DNA from: Chloroflexota bacterium
GTDB taxonomy: Bacteria > Chloroflexota > Anaerolineae > B4-G1 > DUEL01
Length of the DNA stretch: 64,000 bases
Reading direction: 5' to 3'
NCBI GenBank assembly: GCA_014874475.1
Contig: JADBJJ010000029.1
Span: 62,001-126,000, forward strand
Position numbers and translations under genes: made by a program. Positions 1-64,000 of this stretch are shown piece by piece. Every line of letters starts with the position of its first letter. Within the stretch, counting starts at the first letter, position 1. The notes beneath the pieces are model-generated. The model saw only the letters and a program-made list of their open reading frames with translations, had not been told where the DNA came from and ran no database searches.

Positions 1-1
1 C

Positions 2-430
2 CGCATCGTCAAGGGGAACAACCGCGAGCCCTGGTTCCTGATGATTCAGTGCCAGCACTGCGCCAACCCGCCCTGCGCCACCGTCTGCCCTACCAATGCC
101 ACTTACCGGCGAGAGGACGGGGTGGTGCTGATTGACGAACGGCTCTGCGTAGGCTGTAAATACTGCATGCAGGCCTGCCCTTACCAGGCGCGCGTGTACG
201 ACGAGGAGCGCGGGGTGGCCGATAAGTGCTGGCTCTGCCTGCCCTGGGTCCTGGGCGGCGGCCTTCCGGCCTGCGTGGAAGCCTGCATCCCCGGTGCTCG
301 CTTCTTCGGCCGCGCCGACGACCCCAATAGTGAGGTTTCCCAACTGATCGCCTCCGGTCGGGCCCAACCCCTCCATCCCGAGTTCGGCACTGATCCATCT
401 ATCCTGTTCTACGTCATTGAAGCGGAGTGA
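2..430 (+). CDS. 4Fe-4S ferredoxin-type electron-transfer subunit (PsrB/NrfC/DmsB-like), 5' end off the window
   Basis: The reading frame is open to the left edge, so the start and the first cysteine cluster are missing. Three cluster regions are visible: CQHCANPPCATVCP, CVGCKYCMQACPY, and CWLCLPW followed by PACVEACIP. These match the iron-sulfur subunit of molybdopterin or sulfur oxidoreductases, which passes electrons between a catalytic or cytochrome subunit and a membrane quinone subunit. The next gene encodes an NrfD-like membrane subunit and starts about where this gene stops, so the two are very likely one operon and one complex. The substrate cannot be read from this part. Confidence 0.9.
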   Translation, partial: RIVKGNNREPWFLMIQCQHCANPPCATVCPTNATYRREDGVVLIDERLCVGCKYCMQACPYQARVYDEERGVADKCWLCLPWVLGGGLPACVEACIPGARFFGRADDPNSEVSQLIASGRAQPLHPEFGTDPSILFYVIEAE

Positions 431-438
431 GGTGCGCG

Positions 439-1410
439 ATGCAAACGACCTGGGGCTGGCTTCCGGCGATTTATCTCTTCCTGGGCGGCCTGGGCGCGGG
501 CGCGCTGATGGTCGCCGCTATCTTTGAGTTCTTCGGTGAGCGCTACCAGTCCGATTTTTGCCCCACCGCCCTGGTGGGCGCTACTGTCCCCGGCCCGCTG
601 GTCATCCTGGGCACAATTCTGCTCATCTTTGACCTGGGAGCCGGATTGCGAGAGCCCTGGCGCATTTTTTACATGTTCACCCACTTCTCCTCGGTGATGA
701 CCTGGGGTGTCTGGCTGCTGACCTTCTTTATCCCCGTCTCCCTGGTCTACGGATTCCTGGAAGTTCTGGATACCTTCCCGGCAGCACGGGATTGGCTGCG
801 GGGCCGGCGGTGGCTGCACTGGACAAAGTTCCTCTGGAACCTGCCCCTCCGCCGGACCAAGCGGGTCTTCGCCGGAATCGGTTTAGGGCTGGCCATCGGC
901 GTTGCCATCTACACCGGCATCCTGCTCAGTGCTGTGGGGCCAGCCATCCCCTTCTGGTCCACGCCCGCCTTCCCTGGGCTTCATATCCCGCTAATGCCCT
1001 TCCTCTTCCTTGCCTCGGCCTTCTCCACAGGGGAGTCATTGACGGTAGACCTGATGGCGACGCTGTTCGTGGACGGACGAATTCCCCGTGGACGACGGGT
1101 TCATCTGATCCACCTGGCGGTTATCACTGCCGAAGCGCTCCTGATCAGCCACTTGCTCATCCATGCTTTCGGGGAAGGAGGGGCTGCGGCGGAAGCGGCT
1201 CGCCAGATCGCTTTGGGTCAGCACAGCCTGGTATTCTGGGTGTTCGTCATCCTCCTGGCCATCATCTTCCCCTTCGTTGGCCATCTCTATGCGGCCGGCC
1301 TGGGGCGCCATCTTAAGCCCTCGGGAATCAGTTCGGGGATCAGCATCCTGTTCTCCGGGCTCTTCCTTCGGTATCTGATCCTGGTCGGCGGGATTCACGC
1401 GTTCTTATAG
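439..1410 (+). CDS. NrfD/PsrC-family integral membrane quinone-interacting subunit
   Basis: About 323 residues with eight or so hydrophobic segments (for example LYLFLGGLGAGALMVAA near the N-terminus), the pattern of NrfD/PsrC proteins that exchange electrons with menaquinone in polysulfide or nitrite reductase-type complexes. I chose the ATG at 439 because an AGGTG-rich stretch precedes it. A GTG at 427 overlapping the upstream stop is the alternative. It sits between the FeS subunit and a decahaem cytochrome, which suggests a membrane module moving electrons between quinone and periplasmic haems. No catalytic molybdopterin subunit is in the window. Confidence 0.87.
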   Translation: MQTTWGWLPAIYLFLGGLGAGALMVAAIFEFFGERYQSDFCPTALVGATVPGPLVILGTILLIFDLGAGLREPWRIFYMFTHFSSVMTWGVWLLTFFIPVSLVYGFLEVLDTFPAARDWLRGRRWLHWTKFLWNLPLRRTKRVFAGIGLGLAIGVAIYTGILLSAVGPAIPFWSTPAFPGLHIPLMPFLFLASAFSTGESLTVDLMATLFVDGRIPRGRRVHLIHLAVITAEALLISHLLIHAFGEGGAAAEAARQIALGQHSLVFWVFVILLAIIFPFVGHLYAAGLGRHLKPSGISSGISILFSGLFLRYLILVGGIHAFL

Positions 1411-1420
1411 GAGATATCCC

Positions 1421-2311
1421 ATGTCCCGTTTCCGGAAGTCTCGCTGGGTTGTGATTCCTGTGGCCCTGATCCTGGTTCTGGGCGTTATCTCTGTCGGCCT
1501 TTTGCTGGAACCAGCGCTTCAAGCCCTTATGGCTCAGCCAGCACCCACGCCCACGCCGGAACTGTTGAACTACCGGGCCCCTCAATCAGTGGAGTGTATC
1601 TATTGCCACGTCTCTGAGGCAGACCTTCGGGTCGCGCTGGGGCCTGATGCGGATATCAGCCGCCTGCTGATCCTGCCCGATGAGGTGTACTCCCTTCACG
1701 GTCGGTTGGGGTGTGTGACCTGCCACGGAGGCAACGGGTACACCAGGGATGTTTCGGTGGCCCATCAGGGGTTGGTCCCCAACCCCAGTGACTACCGGGA
1801 GGCGGCCCGGGTGTGTCTCCATTGCCATACCGACCTGCGCACGGATATCCCGGAGAAATATCTGCACACGCCCCATGAGCGAATTCTGAGGGGGATTCGG
1901 GAAGGATGGGAGGTCTGCGCGTGCAGCAACTGCCACGGTCCGGTGGCGCACGGAGTGGAACCGATCGGCTCTCACGAAGGCCTGGCAGCCTACTGTATTG
2001 ACTGTCATACGGCCCGAAATGTGCCACCGGAGCGGCTGAAGTGCTACGGCTGTCATATCAGCCCACACGATATTGAACTGGATTGCGAAACGTGCCACCG
2101 TTCGGTGAGCACCTGGGCCCAAGTTCGGCTGGCTGTCCATCCTATGGAATTGACAGGAGGTCATGCCGGGATCAGTTGTTTCGTCTGTCACGAGAAGCCG
2201 GCATTCCGCACCATCAGCGGATACACCTGCAAAGATTGCCACCAGCGCCCCCACGACTTCGGGGACGACAACTGCGAACGTTGTCATACCCCGGAGGGGT
2301 GGAGCCAGTAG
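1421..2311 (+). CDS. decahaem c-type cytochrome with N-terminal membrane anchor
   Basis: The 296-residue product starts with a basic stretch and one hydrophobic segment (VVIPVALILVLGVISVGLLL), a signal anchor, followed by a proline/threonine linker. I count ten CxxCH haem-binding motifs: CIYCH, CVTCH, CLHCH, CSNCH, CIDCH, CYGCH, CETCH, CFVCH, CKDCH and CERCH. It should be an extracytoplasmic electron conduit partnering the NrfD-like protein encoded 10 nt upstream. Its first two haem regions resemble those of the TGA-interrupted cytochrome at 3560-4948, so the two are probably paralogues. Terminal donor or acceptor unknown. Confidence 0.9.
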   Translation: MSRFRKSRWVVIPVALILVLGVISVGLLLEPALQALMAQPAPTPTPELLNYRAPQSVECIYCHVSEADLRVALGPDADISRLLILPDEVYSLHGRLGCVTCHGGNGYTRDVSVAHQGLVPNPSDYREAARVCLHCHTDLRTDIPEKYLHTPHERILRGIREGWEVCACSNCHGPVAHGVEPIGSHEGLAAYCIDCHTARNVPPERLKCYGCHISPHDIELDCETCHRSVSTWAQVRLAVHPMELTGGHAGISCFVCHEKPAFRTISGYTCKDCHQRPHDFGDDNCERCHTPEGWSQ

Positions 2312-2320
2312 GTGACTGGA

Positions 2321-2357
2321 TTTTTGCGGCGGCGGCCGTAGGCTGCCGTCGCAAAAA
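2321..2357. terminator. long imperfect stem-loop between cytochrome and rhodanese genes
   Basis: TTTTTGCG pairs with CGCAAAAA, followed inward by CGGC/GCCG and GCC/GGC around a GTA loop. On the plus strand the T-run precedes the stem, so it may act as a processing or attenuation structure rather than a simple terminator. Confidence 0.5.
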
Positions 2358-2393
2358 CCCACCCCAAAATCTAAACTCAAGGAGGAGAAGTAT

Positions 2394-3467
2394 ATGAGAA
2401 AGCGTTCGTTCTATCCTGTGCTGGTCGCAATGACCATCGCCATCACACTGCTGGCGGGTTGCGCCCAACCGACGCCGGTCCCGCCGACTCCGACGCCGGT
2501 GCCACCCACCGCGACGCTGGTCCCGCCGAGCCCGACGCCGCTGCCGCCCACGCCGACGCCGGAGCCCACCCCAGTGCCGCCGTCCGCTGTCATCCTGGAG
2601 GCCGCGTCGGCCTACTTCTCCAAAGGGATGAAACTGATCGCCGCCGACGCTCTCTATGAGAACCTCAACGATGGCGACGCGTCCAACGATCCGCTCATCC
2701 TGGACATTCGCAAGCCGGAAGACTATGCCCTGGGCCACATCAAGGGCGCGGTGAACATCGGCGCAGCGAACATCTTTGAGGCGGATATCCTGGCGAAACT
2801 CCCCAAGGATAAGCCCATCGTCGTCTACTGCTACAGCGGGCAGACCTCCGGGCAGGTAGTGGCAGCGCTGAACATGCTGGGCTACGATGCCCATAGCCTC
2901 CGCTTTGGTATGCCCTCCTGGGCGCTGGTGGAAGGCGTCTCCGCCGGGCCGTGGAAGAACGAAATGAGCAAAAACTACCCGCTGGATCTAGAAGCCGCCC
3001 AACTGGCAGAGGGCAACTTCCCAACACCGGAACCGCTGGGGCAGGACGTCGCCTCTGCCGCCCTGGCCTACTTCTCCAAAGGGATGAAACTGATCGCCGC
3101 CGATGCTGTCTATGAGAACCTCAACGACGGCGACGCGTCCAATGATCCGCTCATCCTGGACATTCGCAAGCCGGAGGACTACGCCCTGGGTCATATCAAG
3201 GGCGCGGTGAACATCGGCGCGGGGGCCATCTTCACCCCGGAGACGCTGGCGAAACTGGACCCAAAGCGCCCGATCGTCGTCAACTGCTACACTGGGCAGA
3301 CCTCCGGGCAGGTAGTGGCAGCGCTGAACCTGCTGGGCTACGACGCCCATAGCCTCCGCTTTGGCCTGCCCTCCTGGGCGCTGGTGGAAGGCGTCTCCGC
3401 CGGGCCGTGGAAGAACGAAATGAGCAAAAACTACCCGCTGGATATGGAGCCCCACCAGTTGCCGTAG
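2394..3467 (+). CDS. tandem rhodanese-domain lipoprotein
   Basis: 357 residues. The lipobox LLAGC at about residues 19-23 predicts a lipoprotein anchored outside the cytoplasmic membrane, followed by a long Pro/Thr-rich spacer. Two rhodanese-like domains follow (roughly residues 75-200 and 225-350), each with a candidate active-site cysteine in YCYSGQTS and NCYTGQTS. Rhodaneses carry persulfide sulfur on that cysteine. The two domains are almost identical even at DNA level, so the duplication is recent. AAGGAGGAG lies just before the ATG. The context among cytochromes and an NrfD subunit points to sulfur-compound respiration or sulfur delivery, which is an inference. Confidence 0.85.
   Translation: MRKRSFYPVLVAMTIAITLLAGCAQPTPVPPTPTPVPPTATLVPPSPTPLPPTPTPEPTPVPPSAVILEAASAYFSKGMKLIAADALYENLNDGDASNDPLILDIRKPEDYALGHIKGAVNIGAANIFEADILAKLPKDKPIVVYCYSGQTSGQVVAALNMLGYDAHSLRFGMPSWALVEGVSAGPWKNEMSKNYPLDLEAAQLAEGNFPTPEPLGQDVASAALAYFSKGMKLIAADAVYENLNDGDASNDPLILDIRKPEDYALGHIKGAVNIGAGAIFTPETLAKLDPKRPIVVNCYTGQTSGQVVAALNLLGYDAHSLRFGLPSWALVEGVSAGPWKNEMSKNYPLDMEPHQLP
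2611..3442 (+). repeat. in-frame internal duplication inside the rhodanese lipoprotein gene
   Basis: The segment from about 2611 to 2986 recurs at about 3067 to 3442, offset 456 nt (152 codons), with only scattered substitutions. Blocks such as CTACTTCTCCAAAGGGATGA are unchanged in both. Confidence 0.85.
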
Positions 3468-3474
3468 CCCTGAA

Positions 3475-3517
3475 AGACGTGCCAGACACTTCGGGAGGTG
3501 CCTGGCACGTCTATTTC
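3475..3517 (+). terminator. Rho-independent-like terminator after the rhodanese gene
   Basis: AGACGTGCCAG pairs perfectly with CTGGCACGTCT (11 bp) and is followed by ATTTCG. The T-tract is short. Confidence 0.6.
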
Positions 3518-3559
3518 GCACAACTGTGAAAAAATCGCTCTTTTTAAGGAGATGCTACG

Positions 3560-4948
3560 GTGCGAAAGGGAATCTGGCTGTTTTTTGGCGGCCTCCTGGG
3601 GCTGGTCCTGGCGGCCTGTCTGGCCCGACCGGAGATTACCCCATTACCGCCCAGCCCGATGCTCCCCGCCGTCCCCACCCTGGAGGCCACTCCGGTCCCC
3701 CCCACAGAGACCCCGGCGCCCGCGGCGGATAGCAGTACCTGTATTGCCTGCCACACCAGCGAGGAGACGCTGAGAGCGCTGGCCGTGGAGCCGGAGGAAG
3801 TGGAGCACCTCTCCGAGGGGGAAGGTTGAGGGGGCTCATTGCCTCCGTTGGAGGCATGGGAGAAAGTCTTCCTGGATGACCAGGCGCTGGGCGAGGCCCA
3901 CGCCGGCCTGGGCTGTATCGCCTGTCACGGCGGCGTCGGCGGGACAACGGATAAGGAGGAGGCCCACCAGGGCATCGTCCGCGACCCCGACCCGGCCCAG
4001 ACCTGCGCGTCCTGCCATGAGTCTGTCGTAGAGACCCACCAGGATAGCCTGCACGCAACTCTGGCGGGATACTACACGGTGCTCCGGGCCCGCAGCGACG
4101 AGGAACACTGGCCCCAGTTGATGACGGCCTTTGACAACCACTGCGACGACTGCCACGCTTCCTGCGGTCAGTGCCACGTGAGTCGGCCCACCATCAACGG
4201 GGGCGGCTTGCTGGCGAAGCACGAGTTTAAGGTTCCGCCGCCGATGAACCTGACCTGCACCGGCTGCCACGGTTCCCGGGTCAACGACGAGTACAAAGGC
4301 AAAAACCAGACGGCCGATGGGCAGCCCATACCCGCCGACGTCCATTTTAACCCCGGCGGGATGGCCTGCTTCGTTTGCCACAGTGGGGACCAGATGCACG
4401 GCGCGCCGGGTGTCTTCAACCACCGCTACGATGGCCCACCGGACCCCTCCTGCACCCAGGCGGGATGCCATGAGAACATTGGCGGGCCGGATGACTCCAT
4501 CGTCTACCACTCCAAACCCCATATGGAGAAGGTGCAGTGCCAGGTCTGCCACGCAGCGCCCTACAAGCACTGCTACAACTGCCATGTGCAACTCTCCGAA
4601 GAGGGCGTCCCGTATTTCAAGTCCGACCCGTCGGAAATTTACTTCATCATCGGGAAGAACCCCATCCAGAGCCCAGAGCGGCCTTGGGAATACGTGGTGC
4701 TGCGGCACGTGCCGGTGGCGCGGGATTCCTTCGCCTATTACGGCGAGAATTTGCTGCCCAACTTTGATGCACGGGAGACCTGGACCTACGCTACGCCGCA
4801 TACCATCCAGCGCCGCACCCCGCAGACGGAGTCCTGTAACGCCTGTCACGGGAACGCGTCTCTCTTTTTGACGGAGGACTTCGTCCGCCAGAAGGCGCCG
4901 GACGAGGTGGAGGCGAATCGGAAGGTCATCGTGACGAAGATACCGTAA
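3560..4948 (+). CDS. multihaem cytochrome c lipoprotein with an in-frame TGA, candidate selenoprotein
   Basis: One reading frame runs from the ATG at 3560 (SD AAGGAG) to 4948, interrupted only by TGA at 3827-3829 (codon 90). Upstream are a lipobox (LAAC), a Pro/Thr linker and haem motif CIACH. Downstream, in the same frame, are ten more haem motifs: CIACH, CASCH, CDDCH, CGQCH, CTGCH, CFVCH, a CX4CH (CTQAGCH), CQVCH, CYNCH and CNACH. The decahaem paralogue at 1421 has its first two haems continuous across this point, so both halves belong to one protein. The TGA context reads EGEG-U-GG, and a perfect hairpin starts 10 nt after it. Selenocysteine is my preferred reading; a nonsense mutation or reinitiation at TTG 3839 are alternatives. 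Confidence 0.75.
3835..3862 (+). promoter_or_regulatory. candidate bacterial SECIS element after TGA 3827
   Basis: TGCCTCC (3840-3846), loop GTT (3847-3849) and GGAGGCA (3850-3856) form a 7-bp perfect stem; CTC at 3835 and GAG at 3860 can extend it past an internal loop. Seventeen nucleotides separate the TGA from the loop and the first loop base is G. This agrees with the bacterial SECIS model as I remember it (loop 3-14 nt, G in the first two positions, 16-37 nt from UGA). Confidence 0.6.
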
Positions 4949-4952
4949 AAGC

Positions 4953-4986
4953 GATGGGGGTCGGCGGAAGTCGCCGACCCCCCATC
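4953..4986. terminator. bidirectional terminator between convergent genes
   Basis: GATGGGGGTCGGCG and CGCCGACCCCCCATC form a long GC stem around a short loop between the convergent cytochrome and ATPase genes, with ATTTCT after it on the plus strand. Confidence 0.7.
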
Positions 4987-7153
4987 ATTTCTCCCTCACC
5001 AGCAACCGCATCCCGTTCAGAATCACCAGCAACGAAACTCCCACATCGGCGAAGACAGCCATCCAGAGGGTCGCCAGGCCAGCCACAGCCAGGGCCAGGA
5101 AGGCCGCCTTGGCAACCAGGGAGAAGGCCACGTTCTGACGGATGATGGAAACCGTCCTGCGGCCCAGACGGACCGCGCGCGGCACCCCCCAGAGGTCATC
5201 CCCCATCAGCGCCACATCGGCGGTTTCCAGCGCGATATCGGAGCCAACGGCGCCCATGGCGATGCCCACGCTGGCCCGGGCCAGCGCCGGGGCATCGTTC
5301 ACCCCGTCGCCCACCATAGCAACCGTCCCATAGCGGAGTAACAGTTCCTCAATGACTTCCACTTTCTGCGCCGGGAGCAACTCCGCCCGAAATTCATCCA
5401 CCCCCGCCGCCCGGGCTACCCGTTCCGCCACCGCCGCACGGTCGCCTGTAAGCATCGCCGTCCGACGGATGCCCATCCCTTTTAGCGCGCGGATGACGGC
5501 AGCAGCCTCCGGACGCAGCGCATCCGCCACCACCCCGTAGGCCCGATTGCCGCAGCAGACGTCCTCCACGACTACCGCTGTCCGCCCCCGCTCAGAGATG
5601 GCGTCCACTTGCCGACAGAAGGGATTATCTTCCTCCCGCTCCCCGTGGACGTAGGCGTGGCTGCCCACTTTGATCGCGTGGCCCGCCACCTGTCCCTGCA
5701 CTCCGCGCCCGGGTGTGCTCTCCACTGCCTCGGCCAGGCCGTACCGGTCGGCGACACCCAAATCTTCTGCCGCACGCACCACCGCCCGGGCCAGCGGATG
5801 GCCAGAGCGGGCCTCCACCGCTGCCGCCTTCGCCAGCAGGTCCAGACAATCCGGACACTCCTGCGGACTCTGTTCCGTCCGGTGATTGGCGCACTGCCCG
5901 TCCACCAGCCGGGGCTCCCCCAGGGTCAGGGTACCGGTTTTGTCAAAGGCGACGGCGCGCAGACGGGCCAGTTCCTCCAGGTGGATACCGCCCTTGATCA
6001 AGATGCCGGCGCGGGCCGCCGCCGTCAGTCCGCTGACCACGGCGACGGGAGTGGAAAGGACCAGCGCACACGGGCAGGCGATGACCAGCAGGGTCAGTGC
6101 GCGGTAGATCCATTCCGGGAACGGGCCCAGGCCTATGAGGGGCGGAACCGTCGCTACCAACAGCGCGCCCACCACCACCGCAGGCGTATAGACGACGGCA
6201 AAGCGATCTACCAGCCGCTGGCTGGGGGCTCGTTGCTCCTGCGCCTCTTCCACCAGGTGGACCATCCGCGCCAATGTGCTATCAGATGCCGCGCGGGTCA
6301 CTTCCACCGTCAGCGCGCCGGGGCCGTTGATGGTCCCGGCAAAAACCTCATCCCCCGGTCCCTTCTCCACCGGCATGCTCTCACCGGTAATGGGGGATTG
6401 GTCCACCAATGATCGCCCCTCCCGAACCCGTCCATCGGCGGGGATGCGCTCGCCAGAGCGGATGAGGACCTGATCTCCTACGGCCAGCGCCTCCACCGGC
6501 ACCCGTTCTTCCCCTTCCGGTGTCCAGCGGGTGGCTTCCGATGGGCGTAGCGCCATCAGCGCGCGGACGGCACGCCGGGCCCGGTCCATCGTCAGCGCTT
6601 CCAGCAGTTCCCCTACCGAGAAGAGGAAAACGACTACGCCGGCCTCGGCGTACTCGCCGATGGCCAGTGCGCCGATGATGGCGACGGTCATCAGACCGTT
6701 CATATCGGGGCGGCGGGTAGCGCGCAGAGCAGCCCAGCCGGCCCGAACGACGGGGTACCCGCCGACTATGGCAGCGGCAATCAGCAGCCCGTCCCGCAGC
6801 AGGGCGGGGCTGGCCAGCAGGTGGGCTACCAGGGCCATCACCAGCAGGAGGCCCGATAGCGCTGTGGGTAGCACCCGCGGATGGCGGCGCAGCCAGTCCC
6901 TCGCGCCGCTCCCCTCGGCCGCCGACGTGATCGGGAGGACCTGATAGCCCATCCTCCGCGCCACCGCCTGCACCTGCGGAATCACCCCGTCCCCTTCCGC
7001 AATCAGGCGCATCCGGCCGGTGGTGAAGAAGACCTCTGCCTGCCGTACTCCCGGCACGCCAGAGGCGGCTTTTTCCAGGTGGAGGGCGCATTCAGCACAG
7101 TCCATCCCCTCCACTCGCAGCAGAAAAGTCTGCGGATTCCCCTCCAGGCTCAT
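4985..7153 (-). CDS. cadA: heavy-metal-transporting P1B-type ATPase (Zn/Cd/Pb efflux class)
   Basis: 722 residues. The N-terminal HMA domain carries GMDCAEC. It is followed by membrane helices, the actuator loop (TGES), the transmembrane CPC motif (IACPCALVLS), the phosphorylation site DKTGTLT and the hinge GDGVNDAPAL. CPC with a CadC-like repressor next door favours divalent soft-metal export (Zn, Cd or Pb) over copper. GGAGAGAAAGG precedes the ATG. The start lies 62 nt inside the end of the upstream ArsR-type gene, so translation is probably coupled. It is expected to be derepressed by metal through that regulator. Confidence 0.93.
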   Translation of the reverse strand: MSLEGNPQTFLLRVEGMDCAECALHLEKAASGVPGVRQAEVFFTTGRMRLIAEGDGVIPQVQAVARRMGYQVLPITSAAEGSGARDWLRRHPRVLPTALSGLLLVMALVAHLLASPALLRDGLLIAAAIVGGYPVVRAGWAALRATRRPDMNGLMTVAIIGALAIGEYAEAGVVVFLFSVGELLEALTMDRARRAVRALMALRPSEATRWTPEGEERVPVEALAVGDQVLIRSGERIPADGRVREGRSLVDQSPITGESMPVEKGPGDEVFAGTINGPGALTVEVTRAASDSTLARMVHLVEEAQEQRAPSQRLVDRFAVVYTPAVVVGALLVATVPPLIGLGPFPEWIYRALTLLVIACPCALVLSTPVAVVSGLTAAARAGILIKGGIHLEELARLRAVAFDKTGTLTLGEPRLVDGQCANHRTEQSPQECPDCLDLLAKAAAVEARSGHPLARAVVRAAEDLGVADRYGLAEAVESTPGRGVQGQVAGHAIKVGSHAYVHGEREEDNPFCRQVDAISERGRTAVVVEDVCCGNRAYGVVADALRPEAAAVIRALKGMGIRRTAMLTGDRAAVAERVARAAGVDEFRAELLPAQKVEVIEELLLRYGTVAMVGDGVNDAPALARASVGIAMGAVGSDIALETADVALMGDDLWGVPRAVRLGRRTVSIIRQNVAFSLVAKAAFLALAVAGLATLWMAVFADVGVSLLVILNGMRLLVREK

Positions 7154-7490
7154 CCTTTCTCTCCAAAACGTGTTCTAGGGCGTCGCGAAAGAGATCGCGG
7201 ACATGGTCGTCGTCCAGCGCATAGAGGACCCGCTTGCCTTCCCGTCTTCGGCGGACCAGCCGCATCTGGAGAAGATAGCGCAATTGGTGAGAAATGGCCG
7301 ACACACTCATACCCAGCCGGGATGCCAGTGCCCCAACACACTGCTCCTCCTGGGCCAGCACTGCCAGGATGCGCACGCGCGTGGGGTCGGCCATTGCCCG
7401 GAATATCTGGACCATCGCCTGAACGGTGGGGCTATCCACCGGAATCTCTGCCTTTTCCGCTGGAAGGAATTCCTCTATCATTTGCACCAT
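7092..7490 (-). CDS. cadC: ArsR/SmtB-family metal-responsive repressor (CadC-like)
   Basis: 132 residues with a winged-helix core. ADPTRVRILAVLAQEEQCVGAL contains the CVGAL segment that in CadC/ArsR proteins holds a metal-binding cysteine, and the recognition helix region is GMSVSAISHQLRYL. The gene precedes and overlaps the efflux ATPase gene. A SmtB-like operator and a good promoter lie immediately upstream of its ATG, so autoregulation is very likely. There is no obvious Shine-Dalgarno before ATG 7490. The C-terminal tail beyond HVLE is longer than usual and is the part that overlaps cadA. Confidence 0.9.
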   Translation of the reverse strand: MVQMIEEFLPAEKAEIPVDSPTVQAMVQIFRAMADPTRVRILAVLAQEEQCVGALASRLGMSVSAISHQLRYLLQMRLVRRRREGKRVLYALDDDHVRDLFRDALEHVLERKDEPGGESADFSAASGGDGLC

Positions 7491-7498
7491 TGTTCAAT

Positions 7499-7541
7499 TG
7501 AACGGCTGCTCAAATTTTATCAGAGATCAGGAGAATGTCAA
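7499..7541 (-). promoter_or_regulatory. promoter and SmtB/CadC-type operator of the metal-efflux operon
   Basis: On the minus strand, TTGACA (7541-7536) and TAAAAT (7519-7514) are 16 nt apart. The start region overlaps TGAGCAGCCGTTCA (7512-7499), which closely matches the 12-2-12 SmtB-class operator pattern (TGAAC..A-N2-..TTCA). Repressor binding would block the promoter. Confidence 0.75.
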
Positions 7542-7619
7542 GGTTTCAGGAATAAGGTGAGGGGATGCAGCAGGGGGTAAGGAGAGGGTGCAATAAAAAC
7601 TGTGCCCAGTGGTGATGCT

Positions 7620-7650
7620 TTCACCTATTTTTTACTTTATCTTCACCTAT
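7620..7650 (+). promoter_or_regulatory. direct repeat TTCACCTAT x2, possible response-regulator box
   Basis: TTCACCTAT at 7620-7628 and again at 7642-7650, 22 nt start to start (two helical turns), upstream of a receiver-domain gene. The spacing suits a dimeric regulator; no match to a named box is claimed. Confidence 0.35.
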
Positions 7651-7784
7651 CTCATACGAGGGTTTGGTAAGATAAACGATGTTCACGGTAAGGGGCAAAG
7701 CCCGCGTTGGTTCTCGTACAGTCTATCTGGTAAATATTTTAACCACCCTTCCCACAGCAGTCGGTAAGACAGGAGCAGGTAAAA

Positions 7785-8009
7785 ATGAACGAGAGGGTCC
7801 TCATTATAGATGACGATCCGGGCTTACTGACCCTGTTGCGCCTGGGATTGGAGCGGGATGGTTTTGAGGTCCTCACCGCCCAGGGTGGCAAGGAGGGTCT
7901 TCGCAAGGCCTACGATTATCATCCCGACCTGATCGTGCTGGACATTCTGATGCCCGAGATGGACGGTTGGGAGGTCTGCCAATGGAGGCCCTCCAGGCGA
8001 CGGAGATAG
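7785..8009 (+). pseudogene. truncated response-regulator receiver domain
   Basis: The first about 65 residues are a clear receiver domain: the acidic pocket IIDDDPG, the phospho-acceptor D in IVLDILMPEMDG, and a good SD (AGGAGCAGG) before ATG 7785. Similarity stops at EVCQ near 7980. The conserved T/S and K positions and any output domain are missing, and the frame ends in an unrelated Arg-rich tail at 8009. Sequence homologous to a different family begins at the break, so this is a deletion or assembly junction, not a single-domain regulator. Confidence 0.7.
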
Positions 8010-8431
8010 AGAACCTTTGGCTTCTCCCGGCCGGGCGGACTTCTATAGAGCCGGCTCTGCTGGTCGGTTCCCGGCGTTTTCGGGCTCTGCTGGAGGAACT
8101 CCAGCGACATGCCGACGTGGTTTTGATAGATAGTCCCCCTGTACTGGGACCGCCGGAGGCGACTCTCCTGGCCAGTATGGCTGATGCTACCCTCCTGGTG
8201 GTGGATGACGGCATCACCCGCCACACGGCGGCCCGCAAGGCCCGTGACCGACTGATGGGGCAGGAGAGCGTCCGCCTGTTGGGAGTGGTCTTCAACCGGG
8301 TTCGCTCTTCCACGTATGGTCACCTCTACGGTTACGGCTATTACAGCAAGAACAGGAAACCCCACCATCGTCGGAAGAAGCGGCCGTACCTGACGTTGGC
8401 GGAAGCGGCGGACCGGCTGGGAGTGAGCAAG
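7982..8431 (+). pseudogene. C-terminal fragment of a bacterial tyrosine kinase (CpsD/CapB-like)
   Basis: From about 7982 the protein matches the second half of BY-kinases of capsule or exopolysaccharide systems: NLWLLPAG, the Walker B segment DVVLIDSPPVLG, then LLGVVFNRV and a basic, Tyr-rich tail (GHLYGYGYYS). Walker A and A' are absent, so it cannot be a working kinase. The same open frame continues into flippase-like sequence at about 8430; the boundary is approximate. A start at ATG 7982 with GGGAGG upstream may still allow translation. Confidence 0.65.
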
Positions 8432-8675
8432 GTGCGGGAAGTGGCCAAGAACCCGAGCCGGAGTTCGGCGCTCTTTGCCAACGTTGTGCTCATGCGCCTG
8501 ATGCTCTCCGCCGGGACACTGGTGGTCATCGTGGGTTCCGCCTGGGTTTTAAAGCGCTCTCCGGAACTGATCCTGGGTACGGCCATCGCCGCCTGTACGC
8601 TGTTCATCTACGCTGTGGCAGGGCCGCTGGAGAGCCTCTTCATCGCTCGCGAGCGGCTGGACTTCCTCTCGCTTT
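8432..8675 (+). pseudogene. internal fragment of a polysaccharide flippase (Wzx/MATE-like)
   Basis: VREVAKNPSRSS, then two hydrophobic helices (LMLSAGTLVVIVGSAWVL; ILGTAIAACTLFIYAVAG) and LFIARERLDF, resemble the early transmembrane region of oligosaccharide flippases. It has neither a start nor the remaining helices. It reads in frame with the kinase fragment to a stop at 8764, but similarity ends near 8675 where glycosyltransferase sequence begins in another frame. Confidence 0.5.
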
Positions 8676-9254
8676 GGCCCCTGGACGTTCCGGAATTTTC
8701 GGGTGTTCGGGGAGTTTATCCCCGTTGCGTCTCTGGGTGGAGTGGGCGTCTGGGCGGGGAATAATCCCCTCTCCGAGGGGGGCGGGATGCTTCCGGATGA
8801 ACGGACGTGGGGGGAAGGCGCGCCGGAATGGGGGTGGATGGGCTGGGAGGGGCTCAGTGAGGTGGAGAGTAGCCGTCGGTTTATGGAGCGGGGGATCTCC
8901 TGGATTCGGGAGCATCCGCTGGAATTCGCCGCCCTGGTGCCGCGAAAACTGCTTCGTCTGTGGTCGCCGACATCCTTCGGCGTGCAGTTCTCCCGGCAGG
9001 CCAGCCCTCTACTAACTGCGGTGGTGCTTCCGCCCTATCTGCTCTTCCTGGCGCTGGCCTTCTGGGGGATGTGGCGGACCCGCCGGGGCTGGCGGGAGCA
9101 GTTCCCCCTTTATGCCTTGATTCTGGGTATCAACGGACTGGTCGCGCTCACATACGGGGCCACCCGTTATGGGATCGCGATGGCTCCGGTCCTGTGCCTG
9201 TATGCGGCGGCCGCCTTAGATGCTCTGTTGCCAGAAAGAGAAAAGGGGAAGTGA
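8672..9254 (+). pseudogene. C-terminal fragment of a membrane glycosyltransferase (PMT/ArnT-like)
   Basis: The fragment opens with WTFRNFRVFGEFIPVAS and WAGNNP, typical of the post-catalytic loop of family-39-type glycosyltransferases. Hydrophobic helices follow (LLTAVVLPPYLLFLALAF; YALILGINGLVALTY) with an RYGIAMAPVL ending. The catalytic N-terminal half (first periplasmic loop with acidic residues) is absent. A GTG at 8703 could start a short product. This is the last of four adjacent fragments of unrelated genes. Confidence 0.65.
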
Positions 9255-9302
9255 TGGGCATCAGCGGCGAAGCCTGTGATGCAAAACATCATAACGAGAT
9301 AA

Positions 9303-9325
9303 GGGGGTGGCAATTTGCCACCCCC
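9303..9325. terminator. terminator hairpin between convergent genes
   Basis: GGGGGTGGCA, loop ATT, TGCCACCCCC: a 10-bp perfect stem between the glycosyltransferase fragment and the convergent sigma-factor operon. Confidence 0.65.
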
Positions 9326-9336
9326 GTGTCTCTCGC

Positions 9337-9606
9337 TCATCCCACTGCCACCGGTGGATGGGCACGAGCGCGCCGTCTGAGGATCAGAAAGGCGGTCAGC
9401 CCGGCCACGGAGGCCAGGGAACCAGCGATCGCCGCTCCCACCAGCAGGATACGCCGCAGGCGGTGGGTGCGCTGATATTGCCGCCATGCCGCTTCTACCA
9501 GTTCCCCCTTTAGACTACGGGCAAAGGCCGGCGGCGGCTCCACGGGGACCAGCCACCGCTGGAGCCGTTCAATGATCTGGGCCAAGGTCGCGTCTTGCTC
9601 CTCCAT
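9337..9606 (-). CDS. small single-pass membrane protein, probable anti-sigma factor
   Basis: 89 residues: a cytoplasmic-looking N-terminal half (IIERLQRWLVPVEPPPAFA) and one transmembrane helix (ILLVGAAIAGSLASVAGLTA) ending in basic residues. I do not recognise a named family or a zinc-binding HxxxCxxC motif. It begins one nucleotide after the stop of the ECF sigma gene, with GGAAGGAA upstream. That arrangement is common for anti-sigma factors, and the role is inferred from position only. Confidence 0.6.
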   Translation of the reverse strand: MEEQDATLAQIIERLQRWLVPVEPPPAFARSLKGELVEAAWRQYQRTHRLRRILLVGAAIAGSLASVAGLTAFLILRRRARAHPPVAVG

Positions 9607-9607
9607 T

Positions 9608-10186
9608 TTATATTCCTTCCAAATTCCTCTTTAACTCCAGCAGGGTGCGGTGATAGAGGGATTTGATCGCCCCCTCGCTTCGCCCCATAATCGCCCCAAT
9701 CTGTGCGTTGGACATCCCTTCCACAACTTTCAGAATCAACAACTCCTGCCGGTCCGGGGCCAGAGATTGAAAAGCCCGCATCAGACTCTCCCGCTCCTCC
9801 TCTTCTTCCAGCATCTCCTGGGGGTCCCCCTCCGCGGCACGAGTGACCACATAGTCCAGTGCCACGACCGGTCGCCGGCGGCGGTCGCGCTGCCAGTTGA
9901 CGACAATGTTATGGGCAATCCGGTAGAGCCAGGCTGTAAAGGGGAGCCCTCGTTCCTGATAGCGATGCAGGTGCTCCAGCGCCCGGTAAAACGTGCGCGC
10001 CGTCAGGTCTTCGGCGTCCTGGGAATTCCCGGTGCGGTAATAAAGGTAGCGGTAAATCTGGGCGACATACCGCTCGTAGAGCAGACCAAAGGCCTCGGGG
10101 TCCCGCTTGGCCCGCTCTATCAGTTCCCTCTCGTCGCTGGAGGGACCATCTGACCGGGCAGGACTGCTTTCTACTAATGAAAACAC
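9608..10186 (-). CDS. ECF-type RNA polymerase sigma factor
   Basis: 192 residues from the GTG at 10186, which has GAGGGG five nucleotides upstream. A longer frame from 10279 would run into the preceding gene and lacks an SD. Region 2 is seen in FGLLYERYVAQIYRYLYYR and DAEDLTARTFYRAL with FTAWLYRIAHN. Region 4 is LAPDRQELLILKVVEGMSN with GRSEGAIKSLYHRTLLELK. It directs RNA polymerase to stress or envelope genes whose identity is not visible here. It lies between a TPR gene and a small membrane protein, all co-oriented and nearly touching. Confidence 0.9.
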   Translation of the reverse strand: MFSLVESSPARSDGPSSDERELIERAKRDPEAFGLLYERYVAQIYRYLYYRTGNSQDAEDLTARTFYRALEHLHRYQERGLPFTAWLYRIAHNIVVNWQRDRRRRPVVALDYVVTRAAEGDPQEMLEEEEERESLMRAFQSLAPDRQELLILKVVEGMSNAQIGAIMGRSEGAIKSLYHRTLLELKRNLEGI

Positions 10187-10196
10187 CGTTCCCCTC

Positions 10197-11510
10197 TCAG
10201 GGTTGCGGCTCCTCAGCCCGCCGGAGGACAGCCTGGATTTCGGGTTGAGAAAGGAAGCGGGAACGGAGGGCGGGGTCACTCAAGGGGTCGGCGATTTGAT
10301 GGATGAAGTCGGCCGCAATACGAAAGTGGACCTGGGCGATCTGGGGGTCATCGGTTGCCCTTCCCAGGGCCGCATGGAGTTGCCAGAGGAGCCAGCGGCT
10401 GGGGATGGCATGGGCATGGCCCAGCGCGGCCTGCAGGGCGCTCTGGGCCATTAACCGGTCCCCCTGGGCCAGGTAGGCCCGACCTTGAAGTAACTGGGCC
10501 CGGGCGGCATGCAACTCACTGCGAATGGCGGCGGCTTCGTCGGCCAGTTCTCTCGCGATGGCCAGTGCCCGATCCGTCGCCCCCTGCCGGAGAAAGGCAT
10601 CGCCCAGGTTATATAGCGCCTGCAGCGCCAGGTCCTTATCCCGAATCTCCCGCGCCCGGGATAGGGCCTGATTCAGGGCCATCATCGCTTCGCTATACCG
10701 TCCCATGAGCAGCATATCCACTCCTATGTTACGGGCAACGTCTATAGAGATGCGGTCGGCCCCCGATTGTGAGGCCAGAAGGGCGGCCTCTTGGTGATAG
10801 CGAAGCGCCCGGTCCAGGTCGCGCAATTCCTGATAGAGTTCCCCCACGTTGTTCAGGACTGCTGCGGCCCGGTGGTCATCCTGCAGGGAGATGAAGCATT
10901 TCAGAGCCTCCTCGTATGCAGTAATAGCCTCCTCTATCTGCCCGGCAAAGTCGTACGCAATCCCCAGCCCCAGCAAAGCCCTGCCCAGTTCGTGGAGGTC
11001 CGGAGCGCGTTGGAGGGCACTTCTGGCCCTGTTGAGGGTACGGATGGCCTCCTCTATTTGACCTTGTTTCCAGCGGAGGGTCCCCAGCCCAATCCATGCG
11101 CGGATGTGGCAGATATCGCTCCCGCTTGCCTCCGCTTCCCGGAGGGCCATCTGGTATTCCTCTTCGGCGACGGCATATTCGCCCATTCCGTTATGACAAT
11201 CCGCTGCGCCGATCAGCGCTTCCGCCCGTTGCACCGGGTCTGAGGAATGCTCCCGAACTGTCTGGAAATCGGAGAAGGCGGCGTAATCTCCCATCAGAAA
11301 ACGGGCGCGTCCGCGATGCAGCAGGAGGTCCCAGCGCAGATGTTCCTGCTCTGGCGAAGAGGGCAGGGAGTCTATCAGGTCCAGACCCTCGGCGGCCAGT
11401 TGGGCGGCCTGCTGATAGTGCCCGCAGGTGATCTGTTCCTGGGCGCTTCGCAGCAGTTGCTGGATGGTTTGTAAATGGGCTGCTGGACTTGCAGGAGATG
11501 ATAGGGCCAT
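10197..11510 (-). CDS. tetratricopeptide-repeat protein
   Basis: 437 residues made almost entirely of TPR helices, for example the repeat units around YAVAEEEYQMALREAEASG, EEAITAYEEALKCF and LDRALRYHQEAALLA. No enzymatic domain, signal peptide or membrane segment is visible, so it is probably a cytoplasmic scaffold. ATG 11510 is chosen because AGGAGG lies five nucleotides upstream. It leads an operon with the ECF sigma factor, suggesting a role in sensing or controlling that pathway, which is an inference. Confidence 0.85.
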   Translation of the reverse strand: MALSSPASPAAHLQTIQQLLRSAQEQITCGHYQQAAQLAAEGLDLIDSLPSSPEQEHLRWDLLLHRGRARFLMGDYAAFSDFQTVREHSSDPVQRAEALIGAADCHNGMGEYAVAEEEYQMALREAEASGSDICHIRAWIGLGTLRWKQGQIEEAIRTLNRARSALQRAPDLHELGRALLGLGIAYDFAGQIEEAITAYEEALKCFISLQDDHRAAAVLNNVGELYQELRDLDRALRYHQEAALLASQSGADRISIDVARNIGVDMLLMGRYSEAMMALNQALSRAREIRDKDLALQALYNLGDAFLRQGATDRALAIARELADEAAAIRSELHAARAQLLQGRAYLAQGDRLMAQSALQAALGHAHAIPSRWLLWQLHAALGRATDDPQIAQVHFRIAADFIHQIADPLSDPALRSRFLSQPEIQAVLRRAEEPQP

Positions 11511-11645
11511 CGTCCCTCCTCTGAAGCCGATTATAGCCCGTTCGGGCCGCTTCGTCAACTACGGGCAACTGCATTGACCTTGTCTCTCTCCCGTTTTGTT
11601 GTATACTGGAAGTAAAGTCCAGGGAGGCACCGGAAGGAATCCAGT

Positions 11646-13010
11646 ATGTGGGGAGACCTGGTCAGACGGGGGTCGGGTCAACTGGTGGCCTTGATGCCAG
11701 AGCCGGATGTGGACCTGCTGGCAGAGACCATCGTGGCCTTCGCCAACGCCGACGGAGGGACGATTGTCCTCGGGATAGACGAGACCGGGAGGTCCACAGG
11801 GGCCATTTATCCCGAGGAAATGGATGCAGTGCTTCGGAATGCCCTCGGCGAGTGCCGTCCTCCTTTGGAAGTGGAGTGCCAGCAGGAGGAGGTCGCAGGG
11901 GGATTCGTGTTCTATCTGCGCGTTCCCCGGAGCACGGAACTCCACAGCCTCTCCGATGGACGGGTGGTCATCCGGCGGATGGGGGAGAACCGTCCCCTCT
12001 CTGGGGAAGAGATTCGCCATCTGGCAGCCACCAAGTCCAGCGGCGATTATGAAATGCAGACGATCGCCGGGGCCCGACGGGAGGACCTGGACGACGAGGT
12101 GATTGCGGAATTCCTTCAGCGATGGCAGGAGAAGCAACACCGGCCCTGGACGCGCTCCCCAGAGGAATTGCTCCTTCAGATAGGAGCACTGGACGAGGAT
12201 GGACATCCGACCGTCGCCGGTATCCTCCTTTTTGGCCGTGAGCCCCAGGCCTTCCTGCCCCAGAGTGGGCTGGTGTTTGTGAAGTTCCTGGGGAGTGCGC
12301 CGCGCGGGGAGGGGGGAGAGGCGGGCTACGGACGACGGGAAGACATCGTCGGCCCGCTGGCCCGCATCATTCAACGCACCTGGACCGTGGTCATGGAGGA
12401 GATGCGCACCGGCGCTGTGGTCAAAGGGCTGGAACGGGTGGAGCAGACCGAATATCCACCTGCTGCTGTTCGCGAAGCCCTGGTCAACGCGGTGGCCCAC
12501 CGGGATTACCGTCTGCGAGGGCGCCGGATTGAAGTGCGAATGTTCACAGACCGGATGGAAATCATCAGTCCGGGGGGACTCCCCGGCTACATCACCCTGG
12601 ATAACATCGTAGAAGAGCACTTCTCCCGCAACCCGCGCATCGTTGGTACCCTCTACTACTGGGGGTATATTGAGGAATTGGGGTTGGGGATAGACCTGAT
12701 GATTGAGGAAATGACCGCGGCCGGGTTACCGCCGCCGCAGTTTCGGGCCGAGCCGTACCTGTTCAGTGTGACCCTGTATAACCGGCGGGAGCGCCCCCCC
12801 ATTGCCCAGTGGCAGCGAACGATGAACGAGCGCCAGATGAAAGCGCTGGAGTATATCCGACGGTATGGGCGGATTACAAACCGGGAGTACCAGGTCATCT
12901 GTCCCCATGTCAGTCCAGAGACGCTGCGCCTGGACCTGGCGGACCTGGTAGAGAAGGGGGTGCTGATTAAAGTGGGAGACAAGAAGGGGACGTATTACAT
13001 TCTCAAGTGA
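11646..13010 (+). CDS. AlbA_2 (Schlafen-type) plus RecG-C-like ATP-binding domain protein, probable regulator
   Basis: 454 residues. The N-terminal AlbA_2 domain (about 10-115) contains ETIVAFANADGGTIVLGIDE. The middle and C-terminal part carries a GHKL-like HATPase_c_4 region (EYPPAAVREALVNAVAHRDY, NPRIVGTLYYWGYIEELGLG), and the last 70 residues form a winged helix (NREYQVICPHVSPETLRLDL). Proteins of this architecture are annotated as transcriptional regulators or putative helicases, but there are no helicase motifs here. A weak TATACT -10 lies about 40 nt upstream. It stands alone, divergent from the TPR operon. Confidence 0.8.
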   Translation: MWGDLVRRGSGQLVALMPEPDVDLLAETIVAFANADGGTIVLGIDETGRSTGAIYPEEMDAVLRNALGECRPPLEVECQQEEVAGGFVFYLRVPRSTELHSLSDGRVVIRRMGENRPLSGEEIRHLAATKSSGDYEMQTIAGARREDLDDEVIAEFLQRWQEKQHRPWTRSPEELLLQIGALDEDGHPTVAGILLFGREPQAFLPQSGLVFVKFLGSAPRGEGGEAGYGRREDIVGPLARIIQRTWTVVMEEMRTGAVVKGLERVEQTEYPPAAVREALVNAVAHRDYRLRGRRIEVRMFTDRMEIISPGGLPGYITLDNIVEEHFSRNPRIVGTLYYWGYIEELGLGIDLMIEEMTAAGLPPPQFRAEPYLFSVTLYNRRERPPIAQWQRTMNERQMKALEYIRRYGRITNREYQVICPHVSPETLRLDLADLVEKGVLIKVGDKKGTYYILK

Positions 13011-13172
13011 AATTCCACGGCCCCTCCCCATAGCCGTTAGCCGAAAAGACCTCTGCGTTCTTCCGGTGGAGATTCGCATTGGACCCCGGAGGAAGAGGCC
13101 CGCGATGCCCTGCGGGCGATGTAGGAAGTTCAGTTGTTCATCCAGCAGAAACACAGGATTTGGAGGTAACTA

Positions 13173-14702
13173 GTGACTGTCCGCGTCCGTTTCGCTCCCA
13201 GCCCTACCGGGGAGCCACACATCGGCAATGTGCGTACGGTTGTCTTCAATTGGCTTTTCGCCCGCAAAATGGGCGGCCAGTTCATCCTTCGCATTGAGGA
13301 TACCGACCGCGTTCGCTACCAGCCGGAGACGATTCCGGTTATTATGGAGGGTCTGCGCTGGCTGGGACTGGATTGGGACGAAGGTCCGGGCCTGGAAGAA
13401 CTCCAGCGCGCTGGGGTGGAGAACGCCGAGGCCTACGCCGTCGGCGGCCCCTACGGGCCGTACATCCAGTCCGAGCGGCTGCCGCTGTACCGACAGGTCG
13501 CGGAGGAACTGATCGCGGCCGGATGGGCCTACCGCTGCAACTGCACCCCTGAGCGACTGGAAAAGGTTCGGCAAACCCAGCGGGAGCGCGGCCAGCCCCC
13601 GATGTACGACCGCCACTGCCGCTACCTCCCGCCGGACGCCATCTCCCCAGACGAGCCCCACGTCATCCGGCTCAAGGTCCCCCTCACTGGCCGGACCGTC
13701 TTTCAGGATATCATCCGAGGCGAGGTGATTTTTGAGAACGCCGGGATTGACGACCAGGTGCTCCTGAAATCGGATGGCTTCCCCACCTACCACCTGGCCG
13801 TCGTCGTGGACGACCACTATATGAAAGTGACCCACGTCATCCGCGGCGATGACTGGGTGCCCAGCACGCCCAAACACGTCCTGCTCTACCAGGCCCTGGG
13901 CTGGAAGATGCCGGTCTTCTGCCACGTCCCCCTGGTGACGATGCCTGGCGGCAAGAAACTGGCCAAACGGGCCGGCGCCACGTCCATTACCGAGTTCCGC
14001 AAGCAGGGGTATCTCGCGGAGGCGCTCCTGAACTTCCTGGCCCTCCTGGGCTGGGCACCAGGCGAGGGAGAGACGCAGGAGATTTTCAGCCGCGAGGAGT
14101 TGATAGAACGGTTTGACCTCTACCGGGTCAACCGGGCCCCAGCCGCCTTCTCCTACGACAAACTGGACTGGATGAACGGCATCTACATCCGCAATTTCTC
14201 TCCGGACGACCTGGTGGAGCGACTGCTTCCCTTCTGGCAGGAGGCCGGGCTGGTGCCTGTGCCCTGCCCGCCCGAGACGCGCGCCGTCCTGCGCCGCATC
14301 GTCCCGTTCATCCAGGAGCGCATCAAGCACCTGACCGATGTGGCGGAAATGACGGACTTCTTTTTTGTGGACATCGCGCCGCCCCCGGCCGACACCCTGC
14401 TGGCCCAGGGTCTGGATGCCGACCGAGCGCGGGAGGTCTTGCGCCGGACGCGCCAGGTGCTGGCGGATGTCCCCGATTTCTCCGAGGAGGCGATAGAGCC
14501 GCCGCTGCGGGCCCTGGTGGAGGAACTGGGCCTGAGCAACCGGCAAGTCTTCGGCCTCATCCGGATCGCCACCACGGGCAAGACCGTCTCCCCGCCCCTC
14601 TTCGGTACCCTCAGCATCCTGGGCCGGGAGCCAGTGCTGGCCCGCCTGGAGGCAGCGGAGAGGGTGATAAGCAGTTCGCCGGTGGCGACAAACCGCCCGT
14701 AA
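13173..14702 (+). CDS. gltX: glutamyl-tRNA synthetase
   Basis: 509 residues. The class I signature is [13 protein letters not shown] and the KMSKS-equivalent is KKLAKRAGA, with RIEDTDR and the [11 protein letters not shown] segment of the Rossmann core. It attaches glutamate to tRNA-Glu; whether it also charges tRNA-Gln cannot be told. The start is GTG 13173 with GGAGGT upstream. Length and motif order are normal for bacterial GltX. It stands in a run of unrelated co-oriented genes. Confidence 0.96.
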
Positions 14703-14727
14703 TCAGCCGTTCGTGGTCGGGGGTGCG

Positions 14728-15147
14728 ATGAAAAGTTACCGCAAAGAACTCTGGTTCCACGTTCCCCAGCGGCGGGCTTTCATCAATATCACGCCCCAGA
14801 TAGAGGAATGTGTGCGGGAGAGCGGTATCCGGGAGGGCCTGTGCCTGGTCAACGCGATGCACATCACCGCCTCCGTTTTCATCAACGACGATGAGCCAGG
14901 ACTCCACCGGGATTTTGACGAATGGCTGGAAGAACTGGCCCCCCATGAGCCGATCGCCCGCTACCGCCACAACCGTACCGGCGAGGACAACGCGGACGCT
15001 CACCTGAAGCGGCAGGTCATGGGACGGGAGGTGGTGGTCGCCGTAACCGGCGGACGTCTGGACTTTGGCCCCTGGGAGCAGATATTCTACGGCGAGTTTG
15101 ACGGCCGACGCCCCAAGCGGGTGCTGGTCAAAATCATCGGAGAGTAA
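14728..15147 (+). CDS. yjbQ: YjbQ/UPF0047 family protein (secondary thiamine-phosphate synthase-like)
   Basis: 139 residues covering the whole UPF0047 fold. Conserved features are [36 protein letters not shown] and the C-terminal [17 protein letters not shown]. Family members have weak thiamine-phosphate synthase activity; the physiological role is unsettled. ATG 14728 is preferred over a GTG at 14713 because GGGGGTG lies just before it. Its TAA stop abuts a perfect palindrome GGTGAC-G-GTCACC. Confidence 0.85.
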
Positions 15148-15183
15148 AGGTGACGGTCACCTTCGCCTTCTCGGGAGATTCCT

Positions 15184-15465
15184 ATGCCCCCCAACTTCTG
15201 GATAGACGTCGCCGGCTGGATCGGCGTCGCTTCTCTGCTGGCCGCCTACGCGCTGGTCTCCACGCGCAGGCTGGAGGGTGATTCACCCCTCTACCAGGTC
15301 CTCAACGCCCTGGGGAGCCTCCTGCTCATCGTCAACTCCGGCTACTATCGGGCCTTCCCCTCGGTGGGCATCAACATCGCCTGGATCGGCATCGCCCTCT
15401 ACGCCCTGGCGCGGTGGAGATGGAAAAGGGAACGCGGACAAGCGCGGACGAGCACGGATATTTGA
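15184..15465 (+). CDS. small CBU_0592-family membrane protein
   Basis: 93 residues with three hydrophobic helices: DVAGWIGVASLLAAYAL, VLNALGSLLLIVNSG and INIAWIGIALYALARW. This matches the short CBU_0592-type membrane proteins of unknown function. The GGGAG before ATG 15184 supports the start. The basic C-terminal end runs into an inverted repeat. No function can be assigned. Confidence 0.65.
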   Translation: MPPNFWIDVAGWIGVASLLAAYALVSTRRLEGDSPLYQVLNALGSLLLIVNSGYYRAFPSVGINIAWIGIALYALARWRWKRERGQARTSTDI

Positions 15466-15490
15466 TCCGAGTTCACCCACGCTCGTCCGC
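15443..15490. repeat. inverted repeat around the end of the CBU_0592-like gene
   Basis: GCGGACGAGC (15443-15452) pairs with GCTCGTCCGC (15481-15490) across a 28-nt gap. It may be a terminator-like structure or an intergenic repeat. Confidence 0.45.
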
Positions 15491-15511
15491 GTCCGTTCAG
15501 AAGGAGTTGCC

Positions 15512-16384
15512 ATGCCCGAGATTGCGATTCTGCCCGAACGCTGTACCCGCTGCGGCGCGTGTGCGGCTCTCTGCACCGGTCGCGTCTTCCGGCAGGAGCC
15601 AGACCGGATTGTCGTCGCCGACCCGGCAGCCTGCTGGCTCTGCGGCCACTGCGTCGCCGTCTGCCCCGTAGACGCCCTTCTCCACAGCGATTACTCCCTG
15701 GAGGACTGCCCGCCTCTGGACCCGGCCCGACTGCCCCCGCTGGACGCGCTGGAGATGGCCCTGCGCGCCCGCCGCTCGGCGCGCGTCTTCCGGGACCGGC
15801 CGGTGCCCCGGGAGGTGATCCGGGAACTGCTGGAGGTGGGCCGGTGGGCCCCCAGTGCCAGCAACGCTCAGCCGGTGGACTGGCTGGCCCTGGACGACCC
15901 CGCCCGCATCGCCGCGCTCAGCGCGCAGTCCGTCGCCGTCCTGGCCCACACGGCCCGCCTGCTGCGCAATCCCCTGATCCGCTTCCTACTGCGGCTGACG
16001 GTGGGCGCTGAACCGGTACGGAAAGGCCTGGAGAGCGTCCCCGACTTTGAGCGGCTGGCTCAGCGCCATGCGCAGGGCGAAGACCCCATCTTTTTCCGCG
16101 CGCCGGTCGTCCTGATCGCCCACGTCCCCCGGGACGATTACTTCGGGCGGGAGGATGCCACGTACGCGGCCTACAACGTGATGCTGGCGGCCTCCCTGCG
16201 AGGGCTGGGCACCTGTCACATCGGGTATTTCACCGTCGCTCTGGCCCGCAGCGCGCGCCTCCGGGCCGCCCTGGGCCTGCCACCCGATCGCCGGGCCGTC
16301 ATCGCAATGACGCTGGGCTATCCCCGCCATCGCTTCCACCGCCTCCTCCCCCGCCGAGCGCCGGCCCTGGCCTGGAACCCGTAG
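15512..16384 (+). CDS. nitroreductase-family oxidoreductase with N-terminal ferredoxin domain
   Basis: 290 residues. Two 4Fe-4S motifs occupy about residues 8-55 (CTRCGACAALCTG and CWLCGHCVAVCPVDAL). A nitroreductase fold follows from about 75 with ALRARRSARVFRDRPV, VGRWAPSASNAQPVDW and GLGTCHIGYF. The family uses FMN to reduce nitro or enone substrates; the ferredoxin domain suggests electrons arrive by iron-sulfur clusters rather than NAD(P)H. AAGGAG six nucleotides upstream fixes ATG 15512. It ends before a GC hairpin. Confidence 0.88.
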   Translation: MPEIAILPERCTRCGACAALCTGRVFRQEPDRIVVADPAACWLCGHCVAVCPVDALLHSDYSLEDCPPLDPARLPPLDALEMALRARRSARVFRDRPVPREVIRELLEVGRWAPSASNAQPVDWLALDDPARIAALSAQSVAVLAHTARLLRNPLIRFLLRLTVGAEPVRKGLESVPDFERLAQRHAQGEDPIFFRAPVVLIAHVPRDDYFGREDATYAAYNVMLAASLRGLGTCHIGYFTVALARSARLRAALGLPPDRRAVIAMTLGYPRHRFHRLLPRRAPALAWNP

Positions 16385-16413
16385 GACACGGAAGAACACA
16401 GACAGGTACGCAG

Positions 16414-16432
16414 GACGGGCTTTCAGCCCGTC
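16414..16432 (+). terminator. terminator-like hairpin after the nitroreductase gene
   Basis: GACGGGC, loop TTTCA, GCCCGTC; no long T-tract follows. Confidence 0.4.
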
Positions 16433-16531
16433 TGGACGGCCGGGAGAGGCCGCCCTGCACAAGAAGTAATTCTGACCGTTTTTGCGTCGGTCTGTGGGTC
16501 TCTGTGGGAACCCGCGTATGCCCCTAGAACA

Positions 16532-17458
16532 ATGAAAACCGAAATCACCGGCATCACCTTCAACGTTCAGCGTTTCAGTACGGAGGACGGGCCCGGCATC
16601 CGGACGACGGTCTTCCTGAAAGGCTGCCCCCTGCGCTGTGCCTGGTGCCACAACCCGGAGGGCCTCTCCCCCCACCCCGAACTGGTCTGGTACGACGTCC
16701 GCTGTATCGGCGCGCGGGACTGTTTGCAGGCCTGCCCCGCTGGCGCGCTGGAACTGACCCCTGCCGGGATGCGCATAGACCGGCAGCGCTGCACAGTCTG
16801 CGGCGAGTGCGCCCGGGCCTGCCCGGCGGCCGCGCTGGAGGTCATCGGGCGGGAGTGGACGCCCCGGGCGCTCTTTGCGGAGGTGGAGAGGGACCGGATG
16901 TTCTACGAGACCTCCGGCGGCGGCGTGACCTTCTCCGGCGGCGAGCCGATGCACCAGGCCGACTTTGTCCGGGAGACTGCCCGCCTTTGTCGCCAGGCCG
17001 GTATCCACGTCGCTCTGGATACCTGCGGCGCCGCACCCTGGGAGCAGTACGAGGCGGTCCTCCCCGAGGTGGACCTGGTCCTCTACGACCTGAAAATCTG
17101 GGACTCCGGCCGTCACCGGGCGGCGACGGGCGTGGACAACGCGCGGATTCTGGAGAACGCGCGCTGCATCGCGGCGGCGGGCCGCCCGACGTGGATTCGG
17201 ACCCCTGTCATCCCCGGCTACACCGCCGACGAGGCCAACATCGCCGCGCTGGCGACCTTCATCGCCAGAGAACTCCCCACCGTCCAGAGGTGGGACCTGC
17301 TGGCCTACACCAACCTGGGCCAGCCCAAGTACCACCGCCTGGACCGTCCCTACGCGCTGGAGGGCGTCCCCCTGCTGACGCAGGAGGAAATGGAGGCCGT
17401 CCACGCTCTGGCGCTGCAGTGGGTGCCTGTCGCCCGCTGGTCCGGCGCCACGCGCTGA
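16532..17458 (+). CDS. glycyl-radical-enzyme activating protein (radical SAM)
   Basis: 308 residues. The radical SAM cluster motif is KGCPLRCAWCHNPE (CX3CX2C). Two extra ferredoxin-like clusters follow at about 55-105 (CLQACPAGAL and CTVCGECARACPAAAL), the layout of PflA-type activases for larger glycyl radical enzymes. TFSGGEP and DTCGAAPW are family motifs. It would install a glycyl radical on a partner enzyme using S-adenosylmethionine, but no glycyl radical enzyme is encoded in this window. No clear SD precedes ATG 16532. Confidence 0.9.
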   Translation: MKTEITGITFNVQRFSTEDGPGIRTTVFLKGCPLRCAWCHNPEGLSPHPELVWYDVRCIGARDCLQACPAGALELTPAGMRIDRQRCTVCGECARACPAAALEVIGREWTPRALFAEVERDRMFYETSGGGVTFSGGEPMHQADFVRETARLCRQAGIHVALDTCGAAPWEQYEAVLPEVDLVLYDLKIWDSGRHRAATGVDNARILENARCIAAAGRPTWIRTPVIPGYTADEANIAALATFIARELPTVQRWDLLAYTNLGQPKYHRLDRPYALEGVPLLTQEEMEAVHALALQWVPVARWSGATR

Positions 17459-17596
17459 ATTCAACCCGCAAAGGCCGTCAGGAGGATAACAACGTTGTAG
17501 AGAAACGCCCATCTCTCGTAAACTCGTTTTGGTGCGAGTCAGTTGTTGCGCTCCCTGCAACACCGTCATGGTAAAATAAGGCCCGATAGGTTTAGA

Positions 17597-17609
17597 GGTG
17601 ACCGTCACC
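17597..17609. promoter_or_regulatory. perfect palindrome GGTGAC-C-GTCACC upstream of the cas regulator
   Basis: A 13-bp palindrome 39 nt before the WYL gene start. The same sequence (reverse complement) occurs at 15149-15161. It may be a dimeric operator. Confidence 0.35.
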
Positions 17610-17647
17610 CAGGCCCGTTTTCGGAAACACCGGTGAGGAGACTGAAG

Positions 17648-18694
17648 ATGGAAAAGGCAGTGAATAAGGCAGGACGCCTTTCCCAGATAGAATCTCTGCT
17701 TCTGGCCTATCCGGAAGGGCTTTCTCAGGCCGAAATCGCTCGTCGCTTAGGGGTTCACCGCTCCACCATTCACCGCTATCTGCCCGACCTGTCCGGGTAC
17801 GGCGTTTATGAGACCGAGGACGGCCGGTTAATCATTGACCGCGCCCATTATCTCACCCATATCCGCCTGACTCTCCACGAGGCGCTGGCCCTCTTTCTGG
17901 CCGTACGGATGATGGTCAACCGGACCGACCGCCACAACCCCCACGCGGCTTCAGCAGTACGGAAACTCGGCCTGGCGCTACAAAGACTGGCGCCGCTGAT
18001 CAGCCGTCATCTGCTGCGTTCGGCAGATATGATGGATGACCAGGCGGACCGTCGTTATGACCCTGTCTATCTGGAGGTACTGGAGGGCTTGACCGTGGCC
18101 TGGTCGGAGCGCAGAAAAGTGCGCATCTGGCATCAGCACGAGGAAACCGGGCGAGTGCATGAGTATGTCTTCGCCCCCTACTTCATAGAGTCCTACCCGG
18201 TCGGTCAGACGGCCCACGTTATCGGTTATCGGGAGCCGCCTGGGGCCATCCGCACTTTTAAGATAGAGCGCATCCGCCGGATTCAGAAACTCCCCCAGGC
18301 CTACGAGATCCCTGAGGATTTTGACCCCCACGCCCTGCTGGCTGATGCCTGGGGCATCTGGTACACCGATGAGGAACCGGTGGAGGTGGTGATGAGATTC
18401 CATCGCCGCGTGGCCCAGCGGGTGCGCGAGACCCGCTGGCACCGCTCGGAGCAGGTGGAAGAGCAGGAGGACGGGAGCGTGATCTGGCGGGCGCGGGTGG
18501 CCGAAGTTCAGGAGATGCTCCCCTGGATTCGGGGCTGGGGCGCCGATGTGGAGGTTCTGGCGCCGCCGGAGTTGCGGGAGACGCTGATGGGCGAGGCCCG
18601 ACGAATGGCGCAGATGTACGGATGGTATGTTGCCTCTGCGCCCCCCGCTGAACCTTCGCGCTCTTCCACGCTGAGCGACTTCTTCGGAGGTTGA
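17648..18694 (+). CDS. WYL-domain transcriptional regulator heading the cas operon
   Basis: 348 residues. An N-terminal winged helix (SQAEIARRLGVHRSTIHRYL, about 25-45) is followed by a WYL domain at about 160-235 (YFIESYPVGQTAHVIGYRE, ending IRTFKIERIRRI) and a C-terminal extension (WCX-like). WYL regulators bind nucleotides or nucleic acid ligands and frequently control CRISPR and other defence loci. GAGGAG lies upstream of ATG 17648. Its stop overlaps the SD region of cas3 and the next start is 2 nt away, so it is in the cas transcript and probably autoregulates it. Confidence 0.88.
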   Translation: MEKAVNKAGRLSQIESLLLAYPEGLSQAEIARRLGVHRSTIHRYLPDLSGYGVYETEDGRLIIDRAHYLTHIRLTLHEALALFLAVRMMVNRTDRHNPHAASAVRKLGLALQRLAPLISRHLLRSADMMDDQADRRYDPVYLEVLEGLTVAWSERRKVRIWHQHEETGRVHEYVFAPYFIESYPVGQTAHVIGYREPPGAIRTFKIERIRRIQKLPQAYEIPEDFDPHALLADAWGIWYTDEEPVEVVMRFHRRVAQRVRETRWHRSEQVEEQEDGSVIWRARVAEVQEMLPWIRGWGADVEVLAPPELRETLMGEARRMAQMYGWYVASAPPAEPSRSSTLSDFFGG

Positions 18695-18696
18695 GA

Positions 18697-21258
18697 ATGG
18701 GGCTGTATCCGTACCAGGAAAAGGTCAAATCTCTCCTCCACGATAAGCGTTCGGTCGTTCTCCAGGCGCCCACCGGCTCCGGCAAGACGCGGGCTGCTCT
18801 GGCCCCCTTCATTGAGGCGTTCTTTGACTTTCCCCCGGAGCAGTTCCCCCGCCAGTGTCTGTATGCTGTCCCCTTGCGGGTGTTAGCCTCTCAGTTTGAG
18901 CGGGAATACCGGGAACTGGCTGAATCTTACGAGCGGCGGTTTGATCGCCGCCTGGACGTGCGCATTCAGACCGGCGAGCGCCCCGAAGACCCCCAATTCA
19001 TGGGCGATCTGGTCTTCACCACTCTGGATCAGGTGCTCAGCAGCGCTCTGGGTGTGCCATATAGTCTCCCGGAGGGCAAGGCCAACCTTAATGTGGGCGC
19101 CGTCCTGGGCTCTTACCTGGTCTTTGACGAATTTCATCTCTTCCCGCCTCAGGCTATGCAGGCGACGTTGCATCTCTTGCGCCTATTTGGCCCCCTGGTC
19201 CCTTTCATCCTGATGACGGCCACCTTTTCCGAAACGATGCTGCGCGAGATCGCTTCCTTCCTGGGCGCCGAGGCGGTGTCGGTGGAACCGGAAGAGGTGG
19301 CCCGGATTGAAACAAAATGGGACAAACATCCCCGCAAAACGCGCCGCTTCTTCTGGCAGGATAGGCCACTGCAGGCCGACGATGTGCTATCCACCCACGA
19401 CCGGCGATCCCTGGCCGTATGCAACACTGTGGAGCGCGCCCTGGCCCTGTATCAGGCGCTGGTGGAGAACGGTTGCTGGCCGGTGCCCGTCACCCATCCG
19501 GACCTGACCCCGCTCTACGACGCTCTGCGTCGGGCGACCTCACCCGATGAGCACCGCGCCCTGCTGGACAAGGCGGTCAGGAGATTGCGAGCCGAAATGG
19601 CCGACGCGCCGGAGGACACCCGATGGGTGATGCTGCTCCACAGCCGTTTTGAGCGGCCCCATCGCCAGGTCAAGGAAGCGCTCTTGCGGGCAGAATGCGG
19701 CCCGCAGAACGATGAGCGCTGGCAAGTTCCCCACCTGCTGATTGTCGCCACACAGGTGGTGGAGGTGGGGCTGGATATCACCAGCCGGGCTCTGCACACC
19801 GAATTGGCCCCGGCGGCCAGCGTGATCCAGCGGGCTGGCCGCTGCGCCCGCTACCCCGGCGAGCAGGGAGAGGTGTACGTCTACGCCCTGCCCCTGCGCA
19901 GTGATAGCCAGCCCAACTACGCCCCCTACTCCTCAGAGCAGGAAAGGCTCATCTGTCAGCGGACATGGGAGGCATTGCGCCAGTGTTCAGGCCAGGTGCT
20001 GGACTTCGCCGGAGAGCAGGCCGTGGTCAACGAGGCCCATCAGGAGACCGACCGGGCCATTTTGCAAGCGATGGGCGAGGACGAGAGACGCCTCTGGGAA
20101 TTGATCCGGGGCGGCCTGCTGCGGGGAGAAGCCGCCGTCCGGCCGGAACTGATCCGGCAGGTAGATAGCCGCACCGTCATCGTCTACGACGCTCCCGATA
20201 ACCCGACGGAAGAGAGTCCCTTCCGCTACGAGGGTTTTCCCTTGTGGCATGGCTCCCTGCGCGGCGTGGTCAAGAGTCTGCTGGAGCGGGCTGAGGCTCA
20301 GGGCCTTCCGTGGGCGCTCCGGTATCCCGTGGTCCGGCGGGAGGAGGAAAAAGGATGGGATGAGGAAGAGAGCCGCGCCCCGGTCGTCTACCAGTGGCAG
20401 GACGTGGCCGACGAGGAGGACATTTCCCATTCGCTCCTCTTTGCGGTGCACCCGGCACTGGTCTCGTACGACGCGGCCCAGGGCTTCCGGCTGGACGCTC
20501 CCGGCGACGGCTCATATCTTTCCCCCCAGGCCCCCCGGCGGGGCAATCGGAGGGAAGACCACACCTATGCGCTGGAATCCTATGTCCAGCACGTGGGGGC
20601 GATGAGATGGGCTTTTGAGGAGCACCTTCGCGACCGTCTGGCATGGGTGGCAGCCCGCTGGGGAGATGGCGACTTTCTGGAGAGGGCTGTACGCCTGGCG
20701 CTGGCCCTGCACGATGTGGGGAAACTCCAGGTGGAATGGCAGCAATGGGCCCAGAACTATCAGAAACGCGTGACGGGGGAAAAGCCGCCCTTCCTGGTGG
20801 CGCATACGTTAAGCGAGACGGAGGAGCACCGCCGGATCGCCCGGCAGATTCGCCCTCGGCGCCCCCGCCATGCCGGCGAAGGGGCCTTTGCCGCCGCCCG
20901 CATCCTGTGGGAGGCCCTGGACGGACAGAACCACCGCGACCTCTATCGGGCCACCGTGACCGCCATCGCCCGCCACCATAGCCCATCGCTGAACGAAGCC
21001 GCCGACTACCGTCTCCATCCCCAGGCCCAGGAGACCGTCGCTCAGGCGCTGGCTGCCGTGGGAAAGGAAGACTGGCGGGAGTGGGCTCAGTGGCTGATGA
21101 CCGAAAACGAGGCCCCCAATCTGGAGAAGCGCTTGCTGCCGTTGCCGCCGCCGTGGGATGGCTGGCTGCGCTATTTCGTCATCGTACGGATCCTGAGATT
21201 GTGCGACGGGTTGTCGCAGGAGGAGCGATATGTATCAAGACACTTACTTCGTCCCTAA
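18697..21258 (+). CDS. cas3: Cas3 helicase-nuclease with C-terminal HD domain
   Basis: 853 residues. Superfamily 2 helicase motifs come first: PTGSGKT (about 25), DEFH (about 143), LMTATFS, a motif V region ATQVVEVGLDI and VIQRAGRCAR. The HD nuclease is at the C-terminus: LALALHDVGK (H672, D673), then HAGEGAFAAARIL and TAIARHHSP. Usual Cas3 has HD at the N-terminus; helicase-then-HD order is known mainly from subtype I-G and some variants. It degrades DNA after Cascade binding. GGAGG six nucleotides before ATG 18697 fixes the start; the end overlaps cas8 by 29 nt. Confidence 0.93.
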   Translation: MGLYPYQEKVKSLLHDKRSVVLQAPTGSGKTRAALAPFIEAFFDFPPEQFPRQCLYAVPLRVLASQFEREYRELAESYERRFDRRLDVRIQTGERPEDPQFMGDLVFTTLDQVLSSALGVPYSLPEGKANLNVGAVLGSYLVFDEFHLFPPQAMQATLHLLRLFGPLVPFILMTATFSETMLREIASFLGAEAVSVEPEEVARIETKWDKHPRKTRRFFWQDRPLQADDVLSTHDRRSLAVCNTVERALALYQALVENGCWPVPVTHPDLTPLYDALRRATSPDEHRALLDKAVRRLRAEMADAPEDTRWVMLLHSRFERPHRQVKEALLRAECGPQNDERWQVPHLLIVATQVVEVGLDITSRALHTELAPAASVIQRAGRCARYPGEQGEVYVYALPLRSDSQPNYAPYSSEQERLICQRTWEALRQCSGQVLDFAGEQAVVNEAHQETDRAILQAMGEDERRLWELIRGGLLRGEAAVRPELIRQVDSRTVIVYDAPDNPTEESPFRYEGFPLWHGSLRGVVKSLLERAEAQGLPWALRYPVVRREEEKGWDEEESRAPVVYQWQDVADEEDISHSLLFAVHPALVSYDAAQGFRLDAPGDGSYLSPQAPRRGNRREDHTYALESYVQHVGAMRWAFEEHLRDRLAWVAARWGDGDFLERAVRLALALHDVGKLQVEWQQWAQNYQKRVTGEKPPFLVAHTLSETEEHRRIARQIRPRRPRHAGEGAFAAARILWEALDGQNHRDLYRATVTAIARHHSPSLNEAADYRLHPQAQETVAQALAAVGKEDWREWAQWLMTENEAPNLEKRLLPLPPPWDGWLRYFVIVRILRLCDGLSQEERYVSRHLLRP

Positions 21259-22990
21259 ACGCACTGGCACGTATGCCGATGTCCTTATGGCCTATGGCCT
21301 GGTGACCCTTCTGGATAGTCTGGCCGGGCAGGCCAAGGGGGAATTCGCCAGGCCGCGCATCACCATCGCCGACGCCGGCCCCTACTACGAGATCCGCCTG
21401 AGCGAGCCGGTCCGGGCAGAGTGGATACCGGATAACCTCTTTTTCCGCAGCCCGGCCCCGTATCTGACCAACCGGCGCACCCTGGCCGATACCGTGCCCC
21501 CTGACACCCCTGTGCAGGACGTGGACAGGACCTGGGAACAGGTGCGAGCCTACCAGCAGAGCCGTTCGGCACTTTGGGGGGAGGGCGTCCGGGGCACCGA
21601 CCTGGAGCAACAGTTGCGAGATCAGGAGCCGCCCAGCGATTGGACGGTAGTGGCCTTCCTGGGCGATTGGCGGATGCAGGCGATGAATATCTACAACCGC
21701 ATCGTAGCCCAATGGGCCAACAGCCGCAATCTCGTGGCGACGCACGTCCGGGCCATCCTCCAGCACTTTGCCACACCGGAGGGCGACGGGACCGCCCTCC
21801 AGGCGTGGAAAAAGGCCGCTAAGGGGTTGCGGGTGGAGGAGACGGCCTCGCAGTTGCTCAACCCCCATCAGGGCAAAGGCCTCAACGAACCGAAGGCCAA
21901 CGCGCTGCGAATGGATAACATCAAAGACTGTCCCTGGCCGGAAGAGTTTCTGAAAGCCGCCGGTCTGTGGGCCTGTCTCATCCCTCGCCGGGTGGTGGAT
22001 GTGGAGGACTGGAAGGTGTATGTCCTGGCCCCGCTGCGCCTGGATTGGGAGGAGCACCGGAAGGTCACAGAGCGGTTTCGGCGCTACCTGTGGAACGAGC
22101 GCCGCCGCGACGAGACCAGCCTCAAATCCGATGTGACCAGCCTGCTCTTGTTCATCCGCGCCTGGCTAGACTATGTGGAGGCGGCCGCTCAGGACAACGT
22201 GGACTTTGACGCCGACCCAGCCTCCGCCGCGCCGGAAAAGGTGGTGGCCGGGTTCCACGTGGCACAGTTTAAACTGCTCAGCCGCAATGCCTACACTATG
22301 GTCAACCTGTCCTTCCTCAACCTGCCCCACTGGACGGGCACGCCCCAATCGCGAGCCGAAGTACTGGCTCTGAAGGAGGTGATCGATGAACATTTAGCCG
22401 TAATCCGTGAGATTGACGAAGCGCGCAGTGACGGCTACAACTTGTTGCGCCTGTATCGGGATTTCATCGCCGGGAACAACCGGAGCGCGTTCTTTGATTT
22501 TGCCGCCGCTTACAGTCACGAGATCATCCGGCGGTACAGCGCCGGCGCGCGCTGGGTTCCCACCTTCAGTCCATCTCGGTTAAGGAGGTTGATAATGGCT
22601 GCCGATAAACCCCTTCTGCCCATCCTGGAAAACAAGGGCTTTCAGAACGTGGCCTACGCCATTCGGCATAGCACCGTCGTCCCTCAGAGCCTCGAGGCGC
22701 GCGGTCAGAATCCGCTCTACGAGGTGCGCTACGGCCTGGGGGCCGAACTGAAACGCAAGGCCACCGTGCGCGACGAATTCATCGTCGCCCTCAGCCAGTT
22801 TATGCAGAGTTACAACCAGGAAAACTCGCAGAAACTGAAGAACACCGGGCAACAGATGCGCCGCAATCTGCGCACAACGGATATTGAAGAGATCGTGCGC
22901 CTGGTGGATGAATACGGCTCCGAGGTGGTCGCCAATCTGCTGATCGCCTTTGGCTACGCCCGGGAGCCTCAGGAAACCGAGCAAACATAA
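21230..22990 (+). CDS. cas8: Cas8-like large subunit of a type I interference complex
   Basis: 586 residues with no strong named motif. Its place between cas3 and cas7, its size and an N-terminal Cas8a/b-like start (YFVPKRTGTYADVLMAYGLV) identify it as the large subunit that would read the PAM. CxxC zinc pairs of Cst1-type Cas8 proteins are absent. AGGAG precedes ATG 21230. The last 131 codons begin with an internal ATG that has a perfect SD and look like a separately translated small subunit. Subtype assignment (I-A/I-B-like) is tentative. Confidence 0.75.
   Translation: MYQDTYFVPKRTGTYADVLMAYGLVTLLDSLAGQAKGEFARPRITIADAGPYYEIRLSEPVRAEWIPDNLFFRSPAPYLTNRRTLADTVPPDTPVQDVDRTWEQVRAYQQSRSALWGEGVRGTDLEQQLRDQEPPSDWTVVAFLGDWRMQAMNIYNRIVAQWANSRNLVATHVRAILQHFATPEGDGTALQAWKKAAKGLRVEETASQLLNPHQGKGLNEPKANALRMDNIKDCPWPEEFLKAAGLWACLIPRRVVDVEDWKVYVLAPLRLDWEEHRKVTERFRRYLWNERRRDETSLKSDVTSLLLFIRAWLDYVEAAAQDNVDFDADPASAAPEKVVAGFHVAQFKLLSRNAYTMVNLSFLNLPHWTGTPQSRAEVLALKEVIDEHLAVIREIDEARSDGYNLLRLYRDFIAGNNRSAFFDFAAAYSHEIIRRYSAGARWVPTFSPSRLRRLIMAADKPLLPILENKGFQNVAYAIRHSTVVPQSLEARGQNPLYEVRYGLGAELKRKATVRDEFIVALSQFMQSYNQENSQKLKNTGQQMRRNLRTTDIEEIVRLVDEYGSEVVANLLIAFGYAREPQETEQT
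22595..22990 (+). CDS. predicted internally initiated small subunit (Cas11-like) from the 3' end of cas8
   Basis: In frame within cas8, AAGGAGG (22582-22588) is followed after six nucleotides by ATG 22595, an ideal ribosome binding site inside coding sequence. The product would be 131 residues, mainly helical by appearance (for example RDEFIVALSQFMQSYN and DIEEIVRLVDEYGSEVVANL). No separate cas11 gene exists in the operon. Internal translation of Cas11 from cas8 genes is established for some I-B, I-C and I-D systems; here it is an inference from the ribosome site, size and missing subunit. Confidence 0.65.
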   Translation: MAADKPLLPILENKGFQNVAYAIRHSTVVPQSLEARGQNPLYEVRYGLGAELKRKATVRDEFIVALSQFMQSYNQENSQKLKNTGQQMRRNLRTTDIEEIVRLVDEYGSEVVANLLIAFGYAREPQETEQT

Positions 22991-23012
22991 GCCCAAAGAA
23001 GGAGGAACGAAC

Positions 23013-23972
23013 ATGTCCGAGCAGAAACCGGTCTACAGTCTCTCTATTTCGGGTCGGATGACGCTGGAACTGCACTCGCTCAACAATGAAGGAGGTGAGG
23101 GCAACCAGACGATGACCCGGACCGTCACACTGGTGGATACGGACGGAAACATCCACAAGGTGAATGCCATCAGTGGCGACATGTTCAAGCACATCCAGGC
23201 CGAGCACTTTTACCGACTGGCGCGCGAGCGCGGTCTGCCTCTCTGTGCCGGCTGCCAGACCTTCCGCTCCGACCGCATCCTGGGGGATAGCGAATTCATC
23301 AAGGGGCTGCCTGCCAAAGATGAAGAGGCTATCAACCAGTTGCTGGAACGTTGTGCGCTGGACGACGCTGAAGGCACGTTGATCGCCCGGGGCGCGCGTT
23401 CCATTCCCCGCAAGTCGGTCGCCGAGTTCGGTTGGGTGGTTGGCCTGCCCGATAAAGTGCGCACTGAGTCCTACTTCCACGTCCGCTACGCCCAGGAGCG
23501 GGGCGGCGAGGGGGAGGAGGCCCAGACCCAGCCTATCTTTCACCGGCCGGCGTCCTCCGGCATCTACGCTGCCGTCGCCACCTTTGAACTGGCCCGCATC
23601 GGCTTCAACGACATCAGCCAGACCTACACCATCAATGAGGAGGGACGCCTGCAGCGGTATCGGCTCTTCCTGGAGAGCGTTCTGTACACTTTCATTGAAC
23701 CCAACGGCGCTATGCGGGGCACTCAGAACCCGCACATTGTGGCCTTTGACGGGGTGATTACCGTCAGCCACGATGTGCTCCCCGCGCCGACCATCAGCCC
23801 TCTGGGCGAGGGCTACCAGGAACAGGTCCAACAGGTCGCCCGGGCGTTGGACGCCAAAGGTGAACGGCTGAAGGTCTACCCCTTTGCCAACATCGCCGAA
23901 TTTGCCACCACGATGCGGCAGATCATAGAAAGCACCCGCCCGTATCGGCTGTTCGGCGAGAAAGGAGGGTAG
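23013..23972 (+). CDS. cas7: Cas7 (DevR/Cst2 family) backbone subunit
   Basis: 319 residues. The start region YSLSISGRMTLELHSLNNEG, the ISGDMFKHIQAEHF segment and the late SSGIYAAVATFELARIGFN block match the DevR/Cst2/Csa2 group of Cas7 proteins, the RNA-binding backbone repeated along the crRNA. GGAGG nine nucleotides before ATG 23013 fixes the start. Four nucleotides separate it from cas5. Type I-A/I-B Cas7 is the best fit. Confidence 0.9.
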   Translation: MSEQKPVYSLSISGRMTLELHSLNNEGGEGNQTMTRTVTLVDTDGNIHKVNAISGDMFKHIQAEHFYRLARERGLPLCAGCQTFRSDRILGDSEFIKGLPAKDEEAINQLLERCALDDAEGTLIARGARSIPRKSVAEFGWVVGLPDKVRTESYFHVRYAQERGGEGEEAQTQPIFHRPASSGIYAAVATFELARIGFNDISQTYTINEEGRLQRYRLFLESVLYTFIEPNGAMRGTQNPHIVAFDGVITVSHDVLPAPTISPLGEGYQEQVQQVARALDAKGERLKVYPFANIAEFATTMRQIIESTRPYRLFGEKGG

Positions 23973-23976
23973 GCGT

Positions 23977-24696
23977 ATGCGCTGGCTTGTCGCGCGCTAT
24001 CAGCCCGTTGGCCTGTTCTCGCTCAAGCCCGGCGAAGCGACGTCCACCGGCGGCAAGAGCCTTCTGGTACCCACCCCTTTCGCCGTCCGGATGGCATTGC
24101 TGGACGCAGCGATCCGGGTCCGGGGAGTGGCCGCTGGCCCGCAGGCCTTTGAAGTCATCAAGGCGTTGCGCTTGGCCATCTCTCCGCCGGAGCGGGCAGT
24201 GGTGACCAGCCTCTTTGCCAAGGTTCTGAAACCGGAGCGGGAGAAAGAGGCCGAGCGGGCAATGCAGCGGACCATCGCCTTTCGGGAATACGTCTATCTG
24301 CAGGGCACGCTGGCGCTGGCGCTGGGAGGCGAGCCGGCCCATCTGGAGGAGGTGGCTCCGCTGCTCTTCCACCTCTCCTACCTGGGCAAGCGGGGGTCGT
24401 TTTTCCAGTTGCTGGCGCCGCCGGAGGTGGTGGAGACGGTGGGGGATCGCCCCCCGGAGGGGTTTGTGGCCCTGGTCGCGTGGGATCGGCGAGAGGGCGA
24501 AGGCGCGCCTTCGCCGTTTCCCCTGGGCCATATCCAGCGACTGGATGAGTGGGGTGCGGACCTGACCTTTGCGAAGGCCAACATCTATACCTCCGATGAA
24601 ATCCGGGTTGGGCGCGAGCGGGTCCGGATAGATGTGGTGTTGCCGTATCGGCTGGTGACAGCGGGCCGGGGGTTTACGGTGTACGAACGTGTGTAG
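23977..24696 (+). CDS. cas5: Cas5 crRNA 5'-handle binding subunit
   Basis: 239 residues. Position after cas7, an N-terminal ferredoxin-like start (RWLVARYQPVGLFSL) and a central glycine-containing LGKRGSFFQL region support Cas5 of the DevS/Cas5t type. It caps the 5' end of the crRNA in the interference complex. AAAGGAGGG precedes ATG 23977. The stop codon lies inside a 28-nt perfect hairpin. Confidence 0.8.
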   Translation: MRWLVARYQPVGLFSLKPGEATSTGGKSLLVPTPFAVRMALLDAAIRVRGVAAGPQAFEVIKALRLAISPPERAVVTSLFAKVLKPEREKEAERAMQRTIAFREYVYLQGTLALALGGEPAHLEEVAPLLFHLSYLGKRGSFFQLLAPPEVVETVGDRPPEGFVALVAWDRREGEGAPSPFPLGHIQRLDEWGADLTFAKANIYTSDEIRVGRERVRIDVVLPYRLVTAGRGFTVYERV

Positions 24697-24720
24697 GGGC
24701 AGGGACAGCCCTGCCCCTAC
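24693..24720. repeat. GTAGGGGC-type palindromic (REP-like) hairpin between cas5 and cas6
   Basis: GTAGGGGCAGGG, loop ACAG, CCCTGCCCCTAC: 12-bp perfect stem, no T-tract, overlapping the cas5 stop. Related GTAGGGGC sequences occur at 27192 and 48172. Confidence 0.6.
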
Positions 24721-24749
24721 CGGTCGCAGCCGTCTGAGGGAGGTGTCTT

Positions 24750-25769
24750 TTGCATCGTTTCACCGCCCACCGTCTCCATTTTGTCACCGAAGTGCGGACG
24801 CCGGTGGAACTGAACGAACATCAGGGGTCAGCCATCCGCGGCGCACTCTTCCACGCCCTGCGCAACCGTTTCTGCAACAATCAGGAAGCGGAAGAGTGCG
24901 CCACCTGTCCCCTGGTTATCGCCTGCCCCGTCGCCTTTCTGGTGAGCACCCTGCGGCCCGAGAGCGGACGGGGCCGGGATGTCCCCCGTCCATTCACCAT
25001 CCAGCCGCCTCTTCCCGGCAGTGGGCATCCGGTGGCACAAGGAGATCGGATCGTCTTCCGATACGAGCCCGGGGAATCCCTGGAGTTTGGCCTGACCCTC
25101 TATGCCCGCGCCCTCCAACTTTTCCCCTACGTCGTCCTGGCGGTGAATGAGTTTGAGCGGGGCGGCCTGGGCCGCCGCACTCCCCAGGGAGACGGCTACT
25201 ACCGGCGGGGCACGCTGGTCATCCGGGAAATTCGGGCCGAGAATCCGCTCACCGGCGAATGCCAGCCCGTTCTCCGTTCCGGCGACCAGATGGTCCAGGT
25301 GCCAGACGTTCCCATCACCCACGCCCAGATCGCCGCAGTGCCGGCGCCACCGCCCGGGGCCACGGTCATCCTCCACTTCCGCACGCCGGCCCGGCTCATT
25401 GAGAAAGGGGCCCTGGTCAAGCCGCACCGGTTCGGTTTCCGGCCCTTCTTCCAGCGGCTGATGGAACGGCTGGAAGCGCTCAGCAGCCATTTCTCCGATA
25501 CCCCCCTGGTCTTTGAGGACCCCCAGGGGCTCATTGCGGCCGCCGAGCAGGTAGCGGTGGTGGAGAACCGACTGCGGTGGGAGGAGGTCTGGAGTTACTC
25601 CACCCGCCGCCGGGGAGAAAGCCCTCTCTCGGGCCTGCTGGGCTCCGTCTCTCTGCGGGCCGGGGACTGGGCCCCTTTCTGGCTCTGGCTTCTCTGGGGC
25701 CAGTTCATCCACGTGGGGAAGGACGCGGTGAAGGGGAATGGGGAGTATGCCGTGCAGACGGTGGAGTGA
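24750..25769 (+). CDS. cas6: Cas6 pre-crRNA endoribonuclease
   Basis: 339 residues. The C-terminal glycine-rich block GQFIHVGKDAVKGNGEYAV is the Cas6 signature that contacts repeat RNA. The N-terminal half contains CATCPLVIACP, a cysteine cluster seen in the longer Cas6 proteins. It cuts the repeat transcript to leave a 5' handle, probably the last 8 nt of the repeat (ACTGAAAG). Translation should start at TTG 24750, preceded by GGGAGGTG. The 53-nt gap to cas5 is filled by the hairpin element. Confidence 0.87.
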   Translation: MHRFTAHRLHFVTEVRTPVELNEHQGSAIRGALFHALRNRFCNNQEAEECATCPLVIACPVAFLVSTLRPESGRGRDVPRPFTIQPPLPGSGHPVAQGDRIVFRYEPGESLEFGLTLYARALQLFPYVVLAVNEFERGGLGRRTPQGDGYYRRGTLVIREIRAENPLTGECQPVLRSGDQMVQVPDVPITHAQIAAVPAPPPGATVILHFRTPARLIEKGALVKPHRFGFRPFFQRLMERLEALSSHFSDTPLVFEDPQGLIAAAEQVAVVENRLRWEEVWSYSTRRRGESPLSGLLGSVSLRAGDWAPFWLWLLWGQFIHVGKDAVKGNGEYAVQTVE

Positions 25770-25814
25770 GGGATCAGAGAGAGGGTTATTGTCTTACGGA
25801 CGGGTATTTCCACT

Positions 25815-26837
25815 ATGCCTGTGATTCGCCATCTGGTTATTAGCGAATACGGCGCCTTTCTGGGCAAGCACAGTGGACGCCTGCGGGTCACCAAAGACGG
25901 CGAGAAACTGGCCGAGGCGCCGCTCCTGCACCTGGAACAGGTGCTGGTGACCGGCGAAGGGGTCGCTCTTTCCGCCGATGCCGTCCGCGTCTGCTGCACC
26001 GCCGGCATCCCCATCTATTTTCTGGACCCCGCCGGTCGGCCCTACGCCGCCCTCTACTCTGCTGGCCTCACTGGCACCGTCCTTACCCGTCGGGAACAGT
26101 TGCTGGCCTACCGGGACCGGCGGGGCGTTGAACTGGCCGTCGCCTTCGCCCGGGGCAAAATCACCAATCAGGCCAACTTCCTGCGCTACGCGGCCAAATA
26201 TCGGGAGGAGGCCGCCCCTGAAGTCGCCCGTCTCCTAAAACAGGAGGCGGAGCGGGTACAGGACGGCCTGGAGGAACTGCGCCACCTGAGGGGAGACACT
26301 GTGGAGGAGGTACGAGGGCAAATTCTCGCCATAGAGGGCCGGGCCGCTCAGCGGTACTGGGAGGCCTTGAAGGCCGTCATCCCCGAATCCTGTGGCTGGC
26401 CCGGGCGACGGACGCGCGGCGCCCAGGACTCCGTCAATGCCGCTCTCAACTACGGCTACGGCATCCTCTACGGCCAGGTGGAGCGGGCCCTGGTCCTGGC
26501 CGGCCTGGACCCCTACGGCGGTTTCATCCATGCCGACCGTCCCGGTAAGCCCAGCCTGGTCTTTGACCTGATTGAAGAATTCCGCACCGTGGTGGTGGAC
26601 CGGACGGTAGTCGGGATGGTGACGAAGGGAATGAAACTGGAGATGAAGGAGGGGCGATTGACGGAAGCGGATCGGCGGACGGTGGCGGAGAAAGTCCTGG
26701 AGCGACTGGATGCGGCGGAGCGGTACGAGAAGAAGCGACAGCCGTTGCGGGTCATCCTGCAGAGCCAGGCCCGCCACATCGCCACCTTCGTCCGGGGCGA
26801 CCGGGCCACCTACGAGCCCTTCATCGCCCGCTGGTGA
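25815..26837 (+). CDS. cas1: Cas1 integrase
   Basis: 340 residues covering the whole family: the beta domain start RHLVISEYGAFLGKHSGR and the helical catalytic domain with AIEGRAAQRYW (glutamate), GGFIHADRPGKPSLVFDL (histidine) and LIEEFR (acidic residues). With Cas2 it inserts new spacers at the leader-repeat junction. It is separated from cas6 by 45 nt. A weak GTATTTCC precedes ATG 25815, so the start is by homology. Confidence 0.95.
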   Translation: MPVIRHLVISEYGAFLGKHSGRLRVTKDGEKLAEAPLLHLEQVLVTGEGVALSADAVRVCCTAGIPIYFLDPAGRPYAALYSAGLTGTVLTRREQLLAYRDRRGVELAVAFARGKITNQANFLRYAAKYREEAAPEVARLLKQEAERVQDGLEELRHLRGDTVEEVRGQILAIEGRAAQRYWEALKAVIPESCGWPGRRTRGAQDSVNAALNYGYGILYGQVERALVLAGLDPYGGFIHADRPGKPSLVFDLIEEFRTVVVDRTVVGMVTKGMKLEMKEGRLTEADRRTVAEKVLERLDAAERYEKKRQPLRVILQSQARHIATFVRGDRATYEPFIARW

Positions 26838-26944
26838 GAGACTGTCTGAGTCCTAATGGAGAGAGCATCAATCCCTGCTGGGTCCCTGACCCTGTCCTTG
26901 TGCCCTGGGCATCCGTAGCGTCCTATCCCCTGGGGGTAGATGCA

Positions 26945-27226
26945 ATGCGCTGTCTGGTCGTGTACGACATTCCTGATGACCGGGTGCGGACCAAAGTGGC
27001 CGACCACTGTCTGGATTATGGCCTGGATCGCATCCAGTACTCGGCGTTTCTGGGGGACCTCTCCCGGACCCATCAGGAGGAACTGATGCTGCGGGTAAAG
27101 CGGACGCTGGGCAAGCGAGAGGGGAAGGTCCAGTTATTCGTCATCTGCGAAAAAGACTGGGGGCAGCGGCTGGAGGTGATCCGGGAGGGCAGTAGGGGCG
27201 ACTCTGGCGATTGTCCTCAACGGTAG
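26945..27226 (+). CDS. cas2: Cas2 spacer-acquisition protein
   Basis: 93 residues from ATG 26945 (GGGGGT upstream). VVYDIPDDRVR carries the Cas2 core aspartate, followed by LDRIQYSAFLGDL and VQLFVICEKDW. It forms the Cas1-Cas2 complex. The last dozen residues (GSRGDSGDCPQR) are encoded by a GTAGGGGC-type repeat sequence at 27192, suggesting the original stop was lost and the tail extended by a repeat insertion. Confidence 0.9.
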   Translation: MRCLVVYDIPDDRVRTKVADHCLDYGLDRIQYSAFLGDLSRTHQEELMLRVKRTLGKREGKVQLFVICEKDWGQRLEVIREGSRGDSGDCPQR

Positions 27227-27306
27227 GGGGAGGTCCTGGCTCGGGGCCCTTGGCGGGGGCCATCCAGCAGGTGGCGCCCATCGGATCGGCTGCAGAGGAT
27301 TTGCCG

Positions 27307-27912
27307 ATGGAACGGGTCGTTTTCACCGTCACCGATCTGAAGCAGTACGCCTACTGCCCGCGCATCGTCTTCTACACCTACTGCCTGCCGCTGGTCCGGC
27401 CGACGACGGGGAAAATGGAGGAGGGACGGCTGGCCCATGAGGAGGCGCGGGATCGGGAGCGGCGGCGGACCCTGCGCATCTACGGCCTGGAGGAGGCCCG
27501 GCGGCACTTTGACGTCCCGGTGGCCTCGGAGGAACTGGGGCTGAGCGGGCGGATAGACCTGGTGCTGGAGGTGGTGGCGGAGGGTAGGACATCGGGCGGG
27601 CGGGAGTGGATACCGGTGGACTACAAGCAGACGGGGCGGCGGGCGGGGCCGCACTGGCGGCGTCAACTGGCTGCCTATGGGATCATGCTGGAGGAGACGC
27701 TGGGCGGAGTGGTGCGGCGGGGGATCATTTACTCCCTGCTGAGCCGGCGGGTGGAGGAGATTCCGCTGACCCCCACCCTACGGCGGGAAGTGCGGGAGAC
27801 GGTGGCGACGATGCGGGAAATAGTGGAACGGGAGCGGATGCCTGATCCGCCCACTTCCCGGAAACCCTGTGTCAACTGTGAGTTCCGGCGGTTCTGCAAC
27901 GATGTAGTGTAG
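27307..27912 (+). CDS. cas4: Cas4 PAM-selecting nuclease
   Basis: 201 residues. One cysteine lies in LKQYAYCPR and three more in CVNCEFRRFC, the four ligands of the Cas4 iron-sulfur cluster. The RecB nuclease acidic residues are in LSGRIDLVL and VDYKQTG. Cas4 trims prespacers and selects PAM-bearing ends. ATG 27307 has AGAGGA upstream. Last gene of the operon, 218 nt before the first repeat. Confidence 0.92.
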   Translation: MERVVFTVTDLKQYAYCPRIVFYTYCLPLVRPTTGKMEEGRLAHEEARDRERRRTLRIYGLEEARRHFDVPVASEELGLSGRIDLVLEVVAEGRTSGGREWIPVDYKQTGRRAGPHWRRQLAAYGIMLEETLGGVVRRGIIYSLLSRRVEEIPLTPTLRREVRETVATMREIVERERMPDPPTSRKPCVNCEFRRFCNDVV

Positions 27913-28130
27913 GGGGCGGGGGGATATGCGTGGGTTGCCTGACCGATTGGGGAGTTTAGTCGGCGATGTGGCGTACTGGTCGCAAATCGGCGGGGTTAGG
28001 ATGCAGAAAACGATTTGCGAACGGCGATATTGGGAAGTGGATGGCCAGGGTGGAACAGATAGACCACACCAGGCCCGTTTGAGCCCGTGATACTGAATGT
28101 TGGTGGAGCACATTAACAATTTAGAGTCGG
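27913..28130 (+). promoter_or_regulatory. CRISPR leader
   Basis: A 218-nt non-coding stretch between cas4 and the first repeat. It is the leader side because the opposite end of the array has the decayed repeat. It contains a perfect inverted repeat, TCGCAAATCG (27980-27989) and CGATTTGCGA (28011-28020), and a repeat-like GATACTGAA at about 28090. Confidence 0.7.
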
Positions 28131-31100
28131 GTTGCAGTGCCCACGATCCGACTGAGGATACTGAAAGTTGTTGTCACGTTGGTCGTACACGGAGAACCCC
28201 GCTGGCGAGTTGCAGTGCCCACGATCCGACTGAGGATACTGAAAGTTGACCTATCTCATCTGGACCCCGACAGCATTCAGTTGTTGCAGTGCCCACGATC
28301 CGACTGAGGATACTGAAAGGCAGCGCGGGCCTGGAGTTTGCCGGACAGGTTTTGTTGTTGCAGTGCCCACGATCCGACTGAGGATACTGAAAGACAATAT
28401 GGGCAGGCCCATACCTCCCGGGAGTCGTCGTTGCAGTGCCCACGATCCGACTGAGGATACTGAAAGAGCATCAAGAGGAGTCTCTAACATATTCCATAGA
28501 GGGTTGCAGTGCCCACGATCCGACTGAGGATACTGAAAGCAAGTCACCAATCAACGTGTCTCTTATGCGAATGATAGTTGCAGTGCCCACGATCCGACTG
28601 AGGATACTGAAAGGAAGGTGTCGTGACCGGCGCTGATGTGGGCGTGACCAGTTGCAGTGCCCACGATCCGACTGAGGATACTGAAAGTCAATCGCCTCCG
28701 GGCCATACTGTCGCGTCGCCGATGGTTGCAGTGCCCACGATCCGACTGAGGATACTGAAAGGCGGACCGCGCAGCTCAGGAGGGAACAGCGAAGACGTTG
28801 CAGTGCCCACGATCCGACTGAGGATACTGAAAGTCAAGGTCGGCCAGTGCTCGCCCGTGAACACCACTGGTTGCAGTGCCCACGATCCGACTGAGGATAC
28901 TGAAAGGACTATACGAAGCTTTGCGGCAATGGCTGGGCGATAAGTTGCAGTGCCCACGATCCGACTGAGGATACTGAAAGACAATGCCGGCAGGTCGGCG
29001 GTGTTGAGCGATTCGGGTTGCAGTGCCCACGATCCGACTGAGGATACTGAAAGCGACAATCTGCGCCTTCAGTTCCTCGTTCATCGCAAGTTGCAGTGCC
29101 CACGATCCGACTGAGGATACTGAAAGTTTATGACGGAAAAAGAGTCTACGATATCTGGAAAGGTTGCAGTGCCCACGATCCGACTGAGGATACTGAAAGG
29201 GGAACTGCTCCGCCTGATACAGCCGCACGATGGGCGGTTGCAGTGCCCACGATCCGACTGAGGATACTGAAAGGCTGATGTGTGGTCAGCCATTGAACCG
29301 TATTGGCAAGGTTGCAGTGCCCACGATCCGACTGAGGATACTGAAAGGCAAAAACTTTTCTTTGGCCTGGCGGGTAGGGAAACGGTTGCAGTGCCCACGA
29401 TCCGACTGAGGATACTGAAAGGAAACGTCCGTCCACGTTGTGCCATTTACGGACGTTGTTGCAGTGCCCACGATCCGACTGAGGATACTGAAAGGGGCCA
29501 CAGCGGGGGGATTGTCTGTCGTCCACGGCAGTTGCAGTGCCCACGATCCGACTGAGGATACTGAAAGATGACATCCCCAGTATCCAAAGACACAATCTCA
29601 AAGTTGCAGTGCCCACGATCCGACTGAGGATACTGAAAGAGCCACATCCTGCACGCGCTTCCCAAACGCAGCCATCGTTGCAGTGCCCACGATCCGACTG
29701 AGGATACTGAAAGCTCATCGGGGTCCATTGCCAGCATTGAGGTGAACGAAGTTGCAGTGCCCACGATCCGACTGAGGATACTGAAAGGCGCGGCCAACGT
29801 TGCGATTTATCTCTACGCCGATGGTTGCAGTGCCCACGATCCGACTGAGGATACTGAAAGCGACAGTGAGCAAATCCCTCGTGCCAAGCCTGCTTCGTTG
29901 CAGTGCCCACGATCCGACTGAGGATACTGAAAGAGGCCAGCGCCGCCGTATTCACTTGTACCACATCAAAGTTGCAGTGCCCACGATCCGACTGAGGATA
30001 CTGAAAGGCGCCAATAAGCGAAGCTGTATCCAGCGTGACACAAAGTTGCAGTGCCCACGATCCGACTGAGGATACTGAAAGTTCAATTCTATGCACCCCA
30101 GGCGGGCCAATTTGTTCGTTGCAGTGCCCACGATCCGACTGAGGATACTGAAAGACTCCACATTGCGCGGGTCGCCCCCATCCAGCATCTGTTGCAGTGC
30201 CCACGATCCGACTGAGGATACTGAAAGGTTGCAAAACAGATTTCCACTCGTTTCCCAATACTGAGTTGCAGTGCCCACGATCCGACTGAGGATACTGAAA
30301 GCTGAATATCGTTGTACGCAACGTCTGGTATGGCGGCAAGTTGCAGTGCCCACGATCCGACTGAGGATACTGAAAGGTTCAAGAAATTCAAGAAGAGGAG
30401 GAAGGAGAAGATGGTTGCAGTGCCCACGATCCGACTGAGGATACTGAAAGTTTAAATTTAATCATTTACACCTAAAGGAGGCAAAAGTTGCAGTGCCCAC
30501 GATCCGACTGAGGATACTGAAAGACGTTATTCAGTTCGAAGAACAGCGCGTGATGGGAAGGTTGCAGTGCCCACGATCCGACTGAGGATACTGAAAGAGA
30601 TTCCAACGCCACGAGCCAGCAACGTGAGAACGGTCACAAGGTTGCAGTGCCCACGATCCGACTGAGGATACTGAAAGAGCAACCGACCACAGTTCCCCTG
30701 GGCACGCGGGCAAGTTGCAGTGCCCACGATCCGACTGAGGATACTGAAAGAATATGCCGACCTCATAGATTTCGGGGGCCGAAGAGGTTGCAGTGCCCAC
30801 GATCCGACTGAGGATACTGAAAGATCCAGCATCGCAGACGCTTGGGCGACGGTGAGAGGTTGCAGTGCCCACGATCCGACTGAGGATACTGAAAGGCGGT
30901 GGTGTTCGCGGGCGAACGCTGGCCGACACTGAGTTGCAGTGCCCACGATCCGACTGAGGATACTGAAAGTGACGATAAGGGGCGGATAGCAGACCGTGAC
31001 CTGGCGAGTTGCAGTGCCCACGATCCGACTGAGGATACTGAAAGCTCATCCGCCGCCATCCTGACCGTATCGTACAAAGTAAGTTGCAGTGCCCACGATC

Positions 31101-34100
31101 CGACTGAGGATACTGAAAGAAGATGTGCGCAAGATGGCGGAAATCCTGAATACGATGTTGCAGTGCCCACGATCCGACTGAGGATACTGAAAGGACGGTT
31201 CGCCGGACTTGATAATTTGGGCATAGAGCCGTTGCAGTGCCCACGATCCGACTGAGGATACTGAAAGTTGAATTTGCACACCCTGGTTTCCAGCAGCCCG
31301 CGCCGAAGTTGCAGTGCCCACGATCCGACTGAGGATACTGAAAGTGAAAAAGGCCTTGGGACTTTTGGCCACCGACGAGGGTTGCAGTGCCCACGATCCG
31401 ACTGAGGATACTGAAAGTGACTGGTCTTTTTACCAATGTGAGTGACGTTGCAGGTTGCAGTGCCCACGATCCGACTGAGGATACTGAAAGTCTCGGGATT
31501 GGGTGCCTCCAAAATCGCAGCCATCCAGTTGCAGTGCCCACGATCCGACTGAGGATACTGAAAGTTTGGTTGTCTGAACTGCAGGCGATGGGTATCCGAT
31601 GTTGCAGTGCCCACGATCCGACTGAGGATACTGAAAGGTCTTCTATAGAGTATCTCTATGGGTGCGGTGGTACTGTTGCAGTGCCCACGATCCGACTGAG
31701 GATACTGAAAGCGATTCCAACGCCACGAGCCAACAACGTGAGAACGGTGTTGCAGTGCCCACGATCCGACTGAGGATACTGAAAGGCAAACCTACCTGCA
31801 TTTCAGTTACCGGACTATTATGTTGCAGTGCCCACGATCCGACTGAGGATACTGAAAGGTACATTGGAGGCAAGAGCGGCACGGGGCACGGCAAGTTGCA
31901 GTGCCCACGATCCGACTGAGGATACTGAAAGACGCTAGCCGTTGGGACAACGACCCCTTCCTGCTGGGTTGCAGTGCCCACGATCCGACTGAGGATACTG
32001 AAAGTTGGTAGGTACTGCAATAGATGAAGGAGGCAGCGATGTTGCAGTGCCCACGATCCGACTGAGGATACTGAAAGGCAATGAACTGATTCGGCGCGGG
32101 CTGCTGGAAACCAAGGTTGCAGTGCCCACGATCCGACTGAGGATACTGAAAGAACCGGGACGCGATAGATGCCGCACTCCTGTCAGGCGTTGCAGTGCCC
32201 ACGATCCGACTGAGGATACTGAAAGAGAGCGCTGTAACTCCTCAATGAGCGGCTCGCCGGCGGGTTGCAGTGCCCACGATCCGACTGAGGATACTGAAAG
32301 GGCACCGCGTGCAATGACAAGTGTGCCGCCGGTTACGTTGCAGTGCCCACGATCCGACTGAGGATACTGAAAGCCTTCAGGCAAGAAGCGCAAGAGGGGC
32401 AAGAGGGGTAAGGTTGCAGTGCCCACGATCCGACTGAGGATACTGAAAGCCGCTGGTCATCGGTGCCGAAAGATGACCAGCCGCCGTTGCAGTGCCCACG
32501 ATCCGACTGAGGATACTGAAAGCTGTAATGCCCAGCGTATCAATTTCAATTCCTCTCCGCGTTGCAGTGCCCACGATCCGACTGAGGATACTGAAAGTTC
32601 TGGAACTGGGGAAACAGAACAACTTACTGCGAAAGTTGCAGTGCCCACGATCCGACTGAGGATACTGAAAGGTGATGGTTGCATTGGTCGCTGTCAGTGC
32701 CCCTGCTGCGTTGCAGTGCCCACGATCCGACTGAGGATACTGAAAGTGGGAGGCCTGGGGGCATTGGCCGGTGCCGCTCTCGGGTTGCAGTGCCCACGAT
32801 CCGACTGAGGATACTGAAAGTTGCCGCGGGGACAGATGTCATACTACACAGCCGCGGTTGCAGTGCCCACGATCCGACTGAGGATACTGAAAGGCTTGCG
32901 CTGGCATTCCGCAAGCCGGGCATAAACGAGTTGCAGTGCCCACGATCCGACTGAGGATACTGAAAGTTTCGGGAACTGAAGAACTGAAGAACCCGAAGAA
33001 CTTTGTTGCAGTGCCCACGATCCGACTGAGGATACTGAAAGAGGTGGTGGAACTGGTGGACAAGGCGGGGCTTTCGTAGTTGCAGTGCCCACGATCCGAC
33101 TGAGGATACTGAAAGGTGTAACCCTACCCACTTGCAACATTTGCGGGAAACAAGGTTGCAGTGCCCACGATCCGACTGAGGATACTGAAAGGTCAGCGGC
33201 TGACACCTGGGAATCGTGGTCATATAGCGTTGCAGTGCCCACGATCCGACTGAGGATACTGAAAGCTGAACCAACCGATTGAATCGGTCAGTGCTTAAAT
33301 GATGTTGCAGTGCCCACGATCCGACTGAGGATACTGAAAGTGTACTGAAAAATGGTGGGGTGGCCCACCCAGCGGCGAGTTGCAGTGCCCACGATCCGAC
33401 TGAGGATACTGAAAGAGCCTACATCCCGGCCAACAACAGGTCGCTCAATCTTGTTGCAGTGCCCACGATCCGACTGAGGATACTGAAAGTTGATGAGTGT
33501 GCGTTTATCAATGAGTCGGTTTGGTGTTGCAGTGCCCACGATCCGACTGAGGATACTGAAAGCTATTACGGGGACCATCACAGCCAATACGGGAACTAGT
33601 TGCAGTGCCCACGATCCGACTGAGGATACTGAAAGTGTGACGTGACACGTGTAACCCTACCCACTTGCAACATTGTTGCAGTGCCCACGATCCGACTGAG
33701 GATACTGAAAGTCTTTTTGGCGACCGTCTGCGCTACGACCACACGCGGTTGCAGTGCCCACGATCCGACTGAGGATACTGAAAGGCATCAAGTCTCTTAC
33801 CGGCAGCGATACCATCAGCGGTTGCAGTGCCCACGATCCGACTGAGGATACTGAAAGTTCTGCACAAGGGTGACTTGCTGATGTACAAGGAGCGAAGTTG
33901 CAGTGCCCACGATCCGACTGAGGATACTGAAAGTCCGTATCTTCACGGCAGTTTGATGACGAGACAACAAGTTGCAGTGCCCACGATCCGACTGAGGATA
34001 CTGAAAGTCCAGCTTACTAGCAATTTCCGAAAGCTGGCGTGCAAGTTGCAGTGCCCACGATCCGACTGAGGATACTGAAAGAACCTCGCATTATCTCCGC

Positions 34101-34525
34101 GCCAATCTGTTCAAAAACGTTGCAGTGCCCACGATCCGACTGAGGATACTGAAAGTCCAAAATCTGGGCTGCTGGATCTACTGAAACCATTGTTGCAGTG
34201 CCCACGATCCGACTGAGGATACTGAAAGTCGGTTCAGGCACTTGCCACCTGGCCCTATCTGCCTGGTTGCAGTGCCCACGATCCGACTGAGGATACTGAA
34301 AGCTTCAGATGGCGAAAAATCTTGCTCGCCAAACATAGAGTTGCAGTGCCCACGATCCGACTGAGGATACTGAAAGTGTTTGATTGCAACTACTGGCGAT
34401 TGCTTCCAGCGAATAGTTGCAGTGCCCACGATCCGACTGAGGATACTGAAAGACTGTTACCCCCTCCGCCTGGCCGGACGCAGTACCGGTTGCAGTGCCC
34501 ACGATCCGACTGAGGATACTGAGTA
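28131..34525 (+). CRISPR. CRISPR array, about 87 repeats of 37 nt and 86 spacers
   Basis: Repeat begins GTTGCAGTGCCCACG and ends GAGGATACTGAAAG. By hand count there are 87 copies from 28131 to 34489, mean period about 74 nt, spacers about 35-43 nt. Copies look identical except the last (34489-34525), which loses the final bases after GATACTGA. That decay marks the trailer end, so transcription runs left to right from the leader. The GAAAG end is typical of type I-A/I-B and III repeats. All open frames inside are artefacts of the repeat. Several spacer pairs overlap the same viral sequence (see findings). Confidence 0.98.
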
Positions 34526-34665
34526 AAAGATGTAGCACCACCGCACTCCCCTCGACAAAGCCGGGAAATGCTCACTCATCATCCCTGCTTCCCGATAGGT
34601 CAGTTCGGCCAAAGGTGATGCTCCTCCTATCGTAGGTTTTCCTACGGCGCAAGCGCTGAAATCAC

Positions 34666-34693
34666 TTGACAAACCCGAGTTTTGCCGTATAAT
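34666..34693 (+). promoter_or_regulatory. perfect consensus sigma-70 promoter
   Basis: TTGACA (34666-34671), 16-nt spacer, TATAAT (34688-34693). Both hexamers match the consensus exactly, and no gene starts within 400 nt downstream. Confidence 0.75.
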
Positions 34694-34699
34694 TATAAC

Positions 34700-34880
34700 G
34701 TCAGACATCAACACCTGACGTATCCGACAACTCCACAATTCCGGTTCTCCGACCCACTGCGCTCCCCCTGGGACGAGTGGGCGATACGGTGTGGGGAGCA
34801 ATCCCCACACCCGCCGTGGTTGCAAAGGAGACCTGCAAGGGCCGGGAATGCCCCGGCAGAAGGTCTCCTTTCGTTTTAAT
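34700..34880 (+). ncRNA. candidate structured small RNA ending in a terminator
   Basis: About 180 nt between a consensus promoter and a strong terminator. Hairpins visible in order: CGTCAG/CTGACG; CCCACT/AGTGGG; a GTGTGGGG/CCCCACAC stem extended by ACGG/CCGT; then AAAGGAGACCT (34824) pairing with AGGTCTCCTTT (34861), enclosing GCCGGG/CCCCGGC and followed by CGTTTTAAT. No open frame fits. I do not recognise an RNA family. It may be a regulatory RNA, a defence-associated RNA, or a leader that usually terminates before the cassette genes. Confidence 0.55.
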
Positions 34881-35169
34881 CCGGCCACCTTCACGACTTT
34901 CCCTTCTGTGGTCGGGCCGAGCGAATCATCTTCGCTTTGAAAGACCATCCTATGGGGGGGTCTTATGCCTGCCGCTCTCTCACTTCTCTTCTCCTCATCG
35001 GAAAACAGAGCGAAACGGTCTCGGCGGACACCCGTTGTCTCTCCCTTAGCCCCCACACGACAGCCAGAATTTTGCTATTCGGACGGACAAGGGCCAGATA
35101 TAAGCCCGTTACACTGACAGGGTCAACCTAATTCCGTAGTTATGCGGCTCGAACCAACAGTAATGACCA
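34881..35169 (+). other. non-coding stretch with an integron core-like site at its right end
   Basis: No supported gene. GTTATGC at 35139-35145, followed by GGC, resembles the recombination core of the attC sites downstream (GTTGGGC-GGC, GTTAGGC-CGC). It could be the left boundary (attI-like) of the cassette array. No integrase gene is seen on either strand. Confidence 0.4.
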
Positions 35170-35436
35170 ATGAAACCAAAGCTGAGATCGAAGCAGCGCA
35201 AAACCTTACAGGCCATTTTCGCGGAACCTGTCCGCGCCAATATTCCCTGGGTGGATATCGAAAGTCTACTGGTTGCCTGCGGAGCGGAGATCAGTGAGGG
35301 GCGAGGCTCCAGAGTACGTGTTGCTCTCCATGGTGTGCGAGCAGTGTTCCATCGCCCACATCCGGGGAAAGAGACGGATAAAGGTACAGTGGTTGCTATG
35401 CGCCGTTTTCTGACAGAAGCAGGAGTGGAACCATGA
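35170..35436 (+). CDS. hicA: HicA-family mRNA interferase toxin
   Basis: 88 residues matching the HicA double-stranded-RNA-binding-like fold: KTLQAIFAEPVRANIPW, GAEISEGRGSRVRV and AVFHRPHPGKETDKG. The family cleaves mRNA in ribosome-dependent or independent ways until neutralised by HicB. The order hicA-hicB with an ATGA overlap is standard. First gene of the cassette block; toxin-antitoxin modules often stabilise such arrays. Confidence 0.9.
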   Translation: MKPKLRSKQRKTLQAIFAEPVRANIPWVDIESLLVACGAEISEGRGSRVRVALHGVRAVFHRPHPGKETDKGTVVAMRRFLTEAGVEP

Positions 35437-35789
35437 TGGAGTACAAAGGCTATCTATCCCGTGTCGAGTTTGATGATGAGGCCAACATTTTCCACGGAGA
35501 AGTAATCAACACCCGAGATGTGATTACGTTTCAGGGGAAAACGGTGGATGAACTACGTCAGGCGTTTGAAGATTCTGTGGAAGATTATTTGGCCTTTTGT
35601 GCCGAGCGAGGAGAAGAGCCCTGCCAGCCTTTTTCGGGTCGGTTCACGTTACGCCTTTCGCCTGAGCAACACCGCCGAATCGTTCTTGCTGCTGAGAAGG
35701 CCGGAAAGGGCATAGAGGAGTGGGTGGCAGAGGTACTTACTCAAGCCGCGAGTTTAGAAAGCGGTTCCATTGCGGGAGAGGCCGCATAA
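35433..35789 (+). CDS. hicB: HicB-family antitoxin
   Basis: 118 residues. An N-terminal degraded RNase H-like domain (YKGYLSRVEFDDEANIFHGEV, DVITFQGKTVDELRQAFEDSV) and a C-terminal ribbon-helix-helix (RFTLRLSPEQHRRIVLAAEKAG) make it both toxin neutraliser and DNA-binding autoregulator. The start overlaps the hicA stop (ATGA). Its stop codon lies inside the first attC site. Confidence 0.92.
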   Translation: MMEYKGYLSRVEFDDEANIFHGEVINTRDVITFQGKTVDELRQAFEDSVEDYLAFCAERGEEPCQPFSGRFTLRLSPEQHRRIVLAAEKAGKGIEEWVAEVLTQAASLESGSIAGEAA

Positions 35790-35855
35790 CCTGCGCTTCC
35801 ACCTGACGCCGCTCCGCTGCGCTGCGCGGCGCAGGTGAAGCGCGAGTCGTTGGGC
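35784..35855 (+). mobile_element. attC-like recombination site A (after hicB)
   Basis: GCATAAC at the left and GTTGGGC at the right flank an imperfect palindrome. GCGCTTC-C-ACCTG-A-CGCCGC pairs with GCGGCGCAGGTGAAGCGC, leaving two unpaired bases on one arm, the extrahelical bases typical of folded attC sites. Length 72 nt. The hicB stop lies in the left arm. Confidence 0.75.
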
Positions 35856-35903
35856 GGCTGACCTAGAACCCGAAAATGGATTACGAAACAAGTGGAAGCA
35901 AAA

Positions 35904-38669
35904 ATGACAGGTTTTCCAGAGATTCTGACTCCTGAACAGGCAGCTGAATATCTTCAATTACCAGCCGATGTTGTTTTGAGCTATCTTGAGCAACGCAGGA
36001 TCCCTGGTGTAAAGATCGGTAATGCTTGGCGGATACGGAGATCTATGCTTGATCAGTGGTTAGACCAGCAATCACTGCTGGCGATTGAGGAGCAAGAGAT
36101 CTCTACCAATCAGTCTATTGAGCCAAGCCATGATGAAAAAGAGTCAATAGCGCAACCAGCCGTGAAGAGCTCAGAAGAAATCATCGAGAAAACACCTATT
36201 TTGTCTCAAGTTGTACAGTCTCCAGAAGTAACAGGAGACAAAAGAAGCGAGAATGTCCCAACGACTGCTCAAGAAGAACGGTTGTCTTCTGATGAACAAA
36301 CAACCACTGTGAACAGCCCAGCAAGATCACCCTCATCAAAACCACCCACCACTGAAAAACCACCAGCACAGACACCTAGGCGCATTTTAGGGAAGGTCAA
36401 GACCTTTAATCCCAAAACGGGTTATGGCTTCATCCTTGCGGACGACGGGCGGGAAGTTTTTGTTCACGCTGTTAACATAGAAAACTACGGTCAGTATCTA
36501 AAAAGTAGGGATCGAGTGGAGTTTGAGATTCGACGTGTACCCAAGGGGTGGCAAGCATACAATGTTGTGATTGTACAAAAGAAAACGCAATCTGTCTCAT
36601 CGCAGGTACCAGTTGCCGTTCCATCAAAACCCACCCCTGTGATTTCAAAAAGAGCCCAAGTTGCCTTCGAACAGGCGTTAGCAGCTCGAGAACTTGGGGA
36701 CTTTAAGCGAGCAAGAGAGCTATTTGAAGAGGCAATCCGTCAAGGTCCTTTCCTCAACGTGTTTCAAGCATACGCTGCAATGGAGGAAAAGGAGAACCCA
36801 CAAAATGCAATGCGCGTTTTAGAAAAGGGCATTCAGTCTTTTCCTGATGCTGGAATTTTGTACAACGATTATGCAATGCTGAAGCGTAGATTAGGGGATT
36901 TGTCTGGGGCTATAGAAGTTCTAAGACAAGGCTTGAAAGCCGCTCCAGCATTTGCACGGCAACTTCATTGGTCGCTAGCTACCATACTTGTAGATCGGGG
37001 GGAAGAAGCTGATTTGTCCGAAGCAGCGGAGCACGCAAAACGAGCAAAAGAGCTCGGTCAGTCTCTCCAAGGTGACGTGCGGTATATAAAGCTCCAAATA
37101 CTAACAGGGCCAAGAATTGGCAAGCAGGTCTATAGTTTCTTTGAAAAAGCAGGATTTCAGGTAAGGCCCCTCTCGTTTAACAATCAATGGGCAGATTTAT
37201 TGATTTACTCGGATTTGTCGGAGTACGTAGAGACGTATGATTTACGTGACCGAATTCTGGTGCGTTGCTTCTATTCATCAATCAACCTGTCTCACTTGAC
37301 AGCAATACAAAACGTATTACGCTCGCCCCCATCTAGGATGCGTGGACTGAATCAAGATGTTGCATTCCTAGCAGCAACTGACATACAACCCCTCAGAGAT
37401 GCCCTATACCGTTTGATGGGCGAAAACCGAGAGGCAATCGTTCCAATTGAATCTCAATCACTTGACGCAAGTCACAGTGAAGATGCTTCAAGAATACTGC
37501 GTCCTATCCTAGATCAATGGCTATCTCGGCGTGATTTATATCGTTACAACTATCCAGTTTCTGGACGACGTTTCTTTGGACGCGAAATAGACCTACAACG
37601 CTTGATGCGTGACATTGATGACGGACATAATGTTGGCGTTTTTGGCCTGCGCAAAGTTGGTAAAACCTCTATGCTTCATCAACTCCGCGAGCTCAGAACT
37701 CAGGATATTACAGTTTATCTGGATATTCAAGGAGTGCCGAGTGACAGTCAGGATTGTGCCTACTTGTACTGGGCTATTGCGCGAAAATTGCGCGAAGAAT
37801 GCGAGGCAAAAAAGGAAATTCTTGGCTCAGCGTTGCAAGGCATCTCTTTTCAGCTTGGCAGTCAGAACACTCTGCGATTCCAAAAGAGAACCCATAAACT
37901 ATTTGATCACGATATCCACGCTGTTTTGAATCGTTTGGAACAAAACGGAATGTCCACAAGGTTGGTTTTAATTCTTGACGAAGTGGATCGCTTATTACCT
38001 GTCTCGGAAGCTAGCCCTGGATTTCGAGGATACGCCGACTTTTTTGCTTATCTACGAGGAACGTCACAAAACTCCGGAGGGCGGTTTGTCACAATCATCA
38101 CAGCAGCTAATCCTGCATTATGCGAACAGGCAATGTGGGAGGGGAGAGATAATCCTATTTTTCAGTTTTACCATCTAATGTTTTTACCTCCATTGACACG
38201 CGAAGATTGCAATGATATGGTCGTTAAATTAGGACGCGGTATGGGAATTGGTTACAGCGAGGAGAGTTTGGAGACCATCTTTCACGCTACCAGTGGTCAT
38301 CCTTATATCACGCGTCTTCTGTGCAGCCAGATCAACCAGTTAAATCCTTCTCGACCATTACGGGTTACTCCCGAAATGGTCGTTCTCGCCCAAAATGAAT
38401 TTTTACGTGGCGAAGCGACACCAATATTCAATGAAATTCTAGAAAGACTGGATACTTTTTTCCCTGTTGAAAGAGATCTGTTGCTTTTCATTGCCGATGG
38501 TGTTGATGACGAAATCGAATTGAGCGAGCTTGTCAATCAACCTGTAGATGTAGCGCTTTACCACTTGATAGGATATCAGCTTGTGGAACAAACAGAAGGG
38601 AAATATCGTATCAAGATCGATATGCTTCACGAGTGGCTAAGGCGCTATCGTTTAGGAAGGAGTAGATAG
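35904..38669 (+). CDS. multidomain STAND-like NTPase: HTH, cold-shock, TPR and ATPase domains
   Basis: About 921 residues. In order: an excisionase/MerR-type helix-turn-helix (about 8-53, TPEQAAEYLQLP to WRIRRSMLDQWL); a low-complexity linker; a cold-shock domain (about 162-222, GKVKTFNPKTGYGFILADD); TPR repeats (about 250-385); an unassigned region; then an ATPase from about 555 with Walker A GLRKVGKTS (about 580), Walker B LVLILDEVDRL (about 687) and a TSGHPYITRLL motif, ending in a winged helix. DNA, RNA and protein sensing parts precede an oligomerising ATPase, the plan of defence sensors. The partner gene starts 5 nt later. GC is lower than the flanks. GTG 35892 is an alternative start. 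Function is inferred. Confidence 0.75.
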   Translation: MTGFPEILTPEQAAEYLQLPADVVLSYLEQRRIPGVKIGNAWRIRRSMLDQWLDQQSLLAIEEQEISTNQSIEPSHDEKESIAQPAVKSSEEIIEKTPILSQVVQSPEVTGDKRSENVPTTAQEERLSSDEQTTTVNSPARSPSSKPPTTEKPPAQTPRRILGKVKTFNPKTGYGFILADDGREVFVHAVNIENYGQYLKSRDRVEFEIRRVPKGWQAYNVVIVQKKTQSVSSQVPVAVPSKPTPVISKRAQVAFEQALAARELGDFKRARELFEEAIRQGPFLNVFQAYAAMEEKENPQNAMRVLEKGIQSFPDAGILYNDYAMLKRRLGDLSGAIEVLRQGLKAAPAFARQLHWSLATILVDRGEEADLSEAAEHAKRAKELGQSLQGDVRYIKLQILTGPRIGKQVYSFFEKAGFQVRPLSFNNQWADLLIYSDLSEYVETYDLRDRILVRCFYSSINLSHLTAIQNVLRSPPSRMRGLNQDVAFLAATDIQPLRDALYRLMGENREAIVPIESQSLDASHSEDASRILRPILDQWLSRRDLYRYNYPVSGRRFFGREIDLQRLMRDIDDGHNVGVFGLRKVGKTSMLHQLRELRTQDITVYLDIQGVPSDSQDCAYLYWAIARKLREECEAKKEILGSALQGISFQLGSQNTLRFQKRTHKLFDHDIHAVLNRLEQNGMSTRLVLILDEVDRLLPVSEASPGFRGYADFFAYLRGTSQNSGGRFVTIITAANPALCEQAMWEGRDNPIFQFYHLMFLPPLTREDCNDMVVKLGRGMGIGYSEESLETIFHATSGHPYITRLLCSQINQLNPSRPLRVTPEMVVLAQNEFLRGEATPIFNEILERLDTFFPVERDLLLFIADGVDDEIELSELVNQPVDVALYHLIGYQLVEQTEGKYRIKIDMLHEWLRRYRLGRSR

Positions 38670-38674
38670 CAACT

Positions 38675-40228
38675 ATGCAAATAAGCAGCAATCCTTACCG
38701 ATGGGACAAAGTCAATGTTAATCTCTTTTACGGTCGCAATCAGCTTCGATATGAGTTAGTAGAAGGACTCCGCAGCGGACAGTCATTTGGCATCACAGGT
38801 GGACGCAGAATGGGAAAAACCACATTACTGCGTCGTGTTGAGGCAGATTTGGAGGAACGCGCCAAACAGTGGGTTAATGGAGGATTGCTTGTAATACCGA
38901 TTTACATTGATAGTTCATCGTTACCCTCTCCACTCATTCAAGAGCAGATTTTTGATTGCATTTTGCAGAAGGTAAGAAGCTGTGCTATTCTCTATAAAAA
39001 GCCGGTTGCTAATTCGCACTCGGTCTTGCTCCCATTAAATCCTTTCACTGCACAGTTGGCACAGCAGATCAAAGACATCAATGCGTCAAATTGTCGCCCA
39101 CAGATTGTTGTGCTTTTTGATGAAGTTGAACCCATTTTGAGTTGTAATTGGGGACAAGGTTTCTTTTCCAATTGGCGTGCTCTACTACACAACGAACCGA
39201 CAGTTTCCCCATACATCAGCGCTATTTTTGCAGGTGCCTCCGAGATGTTTCAACTCGCTCGTGACGTTGGATCGCCACTTGGCAATATTTTAAGTTGGCG
39301 GGAATTGCGTTTGTTCTCATTCGAGGACACCTGCTTGCTGGTGAATGAACCTACCAACAATTGCCTACCATCTGGAATCGCCGAGCGAGTCTTTCGTGAA
39401 ACTGGTGGCCATCCCGCGCTAATTCAGTATCTCATGAGATTCGTGTGTGACCGAGATCTAGATAAAGCAGATCAATCTCTTGATCAAGCCATTGAATCCT
39501 TTCAAATCTATGAGCGCGATAAATTTCAAAGGTGGTGGGAAAAATTTCCCCCAATAGCTCAACAAGTGTATGCCCAAATCTTATCAGCAGGCACTCCGCT
39601 CTCACGTCGTTTCTTAATCCAGGCTTTTAATAGTACTGATATCGGCCGTGCCTTGGATGTCTTGTGTCACAGTGGCGTTGTCTCATACGATAGTAGTCAA
39701 GATTCCTACGTCGCTGCAGGACAGATGTTCCCACGATGGTTTAATCAATTTGGAATTGTTCAAAATACCCCTGACCTGACCGAGCGAGTTGATCGCTTAT
39801 TGAGAGATTTAGAGAGAGCACTTAGAAACTTGCTTCAAAAGCACCTCAGTCAAAAGTACGGGGAAGATTGGCTAAATAAGTGTGTGGCTAAAATATCCAC
39901 AAAAACCCGCAACGGAACAGTTTCTTTACTGGATGCTTGGTGTGCAAATGCTAAACGTCCAGATGGAAAATTGGGTGCCGAAGAAGCATTACTTTACGCC
40001 GAACTTGGTGATCTATTTATGTTGATCAGCAGAGAATGGGGAGATCTGAAGAATTACTTCGAGTTCAGTCGTGATTCCGGAAGGAACAAACTACTATTTG
40101 ATGAACGTAGGGATTGTTTGGTAGCAGTGCGTAATGCACTGCGCCACGTAAGAGAAGAAACTATTAGCACAACAGAATTGTTGAAAGCACAGGCTTTCTG
40201 TATAGAAATCATCGAGCGATTGCGATAA
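38675..40228 (+). CDS. ATPase with C-terminal HEPN (Swt1-like) ribonuclease-type domain
   Basis: 517 residues. The N-terminal ATPase has Walker A GITGGRRMGKTT (about 39-50), Walker B IVVLFDEVEPI (about 145) and ETGGHPALIQYLM (about 246), followed by a winged-helix region. The last 130 residues resemble Swt1-type HEPN domains: YGEDWLNKCV, a GDLFMLI-REW block and RNALRH (about 486-491), the RX4H motif of catalytic HEPN RNases. It lies 5 nt after the HTH-CSD-TPR ATPase with AGGAG upstream, so the two act together; I infer sensor plus RNA-cleaving effector. Confidence 0.75.
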   Translation: MQISSNPYRWDKVNVNLFYGRNQLRYELVEGLRSGQSFGITGGRRMGKTTLLRRVEADLEERAKQWVNGGLLVIPIYIDSSSLPSPLIQEQIFDCILQKVRSCAILYKKPVANSHSVLLPLNPFTAQLAQQIKDINASNCRPQIVVLFDEVEPILSCNWGQGFFSNWRALLHNEPTVSPYISAIFAGASEMFQLARDVGSPLGNILSWRELRLFSFEDTCLLVNEPTNNCLPSGIAERVFRETGGHPALIQYLMRFVCDRDLDKADQSLDQAIESFQIYERDKFQRWWEKFPPIAQQVYAQILSAGTPLSRRFLIQAFNSTDIGRALDVLCHSGVVSYDSSQDSYVAAGQMFPRWFNQFGIVQNTPDLTERVDRLLRDLERALRNLLQKHLSQKYGEDWLNKCVAKISTKTRNGTVSLLDAWCANAKRPDGKLGAEEALLYAELGDLFMLISREWGDLKNYFEFSRDSGRNKLLFDERRDCLVAVRNALRHVREETISTTELLKAQAFCIEIIERLR

Positions 40229-40240
40229 GAAGAGACAGCG

Positions 40241-40562
<322 letters not shown>

Positions 40563-40579
40563 CGCAGGAGTCATATGCA

Positions 40580-41608
40580 ATGTTTGCAAAAGCCTTTTCT
40601 CTGTTCTTGATAATTGCTCTGCTCGCTGCTTGTAGCCCATCGTCTCCGCCGATGCCGGCTGCTTCTGCCCCTGTTCCCGGCCCTTTCGTTCCAGTTGGAG
40701 AACCCGAAATCCACGACTTGGGCCCCACCACTGAAACAGTGTGGAATTGTGGAAGCGGCGGTGGCACTGTAGTCAAACATCCTACGATGTCAGTGGTGAG
40801 CAATTATGCAGTTGAGTGGCAGGTGGGAGGAACAGGCGGTGTGGGGGTGCGAATTGGTGATGGCGTTATTCCCGGTGGAGTGGACTTGAGCGCGACATTG
40901 GAAGGTCGTTACACAACCGGATTTGAACAGGGTATTCAGCAAGGCACAGGTTGGGATCTGCCTGCCGAACCGAATACTATTGTGATTTACACATTGATGT
41001 GGCGTGAGGTATGGCAACCAGGTTATGTGGATGTGCGTCTGGCTGACCAAAGCGTTGTACGGGTCAACGTGCGCTGTCGCACGGGCATCCAAAGCGAGAT
41101 AGTGGGGAAACAACAGCGGACTTGTGGCGAAAAGCAACAAGTGCCCAATGAGCCTTCGGAAGTGCAACCTCGACCACCATTAGTTGAAGGCGCAGGTCCA
41201 CTTCGAGACCATATAGCAACATCAATCGGTACGGGTGCGTTTGCGGATGTGACGTTTTCAGATGGACAAGCCCCCTACGACGAAAACTGGCTTTGGGCGA
41301 ATGATCACTTCAACATACAGCGAATAAGGCGAGAAGAGAACCCCAACGGTTGTGGAGTTGCACAGTACCAAGTCAGCCGGATATGGATTGGTGTAGCTGC
41401 TGTAGCGACGGTTACGGTGAACGGTTCAGAAATTGGAACAATTACGACCATCACACCACAGCAAAGGCACGGTTATATAGCCGCTGTATCCCTGGATGTT
41501 GGCGACGAAATTTGCATCACACCCATTCCTGAAGGTGGGTTCCAAATCGTTTTTGGCCCAGATATCTACTATCACTATGATAGTTATTGTTACCGGGGTT
41601 CTTGTTGA
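40580..41608 (+). CDS. cassette-borne lipoprotein of unknown function
   Basis: 342 residues. A signal peptide with lipobox LLAAC at about 14-18 is followed by a Pro/Ala linker. The rest is beta-rich in appearance with scattered cysteines and no domain I recognise; the C-terminus is aromatic and cysteine-containing (YYHYDSYCYRGSC). CAGGAG lies about 10 nt before ATG 40580. It sits between attC B and attC C in the same orientation, so it is a single-gene cassette. Exported lipoproteins of unknown role are common cassette cargo. Confidence 0.7.
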   Translation: MFAKAFSLFLIIALLAACSPSSPPMPAASAPVPGPFVPVGEPEIHDLGPTTETVWNCGSGGGTVVKHPTMSVVSNYAVEWQVGGTGGVGVRIGDGVIPGGVDLSATLEGRYTTGFEQGIQQGTGWDLPAEPNTIVIYTLMWREVWQPGYVDVRLADQSVVRVNVRCRTGIQSEIVGKQQRTCGEKQQVPNEPSEVQPRPPLVEGAGPLRDHIATSIGTGAFADVTFSDGQAPYDENWLWANDHFNIQRIRREENPNGCGVAQYQVSRIWIGVAAVATVTVNGSEIGTITTITPQQRHGYIAAVSLDVGDEICITPIPEGGFQIVFGPDIYYHYDSYCYRGSC

Positions 41609-41647
41609 CAAAGACAAACCAGTGTTTCTGCATAGTCCGGTAAGCGG

Positions 41648-41775
41648 CCTAACATCGGGTGAAGCCGACGCCACCCTTGGCGGCGGCCAAAAGGGCTGCG
41701 CTTGCAGTGGTGCTTTTCGGCGAAGGTGGTTGGGTTAGCGAGGACAGGCGGCGCGGCTTACCCATACCGTTGGGC
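41648..41775 (+). mobile_element. attC-like recombination site C (long form)
   Basis: GCCTAAC (41648) at the left matches the inverse-core consensus and GTTGGGC (41769-41775) is the right core. Arms GGGT-G-AAGCCG-A-CGCC and GGCG...CGGCTTACCC pair with unpaired G and A on one side. The central loop is long, about 70 nt, giving a 128-nt site. Confidence 0.6.
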
Positions 41776-42096
41776 GGCCTGCGCATCATCAATGTGAGCA
41801 ACCCGGCCGCTCCCAGCGAGGTCGGTTCCTATGACACGCCGGGGGATGCCTGGGGCGTGGCGGTAGCGGGGGCCTACGCATACGTCGCCGATGGGTTGAT
41901 GGGCCTGCGCATCATTGACGTGAGCAACCCGGCGGCTCTGCGCGAGGTCGGTTTCTACGACACGCCATGGTCTGCCCGGGGCGTGGCGGTGGCGGGGGAC
42001 ACCGCCTACGTCGCCGATGGGGATGGTGGGCTGGTCATCCTGCGCTTTCTCTCGCACCGAGTGTATCTGCCGCTGGTGTTGCGGAACCGCCCGTAG
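41770..42096 (+). pseudogene. C-terminal fragment of an LVIVD beta-propeller protein
   Basis: Two LVIVD-type repeats ([20 protein letters not shown] and [20 protein letters not shown], each followed by an AYVADG motif) and a [10 protein letters not shown] tail, a frequent C-terminal ending of surface proteins in this kind of genome. Full proteins have more repeats and a signal peptide. Here homology begins exactly at the right core of attC C, and the frame runs back into the attC with no credible start. I read it as a truncated gene at the array boundary. Confidence 0.6.
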
Positions 42097-42117
42097 TGGT
42101 GCGGCACAGGGGGGTAT

Positions 42118-42537
42118 ATGAATTCATCCCGTAAATCCGCCAAGAGCATTCCAGGGAAAGATGCGAAGAAGGCAACCGCCCTCCCTGGCTCGCGCGCAGA
42201 CAAGGCGGACGGCGAAAGCGGTGTGCTTGCGAAGATCGCCGAGATGCCGGAACCGGAGCGCACTATGGCTGAGCGGCTCCATGCTATCATCAAAGCCAGC
42301 GCTCCATCCCTCTCGCCGAGACTCTGGTATGGGATGCCAGCATACGCCAAGGACGGCAAGGTCGTCTGCTTCTTCCAGAGCGCCCAGAAGTTCAACACGA
42401 GGTACGCGACCTTCGGCTTCACCGACGCGGCAAACCTGGACGAAGGTGCTATGTGGCCCGTCGCCTTCGCGCTGAAGGAGTTGACTGCTACCGAAGAGGC
42501 AAGGATCAGCGCGCTTGTGAAGCAAGCGGTGAGTTGA
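42118..42537 (+). CDS. DUF1801-family protein
   Basis: 139 residues. A basic N-terminal extension ([18 protein letters not shown]) precedes a DUF1801/YdhG-like core with [39 protein letters not shown] and a C-terminal helix. Members are small SRPBCC-unrelated proteins sometimes called iron-chaperone-like; activity is not established. GGGGGGT precedes ATG 42118. It follows the LVIVD fragment closely but no attC separates them. Confidence 0.7.
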
Positions 42538-42700
42538 GGGAGGGCGGCTCGTCACGTTATCCCGAATTCAGCGCCAACCGCGGAGGTCTGTTGCAGAAAA
42601 TTGCTGTCCCAACCGTTGCGCAGGCGAGTCGCCACCGTTAACGGCGGCCGCATTTTAGCAACTATTTCAAAGTCCAACATATTGCAAAAGGAGGTGTGAG

Positions 42701-44440
42701 ATGTCCAAGATTCTGCGGGTCAACATGACCGACCGGACGGTCAAGTACGAAGACGTCCCCGAGCAGTACCGCTTGCTGGGAGGGCGCGGCCTCACCACCG
42801 CCATCGTCTGCGACGAGGTGGACCCCCTCTGCCACCCCCTGGGCCCCAACAACAAACTGGTCTTCGCCCCGGGCATCATCACCGGCACCAACGCGCCGAC
42901 CTCCGGCCGCGTCTCGGTGGGCGCCAAGTCCCCCCTCACCGGCGGCATCAAGGAGTCCAACGCCGGTAGCGGCTGGCCCCAGTCGGTGGCGAAACTGGGG
43001 ATCAAGGCCATCATCGTGGAGGGCTTCCCCCAGGACGGCGGCTGGTGGGGGCTGCATATCACCAAAGACGGCGCCACCTTCTTCCCCGCCGACGAGTACG
43101 CAGGCCGGAGCCTCTACGAGGTCTACCCGCTTCTCTTTGAGCGCTTCGGCAAGAAGGCGGATATCTGCTCCATCGGCGTCGCCGGGGAGATGAAGATGGC
43201 TATGGCCGGGGTCTGCTTCAACGACGCCCACGGGCGACCCAGCCGCTACTCCGGGCGCGGCGGCCTGGGCGCGGTGATGGGCTCCAAGGGCCTCAAGTTC
43301 ATCATCGTGGACTCCGAAGGCGGCCCGGGTGTGCACATCGCCAACCCCGACCTCTTTGATCAGGGCCGCAAGAAGATGCTGGAGGCCCTCCGCCAGCACG
43401 ACATCACCAAGCCCAAGGGCGGCCTCAACACCTACGGCACCGCTATCCTGGTCAACATCCTCAACGAGGCAGGCGCTTATCCCACCCGCAACTTCCGGGA
43501 AGGCCGCTTTGAGGGCGCCGCAGCGACCTCCGGCGAGGCCATCTTTGAGAACAACAAGAAGCGGCTGGGCAAGGAACTCTACAACCACGCCTGCCACCCC
43601 GGCTGCGTCATCCAGTGCTCCAACACCTACTACGACGAGCAGGGGAAGGAGATCGTCTCCTGCATTGAATACGAGACCACCTGGGCGCTGGGGGCCAACT
43701 GCGGGATCGACAACCTGGAGGCCATCGGCAAACTGACCTGGCTCTGCAACGACCTGGGCATTGACACCATTGAGGCCGGTGGCACGCTGGCGGTGGCGAT
43801 GGACGCGGGGCTCCTGCCCTTTGGCGACTGGCAGGGCGCCATCCGGCTGCTGGATGAGGACATCCGCAAGGGGACACCACTGGGCCGGATTCTCGGCAAC
43901 GGCGCCGCCCTCACCGGCTGGGCCTTCGGCTGGCACCGCGTCCCCGGCGTGAAGGGGCAGAACATGCCCGCCTACGAGCCGCGCGGCATCAAGGGCATCG
44001 GCGTCACTTATGCTACCTCCACAATGGGCGCCGACCACACCTCCGGCTACACCATCGCCCCGGAGATTCTGGGGGTGAGTGGCAAGGCCGACCCGCGCGA
44101 CGTCAAGAAGGCGGACCTCTCCCGCAACTTCCAGATTGCCACTGCCTTCATTGACTCCACCGGCCACTGCCTCTTCATCGCTTTCGCCATCCTGGACATC
44201 CCCAGCGGCTACGAGGGAATGGTGGAGGAGTGCGCGGGCGTTCTGGGCGTGGATTGGACGACGGATGACGCGGCCCGCATCGGCAAGGAGATTATGGAGA
44301 AGGAAGTGGCCTTCAACCGGGCGGCCGGCTTCACCAAAGCCCACGACCGGATGCCCGAGTTTATGAAGTACGAGCCACTTCCGCCCCACAACGTCGTCTG
44401 GGACGTGCCGGACGAGGAACTGGACGCGGTGTGGTGGTAG
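42701..44440 (+). CDS. aor: aldehyde:ferredoxin oxidoreductase (tungstopterin family)
   Basis: 579 residues, a full-length AOR. The N-terminal domain shows LLGGRGLTTAI, NKLVFAPGIITGTNAPTSGR and SGRGGLGAVMGSKGLK. Cluster cysteines lie in CHPGCVIQC and probably in the GHC of DSTGHCLFI. The family oxidises aldehydes to acids with a tungsten or molybdenum bis-pterin cofactor and ferredoxin. AAAAGGAGGTG precedes ATG 42701, a strong site. A textbook terminator follows, so it is a one-gene unit. Confidence 0.93.
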   Translation: MSKILRVNMTDRTVKYEDVPEQYRLLGGRGLTTAIVCDEVDPLCHPLGPNNKLVFAPGIITGTNAPTSGRVSVGAKSPLTGGIKESNAGSGWPQSVAKLGIKAIIVEGFPQDGGWWGLHITKDGATFFPADEYAGRSLYEVYPLLFERFGKKADICSIGVAGEMKMAMAGVCFNDAHGRPSRYSGRGGLGAVMGSKGLKFIIVDSEGGPGVHIANPDLFDQGRKKMLEALRQHDITKPKGGLNTYGTAILVNILNEAGAYPTRNFREGRFEGAAATSGEAIFENNKKRLGKELYNHACHPGCVIQCSNTYYDEQGKEIVSCIEYETTWALGANCGIDNLEAIGKLTWLCNDLGIDTIEAGGTLAVAMDAGLLPFGDWQGAIRLLDEDIRKGTPLGRILGNGAALTGWAFGWHRVPGVKGQNMPAYEPRGIKGIGVTYATSTMGADHTSGYTIAPEILGVSGKADPRDVKKADLSRNFQIATAFIDSTGHCLFIAFAILDIPSGYEGMVEECAGVLGVDWTTDDAARIGKEIMEKEVAFNRAAGFTKAHDRMPEFMKYEPLPPHNVVWDVPDEELDAVWW

Positions 44441-44455
44441 ACCCGCATCAACAAG

Positions 44456-44490
44456 CACCCGGCACCGGAAGGTGCCGGGTGTTTGTTTTT
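44456..44490 (+). terminator. Rho-independent terminator of aor
   Basis: CACCCGGCACC, loop GGAA, GGTGCCGGGTG, then TTTGTTTTT. Confidence 0.92.
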
Positions 44491-44533
44491 CCGGCGGCTG
44501 CTCTTATCGCCGCAAGAGCCGTTTTCGCGCCGT

Positions 44534-45433
44534 TTACGCCGCGGCGAGGATGCCCAGAACAGCAGCCCAGAACAGAATCTGTACGGCCAACGCGCCGCCC
44601 CAGAGCAGATACGCAGCCAGACGCTCATACCGGTAGAGCAAACCGCCCAGGACACCGTTCACCGTCAACACAATCAACCCGATCAACGGGATAAAGAAAA
44701 TCTGCCCTCGCACTCCCAAGCGGTCCGGCACACCCAGAGCGTCAAAGTGGAGCGGGATCAGGGGCGGCAGAGAGGGGAAACGGAAACAGAGCAGACCGGT
44801 CAGCCCCAATAGTGCCCCCAGTCCCGCCACCAGCATCACCAGCGCTGGCCGGTCCCGCCAGAACTCCCATCGGGTGAAGGCCGGCCCATAAGAGGCCTGC
44901 TCCACCCACTGGGTCGGGCCCATCTGCATCCGGATGTGGAGCGTCTGCAGGAACCCGTCCCGGTCCTCCGGAGAGATGCCGTAGGCCAGACCGGGCGTCA
45001 CCAGAATCACCTGCTCCTCCAGCGGCGCAGTGGCGTAGAACAGGACCGGTCCCAGACCCTCTATTTCCCCGTATCCCACCCAGTATCCGGGCCAGCGGAT
45101 GCCCCGGAAACGTACGCAGCCTGATACTTCCTCCCCCAGCAACACCCGCTGCACCTGCGGTAGCGGGATGATGTGTTCGCTCTCCCCCCAGAGAATGACC
45201 AGCGCGTTGCGGTCCAGGACATAGGCGGATTGGACCAGGCCGCTGATCCAGTAGCCCATCAGTCCAATGACGATCAGGCTACCCAGGACGAACAGGCCCA
45301 CGAGAAAAGTCAGCCCGTCTACCGGGCGGGTGGCCACCCAGATGACCAGCCCAATGTCGGCCAGAAGCAAAGCGGCAATCAGTGCCAGTCCGACCCGCAG
45401 GCCGGTCTGGGGGTTGGTATACCATTCAGTCAT
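44534..45433 (-). CDS. membrane protein with PH-like domain and SdpI/DUF1648-like helices
   Basis: 299 residues. Two N-terminal helices (LALIALLLADIGLVIWVA-type and LVGLFVLGSLIVIGLMG) lead to a soluble bacterial-PH-like region (SAYVLDRNALVILWGES, QVQRVL). Then come more helices, with IPLHFDALGVPDRLG typical of the DUF1648 loop. Probably a cell-envelope protein of unknown role. GGAAG lies before ATG 45433. Convergent with aor. Confidence 0.6.
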   Translation of the reverse strand: MTEWYTNPQTGLRVGLALIAALLLADIGLVIWVATRPVDGLTFLVGLFVLGSLIVIGLMGYWISGLVQSAYVLDRNALVILWGESEHIIPLPQVQRVLLGEEVSGCVRFRGIRWPGYWVGYGEIEGLGPVLFYATAPLEEQVILVTPGLAYGISPEDRDGFLQTLHIRMQMGPTQWVEQASYGPAFTRWEFWRDRPALVMLVAGLGALLGLTGLLCFRFPSLPPLIPLHFDALGVPDRLGVRGQIFFIPLIGLIVLTVNGVLGGLLYRYERLAAYLLWGGALAVQILFWAAVLGILAAA

Positions 45434-45612
45434 CGGTTCTTCCGAATAAAAGGATCGCCTGAGCCTTTCCTGGCATCTTCGCCGAATTATACCCGGTTAT
45501 CCCCGCGTGTCAATCGGCCCCGGAAGCGAAACCTTCGGGCCATTCCGCTTCTTCCCCAAGGGGGGAAAGAGAGGGATCACGACAGGCGGCTCCGCCGCCA
45601 TCCCCCACCCCA

Positions 45613-45654
45613 CCCCTTCCCCCTCTCGCCGCCTTCGACGGGGAGAGGAAGGGG
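45613..45654 (-). terminator. purine/pyrimidine hairpin downstream of the glycosyltransferase gene
   Basis: CCCCTTCC-CCCTCTC pairs with GAGAGG-AAGGGG on the 3' side of the minus-strand gene ending at 45668; no clear T-run. Confidence 0.4.
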
Positions 45655-45667
45655 AAACGACCATACC

Positions 45668-47332
45668 CTACCGGGAGACAACAAAGACCACCACCTCGGG
45701 GTGATCGTAGACGACGAAACTCTCATCCAGGCGCGGCAGGCGGAGCCACGCCCCAGCGGGGCGACAGGCCAGGTGGGGGAGTGGCAGACCTGCCGCCCCG
45801 AAAGGGTCATCGGCCAGAGCAAGGCCGGCCAAGGACGGCCAGCGCCCCCAGCAGCCCGCTGCCGTAAACCCGCGCTCACCGGCGAAGAGGGCGCGGTAAT
45901 AGTCCAGCGTCCTCGGGAAACGGTCGGGCCAGCGGGCCAGCGCCCCATACCCGCGACGGCTGGCCACCACCACCGCGTCCGCCTCCGCCAGCACCGAGGC
46001 CATCATCCGCTCTTTCTCCTCCCCCTCCGGCTCAAAGACCGGCAGTATCCGCAGCGTGTAGCCCTCCGCGTCCAGCGGCAGGGGGTGATCCCACTCCTCC
46101 ACCGCGATGACGGAGCCCGAAGGAATGTGCATCTGTATCCATTCAGAGGCCGCCACCCAGGGATGCGGTCGGCCGTAGGAACCCACCAGAGCCAGGGAGA
46201 GCAACGCGGCCGGCAGGACGGCCAGGGTGAAAAGCACAAAGGACGAGGGTCCCCTGCCCATCGCGATGAGCCACTGAGCGGCATAAACAGCCAAAACCGG
46301 CATCAGCGGGAGCAGGTAGCGGGGGAATTTGACGTACAGTCCACCGGTAAACGCAAAGAACGGCAACGCCCAGGCCAGCACTACCCATCCCGCCGGGCTC
46401 AATCGTCCCCGGGCCGCGCGGGCCGTAATCCAGACCAGTCCCCCAAAGCCCAGAAGCCCCAGCACCGGCCCCATCCCCCAGACCAGTTGCTGGGCAACGG
46501 GGTACAGGTAGGGCAGTGTTCCCCGGTACTGAAGGGTATAGGGCACCAGCGCGGCCCCGCGCACCAGCGCCGCCTGGGCGGTCACATTGGTCAGGAAGCG
46601 GGAGAACTCCAGCGCGGCGAAGGGGCTGGTGATAGTGAACGTCGCCAGGGCCGCCCCGAGCGCCCCGACGGCCCTCCGGATTCGCCCCCGACGGCCCTCC
46701 GCGCCCAGCGCACCCGCCAGCGCGACGGGGATCAGCAGCAGCGGCGCCCCGGCCTTGCAGCCCATGGCCAGTCCGGCCCAGATGCCCGCAAGAAGGCACT
46801 CCGCTTCGCTTTGTGCTGGACTCCGAACGAGAGCGCGGGCAGCGAAGAGCAGCGCGCCGGTGGAGAAAAAGGTCAACGGGACATCGGCGGTAGCGAAATG
46901 AGCCTGCTGGACGTGGAAAGGCATCACGGCCAGGAAGAGAGCCGCAACCAGCGCTCCTCCGCTCCGGCGGCGCGACCCGCCCGCAGCGGCGATCAGGGTG
47001 CAGGCCAGCGCGGCCGTCAATGCCACCGTCCCCACATCCAGAAGTCCGGTCAGCAGGCGGGCCGCCATCAGTCGGTCAGTCCCACCCAACAGGATGAACA
47101 AGTAGAGGGGGACATGTCCATAGGGAAAGGATGCATCCACTATAAAGGGGTCCCATTCCAGCAGACGCGCCATCTCTTCCGCCACGCCTACCAGATACCG
47201 CTCGTCGGGGTGGGCGCCGATGCCTCCATCCCAGGCGACGCCGGTCAACCGTAGCGCCGTCGCGACCAGAAGAATCGCCACGATGCCCCACAAAGACCGG
47301 CTATAGGCTCTTGCTGAACCGTTTCTTGCCAT
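45668..47332 (-). CDS. family 39-type membrane glycosyltransferase (PMT/ArnT superfamily)
   Basis: 554 residues. After the first helix comes a short acidic loop GIGAHPDERYLVGVA, the DE-type site of polyprenol-phosphate-dependent GT-C glycosyltransferases. Many transmembrane helices follow, with FHVQQAHFATADVPLTFF, and then a soluble C-terminal domain (VVVASRRGYGAL, WPDRFPRTLDYYRALFAGE). It transfers a sugar from a lipid carrier on the outer face of the membrane; acceptor unknown. GGGAG is very close to ATG 47332. Divergent from the next gene. Confidence 0.83.
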   Translation of the reverse strand: MARNGSARAYSRSLWGIVAILLVATALRLTGVAWDGGIGAHPDERYLVGVAEEMARLLEWDPFIVDASFPYGHVPLYLFILLGGTDRLMAARLLTGLLDVGTVALTAALACTLIAAAGGSRRRSGGALVAALFLAVMPFHVQQAHFATADVPLTFFSTGALLFAARALVRSPAQSEAECLLAGIWAGLAMGCKAGAPLLLIPVALAGALGAEGRRGRIRRAVGALGAALATFTITSPFAALEFSRFLTNVTAQAALVRGAALVPYTLQYRGTLPYLYPVAQQLVWGMGPVLGLLGFGGLVWITARAARGRLSPAGWVVLAWALPFFAFTGGLYVKFPRYLLPLMPVLAVYAAQWLIAMGRGPSSFVLFTLAVLPAALLSLALVGSYGRPHPWVAASEWIQMHIPSGSVIAVEEWDHPLPLDAEGYTLRILPVFEPEGEEKERMMASVLAEADAVVVASRRGYGALARWPDRFPRTLDYYRALFAGERGFTAAGCWGRWPSLAGLALADDPFGAAGLPLPHLACRPAGAWLRLPRLDESFVVYDHPEVVVFVVSR

Positions 47333-47401
47333 TACTCCCTTTTTGTGCTACACTTACGCCCGACGAATCACGATGTAGAAAGCAGAATGCAAAGGATGCC
47401 G

Positions 47402-48175
47402 ATGGACAGACGAAAACTGGCGCTGATCTTGGGGTCGCTTCTGGTCACATATTTGGCTGCTGGAGGCAACTTGATGGCCGCGCCACCGCCGCAGGAGAAT
47501 GTGGTGATCATCACATTCCCCACCAATGGAGCCACGGTCAGCGGGGTGGTGCAGATTCTGGGCTCTGTGGCCCACCCCAATTTTGACCGGTACAGCATCT
47601 ACTACGCCCCCGGCCCAGCGGCGACGGCGACTTCCCAGTGGCAACCCCTCGTGCTGGACGTCCGGCAGCAGGTCATCAACGGTGTTCTGGCCCAATGGGA
47701 CACCACAGCCATTGCGGAGGACGGGTCGCCCCTGATCCCGAACGGGGTTTATCATATGGTCCTGATCCGCTACCGCAACGGGGATGTGACCGACTCGTTC
47801 TTCGTGAACAACATCACTGTCCAGAACGAACTGGTCACGCCGACGCCAACCCCGACAGAAGAGGCGGCCGAAATCCCCACCCCCGGTGCGGAGACGCCGA
47901 CGCCGGTGCCGGTGGAGATGCCGCCCACGGCGACCCCCCGCCCCTCCCCCACCCCGCGCCCGGGAGGGACACCGACGGCCCCCCCAGGAGAGGGAGCAGG
48001 GGGAGGGACATCGGCGCTGGATAGCGCGCAGATTCTGAGCGCGTTCATACGCGGGGCCCGCATTACCCTGCTCTTTTTCGGTATCTGGGGCCTGTACTTG
48101 CTGGGGAAGAGTCTTCTCCGGTACTACCTGAGAAACCGGAAAGAGGGTTTCTCGTCCCCCAGGACCCACCGGTAG
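47402..48175 (+). CDS. exported Pro/Thr-rich protein with C-terminal membrane anchor
   Basis: 257 residues. Signal peptide (LALILGSLLVTYLAAGG), an Ig-like extracellular region (VVIITFPTNGATVSGVVQIL, a Big/fibronectin-like opening), a long TPTP-rich stalk and one C-terminal helix (ITLLFFGIWGLYLLGKSLL) with a basic end. ATG 47402 has AAAGGA at good spacing; upstream ATGs at 47387 and 47396 do not. Probably a wall or surface protein. Its stop overlaps a REP-like hairpin. Confidence 0.7.
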   Translation: MDRRKLALILGSLLVTYLAAGGNLMAAPPPQENVVIITFPTNGATVSGVVQILGSVAHPNFDRYSIYYAPGPAATATSQWQPLVLDVRQQVINGVLAQWDTTAIAEDGSPLIPNGVYHMVLIRYRNGDVTDSFFVNNITVQNELVTPTPTPTEEAAEIPTPGAETPTPVPVEMPPTATPRPSPTPRPGGTPTAPPGEGAGGGTSALDSAQILSAFIRGARITLLFFGIWGLYLLGKSLLRYYLRNRKEGFSSPRTHR

Positions 48176-48200
48176 GGGCACCCCCTGCGATTGCCCCTAG
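48172..48200. repeat. GTAGGGGC-type palindromic repeat
   Basis: GTAGGGGCA (48172-48180) and TTGCCCCTAG (48191-48200) overlap the upstream stop codon, as does the related hairpin at 24693. Confidence 0.45.
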
Positions 48201-48238
48201 GATGGAGGCAACCTCCGCCCCCGCCCTGTAACAACGCT

Positions 48239-48799
48239 ATGTATTTGATCGTTGGTCTGGGAAATCCGGGAGTCCGTTACGCCCGCAACCGCCACAACGT
48301 GGGGGCCCGCTGTGTCTCCCGGCTGGCAGCGGTCCACAGCCTGGAGTTTTCTCGTCGTCAGAAAAACGCTCGGGTGGCCCGGGGAACCATTGGCGGCTCT
48401 CCCGTCGTGCTGGCCGTCCCCCAGACTTTTATGAACGAAAGCGGGCGTGCGGTGGCCCCTCTGGCCCGTTTTTATCAGGTGCCAGCAGAGAACCTTCTGG
48501 TCATCTACGATGACCTGGACCTGCCCCTGGGCAGCCTGCGCATCCGTCCGGAGGGGGGCAGCGGGGGCCATCGGGGGATGCAGTCGGTCATCGCCCACCT
48601 GGGCACCCCGTCCTTCCCCCGTCTTCGCATCGGCATCGGGCGCCCGCCGGGGCAGATGGACCCGGCTGATTACGTCCTTCAGAACTTCGCACCGGACGAG
48701 GAACTGGTCGTAGAAGAAACGATAGAACGCGCCATCGCCGCCATCCAGACCTGGCTGACGGAAGGGCTGGAGAAGGCGATGAGCCTGTACAATCGGTGA
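48239..48799 (+). CDS. pth: peptidyl-tRNA hydrolase
   Basis: 186 residues of normal length. LIVGLGNPGVRYARNRHNVG holds the family asparagine and catalytic histidine; VPQTFMNESG, YDDLDLPLG and GSGGHRGMQSV are also present. It recycles peptidyl-tRNAs released from ribosomes. ATG 48239 is fixed by homology; no strong SD is visible. Its stop overlaps the GTG of hypB. Confidence 0.95.
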   Translation: MYLIVGLGNPGVRYARNRHNVGARCVSRLAAVHSLEFSRRQKNARVARGTIGGSPVVLAVPQTFMNESGRAVAPLARFYQVPAENLLVIYDDLDLPLGSLRIRPEGGSGGHRGMQSVIAHLGTPSFPRLRIGIGRPPGQMDPADYVLQNFAPDEELVVEETIERAIAAIQTWLTEGLEKAMSLYNR

Positions 48800-49473
48800 G
48801 AAGAAAAGTGAGCCCACAAGTTGCCGTTGTAGAACACATTTTGAGCGCTAACGACCGGCTGGCGGAGGCCAATCGGGCCCGCCTAGATGCCGCCGGGGTC
48901 TTCGCCCTCAACCTGATGGCCTCCCCCGGCGCGGGAAAGACCAGCCTGATCCTGCGGACGATTCGGGCGTTAAAGGACCGGTGGCGGATCGCCGTCGTGG
49001 AAGGCGACCTGGCCTCCACGCTGGACGCCGACCGGGTGGCTGCCGAGGGCGTGCCCGCAGTCCAGATTGCCACTGGTGGCGGGTGCCACCTGGACGCAGC
49101 GATGGTCCGGAGCGGGCTGGATCAACTTCCACTGGATGGCGTGGACCTGCTCATTGTAGAGAACGTGGGCAACCTGGTCTGTCCCGCCGAGTTCCGCCTG
49201 GGCGTCCACCGCAACATCCTCATCGCCAGTGTACCTGAGGGCGACGACAAGCCATATAAGTACCCGCCGATGTACCGGGGAGTGGACGCGGTGGTACTGA
49301 ATAAAACGGACGTCCTTCCGGCTTTTGAGTTCAATATAGAATATTTTCGCCGGGGGGTGGAAGCACTCAATCCCGGCGTGGCCTTCTTCCCACTCTCCTG
49401 CAAAACTGGAGAAGGACTGGACGGCTGGCTGAACTGGCTGGAAGGGGAACTGCGCGCTTTCAAGGAGAAGTGA
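48796..49473 (+). CDS. hypB: HypB hydrogenase nickel-insertion GTPase
   Basis: 225 residues. P-loop ASPGAGKTSLILRT, switch EGDLAST and NKTD mark a SIMIBI GTPase; metal-site residues lie in GGGCHLDA. The N-terminal histidine-rich nickel store of some HypB proteins is absent. It delivers nickel to NiFe hydrogenase precursors. Start GTG 48796 overlaps the pth stop; GTG 48808 is possible. hypC follows 1 nt after, but no hydrogenase gene is in the window. Confidence 0.93.
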   Translation: MRRKVSPQVAVVEHILSANDRLAEANRARLDAAGVFALNLMASPGAGKTSLILRTIRALKDRWRIAVVEGDLASTLDADRVAAEGVPAVQIATGGGCHLDAAMVRSGLDQLPLDGVDLLIVENVGNLVCPAEFRLGVHRNILIASVPEGDDKPYKYPPMYRGVDAVVLNKTDVLPAFEFNIEYFRRGVEALNPGVAFFPLSCKTGEGLDGWLNWLEGELRAFKEK

Positions 49474-49474
49474 G

Positions 49475-49714
49475 ATGTGTCTGGGCGTCCCTGGTCGGAT
49501 CATTGAGGTGCAGGAAGGTGGGTTGATGCGGATGGGCCGGGTGGACTTCGGCGGCATCACCCGCGAGGTCTGTCTGGCCTACGTCCCGGAGGCCCAGGTG
49601 GGCGATTGGGTCATTGTCCACGTGGGTTTTGCCATCAGCCGCCTGGAAGAGAACGAAGCAATGGAAACCCTCCAGTTGTTGAGGGAGGTGTTCGGTACAG
49701 AACCCAGTCCCTGA
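49475..49714 (+). CDS. hypC: HypC/HupF hydrogenase maturation chaperone
   Basis: 79 residues starting MCLGVPGRI, the invariant opening whose Cys2 binds the Fe(CN)2CO unit during assembly of NiFe hydrogenase. GDWVIVHVGFAISRLEE is also typical. AAGGAGAAG lies before the ATG, within the end of hypB. Confidence 0.95.
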   Translation: MCLGVPGRIIEVQEGGLMRMGRVDFGGITREVCLAYVPEAQVGDWVIVHVGFAISRLEENEAMETLQLLREVFGTEPSP

Positions 49715-49736
49715 TCGCCCGCGCCAGCCAGGGGGG

Positions 49737-50753
49737 CTACTCTCCCGCCATTCCCACCCCAGCCACCGCTGTCCCGCAGCGCGGGCAGGTTCCATCCGGG
49801 CGGACGCGGTTCTCCAGCACCCAGAAGCCGGCACGGTGGATGAGCAAATGGTCGCAGGCGTGGCAGTGGGTGTTCGTCTCCCCGGAGACATTTCCAACAT
49901 AGACGTAGTGCAGACCGGCCTCCTTCCCGATTTCTCGCGCCCGCTCAAGGGTCGCCAGCGGGGTTGCCGGATTGGCCATCCGGTATGCCGGAAAGTACCG
50001 GCTGATGTGCCAGGGCGTCTCCGAGCCCAGTTCATCTACCAGAAACCGGGCAATGTCCCGGAACTCCTCCGGGTCGTCATTGACGCCTGTCACCACCAGC
50101 GTCGTCACTTCCACCCACACCCCCATCGTTTTCAATTTCTTTAAGGAGTCCAGCACCGGCTGCAGGCGCGCGCCAATGTACTGGCGGTGGGTCTCTTCCC
50201 GAAATGTTTTCAGGTCCACATTGGCCGCGTCCAGATAGGAGTGGTACGCGTCCAGCATCTCCGGAGTCATATAGCCGTTGGTTACGTAGATATTGGCGAT
50301 GCCAGCCTGGTGCGCCAGCCGGGAGACGTCGTAGGCGTACTCAAAAAAGACGGTGGGCTCAGTGTAGGTGTAGGCGATGCTGCGGCTTCCGGCTCGGCGA
50401 GCGTCGGCGACAACCTGCTCCGGGGGGACGGTCTGGCCCAGAATCAGGTGTTCCTCTCGGGGCATCTGGGAAATCTCCCAGTTCTGGCACCAGCGACAGC
50501 GGAAGTTGCAGCCAGGCGTGGCGATAGAGTAGGCCGTGGTGCCGGGATAGAAGTGATAGAGGGGTTTTTTCTCTACTGGGTCCACATTCCGGGCGATGAG
50601 CCGCCCGTAGACCAGAGTGTAGAGGGTCCCGCCCCGGTTTGCCCGCACGTGGCAGATGCCGCGCTGGCCCTCAGGGATGACGCAACGGTGGGCACAGAGG
50701 CCACAGCGCACTTTATTCTCATCCAGACGCTCGTACAACCGTGCTTCTTGCAT
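49737..50753 (-). CDS. amrS: AmrS-like radical SAM enzyme (AmmeMemoRadiSam system)
   Basis: 338 residues. The first cysteines are CGLCAHRCVIPEGQRGICHVR, then the radical SAM motif TPGCNFRCRWCQNW; the C-terminal CHACDHLL and CPRCG form a further cluster or zinc site. AmmeMemoRadiSam enzymes are PflA-like with unknown substrates, usually beside Memo and AMMECR1 genes, which are not here. I chose ATG 50753 with GGAGG upstream; in-frame starts further up are possible. Convergent with hypC. Confidence 0.85.
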   Translation of the reverse strand: MQEARLYERLDENKVRCGLCAHRCVIPEGQRGICHVRANRGGTLYTLVYGRLIARNVDPVEKKPLYHFYPGTTAYSIATPGCNFRCRWCQNWEISQMPREEHLILGQTVPPEQVVADARRAGSRSIAYTYTEPTVFFEYAYDVSRLAHQAGIANIYVTNGYMTPEMLDAYHSYLDAANVDLKTFREETHRQYIGARLQPVLDSLKKLKTMGVWVEVTTLVVTGVNDDPEEFRDIARFLVDELGSETPWHISRYFPAYRMANPATPLATLERAREIGKEAGLHYVYVGNVSGETNTHCHACDHLLIHRAGFWVLENRVRPDGTCPRCGTAVAGVGMAGE

Positions 50754-50862
50754 CGGCCCCATTCCTCCGGAGATGATTATACTGCAGTTTGTGTCGGTTG
50801 GGAATCGGGCTCTCCCCACCGCAGAGGCGCGAGGACGCAGAGAAGCGAAGCAGCAGGTAGGG

Positions 50863-51615
50863 CTACGGTATCTCCCGAAGATAGTGGTTAATCAGTTGGA
50901 CGCTGCGGCGCAAGACCATGTCCCGATAGGACTGGAGGTGCTCCAGGGGGACGTGCCGGAAAATCCAGGCCATCTGCTCCGGCGAATGAGCCGCCATTTC
51001 CACCATCTCTGCCGAAACTCCCATCCGCTCGGCGAAGACCTCAGCGGTGCGGATGCGATGCCCCGGTTGTAATTGCTCCACCAGAGTATCCCGCCACGCC
51101 CGCAGGTCCTCGTCCCGGATGAAGGGCAGCCACCCCTGGGGCTCTGCGGTCGCCAGCGCCGCTGCCTCGTGGCCATCCAGTCGGGCCTGATCCTCCTCGT
51201 CCAGCCATGTGCGCAGGACGTTGTGCAGGAACAGCCGCTTCTCCCATGTGCTCCATCCGGCATCCGGACCGAAGAAGGGGTGGAAAATCTCCCGCCACCA
51301 CAACTCGTCGGCCAGCAGGTGAGCCAGATAACCGGACATAAAAGCCGCGTGGGCCGGTTCCAGGCGCTCCGCACGACCCAGCGCCGGCCAGGCATCCAGA
51401 AGGGCCTGGGAGGCTGGCACTGTCGTGCGAAGTGGGAGGGTGTAGAAGTGGGTCTCTTCCCGCCGCTGTCCGCTGACCGTCTGCACGTCCGGGGCCGTAT
51501 GGCCCAGCAGGAAGGGGCCATAGTGGGCCAGCAGTAACCGCCGTGCGGGCGCGGCCAGAATTCCCCGCTCCAGGACTTCGCGAGCCATAACCAGATGATT
51601 GATCGGCGTCGGCAT
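50863..51615 (-). CDS. zinc-dependent phospholipase C-like protein
   Basis: 250 residues. The N-terminus (PTPINHLVMA), LLGHTAPDVQTVSGQRREET and GYLAHLLADELWW match the zinc-dependent phospholipase C-like family (PF00882), whose histidines and aspartates bind zinc. No signal peptide is visible, so it is cytoplasmic, unlike secreted phospholipases. The substrate is unknown; the annotation is of fold only. Confidence 0.7.
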   Translation of the reverse strand: MPTPINHLVMAREVLERGILAAPARRLLLAHYGPFLLGHTAPDVQTVSGQRREETHFYTLPLRTTVPASQALLDAWPALGRAERLEPAHAAFMSGYLAHLLADELWWREIFHPFFGPDAGWSTWEKRLFLHNVLRTWLDEEDQARLDGHEAAALATAEPQGWLPFIRDEDLRAWRDTLVEQLQPGHRIRTAEVFAERMGVSAEMVEMAAHSPEQMAWIFRHVPLEHLQSYRDMVLRRSVQLINHYLREIP

Positions 51616-51842
51616 GGGGTACTATTGTACACGAAACAGGGGATTTGGAGAAGAGAAAATCCCTAAAGCGCCGCCAAGTACCGCTTGTAAGGCTTCCCTG
51701 ACAACCGGTTGGGGTGTATAATAATGACAATCCTGCTCTTTCCCTCACTCCATACCCGCACGCCGCCGGGTAGAAAGAGGTTTGAGGGCGAGGGCTTTAG
51801 CGGTGGGTATCGTTTTTTCCCAAGTGCGCAAGGAGGTGTGCG

Positions 51843-53000
51843 ATGACTGTGCGAGCGGGAGTCGGTTGGAGCCTGGCAAAGGATGCCCAGGCAGCGGCGG
51901 ATGAGATTGTGAAGATGGCGATGGACGGGTTAAAGGGGGAACCCCCAGGACTGGCCCTTCTCTTCGCCACGGTGGATATGGACCTGCCCGTTCTGGTGCG
52001 GCAGGTAGCACGCCGGCTGAGGAGGGTGCCGATATTCGGCAGCAGTTCCTTTACCGGCATCCTGACCCCTGCCGGTTTTCAATCCGGCCCCGAGGGGGTC
52101 GCCGGGCTGATGCTTATCTCGGGGATATGGGCGGGCGTCTCCCACTGTTTCCTCGGCAAGAACCCCGCCCGGGCTGGGGCGCTGGCCGCCAGTTTGGCTA
52201 TCCGGAAAGCGATGCAGGGAGGGCCGCCGAACCTGTTCCTAGTCACATCTCCGCCGGGCAGCGAGGAGGCGGTGGTGGCCAGCATCAGCCGGAAGTACCC
52301 CGGTGTCCCCATCGTGGGCGGCAGCCCCGCCGACAACACCATTGAGGGGAAATGGCAGGTGTTTGCTGACGGCCAGGTATTGCCGCAGAGCGTCGTCGTG
52401 GCAGCCCTCTACGCCCCCGGGCAGGTCGGGTTCGCCTTTGGCAGCGGTTACCGCCCCACCCGGGTTCGGGCACGCGCGGGCGCTGCGGGACGCCTGCTGA
52501 AGACACTAGACGGCCATCCCGCGCTGGACGTCTACGCCGACTGGACAGGGAAAGATCGGGCTGCCCTCATCGGCGACTGGAAACTGCTGGGAGAGTGCCT
52601 GCTGGCCCCCCTGGCGACCCCGGTACAGGACGCCTATCTCATCAAACACCTGGCCGTGGGGAATGAAGACGGCACCATCGGCGCCTTCGCAGAGTTCGCC
52701 GACGGCGAGGACGTCGTCCTGATGGAAGCGACGACGGATGAAATCATCTCCGCCGCCGGAGATGTGGTCCGTCGGGCGGCAGAGGGTATCCAGGACATCC
52801 GCGCCGTCTTCCTGGTCCACTGCGCTGGACGGCGCGTCGCGCTGGGAGACCGCATCGGAGAGGTGGTGGGGGCGGTCCAGTCGGCCGTTGGCGATGCCCC
52901 ACTCTTGGGCTTCTGCTCCTTCGGGGAGCAGGGGGTGCTGGTCCCCGGTGTCAACCTGCACGGCAACCTGATGCTATCCGCGCTGGTGGTAGGAGCGTAA
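51843..53000 (+). CDS. FIST-domain sensory protein
   Basis: 385 residues with FIST_N (about 20-215; VPIFGSSSFTGILTPAGF, VPIVGGSPADNTIEGKWQVF) and FIST_C (about 225-365; GDAPLLGFCSFGEQGVL). FIST domains are thought to bind small ligands such as amino acids and to feed signalling systems; no kinase or cyclase is adjacent. GGAGGTG lies before ATG 51843. A TATAAT (51716-51721) about 120 nt upstream is a plausible -10. It probably shares a transcript with the next gene, 9 nt away. Confidence 0.85.
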   Translation: MTVRAGVGWSLAKDAQAAADEIVKMAMDGLKGEPPGLALLFATVDMDLPVLVRQVARRLRRVPIFGSSSFTGILTPAGFQSGPEGVAGLMLISGIWAGVSHCFLGKNPARAGALAASLAIRKAMQGGPPNLFLVTSPPGSEEAVVASISRKYPGVPIVGGSPADNTIEGKWQVFADGQVLPQSVVVAALYAPGQVGFAFGSGYRPTRVRARAGAAGRLLKTLDGHPALDVYADWTGKDRAALIGDWKLLGECLLAPLATPVQDAYLIKHLAVGNEDGTIGAFAEFADGEDVVLMEATTDEIISAAGDVVRRAAEGIQDIRAVFLVHCAGRRVALGDRIGEVVGAVQSAVGDAPLLGFCSFGEQGVLVPGVNLHGNLMLSALVVGA

Positions 53001-53009
53001 GGGAAGACG

Positions 53010-53396
53010 ATGAGTTCCGAAGAGATGCAGACGTCATCGGAGAAAGAGTCAATTCGCCCCCCGTCGCCGATGGAATTCGGCTCTATGCCTCTGGATCCGG
53101 TCTACGGGTGGGGCATGGTCTTTGAGCCGGTGGAGACGCTGATCAACGAGACCGCGGCCTACATTGAGCAACTGGCACGCGAGGTCTACGAACGGGGAGG
53201 CGAGTACAGCGACGAGGAACTCCAGGAGCGGTTCTTCGCTTTCTGGGATCGCCTGGTGGCCGAGGGGAGACTCCAGCGGCTCCCCGACCGTCCACCGGAG
53301 TTCGGGAGGGCCATTCTGGGCCCCCGCCGCTGGCTGCGGGCTCAGCGCATCCGCATCCGACGGCTGGTGGAGTACTGGCGCTCCGGCGGGCAGTAG
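53010..53396 (+). CDS. hypothetical protein downstream of the FIST gene
   Basis: 128 residues, charged and probably helical in its second half (NETAAYIEQLAREVYERGG; GRAILGPRRWLRAQRIRIRR). No domain is recognised and there is no membrane segment. It begins 9 nt after the FIST gene, so the two are co-transcribed; a joint role is inferred from position only. Confidence 0.6.
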   Translation: MSSEEMQTSSEKESIRPPSPMEFGSMPLDPVYGWGMVFEPVETLINETAAYIEQLAREVYERGGEYSDEELQERFFAFWDRLVAEGRLQRLPDRPPEFGRAILGPRRWLRAQRIRIRRLVEYWRSGGQ

Positions 53397-53477
53397 CGGC
53401 GGGCGGGGGTCGGTCCCTTTGCGGCGGCGGTCTTTCGGGCCGCCGCCGCAGAGCCGGACTCTTGCCAGCACCCACTT

Positions 53478-53942
53478 TCAGCCCAACTCGTCCAGCAGGG
53501 CCAGCAACTCCTCATTGGACGGGATGTCGCTCATAGAGTGCCCGTAGTGGATCCAGCGGACCACTCCCTCCCGATCCACGATGGCCTGCGCGGGCATCCG
53601 TCCCAGTTTGAACAGGTTGACCTCCTGCCCGTACCGTTTGAGCACGACATGCCCCGGGTCCGGCAGCCCCACGAAGGGCAACTGTTCCTCCTCCCAGTAG
53701 CGGGCAAAAGCCTCCGGCCCCTCGGGCCCGACGACGATGACCTCAGCCCCGCGCTTTACGAATTCCTCATAGTCCTGGCGCAACTGCGCCATGTGCCGGC
53801 GGCAGAAGGGTCATATAAAGCCCCGGTTGAAAACCAGGACAACGTGCTTCTGCCCCCGATAGTCGGAAAGGCGCACCGTCCGCCCCCGGAAGTCCTCCAG
53901 GGCGAAGTCGGGCGCCGGGGTGTGAACAGTAACCCGTGCCAT
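53478..53942 (-). CDS. peroxiredoxin-like (AhpC/TSA) protein with TGA at the catalytic position, candidate selenoprotein
   Basis: A single frame from ATG 53942 to 53478 is broken only by TGA at codon 44 (53813-53811). The sequence around it reads VLVFNRGFI-U-PFCRRHMAQL, where the family has Cys in a CPFC motif, so TGA replaces the peroxidatic Cys and leaves UxxC. The remaining thioredoxin-fold features are normal (PAPDFALEDFRGRTVRL, GVVRWIHYGHSMSD). Length 154 residues including Sec. GAGGT precedes the ATG; the start is one nucleotide after the alpha/beta hydrolase stop. Without Sec decoding only an inactive 43-residue stub would be made. Confidence 0.85.
53776..53791 (-). promoter_or_regulatory. 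candidate bacterial SECIS hairpin of the peroxiredoxin gene
   Basis: On the minus strand TGGCGC, loop AGTT, GCGCCA, with 25 nt between the TGA and the loop and G as second loop base. It fits the same SECIS rules as the hairpin at 3835. Confidence 0.6.
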
Positions 53943-53943
53943 T

Positions 53944-54897
53944 TTACCTCAGAAATGCCTCCACCGCTTCCAGGAACGGGCCCGGGCATTCCTCCTGCGG
54001 GACGTGCCCACATTCGGGGATGACGACCAGTTGGGCACCAGGGATTTCTCCCGCCAGGCGGATGCTCTGTTCGGTGGGGACGATGCGGTCATCGTCGCCG
54101 GTGACCACCAGGACAGGCACCCGGACCTCCCCTAACCGCTTCTCCAGCCCCAGCGGACGGCTGGCGCGGGTGACCTCCCAGAGGGCCCGGTCCCAGTTCT
54201 CGGCCCGCAGGGGTTTGGCGTATCCCTCCCAGATTTCCGGCGTCAGTTTCGTCGGGTCGTGCCAAGCGGAACGACCGAAATCCACGCCCCAGTCCCGGAT
54301 GGAGCGAGCCAGAAGCGGCCCCAGGCGGCGCATCTGGGGAGTGTTCAGGAGCGGCCGCACCCATCCAGGCGCCCCTCCGCCCACGTAGACCGCCGGGTCC
54401 ACCAGCACCAGCGCCTCCACCCGCTCCGGATAGGTGAGCGCGGTCAGGAGGGCGATGGCTCCTCCGGCAGAGTTGCCCACCAAAACCGCCCGCTCTATCC
54501 CCAGCACATCCATCAGCCCCACCGTCAGGGCGGCCTGGGCCTCCGGGCTATAGGGGCTGGGGCCAGTCCATTGCATTGGCCGCTCCGTCAGGCCGAACCC
54601 GGGCCGGTCAAAGGCAACGACGGTGCCCCACTCCGACATGGGCCCGATGACCTCCCGCCAAGAGAAGGTGCTGGCCGCGAAGCCGTGAAGCAGGATAAGA
54701 GCCGGGCGCCCCGAACCGGCCATTTTGTAATGGACGGTGAGGCCATTCACCTCAACGAACCGGCTATCGGGATCAGCCAGTTGCTCCGGCGGGACGGTTC
54801 CTTCCTGCGGGGGCACCGGCACCAGGAACGGGCCGACCAGCAGAACCAGCAACAGCACTCCCAGAGCGATCAGCAGTCCGCGAAGCCAGGGCTTCAT
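53944..54897 (-). CDS. alpha/beta hydrolase with N-terminal membrane anchor
   Basis: 317 residues. One N-terminal helix (LLIALGVLLLVLLVGPFL), then an alpha/beta hydrolase fold: LLHGFAAST oxyanion region, nucleophile in VGNSAGGAI, acid in TGDDDRIV and histidine in ECGHVPQEE. The catalytic triad is complete; the substrate is unknown (esterase, lipase or epoxide-type). It is followed after 1 nt by the UGA-containing peroxiredoxin. Confidence 0.87.
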   Translation of the reverse strand: MKPWLRGLLIALGVLLLVLLVGPFLVPVPPQEGTVPPEQLADPDSRFVEVNGLTVHYKMAGSGRPALILLHGFAASTFSWREVIGPMSEWGTVVAFDRPGFGLTERPMQWTGPSPYSPEAQAALTVGLMDVLGIERAVLVGNSAGGAIALLTALTYPERVEALVLVDPAVYVGGGAPGWVRPLLNTPQMRRLGPLLARSIRDWGVDFGRSAWHDPTKLTPEIWEGYAKPLRAENWDRALWEVTRASRPLGLEKRLGEVRVPVLVVTGDDDRIVPTEQSIRLAGEIPGAQLVVIPECGHVPQEECPGPFLEAVEAFLR

Positions 54898-54918
54898 AGG
54901 GCCTCCCCTGTCCGTCTG

Positions 54919-55602
54919 CTACAGGGTGATGCTCTCCCCTGGCCTGAGCACCACCGGCTCGGCAGAGGTCTCCGTGCGCACCCGCTCAGCCCAGGCGCGG
55001 GGGTCCTGACGGATAATGTCAAAGGTGTCGTAGTGGATGGGGATCACTTTGCGAGGCGTCAGCAGTTTCACCGCTCGCAGTGCATCGTCCGGGCCCATGG
55101 TGAAGTTATCGCCGATGGGCAGGACTGCCAGGTCTACCCCTTCCTCGCCGATGAGTTTCATATCGTAGAAGAGGCCGGTATCGCAGGCCAGGTAGATATG
55201 GGGGCCCGCCGCCGTCCTGATGAAAAAGCCGCAGGGGTTGCCGCCGTAGGAGCCGTCGGGGAGGGCAGAGCCGTGATGGGCGGTAGTCAGTTTGAGGTAA
55301 CCGAACGGGTACGGGAAGCCACCGCCGATGTGATGGGGGTGGACGTAAGCATAGCCCTGGGCTTGGAACCAGTTGCAGATTTCAAAGTTGCTGATGACGG
55401 TGGCCCCGGTACGACGGGCGATCTCCAGCGCATCTCCCACGTGGTCACCGTGGCCGTGAGAGACCAGGATGTAGTCGGGCTGGAGGGCGTCCGGGGATGC
55501 GGCCGCCAGGGGGTTGCCTGTGAGGAAAGGGTCTACCAGCAGATGATGAGGCCCTATCTCTATGCCGATGCAGGCATGACCGTACCAGGTGACTTTGACC
55601 AT
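54919..55602 (-). CDS. UPF0173 metal-dependent hydrolase (metallo-beta-lactamase fold)
   Basis: 227 residues. VSHGHGDHVGDA is the HxHxDH zinc motif; later ligands lie in TTAHHGSA, ACDTGLFYDM and IPIHYDTFD. This is the compact UPF0173 family, commonly annotated UlaG-like. The substrate is unknown. AAAGGAGG precedes ATG 55602. Confidence 0.9.
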   Translation of the reverse strand: MVKVTWYGHACIGIEIGPHHLLVDPFLTGNPLAAASPDALQPDYILVSHGHGDHVGDALEIARRTGATVISNFEICNWFQAQGYAYVHPHHIGGGFPYPFGYLKLTTAHHGSALPDGSYGGNPCGFFIRTAAGPHIYLACDTGLFYDMKLIGEEGVDLAVLPIGDNFTMGPDDALRAVKLLTPRKVIPIHYDTFDIIRQDPRAWAERVRTETSAEPVVLRPGESITL

Positions 55603-55646
55603 AGTACCTCCTTTTGCAGTAACGGGTAAGGACGTTTAACAATTGG

Positions 55647-56117
55647 TTACGACGCTTTCGGAGGCCGCCCGCTCTCCTCCGGCTCAATGCGGACGTGCAC
55701 GGAGACAATCCGGTCGCTGCTGAGGCGGACCTGTACGGTGTGGTCGCCCAGTTCGCGCAGGGGGTCAGCCAGGATTTTGCGCCGGTCAAAGGGCATCTTC
55801 AGTTCCCGCTCCAGCGCCTCCGCGATGTCGGCGGGGGTAATGGAACCATAGAGGCGACCGGTCGGGCCGGCCTTGGCCTGGAAGGTCAGCGTCAATTGCT
55901 CCATCCGTTCCGCCAGCGCCGCGAGCCGCTGCACCTGACGGGTCGCCTGCGCCACCCTGGTCTGCTTCTGCTCCTGCGCCATGCGGATTCTCCCTTCAGT
56001 GGCCGGGACAGCCAGCCCACGGGGAATCAAATAATTGCGGGCATAGCCCTCGGCAACCTCCTTCACGTCGCCCGCGCGCCCCAGATTGGGAACATCTTGA
56101 GTCAATACAACCTTCAT
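55647..56117 (-). CDS. rplI: 50S ribosomal protein bL9
   Basis: 156 residues starting MKVVLTQDVPNLGRAGD, with the N-terminal domain (VAEGYARNYLIPRGLA), the long connecting helix and the C-terminal domain (AKAGPTGRLYGSITPADIAEAL). ATG 56117 has GGAGGG seven nucleotides upstream; a GTG two codons earlier is too close to it. The usual neighbours rpsF, ssb and rpsR are absent. Confidence 0.96.
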   Translation of the reverse strand: MKVVLTQDVPNLGRAGDVKEVAEGYARNYLIPRGLAVPATEGRIRMAQEQKQTRVAQATRQVQRLAALAERMEQLTLTFQAKAGPTGRLYGSITPADIAEALERELKMPFDRRKILADPLRELGDHTVQVRLSSDRIVSVHVRIEPEESGRPPKAS

Positions 56118-56192
56118 CTTCACCCTCCGTCAGGACAGTCGTCAGATGAACCCGCCGACCTGTGGTGCGGTCTGTCGTCTGTGGTCTATCAT

Positions 56193-56552
56193 CTACTGCT
56201 CCAGGACGACATCCACCGCCTGCGGCCCACGCCCAGTGGGCTGGATCCGGTACCGGACCCGTGCTTTATCGGGAATGGTCTCCGACGTACCTGGAGCCAG
56301 GCCGCTCCGGTGGAAGAATATCTCATTCCCGCTGCGCTGGATGATAAACCCGTACCCTTTTTCCGGGTCGTACCACTTAACAACGCCCTCGTGGGGGCCT
56401 GGTGTCATCTCATGGGCCCGCAGACAGTCCGGGCAGAGGGAGGGTGGGGTCAGTTCAAAGCCCAGCCCGGCCAATCGCCGCTGTTCCTCCACGGTAAAGA
56501 CAAACTGCCGGCCGCATTGGGAGCAGGATGCCCAGGTATCCCGGTATGGCAT
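56193..56552 (-). CDS. zinc-ribbon plus cold-shock domain protein
   Basis: 119 residues. Residues 9-47 form a zinc ribbon (CSQCGRQFVF ... CPDCLRAH). Residues 55-118 are a cold-shock domain with GVVKWYDPEKGYGFI and NEIFFHRSGL, the RNP motifs that bind single-stranded nucleic acid. Probably an RNA chaperone or regulator. AGGAGG precedes ATG 56552. Confidence 0.88.
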   Translation of the reverse strand: MPYRDTWASCSQCGRQFVFTVEEQRRLAGLGFELTPPSLCPDCLRAHEMTPGPHEGVVKWYDPEKGYGFIIQRSGNEIFFHRSGLAPGTSETIPDKARVRYRIQPTGRGPQAVDVVLEQ

Positions 56553-56610
56553 GTAAGACCTCCTGGGGTGGAAAGTGAAACGTGAAACGTGAGACGTGAG
56601 ACGGATGGGA

Positions 56611-57894
56611 TTAGGTGGGGCGGGGCGGTTGACCGACCCGGGGTTCGGGTAGCCCCCGGGACCACCACCAGGCCAGCAGGCAGAGAAAGGCCGAAAGGCC
56701 AAATAGCCCGGTATACCCCAGCAAGTCCACCACCAGCCCGCCGAATCCAGAAATCAGGACGACGATGCCAATCAGTGTGTTGGAAAGCCCCAGATACAGG
56801 GAACGCTCCGTCTCGGGCACCAGTTCCAACAGAAAGTTGCTGCCCACTAGCATAGAGGCGGGCGCCAGCGCACCGTTCAAGAGAAAGATGGGAAGGGCCA
56901 GGTAAGGTAACCATGGGCCTCGGCTGGGGGAGGTGGCTACCCACCCCGCCAGCGCCAGCGCCAACAGAGCAGTCAAGGCACTTCCCAGCGAGAGCCACAA
57001 TGTCACCAGACGGTTTCCCTTTCGGTCGCCCAGAGAGCCCCAGGGGAGGTTGGCCAGCAACCCGGCACCGACCCGGACAGCCACGTAGATGCCGACCATC
57101 CCCTCCGGGGCACCCAGGACGTTCCGGGCATAGACGCCGTAGAAGGGGAGCGCAATGCCCGCCAGCCCCAACGCCGTCCGCATCCCCATGTATCGCCGGA
57201 AGACGGCATCTGTCCGCAGGAGTTGCCGGGCCCGCCGCAGTTGCTGTCTCAGTGTCGGTGTGTGAGAGACGGCTGTGCCCGGCGGCTCCCGGATAATGAT
57301 AAAGGCCAGCATAGCCGGTATGATGACAGCAGTGTAAACTACAAAGAGCAGAGCATGGCCCCGGGGGAAGGCGAAGCGGTTGAGCACCTCCTGCGTCACC
57401 ACACCGGCCCCCAAGCCCAGCAGGCCTCCCGTCAGCATCCTCCAGGCGAAGAAACTGCCCCGCCGGTTGGCCGGGATCGTCTTCGCCACCACCTCAAAGA
57501 AGCCCAGTCCTCCCAGCCCCGCCGCCAGCCGAGCCACGCCGTACAAAATGAAAAAAGTGACCAGCAGAAGGGCAGGGTCACCCACCAGCCAGACGGCCAC
57601 CGCCACCAGGGACCACGAGATGGCCCGGACCACAGCGGCCAGGGTGTAACTGAGCATCTTGCGGGGCATCCGCTGGACCAGGCCAGCGATGAAGACCTGC
57701 GGGAGAAACCATCCGGCGTCTCCCAGCGGAGCCACCAGCCCCACAAGCAGGTTGGACGAGGTCAACCGGCTGACAAACCAGGTCAGCACCAGCGGGGGGT
57801 CAATCAGCCGTTCGGCGAACTCAAAGAGCGCGCCGTTCACTACCCCCAGGATGAAACTACGGCGGATTTCCCGTTGGGGCAGGTGGACGGTCAT
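56611..57894 (-). CDS. major facilitator superfamily transporter
   Basis: 427 residues with about 12 hydrophobic helices and MFS loop motifs (GSLGDRKGNRLVTLW at the second-half repeat; FIAGLVQRMPRKML in the first). It resembles efflux-type MFS proteins; the substrate cannot be inferred. ATG 57894 overlaps the stop of the XdhC gene (ATGA), so the two are translationally coupled. Confidence 0.85.
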   Translation of the reverse strand: MTVHLPQREIRRSFILGVVNGALFEFAERLIDPPLVLTWFVSRLTSSNLLVGLVAPLGDAGWFLPQVFIAGLVQRMPRKMLSYTLAAVVRAISWSLVAVAVWLVGDPALLLVTFFILYGVARLAAGLGGLGFFEVVAKTIPANRRGSFFAWRMLTGGLLGLGAGVVTQEVLNRFAFPRGHALLFVVYTAVIIPAMLAFIIIREPPGTAVSHTPTLRQQLRRARQLLRTDAVFRRYMGMRTALGLAGIALPFYGVYARNVLGAPEGMVGIYVAVRVGAGLLANLPWGSLGDRKGNRLVTLWLSLGSALTALLALALAGWVATSPSRGPWLPYLALPIFLLNGALAPASMLVGSNFLLELVPETERSLYLGLSNTLIGIVVLISGFGGLVVDLLGYTGLFGLSAFLCLLAWWWSRGLPEPRVGQPPRPT

Positions 57895-58685
57895 AGGGAC
57901 GGTGCTTTTCCCCGCTGGACGGCGATCACTTCGGCCAGGATGCTGATAGCAATTTCGCGAGGGGTCTCGGCGCCAATATCCAGCCCGATGGGCGTGTGAA
58001 TTCGTTCCAGCCACTCGGGCGGGACCCCCAGTTCCTGCGCCTGCTGGAAGGTCAGCGCGGTGCGGCGACGGCTTCCCACCAGCCCCACATAGGCCGGGGA
58101 GCGCTGTGCCAGTACGGCCAGCACTGCCGCATCGCTGGTGTGGTGGGAAGTGACCATCACCACGTAGGTCTGGCCATCTACCGGAAAGCGCGCCACCTCT
58201 TCGGCCAGATCGCCGGTAATGCATTGTTCTGCCCACGGGAACCGCTCCGGCGTCGCCAGGCCAGGCCGTTCGTCCATCACAACGATGCGGTAGCCGAGGA
58301 AGGCGCCCAGTTCAGCCACCGCCTGTCCCAGATGACCGGCGCCCAGGATGAGCAGCGTGGGCCGGAGCGGGAGGACCTCAATGAGGATGCGCACATCTCC
58401 GCCGCAAATACCTGGATCGCCGCGCTCCGGGTCCCGCAGGCGGTAGTGGACTTCCCGGGAGCGGCCTTCAGCGATGGCGGCCCGGGCCTCCTCCATCACC
58501 CGGGCCTCCACGCCGCCTCCACCGACGGTACCCACCGTCGTCCCGTCGGCCAGGACGAGCATTTTGGCCCCTGCGCCCCGCGGGGCTGAACCGCCCACTT
58601 CCACCACCGTCGCCACAGCGGCGGGCTTCCCCGCGCGCAGGGCGTCCAGAATGGCCTGATAGACTCGCTCCAGTTCTTCGTACAT
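57891..58685 (-). CDS. XdhC/CoxI-family molybdenum cofactor-related protein
   Basis: 264 residues. The N-terminal XdhC/CoxI domain (VATVVEVGGSAPRGAGAKML, GGGVEARVMEEA) and C-terminal XdhC Rossmann domain (LLILGAGHLGQAVAELGAFLG; IHTPIGLDIGAETPREIAISI) are complete. XdhC proteins deliver or sulfurate Mo cofactor for xanthine dehydrogenase and CO dehydrogenase-type enzymes. No such enzyme is in this window. Coupled to the MFS gene. Confidence 0.9.
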   Translation of the reverse strand: MYEELERVYQAILDALRAGKPAAVATVVEVGGSAPRGAGAKMLVLADGTTVGTVGGGGVEARVMEEARAAIAEGRSREVHYRLRDPERGDPGICGGDVRILIEVLPLRPTLLILGAGHLGQAVAELGAFLGYRIVVMDERPGLATPERFPWAEQCITGDLAEEVARFPVDGQTYVVMVTSHHTSDAAVLAVLAQRSPAYVGLVGSRRRTALTFQQAQELGVPPEWLERIHTPIGLDIGAETPREIAISILAEVIAVQRGKAPSL

Positions 58686-58763
58686 AGAAATCTACCTACC
58701 ACCGAGGCACAAAAATGATGGTCTATTTTTCTCCGTGTCGTGGGAAATATACCAGTTTGCGCC

Positions 58764-59888
58764 CTACCTCAGCCCCAGCAAGCGGGCCAGGGCACTTCGG
58801 TGAGGGGCGATAACGCCCTCCGGGCAGACCTCCGCACAACACATACAGCCGATGCACTGGTCCAGGTGGAAAAGGGGTGGGCGACCGGCCGTGATGGCCT
58901 CCCGAGGGCAGGCCTCGGCACAGCGCCCGCAACCTGCGCAGTCCGCCGGGGCCGTCAGACGGGGGCGGACCCGCGTGACTCGCTGCAGCGGCGCCGACAC
59001 CCACCCCGGCAGCGGCACCCGCAGGACACGCTGAACCACCGGCAACCGGACCGGGCCGAAATTCAGGACCCGCCGGTCGCCAACCACTTCTATTTCCTCC
59101 AGGTCGTCAACCCCCAGCCCGCGCACAGCCGCCTCCCGCAGGTGAAAGACCTCGCCCGGACGGCAGCCCATCGCCCGGCTGAGCACCGTATCCAGTGCCA
59201 CTGGGTCCGCCGAGGCCGCCAGACAGCCGTAGGCCCGCGGTGTCCCCCCGGCGCCGGGACCGTTCCCCTCCTGCCCGATCACCCCGTCCATAATCGCCAG
59301 CCCCGGCCGGATCAGTTCCAGAATGTCCACCAGCGCCCGGCTGAAATCGGGGACAGCGGGAGCCCGGAAGTGAACCTCTCGCTTGCGGGTTCCGGGGATG
59401 GCCCCGAAGAGATTTTTGACCGCGCCGGTGTAGAGAGTGAGCGTATGGGTCTTCAGTTTGGGCAGGGTGATGACCAAGTCGGCCGCGAAGAGAGGTCGGG
59501 CGATGAAATAGTCCTGCCCGCGCAGGGTACGCCATTCCGCGCCCTCAAAGGGGACCAGGCGCGCGCTCGTCGCCGCCGCCACATCCGCCATGCCGGTCCG
59601 CCGCCAGAAGGATTCGGAGTCTCGGATCGGGCCGGCGGGCGAATCGCCGATCCACACTTCGCCCCCAGCCTCCTGCACCATCTCAGCGACGGCACGGACG
59701 ACAGTCGGGTGGGTGGTGACGGCGCGGTCCAGGGGGAACGGAGCAATGAGATTGGGCTTCAGGAGCACCCGCATGCCGGGCCGAACGAAGCGGCCCATGC
59801 CACCCAGTGGTGCCACTGCTGCTTCCAGTGCCCGACGGACGGCCTCGGGGTCGTAGGTTTCGCATGCCACAACAGAAACGACCGTCAT
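58764..59888 (-). CDS. DUF362 protein with C-terminal 2x4Fe-4S ferredoxin domain
   Basis: 374 residues. The DUF362 domain (about 10-290) includes VLLKPNLIAPFP, VITLPKLKTHTLTLYTGAVK and AIMDGVIGQEGNGPGAGG. The C-terminal clusters are CAGCGRCAEACPREAI and CIGCMCCAEVCPEGVI. Function is unknown; it is probably an electron-transfer or iron-sulfur protein of anaerobes. ATG 59888 is preferred (AGGA at good spacing) over ATG 59897. A good promoter lies just upstream. Confidence 0.87.
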   Translation of the reverse strand: MTVVSVVACETYDPEAVRRALEAAVAPLGGMGRFVRPGMRVLLKPNLIAPFPLDRAVTTHPTVVRAVAEMVQEAGGEVWIGDSPAGPIRDSESFWRRTGMADVAAATSARLVPFEGAEWRTLRGQDYFIARPLFAADLVITLPKLKTHTLTLYTGAVKNLFGAIPGTRKREVHFRAPAVPDFSRALVDILELIRPGLAIMDGVIGQEGNGPGAGGTPRAYGCLAASADPVALDTVLSRAMGCRPGEVFHLREAAVRGLGVDDLEEIEVVGDRRVLNFGPVRLPVVQRVLRVPLPGWVSAPLQRVTRVRPRLTAPADCAGCGRCAEACPREAITAGRPPLFHLDQCIGCMCCAEVCPEGVIAPHRSALARLLGLR

Positions 59889-59922
59889 CTCGCACATCCT
59901 GCTGGTTGTATGACTGTAAAGA

Positions 59923-59951
59923 ATTATACAACGTTCTGCCGGATTGCTCAA
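59923..59951 (-). promoter_or_regulatory. sigma-70 promoter of the DUF362 gene
   Basis: On the minus strand TTGAGC (59951-59946), 17-nt spacer, TATAAT (59928-59923), 35 nt before the start codon. Confidence 0.7.
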
Positions 59952-60018
59952 ACGAAATCGCGGCCCCCTCGGTAAAGGGTTACCTTTGCGGCACCGCAGC
60001 GATTTGCCCAAAAGATGA

Positions 60019-60226
60019 GGTGGGCTGGAGTGCCCAGAAGCCGGAGCGGTGGACTCGCGAACGGGACGAGGCCGCCATCCGGCAACGGCGGGAGGAGCAG
60101 TGGCCCCAGGTGAAAAAAGCCTGTGACCAGGGGTGGAGCATCGTCCTGATGGACGAAAGCGGATTTATGCTGCAGCCGATGGTACGTCGCACTTGGGCTC
60201 CCCGGGGGAAAACTCCCATCCAGTGA
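60019..60226 (+). pseudogene. IS630-type transposase remnant
   Basis: About 70 codons survive: RWTRERDEAAIRQRREEQWP and IVLMDESGFMLQPMVRRTW, ending APRGKTPIQ. The DES is the first acidic residue of the IS630/Tc1 DDE domain. N-terminal HTH and the rest of the catalytic domain are missing. No inverted repeats were found nearby. Confidence 0.75.
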
Positions 60227-60231
60227 ACACC

Positions 60232-60590
60232 AGCCCTGCTCCGCCGACCCGTTGCCCTTTCTGCGGTGGGGGCTTTTTCAAGGTGCTCCAAGTGTGTTCC
60301 AAACCCCTCCGAGACCTGGAAGAGAAAGTGGAGGCGATGCGCTATCGCTGTCTCCGTTGTCGGTGGACGTTTCAGGTCTACCCAACGGTATTTACGATGG
60401 CGGGATGAGGAGGGGAAGAGGATAGATGGGACGAACAACGGGGTGGAGCGGGCCATAGGATGGGAGGTGAAAGAGCGGTATCGGACAATGCGGGGTATAA
60501 GCGGACGGAGTCGGTGTTGAATGTGAGCAGCCTATTCGGAGAATTGAGGAGAGGGAAGATTTTCTTGGCGGAACTGATGGCCGCATAAGA
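60232..60590 (+). pseudogene. second transposase remnant, zinc-ribbon start joined to C-terminal end
   Basis: CPFCGGGFFKVL and MRYRCLRCRWTFQVYP form a zinc-binding transposase N-terminus. A frame break then leads to NNGVERAIGWEVKERYRTMR and, after another one-base shift, GYKRTESVLNVSSLFGEL. The central catalytic domain is deleted and two frameshifts remain, so it is inactive. Confidence 0.65.
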
Positions 60591-60934
60591 AAGGGCGGTA
60601 AATGGGGAAATATTTGAAATTCAAACTCTATGCTAATTTTGGAACAATCACTGAACAAGAGGGGACGCGCACATTAACAATCCAGCGAAGAGCGCAGGAC
60701 AGGCAGCAGGAGATTGGCGAGTCTGTTCTCAGGTGTATGCGAACAGAGGCCATTCGGACTGGCCTCTCGGTCGAGGCTGAACGCCGGGTTGCCTCAGGTG
60801 CTCAACAGACGCGCACCCACGTCCACGCTTTGCGCACCCTTTCCGGATGCCCTGTCTCGCTCGCTGCCAGTGCTGCTGCCAGCATTGCGTATGGAGGACA
60901 ATACGCAACAACGCTGGAGACTTCCCATTTTCAG
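60591..60934. other. non-coding stretch between transposase remnants and tRNA-Arg
   Basis: I see no gene, repeat or promoter that can be supported. An open frame here has no coding character and runs into the tRNA. Confidence 0.5.
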
Positions 60935-61007
60935 CACCCCCGGTGGGACTCGAACCCACAGCCAGCGGCTTAGAAGGCCGCTGCTCTTCCTCTTGAGCTA
61001 CGGGGGC
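60935..61007 (-). tRNA. tRNA-Arg(UCU)
   Basis: Read on the minus strand: acceptor GCCCCCG/CGGGGGT, D-arm GCTC...GAGC, anticodon arm GCGGC-CTTCTAA-GCCGC with anticodon UCU, T-arm GTGGG-TTCGAGT-CCCAC. 73 nt, no encoded CCA. It sits next to transposase remnants. Confidence 0.95.
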
Positions 61008-61059
61008 ATCCAACGCCGATCGTCTTCACCACCAGGAACGAGCGCCGAAACCTGCGCGA

Positions 61060-61506
61060 TTACTCCGAGACCGGCTGCAACCCCTTATAGACCTCCCGGC
61101 CCGTCAGAGTCCGCAGAATGGTCTCCGCCGAGCGCCCCACCAGACCCGACAATTGGCGAGGAGTGAGCGGCACATTGCCATTGGCCAGAAGCGCCCGAAA
61201 GACGGCGTCCACCAGCGGCAGTTCCTGTTGGAGGTACCCCTCCTGATGGCTGCAGTGCTCCCGAATCAGGTGCTCCAGGCCATCCATCTGGGTCACTTCC
61301 GCCGTCTCCGGGTCTACCCAGTCAATGGTCTCAATGTCCAGATGGTTGGCAAACGCGGCCCTGTGCTCCGGGCAGAGGTGATGCCAAAGTTCCACCCGGA
61401 GGTTCCGGCCTCCCTGCTCCCACCAGCGGCGGTTAATGTGAAAAGGGGTATCTATCGTTGGTCGGATACGGCTTAAACGCTTCCCGGAAAGACTGATTTC
61501 TGCCAT
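61060..61506 (-). CDS. conserved-looking unknown protein
   Basis: 148 residues: an N-terminal region with FHINRRWWEQGGRNLRVEL, a central segment with two histidine/cysteine pairs (HHLCPEHRAAF; REHCSHQEG), and a C-terminal winged-helix-like stretch (LTPRQLSGLVGRSAETILRTL). No family recognised. ATG 61506 has AGAGG at good spacing. It follows the next gene by 9 nt, so they form one operon. Confidence 0.65.
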   Translation of the reverse strand: MAEISLSGKRLSRIRPTIDTPFHINRRWWEQGGRNLRVELWHHLCPEHRAAFANHLDIETIDWVDPETAEVTQMDGLEHLIREHCSHQEGYLQQELPLVDAVFRALLANGNVPLTPRQLSGLVGRSAETILRTLTGREVYKGLQPVSE

Positions 61507-61515
61507 TCCCAACCT

Positions 61516-63084
61516 CTACCAGCCAGGCCGTCCCCGGCTAACCCAGTAGTAATCGCCGACAAAGGTATACCGGTCATCAGTGACCAGCGTGGTCAGGATA
61601 GGACCGGGGGGCACCCGCATCACCAGGTTGACCGCGCTGTAGAGAGTGGCCGCATGCACAGTTCCCTGCGGGCTCAATTTGGCCAGTTCAGGGAAAATTT
61701 CAGCCACCACGTCTGCCAGAGAGCGACGCTCGCGCCGCACTCGCTCCTCGGCCGCATCCAGTGCGGCGGGGTCAGTAACGGCAATAACCAGCAATTCATC
61801 GTATTCGCAGGAAATCATATGGCGGCCCATCTCAAAGTGGAGAGCGCCATCTTCCACGCTGACGGCCCGTACCCACTCCCGCTTCGGGCGAGTGGGACGG
61901 CGTCGGATCAGCACCACGCCCGGTTCATCGGCCCGCCGGATTTCCACGTAGGCGCCAACGGGCAGGTCATACCGCTCGTACCACTCCCCCAGGCCGTACA
62001 CAAAACGGCGCTCCCGTACCACCCATCCGGGCATCTCCTCCCCCGTCTCCCCATCCCGGAAAGTGAAGCGGATGCGGTGCGTCCGCCCAGTCGGGCACAC
62101 CCGAGCCACCGCAGGGGAAAGGGGCAGGGTGCCAGACCGACGATGGGGATAGGTCAGCACTACCCGAACCGGCTCCTCCACCTTCGGCGGGGCAACCATA
62201 TCGGACCATTCATCGCCCAGCCAGCGCTCCAAATTGAGGAACGTCTCATCCAGCAGGCGGTGGTCGTATTCCATCTGGCGGGGGCGCAGGCGGGTGGGTG
62301 GGTCCAGAATCGGGGCCGGTTCCAGCCGCCGCAGGTACCATAAAATCTGCCCCGCCGGCCCCACCTCGTCAAACCGCTCATCCTCAAAAAGGGCATAGTT
62401 GAGGGAGAAGAGCGCCAGTTGAGGGTTGACCTCCTTCGGCATATCCAGGTAGCCAATCAGCGCCTCGGCAGGCAGGGGCCCGCCTCCCGCCTCATCCAGC
62501 ACCGCCTCCGCTACGTTCAGTTGACCTGTGGAAATCTCCACCAGCAGGTCTTTCAAGAACCATTGCTCCAAGAGGGAGACGAATCCCGGTTCTGCCTCTA
62601 ATCGGGCCACCAGCGCATTCCGGACACCCCCCCCATAACGGGCATAAAGCTTCTCCGGTGAGAGCGCGGGGCCGGGGTCCCTCTGAGGAATGTCGTTCAG
62701 TTTGTGAACAGGCAGTTCAGCCGCGAATTCTCGCATTCGGCCTTCCGGAAAAGCAACCTGAATGACCCGGAAGGGGCCCAGTTGCGGATTACGGCCATCC
62801 CGAATGCCGATAACCCGGCCCCCCATAAAGTCCAGGCTGGGGAAAAATACGGTATCTCCCACCTGATAGGAGTTCTTGGGGAGATAAAGACTCCCACTGG
62901 AAAGAACGCGAGCAATGCGCTCCTCTTCGTTGCGGCACCGGAAAGCCACCAGCGCCCGGGCCAGTTCCTCGGTGGAAAGAGGCTTTTCCTGTTCCACCAG
63001 GAGATTTTTTATGTATTCCAGGTCATCCAGCGTCGGCTGAAAGGTCTCCCAGTATGAAGGTTCCTGCGTTTTTCGTTGAATCAC
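61516..63084 (-). CDS. large unknown protein, operon partner of the previous gene
   Basis: 522 residues, soluble, with no domain I can name. Visible features: a helical N-terminus (LEYIKNLLVEQEKPLSTEEL, winged-helix-like), a beta-rich segment YQVGDTVFFPSLDFMGGRV, and a helical C-terminus (RVRRERRSLADVVAEIFPEL). The last part mentions no catalytic motif. It is probably a lineage-restricted gene. Divergent from the thiolase gene across a 314-nt gap. Confidence 0.65.
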   Translation of the reverse strand: MIQRKTQEPSYWETFQPTLDDLEYIKNLLVEQEKPLSTEELARALVAFRCRNEEERIARVLSSGSLYLPKNSYQVGDTVFFPSLDFMGGRVIGIRDGRNPQLGPFRVIQVAFPEGRMREFAAELPVHKLNDIPQRDPGPALSPEKLYARYGGGVRNALVARLEAEPGFVSLLEQWFLKDLLVEISTGQLNVAEAVLDEAGGGPLPAEALIGYLDMPKEVNPQLALFSLNYALFEDERFDEVGPAGQILWYLRRLEPAPILDPPTRLRPRQMEYDHRLLDETFLNLERWLGDEWSDMVAPPKVEEPVRVVLTYPHRRSGTLPLSPAVARVCPTGRTHRIRFTFRDGETGEEMPGWVVRERRFVYGLGEWYERYDLPVGAYVEIRRADEPGVVLIRRRPTRPKREWVRAVSVEDGALHFEMGRHMISCEYDELLVIAVTDPAALDAAEERVRRERRSLADVVAEIFPELAKLSPQGTVHAATLYSAVNLVMRVPPGPILTTLVTDDRYTFVGDYYWVSRGRPGW

Positions 63085-63186
63085 GTCTGCTGTTCCTCAA
63101 CCAATCATCGCTCTGGCAGAAATCTGTAGGGGGATTATACCAGAATTCAATCGGTTTGACAAATGAAGATGCAAGCGCATTAGGAG

Positions 63187-63215
63187 TTACACAGTTTCCC
63201 AGATTGGGGTATAAT
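63187..63215 (+). promoter_or_regulatory. sigma-70 promoter upstream of the thiolase gene
   Basis: TTACAC (63187-63192), 17-nt spacer, TATAAT (63210-63215); implies a leader of about 175 nt. TTGACA at about 63157 in the same gap lacks a good -10. No other feature is seen in the gap 63085-63398. Confidence 0.6.
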
Positions 63216-63398
63216 TGGCTTATGAATCCACCGAAATGGGACGAACTATATCAGTCTGCAGACAGGCATCTCGTGGTTTGAGGCCCAAACAGCCATTAGC
63301 GGAGATTGCGGACGGGGTGAAGATTCCGGAACCGGATAACATCCGGGATTCTGCAACGCTGTCCTGGAGGGAAAACACGTTTCACTTAAGGAGGACAC

Positions 63399-64000
63399 AT
63401 GCCCACCGGAATTCGCGATAAAGTCGCCATTATCGGCATGGGGTGCACTCGGTTCGGGGAGCGCTGGGATGTGGGAGCCGAAGACCTGATGGTGGAGGCC
63501 TTTGAGGAGGCCCTGGCCGATGCCGGGATTGACCGCAAGGAAATCCAGGCCGCCTGGCTGGGCACCTGCTTTGAGGAGATTAGCGTCGGCAAGAGCGCGC
63601 TCTCCCTCTCCATCACCCTGCGGCTCCCGCGCATCCCAGTCACCCGGGTGGAGAACTTCTGCGCCACTGGGACAGAGGCGTTCCGGGGCGCGGTCTACGC
63701 AGTGGCATCGGGCGCATGCGATATCGCGCTGGCGCTGGGGGTGGAGAAACTGAAGGACGTGGGCTACGGGGGACTTCCCAACCTGGGCGCCACGGCGGGG
63801 AGCCTCAACTGGCAGTGGATGCCCAACATCACCGCGCCAGGGGCCTTCGCCCAACTGGCGACCGCCTACGCCGCCAAATACGGTATCCCGATGGAGGACC
63901 TGAAGCGCGCCATGGCCCACGTCTCCGTCAAGAGCCATGCCAACGGCGCGCTCAACCCGAAGGCCCACCTGCGCCGGCCCGTCACCGAGGACGAGGTGCT
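63399..64000 (+). CDS. thiolase-family protein (acetyl-CoA acetyltransferase/SCP2-like), 3' end off the window
   Basis: 200 residues visible. VAIIGMGCTRFGERWD at the N-terminus and VENFCATGTEAFRGAVYAVAS with the nucleophilic cysteine identify the SCP2-type thiolase branch. The catalytic His and second Cys lie beyond the window. AAGGAGG precedes ATG 63399. Such proteins pair with a zinc-ribbon OB-fold partner, which may be encoded further right. Confidence 0.88.
   Translation, partial: MPTGIRDKVAIIGMGCTRFGERWDVGAEDLMVEAFEEALADAGIDRKEIQAAWLGTCFEEISVGKSALSLSITLRLPRIPVTRVENFCATGTEAFRGAVYAVASGACDIALALGVEKLKDVGYGGLPNLGATAGSLNWQWMPNITAPGAFAQLATAYAAKYGIPMEDLKRAMAHVSVKSHANGALNPKAHLRRPVTEDEV

Follow-up and report, generated by a model that had tools for sequence, protein, structure and literature searches.

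The closest described system is ExtKL of Geobacter, an envelope five-haem cytochrome with one predicted selenocysteine (Sec), for which reduction of selenite or tellurite has been proposed (PMC5877670, PMC13188914). A second case is the octahaem OTR (tetrathionate-reductase) family TIGR04315, in which one Sec form is annotated in GenBank (PMC13188914, Table 1). The bacterial SECIS element that directs Sec insertion is defined by an apical loop of 3-9 nt, a stem of 4-16 bp, MFE ≤ -7.5, a G in the first two loop positions, and a distance of 16-37 nt from UGA to loop (PMC13188914, section 5).

The cytochrome described here, very likely a selenoprotein, resembles ExtKL in its gene clusters, which also encode a rhodanese-like protein and further multihaem cytochromes. 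However, it has 11 haem motifs rather than five haems, and its partners are NrfD and FeS proteins or cytochrome b561 instead of the porin ExtI and Rieske/cytochrome b proteins. The ExtKL model NF040886 matched none of 54 family members at E ≤ 0.01, and the protein of the analyzed locus did not match it even at E ≤ 10. OTR proteins are likewise multihaem cytochromes, and an OTR-like protein is a neighbor in some loci, but they carry eight haems against 11 motifs; TIGR04315 matched only two of the 54 members, weakly (best E-value 3.1e-5), and membership was not met. The model of the CXXCH protein GSU2204 (NF041027) was not among the matches of the 54 members at E ≤ 0.01. Selenoprotein DG, which has a GUxG motif (NF049953, 172 model positions), was considered and rejected: there is no match at the locus, and the best match in the genome (E = 0.017) lies elsewhere. 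Like other SECIS-dependent selenoproteins of bacteria, the cytochrome combines a UGA codon with tRNA-Sec, SelB, and a downstream stem-loop that has G in the first loop positions at 16-37 nt; unlike them, it has no Cys form, and its GUGG motif lacks a partner Cys. Finally, modules of the Qrc/DsrMKJOP type provide the best models (QrcD, DsrO) for the neighboring NrfD and FeS subunits. These modules correspond to partners of the Sec cytochrome and not to the Sec protein itself.

None of the 119 families and subfamilies in a 2026 catalogue (PMC13188914, Table 1) matches this cytochrome, and no Sec cytochrome besides ExtKL and the OTR entry was found in the literature searched. Earlier detection in a groundwater MAG survey, mentioned in the same review as a source of unvalidated candidates, is not excluded.

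The gene and its internal UGA codon

The analyzed stretch of DNA (64,000 nucleotides, hereinafter the window) begins with a run of genes on one strand: a 4Fe-4S subunit, NrfD, a decahaem paralog, a tandem rhodanese, and the Sec cytochrome. The features are as follows.

41-430, + strand: 4Fe-4S subunit, DsrO/TtrB-like; its start precedes the window, and the joined contig gives 233 aa
427-1410, + strand: NrfD-type membrane quinone subunit (PF03916, 1e-38)
1421-2311, + strand: decahaem paralog that lacks the Sec loop (10 CXXCH; 19-residue gap over the loop in the alignment)
2394-3467, + strand: tandem (two-domain) rhodanese lipoprotein, a conserved partner (PF00581, 3.5e-36; active-site Cys kept)
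3560-4948, + strand: undecahaem c-type cytochrome, very likely Sec-containing, predicted lipoprotein (462 aa, Sec as residue 90)
3827-3829, + strand: UGA codon, very likely read as Sec, in the loop GEG-U-GG (position matched in 73 aligned TGA copies and further ones)
3840-3856, + strand: bacterial SECIS hairpin, 7-bp stem TGCCTCC/GGAGGCA and loop GTT (supported by fold, covariation, and codon freeze)

Translation of the 463-codon cytochrome frame gives TGA at 3827-3829 as the sole internal stop and TAA at 4946-4948 as the terminator. The product has 11 haem motifs, namely 10 CXXCH and one CX4CH (CTQAGCH); one motif precedes the TGA, and ten, including CTQAGCH, lie beyond it. The only uncertain feature is the start codon, which may be GTG at 3560 or a nearby one. 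The lipobox LAAC predicts a lipoprotein, from which export is inferred.

The preliminary description, made from sequence alone, had claimed a single TGA splitting one frame with 11 haem motifs, a 7-bp hairpin with a G-first 3-nt loop at offsets of 10 and 17 nt, and an uninterrupted paralog at 1421. The first claim held on translation, and the second held exactly: the hairpin begins 10 nt and its loop 17 nt after the TGA. The third claim also held; since the paralog lacks the entire Sec loop, it provides no test of the residue.

The first two helices of the AF2 model (pLDDT 91.8, pTM 0.88) are followed by a long coil, which contains Sec. A PDB sequence search with the single protein revealed no relative, and a search with the family profile yielded only matches at the level of haem motifs. 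Foldseek comparison of this confident model with the PDB gave nothing at E ≤ 0.001, a weak negative result for a loop-rich fold.

Conservation of the UGA codon and the SECIS hairpin

The TGA codon was counted in (i) the order of the window genome, (ii) 396 genomes of its class, (iii) other genomes of the phylum, and (iv) Acidimicrobiia. Within the order, all seven matches that span the site have TGA, while the eighth begins downstream of it. The class search found the protein in 74 genomes, 68 of which have TGA at the exact position. Elsewhere in Chloroflexota, TGA is present in two genomes, one of them (G415) with two copies and the other G512. Among Acidimicrobiia (Actinomycetota), it was observed in three MAG loci and, in a search of that class, in seven of seven matching genomes. 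In total, more than 80 TGA copies from two phyla retain the frame, the haem motifs, and the hairpin. Identity among distant relatives falls to 43-50%, yet the UGA codon persists, as does the loop that surrounds U. Comparison thus shows one family spread over Chloroflexota, in the class of the window genome and in others, and over some Actinomycetota. The Acidimicrobiia members (L021-L023, L144-L150), with TGA and SECIS, are nested in the tree next to the order of the window genome, a placement that suggests transfer between phyla. Three long members of the family (L015, L036, and the second copy in L053) have about 18-21 CXXCH motifs and 750-830 aa, and are apparently fusions with further haem domains. 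A second TGA in G862 and G995 was dismissed, as it is no internal codon in the aligned region and is presumably the terminator.

These data bear on the simplest alternative, a nonsense mutation, a pseudogene, or an assembly error. In its favor are the MAG-like contigs and the single stop. However, more than 80 independent copies share this TGA while their frame, haem motifs, and hairpin are intact, and this explanation is all but excluded.

The hairpin meets all the published criteria for stem, loop, position of G, spacing, and MFE. It folds at -11.5 kcal/mol, which is equalled by one of 200 shuffles. The two strands of the window together contain 1746 TGA triplets, and only one is followed by a strict version (7-bp Watson-Crick stem, G-first 3-nt loop, 16-20 nt). 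Looser SECIS criteria are satisfied after 8% of these triplets, so the hairpin alone does not prove Sec. No Rfam family matches it.

Stronger evidence is provided by the relatives. In nearly all of the 73 aligned TGA copies, a loop that opens with G lies about 17 nt downstream of UGA, and the stem is 6-11 bp long in nearly all TGA relatives. In 59 distinct sequences, 94.4% of the stem cells are paired, and four of the seven pairs show two-sided changes. These occupy 24 cells, a number not reached by any of 500 shuffles, and pairing in slid versions does not exceed 54%. In one clade, the third pair changed from C-G to G-C (CCT..GGAGGCA to GCT..GGAGCCA), converting Pro-Pro-Leu-Glu-Ala to Ala-Pro-Leu-Glu-Pro. 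Because this compensatory swap alters two amino acids at once, it is the RNA, and not the protein, that has been held. L021 shows a U-A to G-C change, a further clade has the stem CCCTCC/GGAGGG, and in L091 the usual stem is lost and CCCGCGCT-GGA-AGCGTGGG occurs instead at 20 nt. Codon usage points the same way. The loop Leu codon (+7) is TTG in 64 of 66 sequences, whereas TTG has a share of 18.5% in the rest of these genes (p = 2e-44), and the stem Pro codon (+6) is CCG in 66 of 66. This freezing of stem codons demonstrates selection on the RNA.

The genome of the window (3.0 Mb, 97.7% complete) encodes SelB, SelA (581 bits), SelD (328 bits; contig C1, 121458-122381), and a tRNA-Sec (72.1 bits; anticodon TCA according to ARAGORN). 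SelD is likewise predicted to be a selenoprotein: its gene has an in-frame TGA in ASCAG-U-AGK, the canonical position and a known Sec site. SelB is present in 63 of the 68 TGA genomes of the class as opposed to 261 of the other 328 (Fisher p = 0.006). Since it is common in the class regardless (324/396), co-occurrence alone is weak evidence. Three of the five TGA genomes without SelB have tRNA-Sec; the other two are MAGs with completeness of 72 and 80%. The three Acidimicrobiia MAGs have tRNA-Sec at 73-77 bits. In the third family of the order, no genome showed the cytochrome, and none is among the holders of SelB or tRNA-Sec. A 47-bit match in G022 was excluded as tRNA-Sec, its score being equal to that of tRNA-Ser in the window genome. 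In G275, a single contig (C2) carries both the tRNA-Sec gene (148945-149037) and the Sec cytochrome gene (155872-157059), about 7 kb apart.

Another alternative is a real stop, which would separate two proteins or serve as a regulatory signal, with low-level read-through that inserts a different amino acid such as Trp. A TTG start is available at 3839, and one relative, L029, has TGG at the UGA position. Against this, the second piece would have no export signal, yet haems of c-type cytochromes are attached outside the cytoplasm. In addition, the stem and the G-first loop covary at the spacing expected for SelB, and the Sec machinery accompanies the gene. Moreover, TGA is the terminator of 12 of the 38 large frames in the window, hence UGA is not generally recoded. 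We consider a real stop very unlikely. The gene at 3560-4948 thus very likely encodes a selenoprotein in which UGA 3827-3829 is decoded as Sec, a conclusion established by comparison and without proof at the protein level.

Probable loss of Sec in individual lineages

Six copies have a sense codon at the UGA position, encoding Trp, Leu, His, Phe, or Val. L029, with TGG, has an intact hairpin, and its sister species have TGA. L033 has TTG and a hairpin with one mismatch. In L052 (CAC), the second copy of L053 (TTT), and L054 and L055 (both GTG), the hairpin is gone. Most sense copies are on long branches. As the maximum-likelihood tree requires only four changes of state to explain them, compared with 73 TGA rows, the sense copies look like derived losses, and Sec is likely the ancestral state. 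Their persistence implies that some copies can do without Sec.

The preliminary description had proposed looking for selA, selB, selC, and selD in the genome and for a conserved TGA or a Cys codon in relatives. SelA, SelB, tRNA-Sec, and SelD are all present, and relatives from different genera, families, and orders, and from two phyla, retain the TGA. The search for Cys failed: no relative found has Cys at this position. It had also named a sense codon other than Cys without a hairpin as a refutation; this situation does occur in the few copies listed above and is read as loss on the basis of the tree. Overall, its Sec reading is supported, as the machinery, the conserved TGA, and SECIS covariation all favor Sec. 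In the absence of a Cys form, the usual argument from Cys/Sec pairs is unavailable, while the SECIS argument is untouched.

Methods that rely on Cys/Sec pairs would overlook this family for the same reason. Standard gene calling would truncate the protein at UGA or start it downstream. The Sec cytochromes form a selenoprotein family that is widespread and deeply conserved, and it was not found in the published catalogue.

Genomic neighborhood and putative function

In 50 of the 73 loci there is a rhodanese gene, always on the same strand as the cytochrome, whose product has one to several domains. In the window, it is an internal tandem duplication with near-identical domains and the active-site Cys loops CYSGQTS and CYTGQTS. 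Two kinds of quinone module recur across the loci, (i) a QrcD-like NrfD protein together with an FeS protein resembling DsrO and an octahaem cytochrome, and (ii) cytochrome b561 accompanied by multihaem cytochromes, including an OTR-like one (L107, 3227-4777). Partnership of the Sec cytochrome with the rhodanese and the quinone modules is shown by this comparison. A LysR gene is found in 32 of the 73 loci, mostly on the opposite strand. The best curated model for the LysR protein tested (L074, 5623-6588) is the selenium metabolism-associated LysR NF040786, at 194.9 bits with a cut-off of 250, and regulation of the cytochrome by selenium supply is conceivable.

The Sec position is 28-31 residues past the first haem motif and 29-32 residues before the second, with nearly constant spacing in the family alignment. 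This location, midway between haems 1 and 2, would suit a selenolate-Fe axial ligand tuning one of them, and a haem or metal ligand was suggested in the original reading of the locus. However, the alignment contains 11 invariant or nearly invariant His residues outside the motifs, the same number as haems and enough for bis-His ligation of all 11, which leaves no haem that requires Sec as a ligand. Furthermore, the non-ligands Leu, Phe, or Val replace it in sense copies. The ligand role is unlikely and is not supported as such.

A selenite or tellurite reductase like Geobacter ExtKL, which is found beside the ExtH rhodanese, is another option. It is suggested by the common theme of a rhodanese, a Sec multihaem cytochrome, and a quinone-linked electron module, by weak matches to the ExtM, ExtN, and ExtO models, and by the best model of the LysR neighbor, even if below its cut-off. 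On the other hand, the ExtKL model matches no family member, the ExtI porin was not seen among recurrent neighbors, and the ExtM and ExtN matches are generic haem-motif matches far below cut-off. We regard a direct ExtKL counterpart as unlikely.

The comparison shows that UGA 3827-3829 is very likely decoded by SelB and tRNA-Sec under the direction of the SECIS at 3840-3856, in an 11-haem lipoprotein inferred to be exported. Our preferred, though tentative, model for its function is that Sec forms an active site for chalcogen chemistry, supplied by the rhodanese and connected through the haems. No Cys outside the haem motifs is conserved in the family at any position except that of Sec, which therefore has no thiol partner. 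Within the model, the Sec loop would be the active site, with the selenolate as a lone chalcogen nucleophile lacking a conserved resolving Cys. It may accept sulfane sulfur, or selenite- or tellurite-like species, from the neighboring tandem rhodanese, and the haem chain would move electrons between the Sec site and the quinone pool via the NrfD/FeS/multihaem cytochrome or cytochrome b/multihaem cytochrome partners. The balance of evidence falls slightly short of this model, which is inferred only from neighborhood and conservation. The reactivity of Sec, the sulfane-sulfur substrate, and the direction of electrons are all inferences, and reduction as opposed to oxidation has not been shown. 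A bolder version, which we mention merely as a possibility, is a distinct respiratory module in which a lone selenolate without a resolving thiol, in a loop between two haems of the 11-haem envelope cytochrome, receives sulfane sulfur or a Se/Te analogue from a multi-domain rhodanese and couples chalcogen chemistry directly to the haem chain and the quinone pool. In both Chloroflexota and Acidimicrobiia, the family points to an unrecognized module for selenium-dependent electron transfer that has the rhodanese as a defined partner.

In the window, the operon is adjoined on the opposite strand (4985-7490) by genes for a heavy-metal-type P-type ATPase and then an ArsR-like regulator, and similar P-type ATPases are encoded beside the Sec cytochrome in a few relatives.
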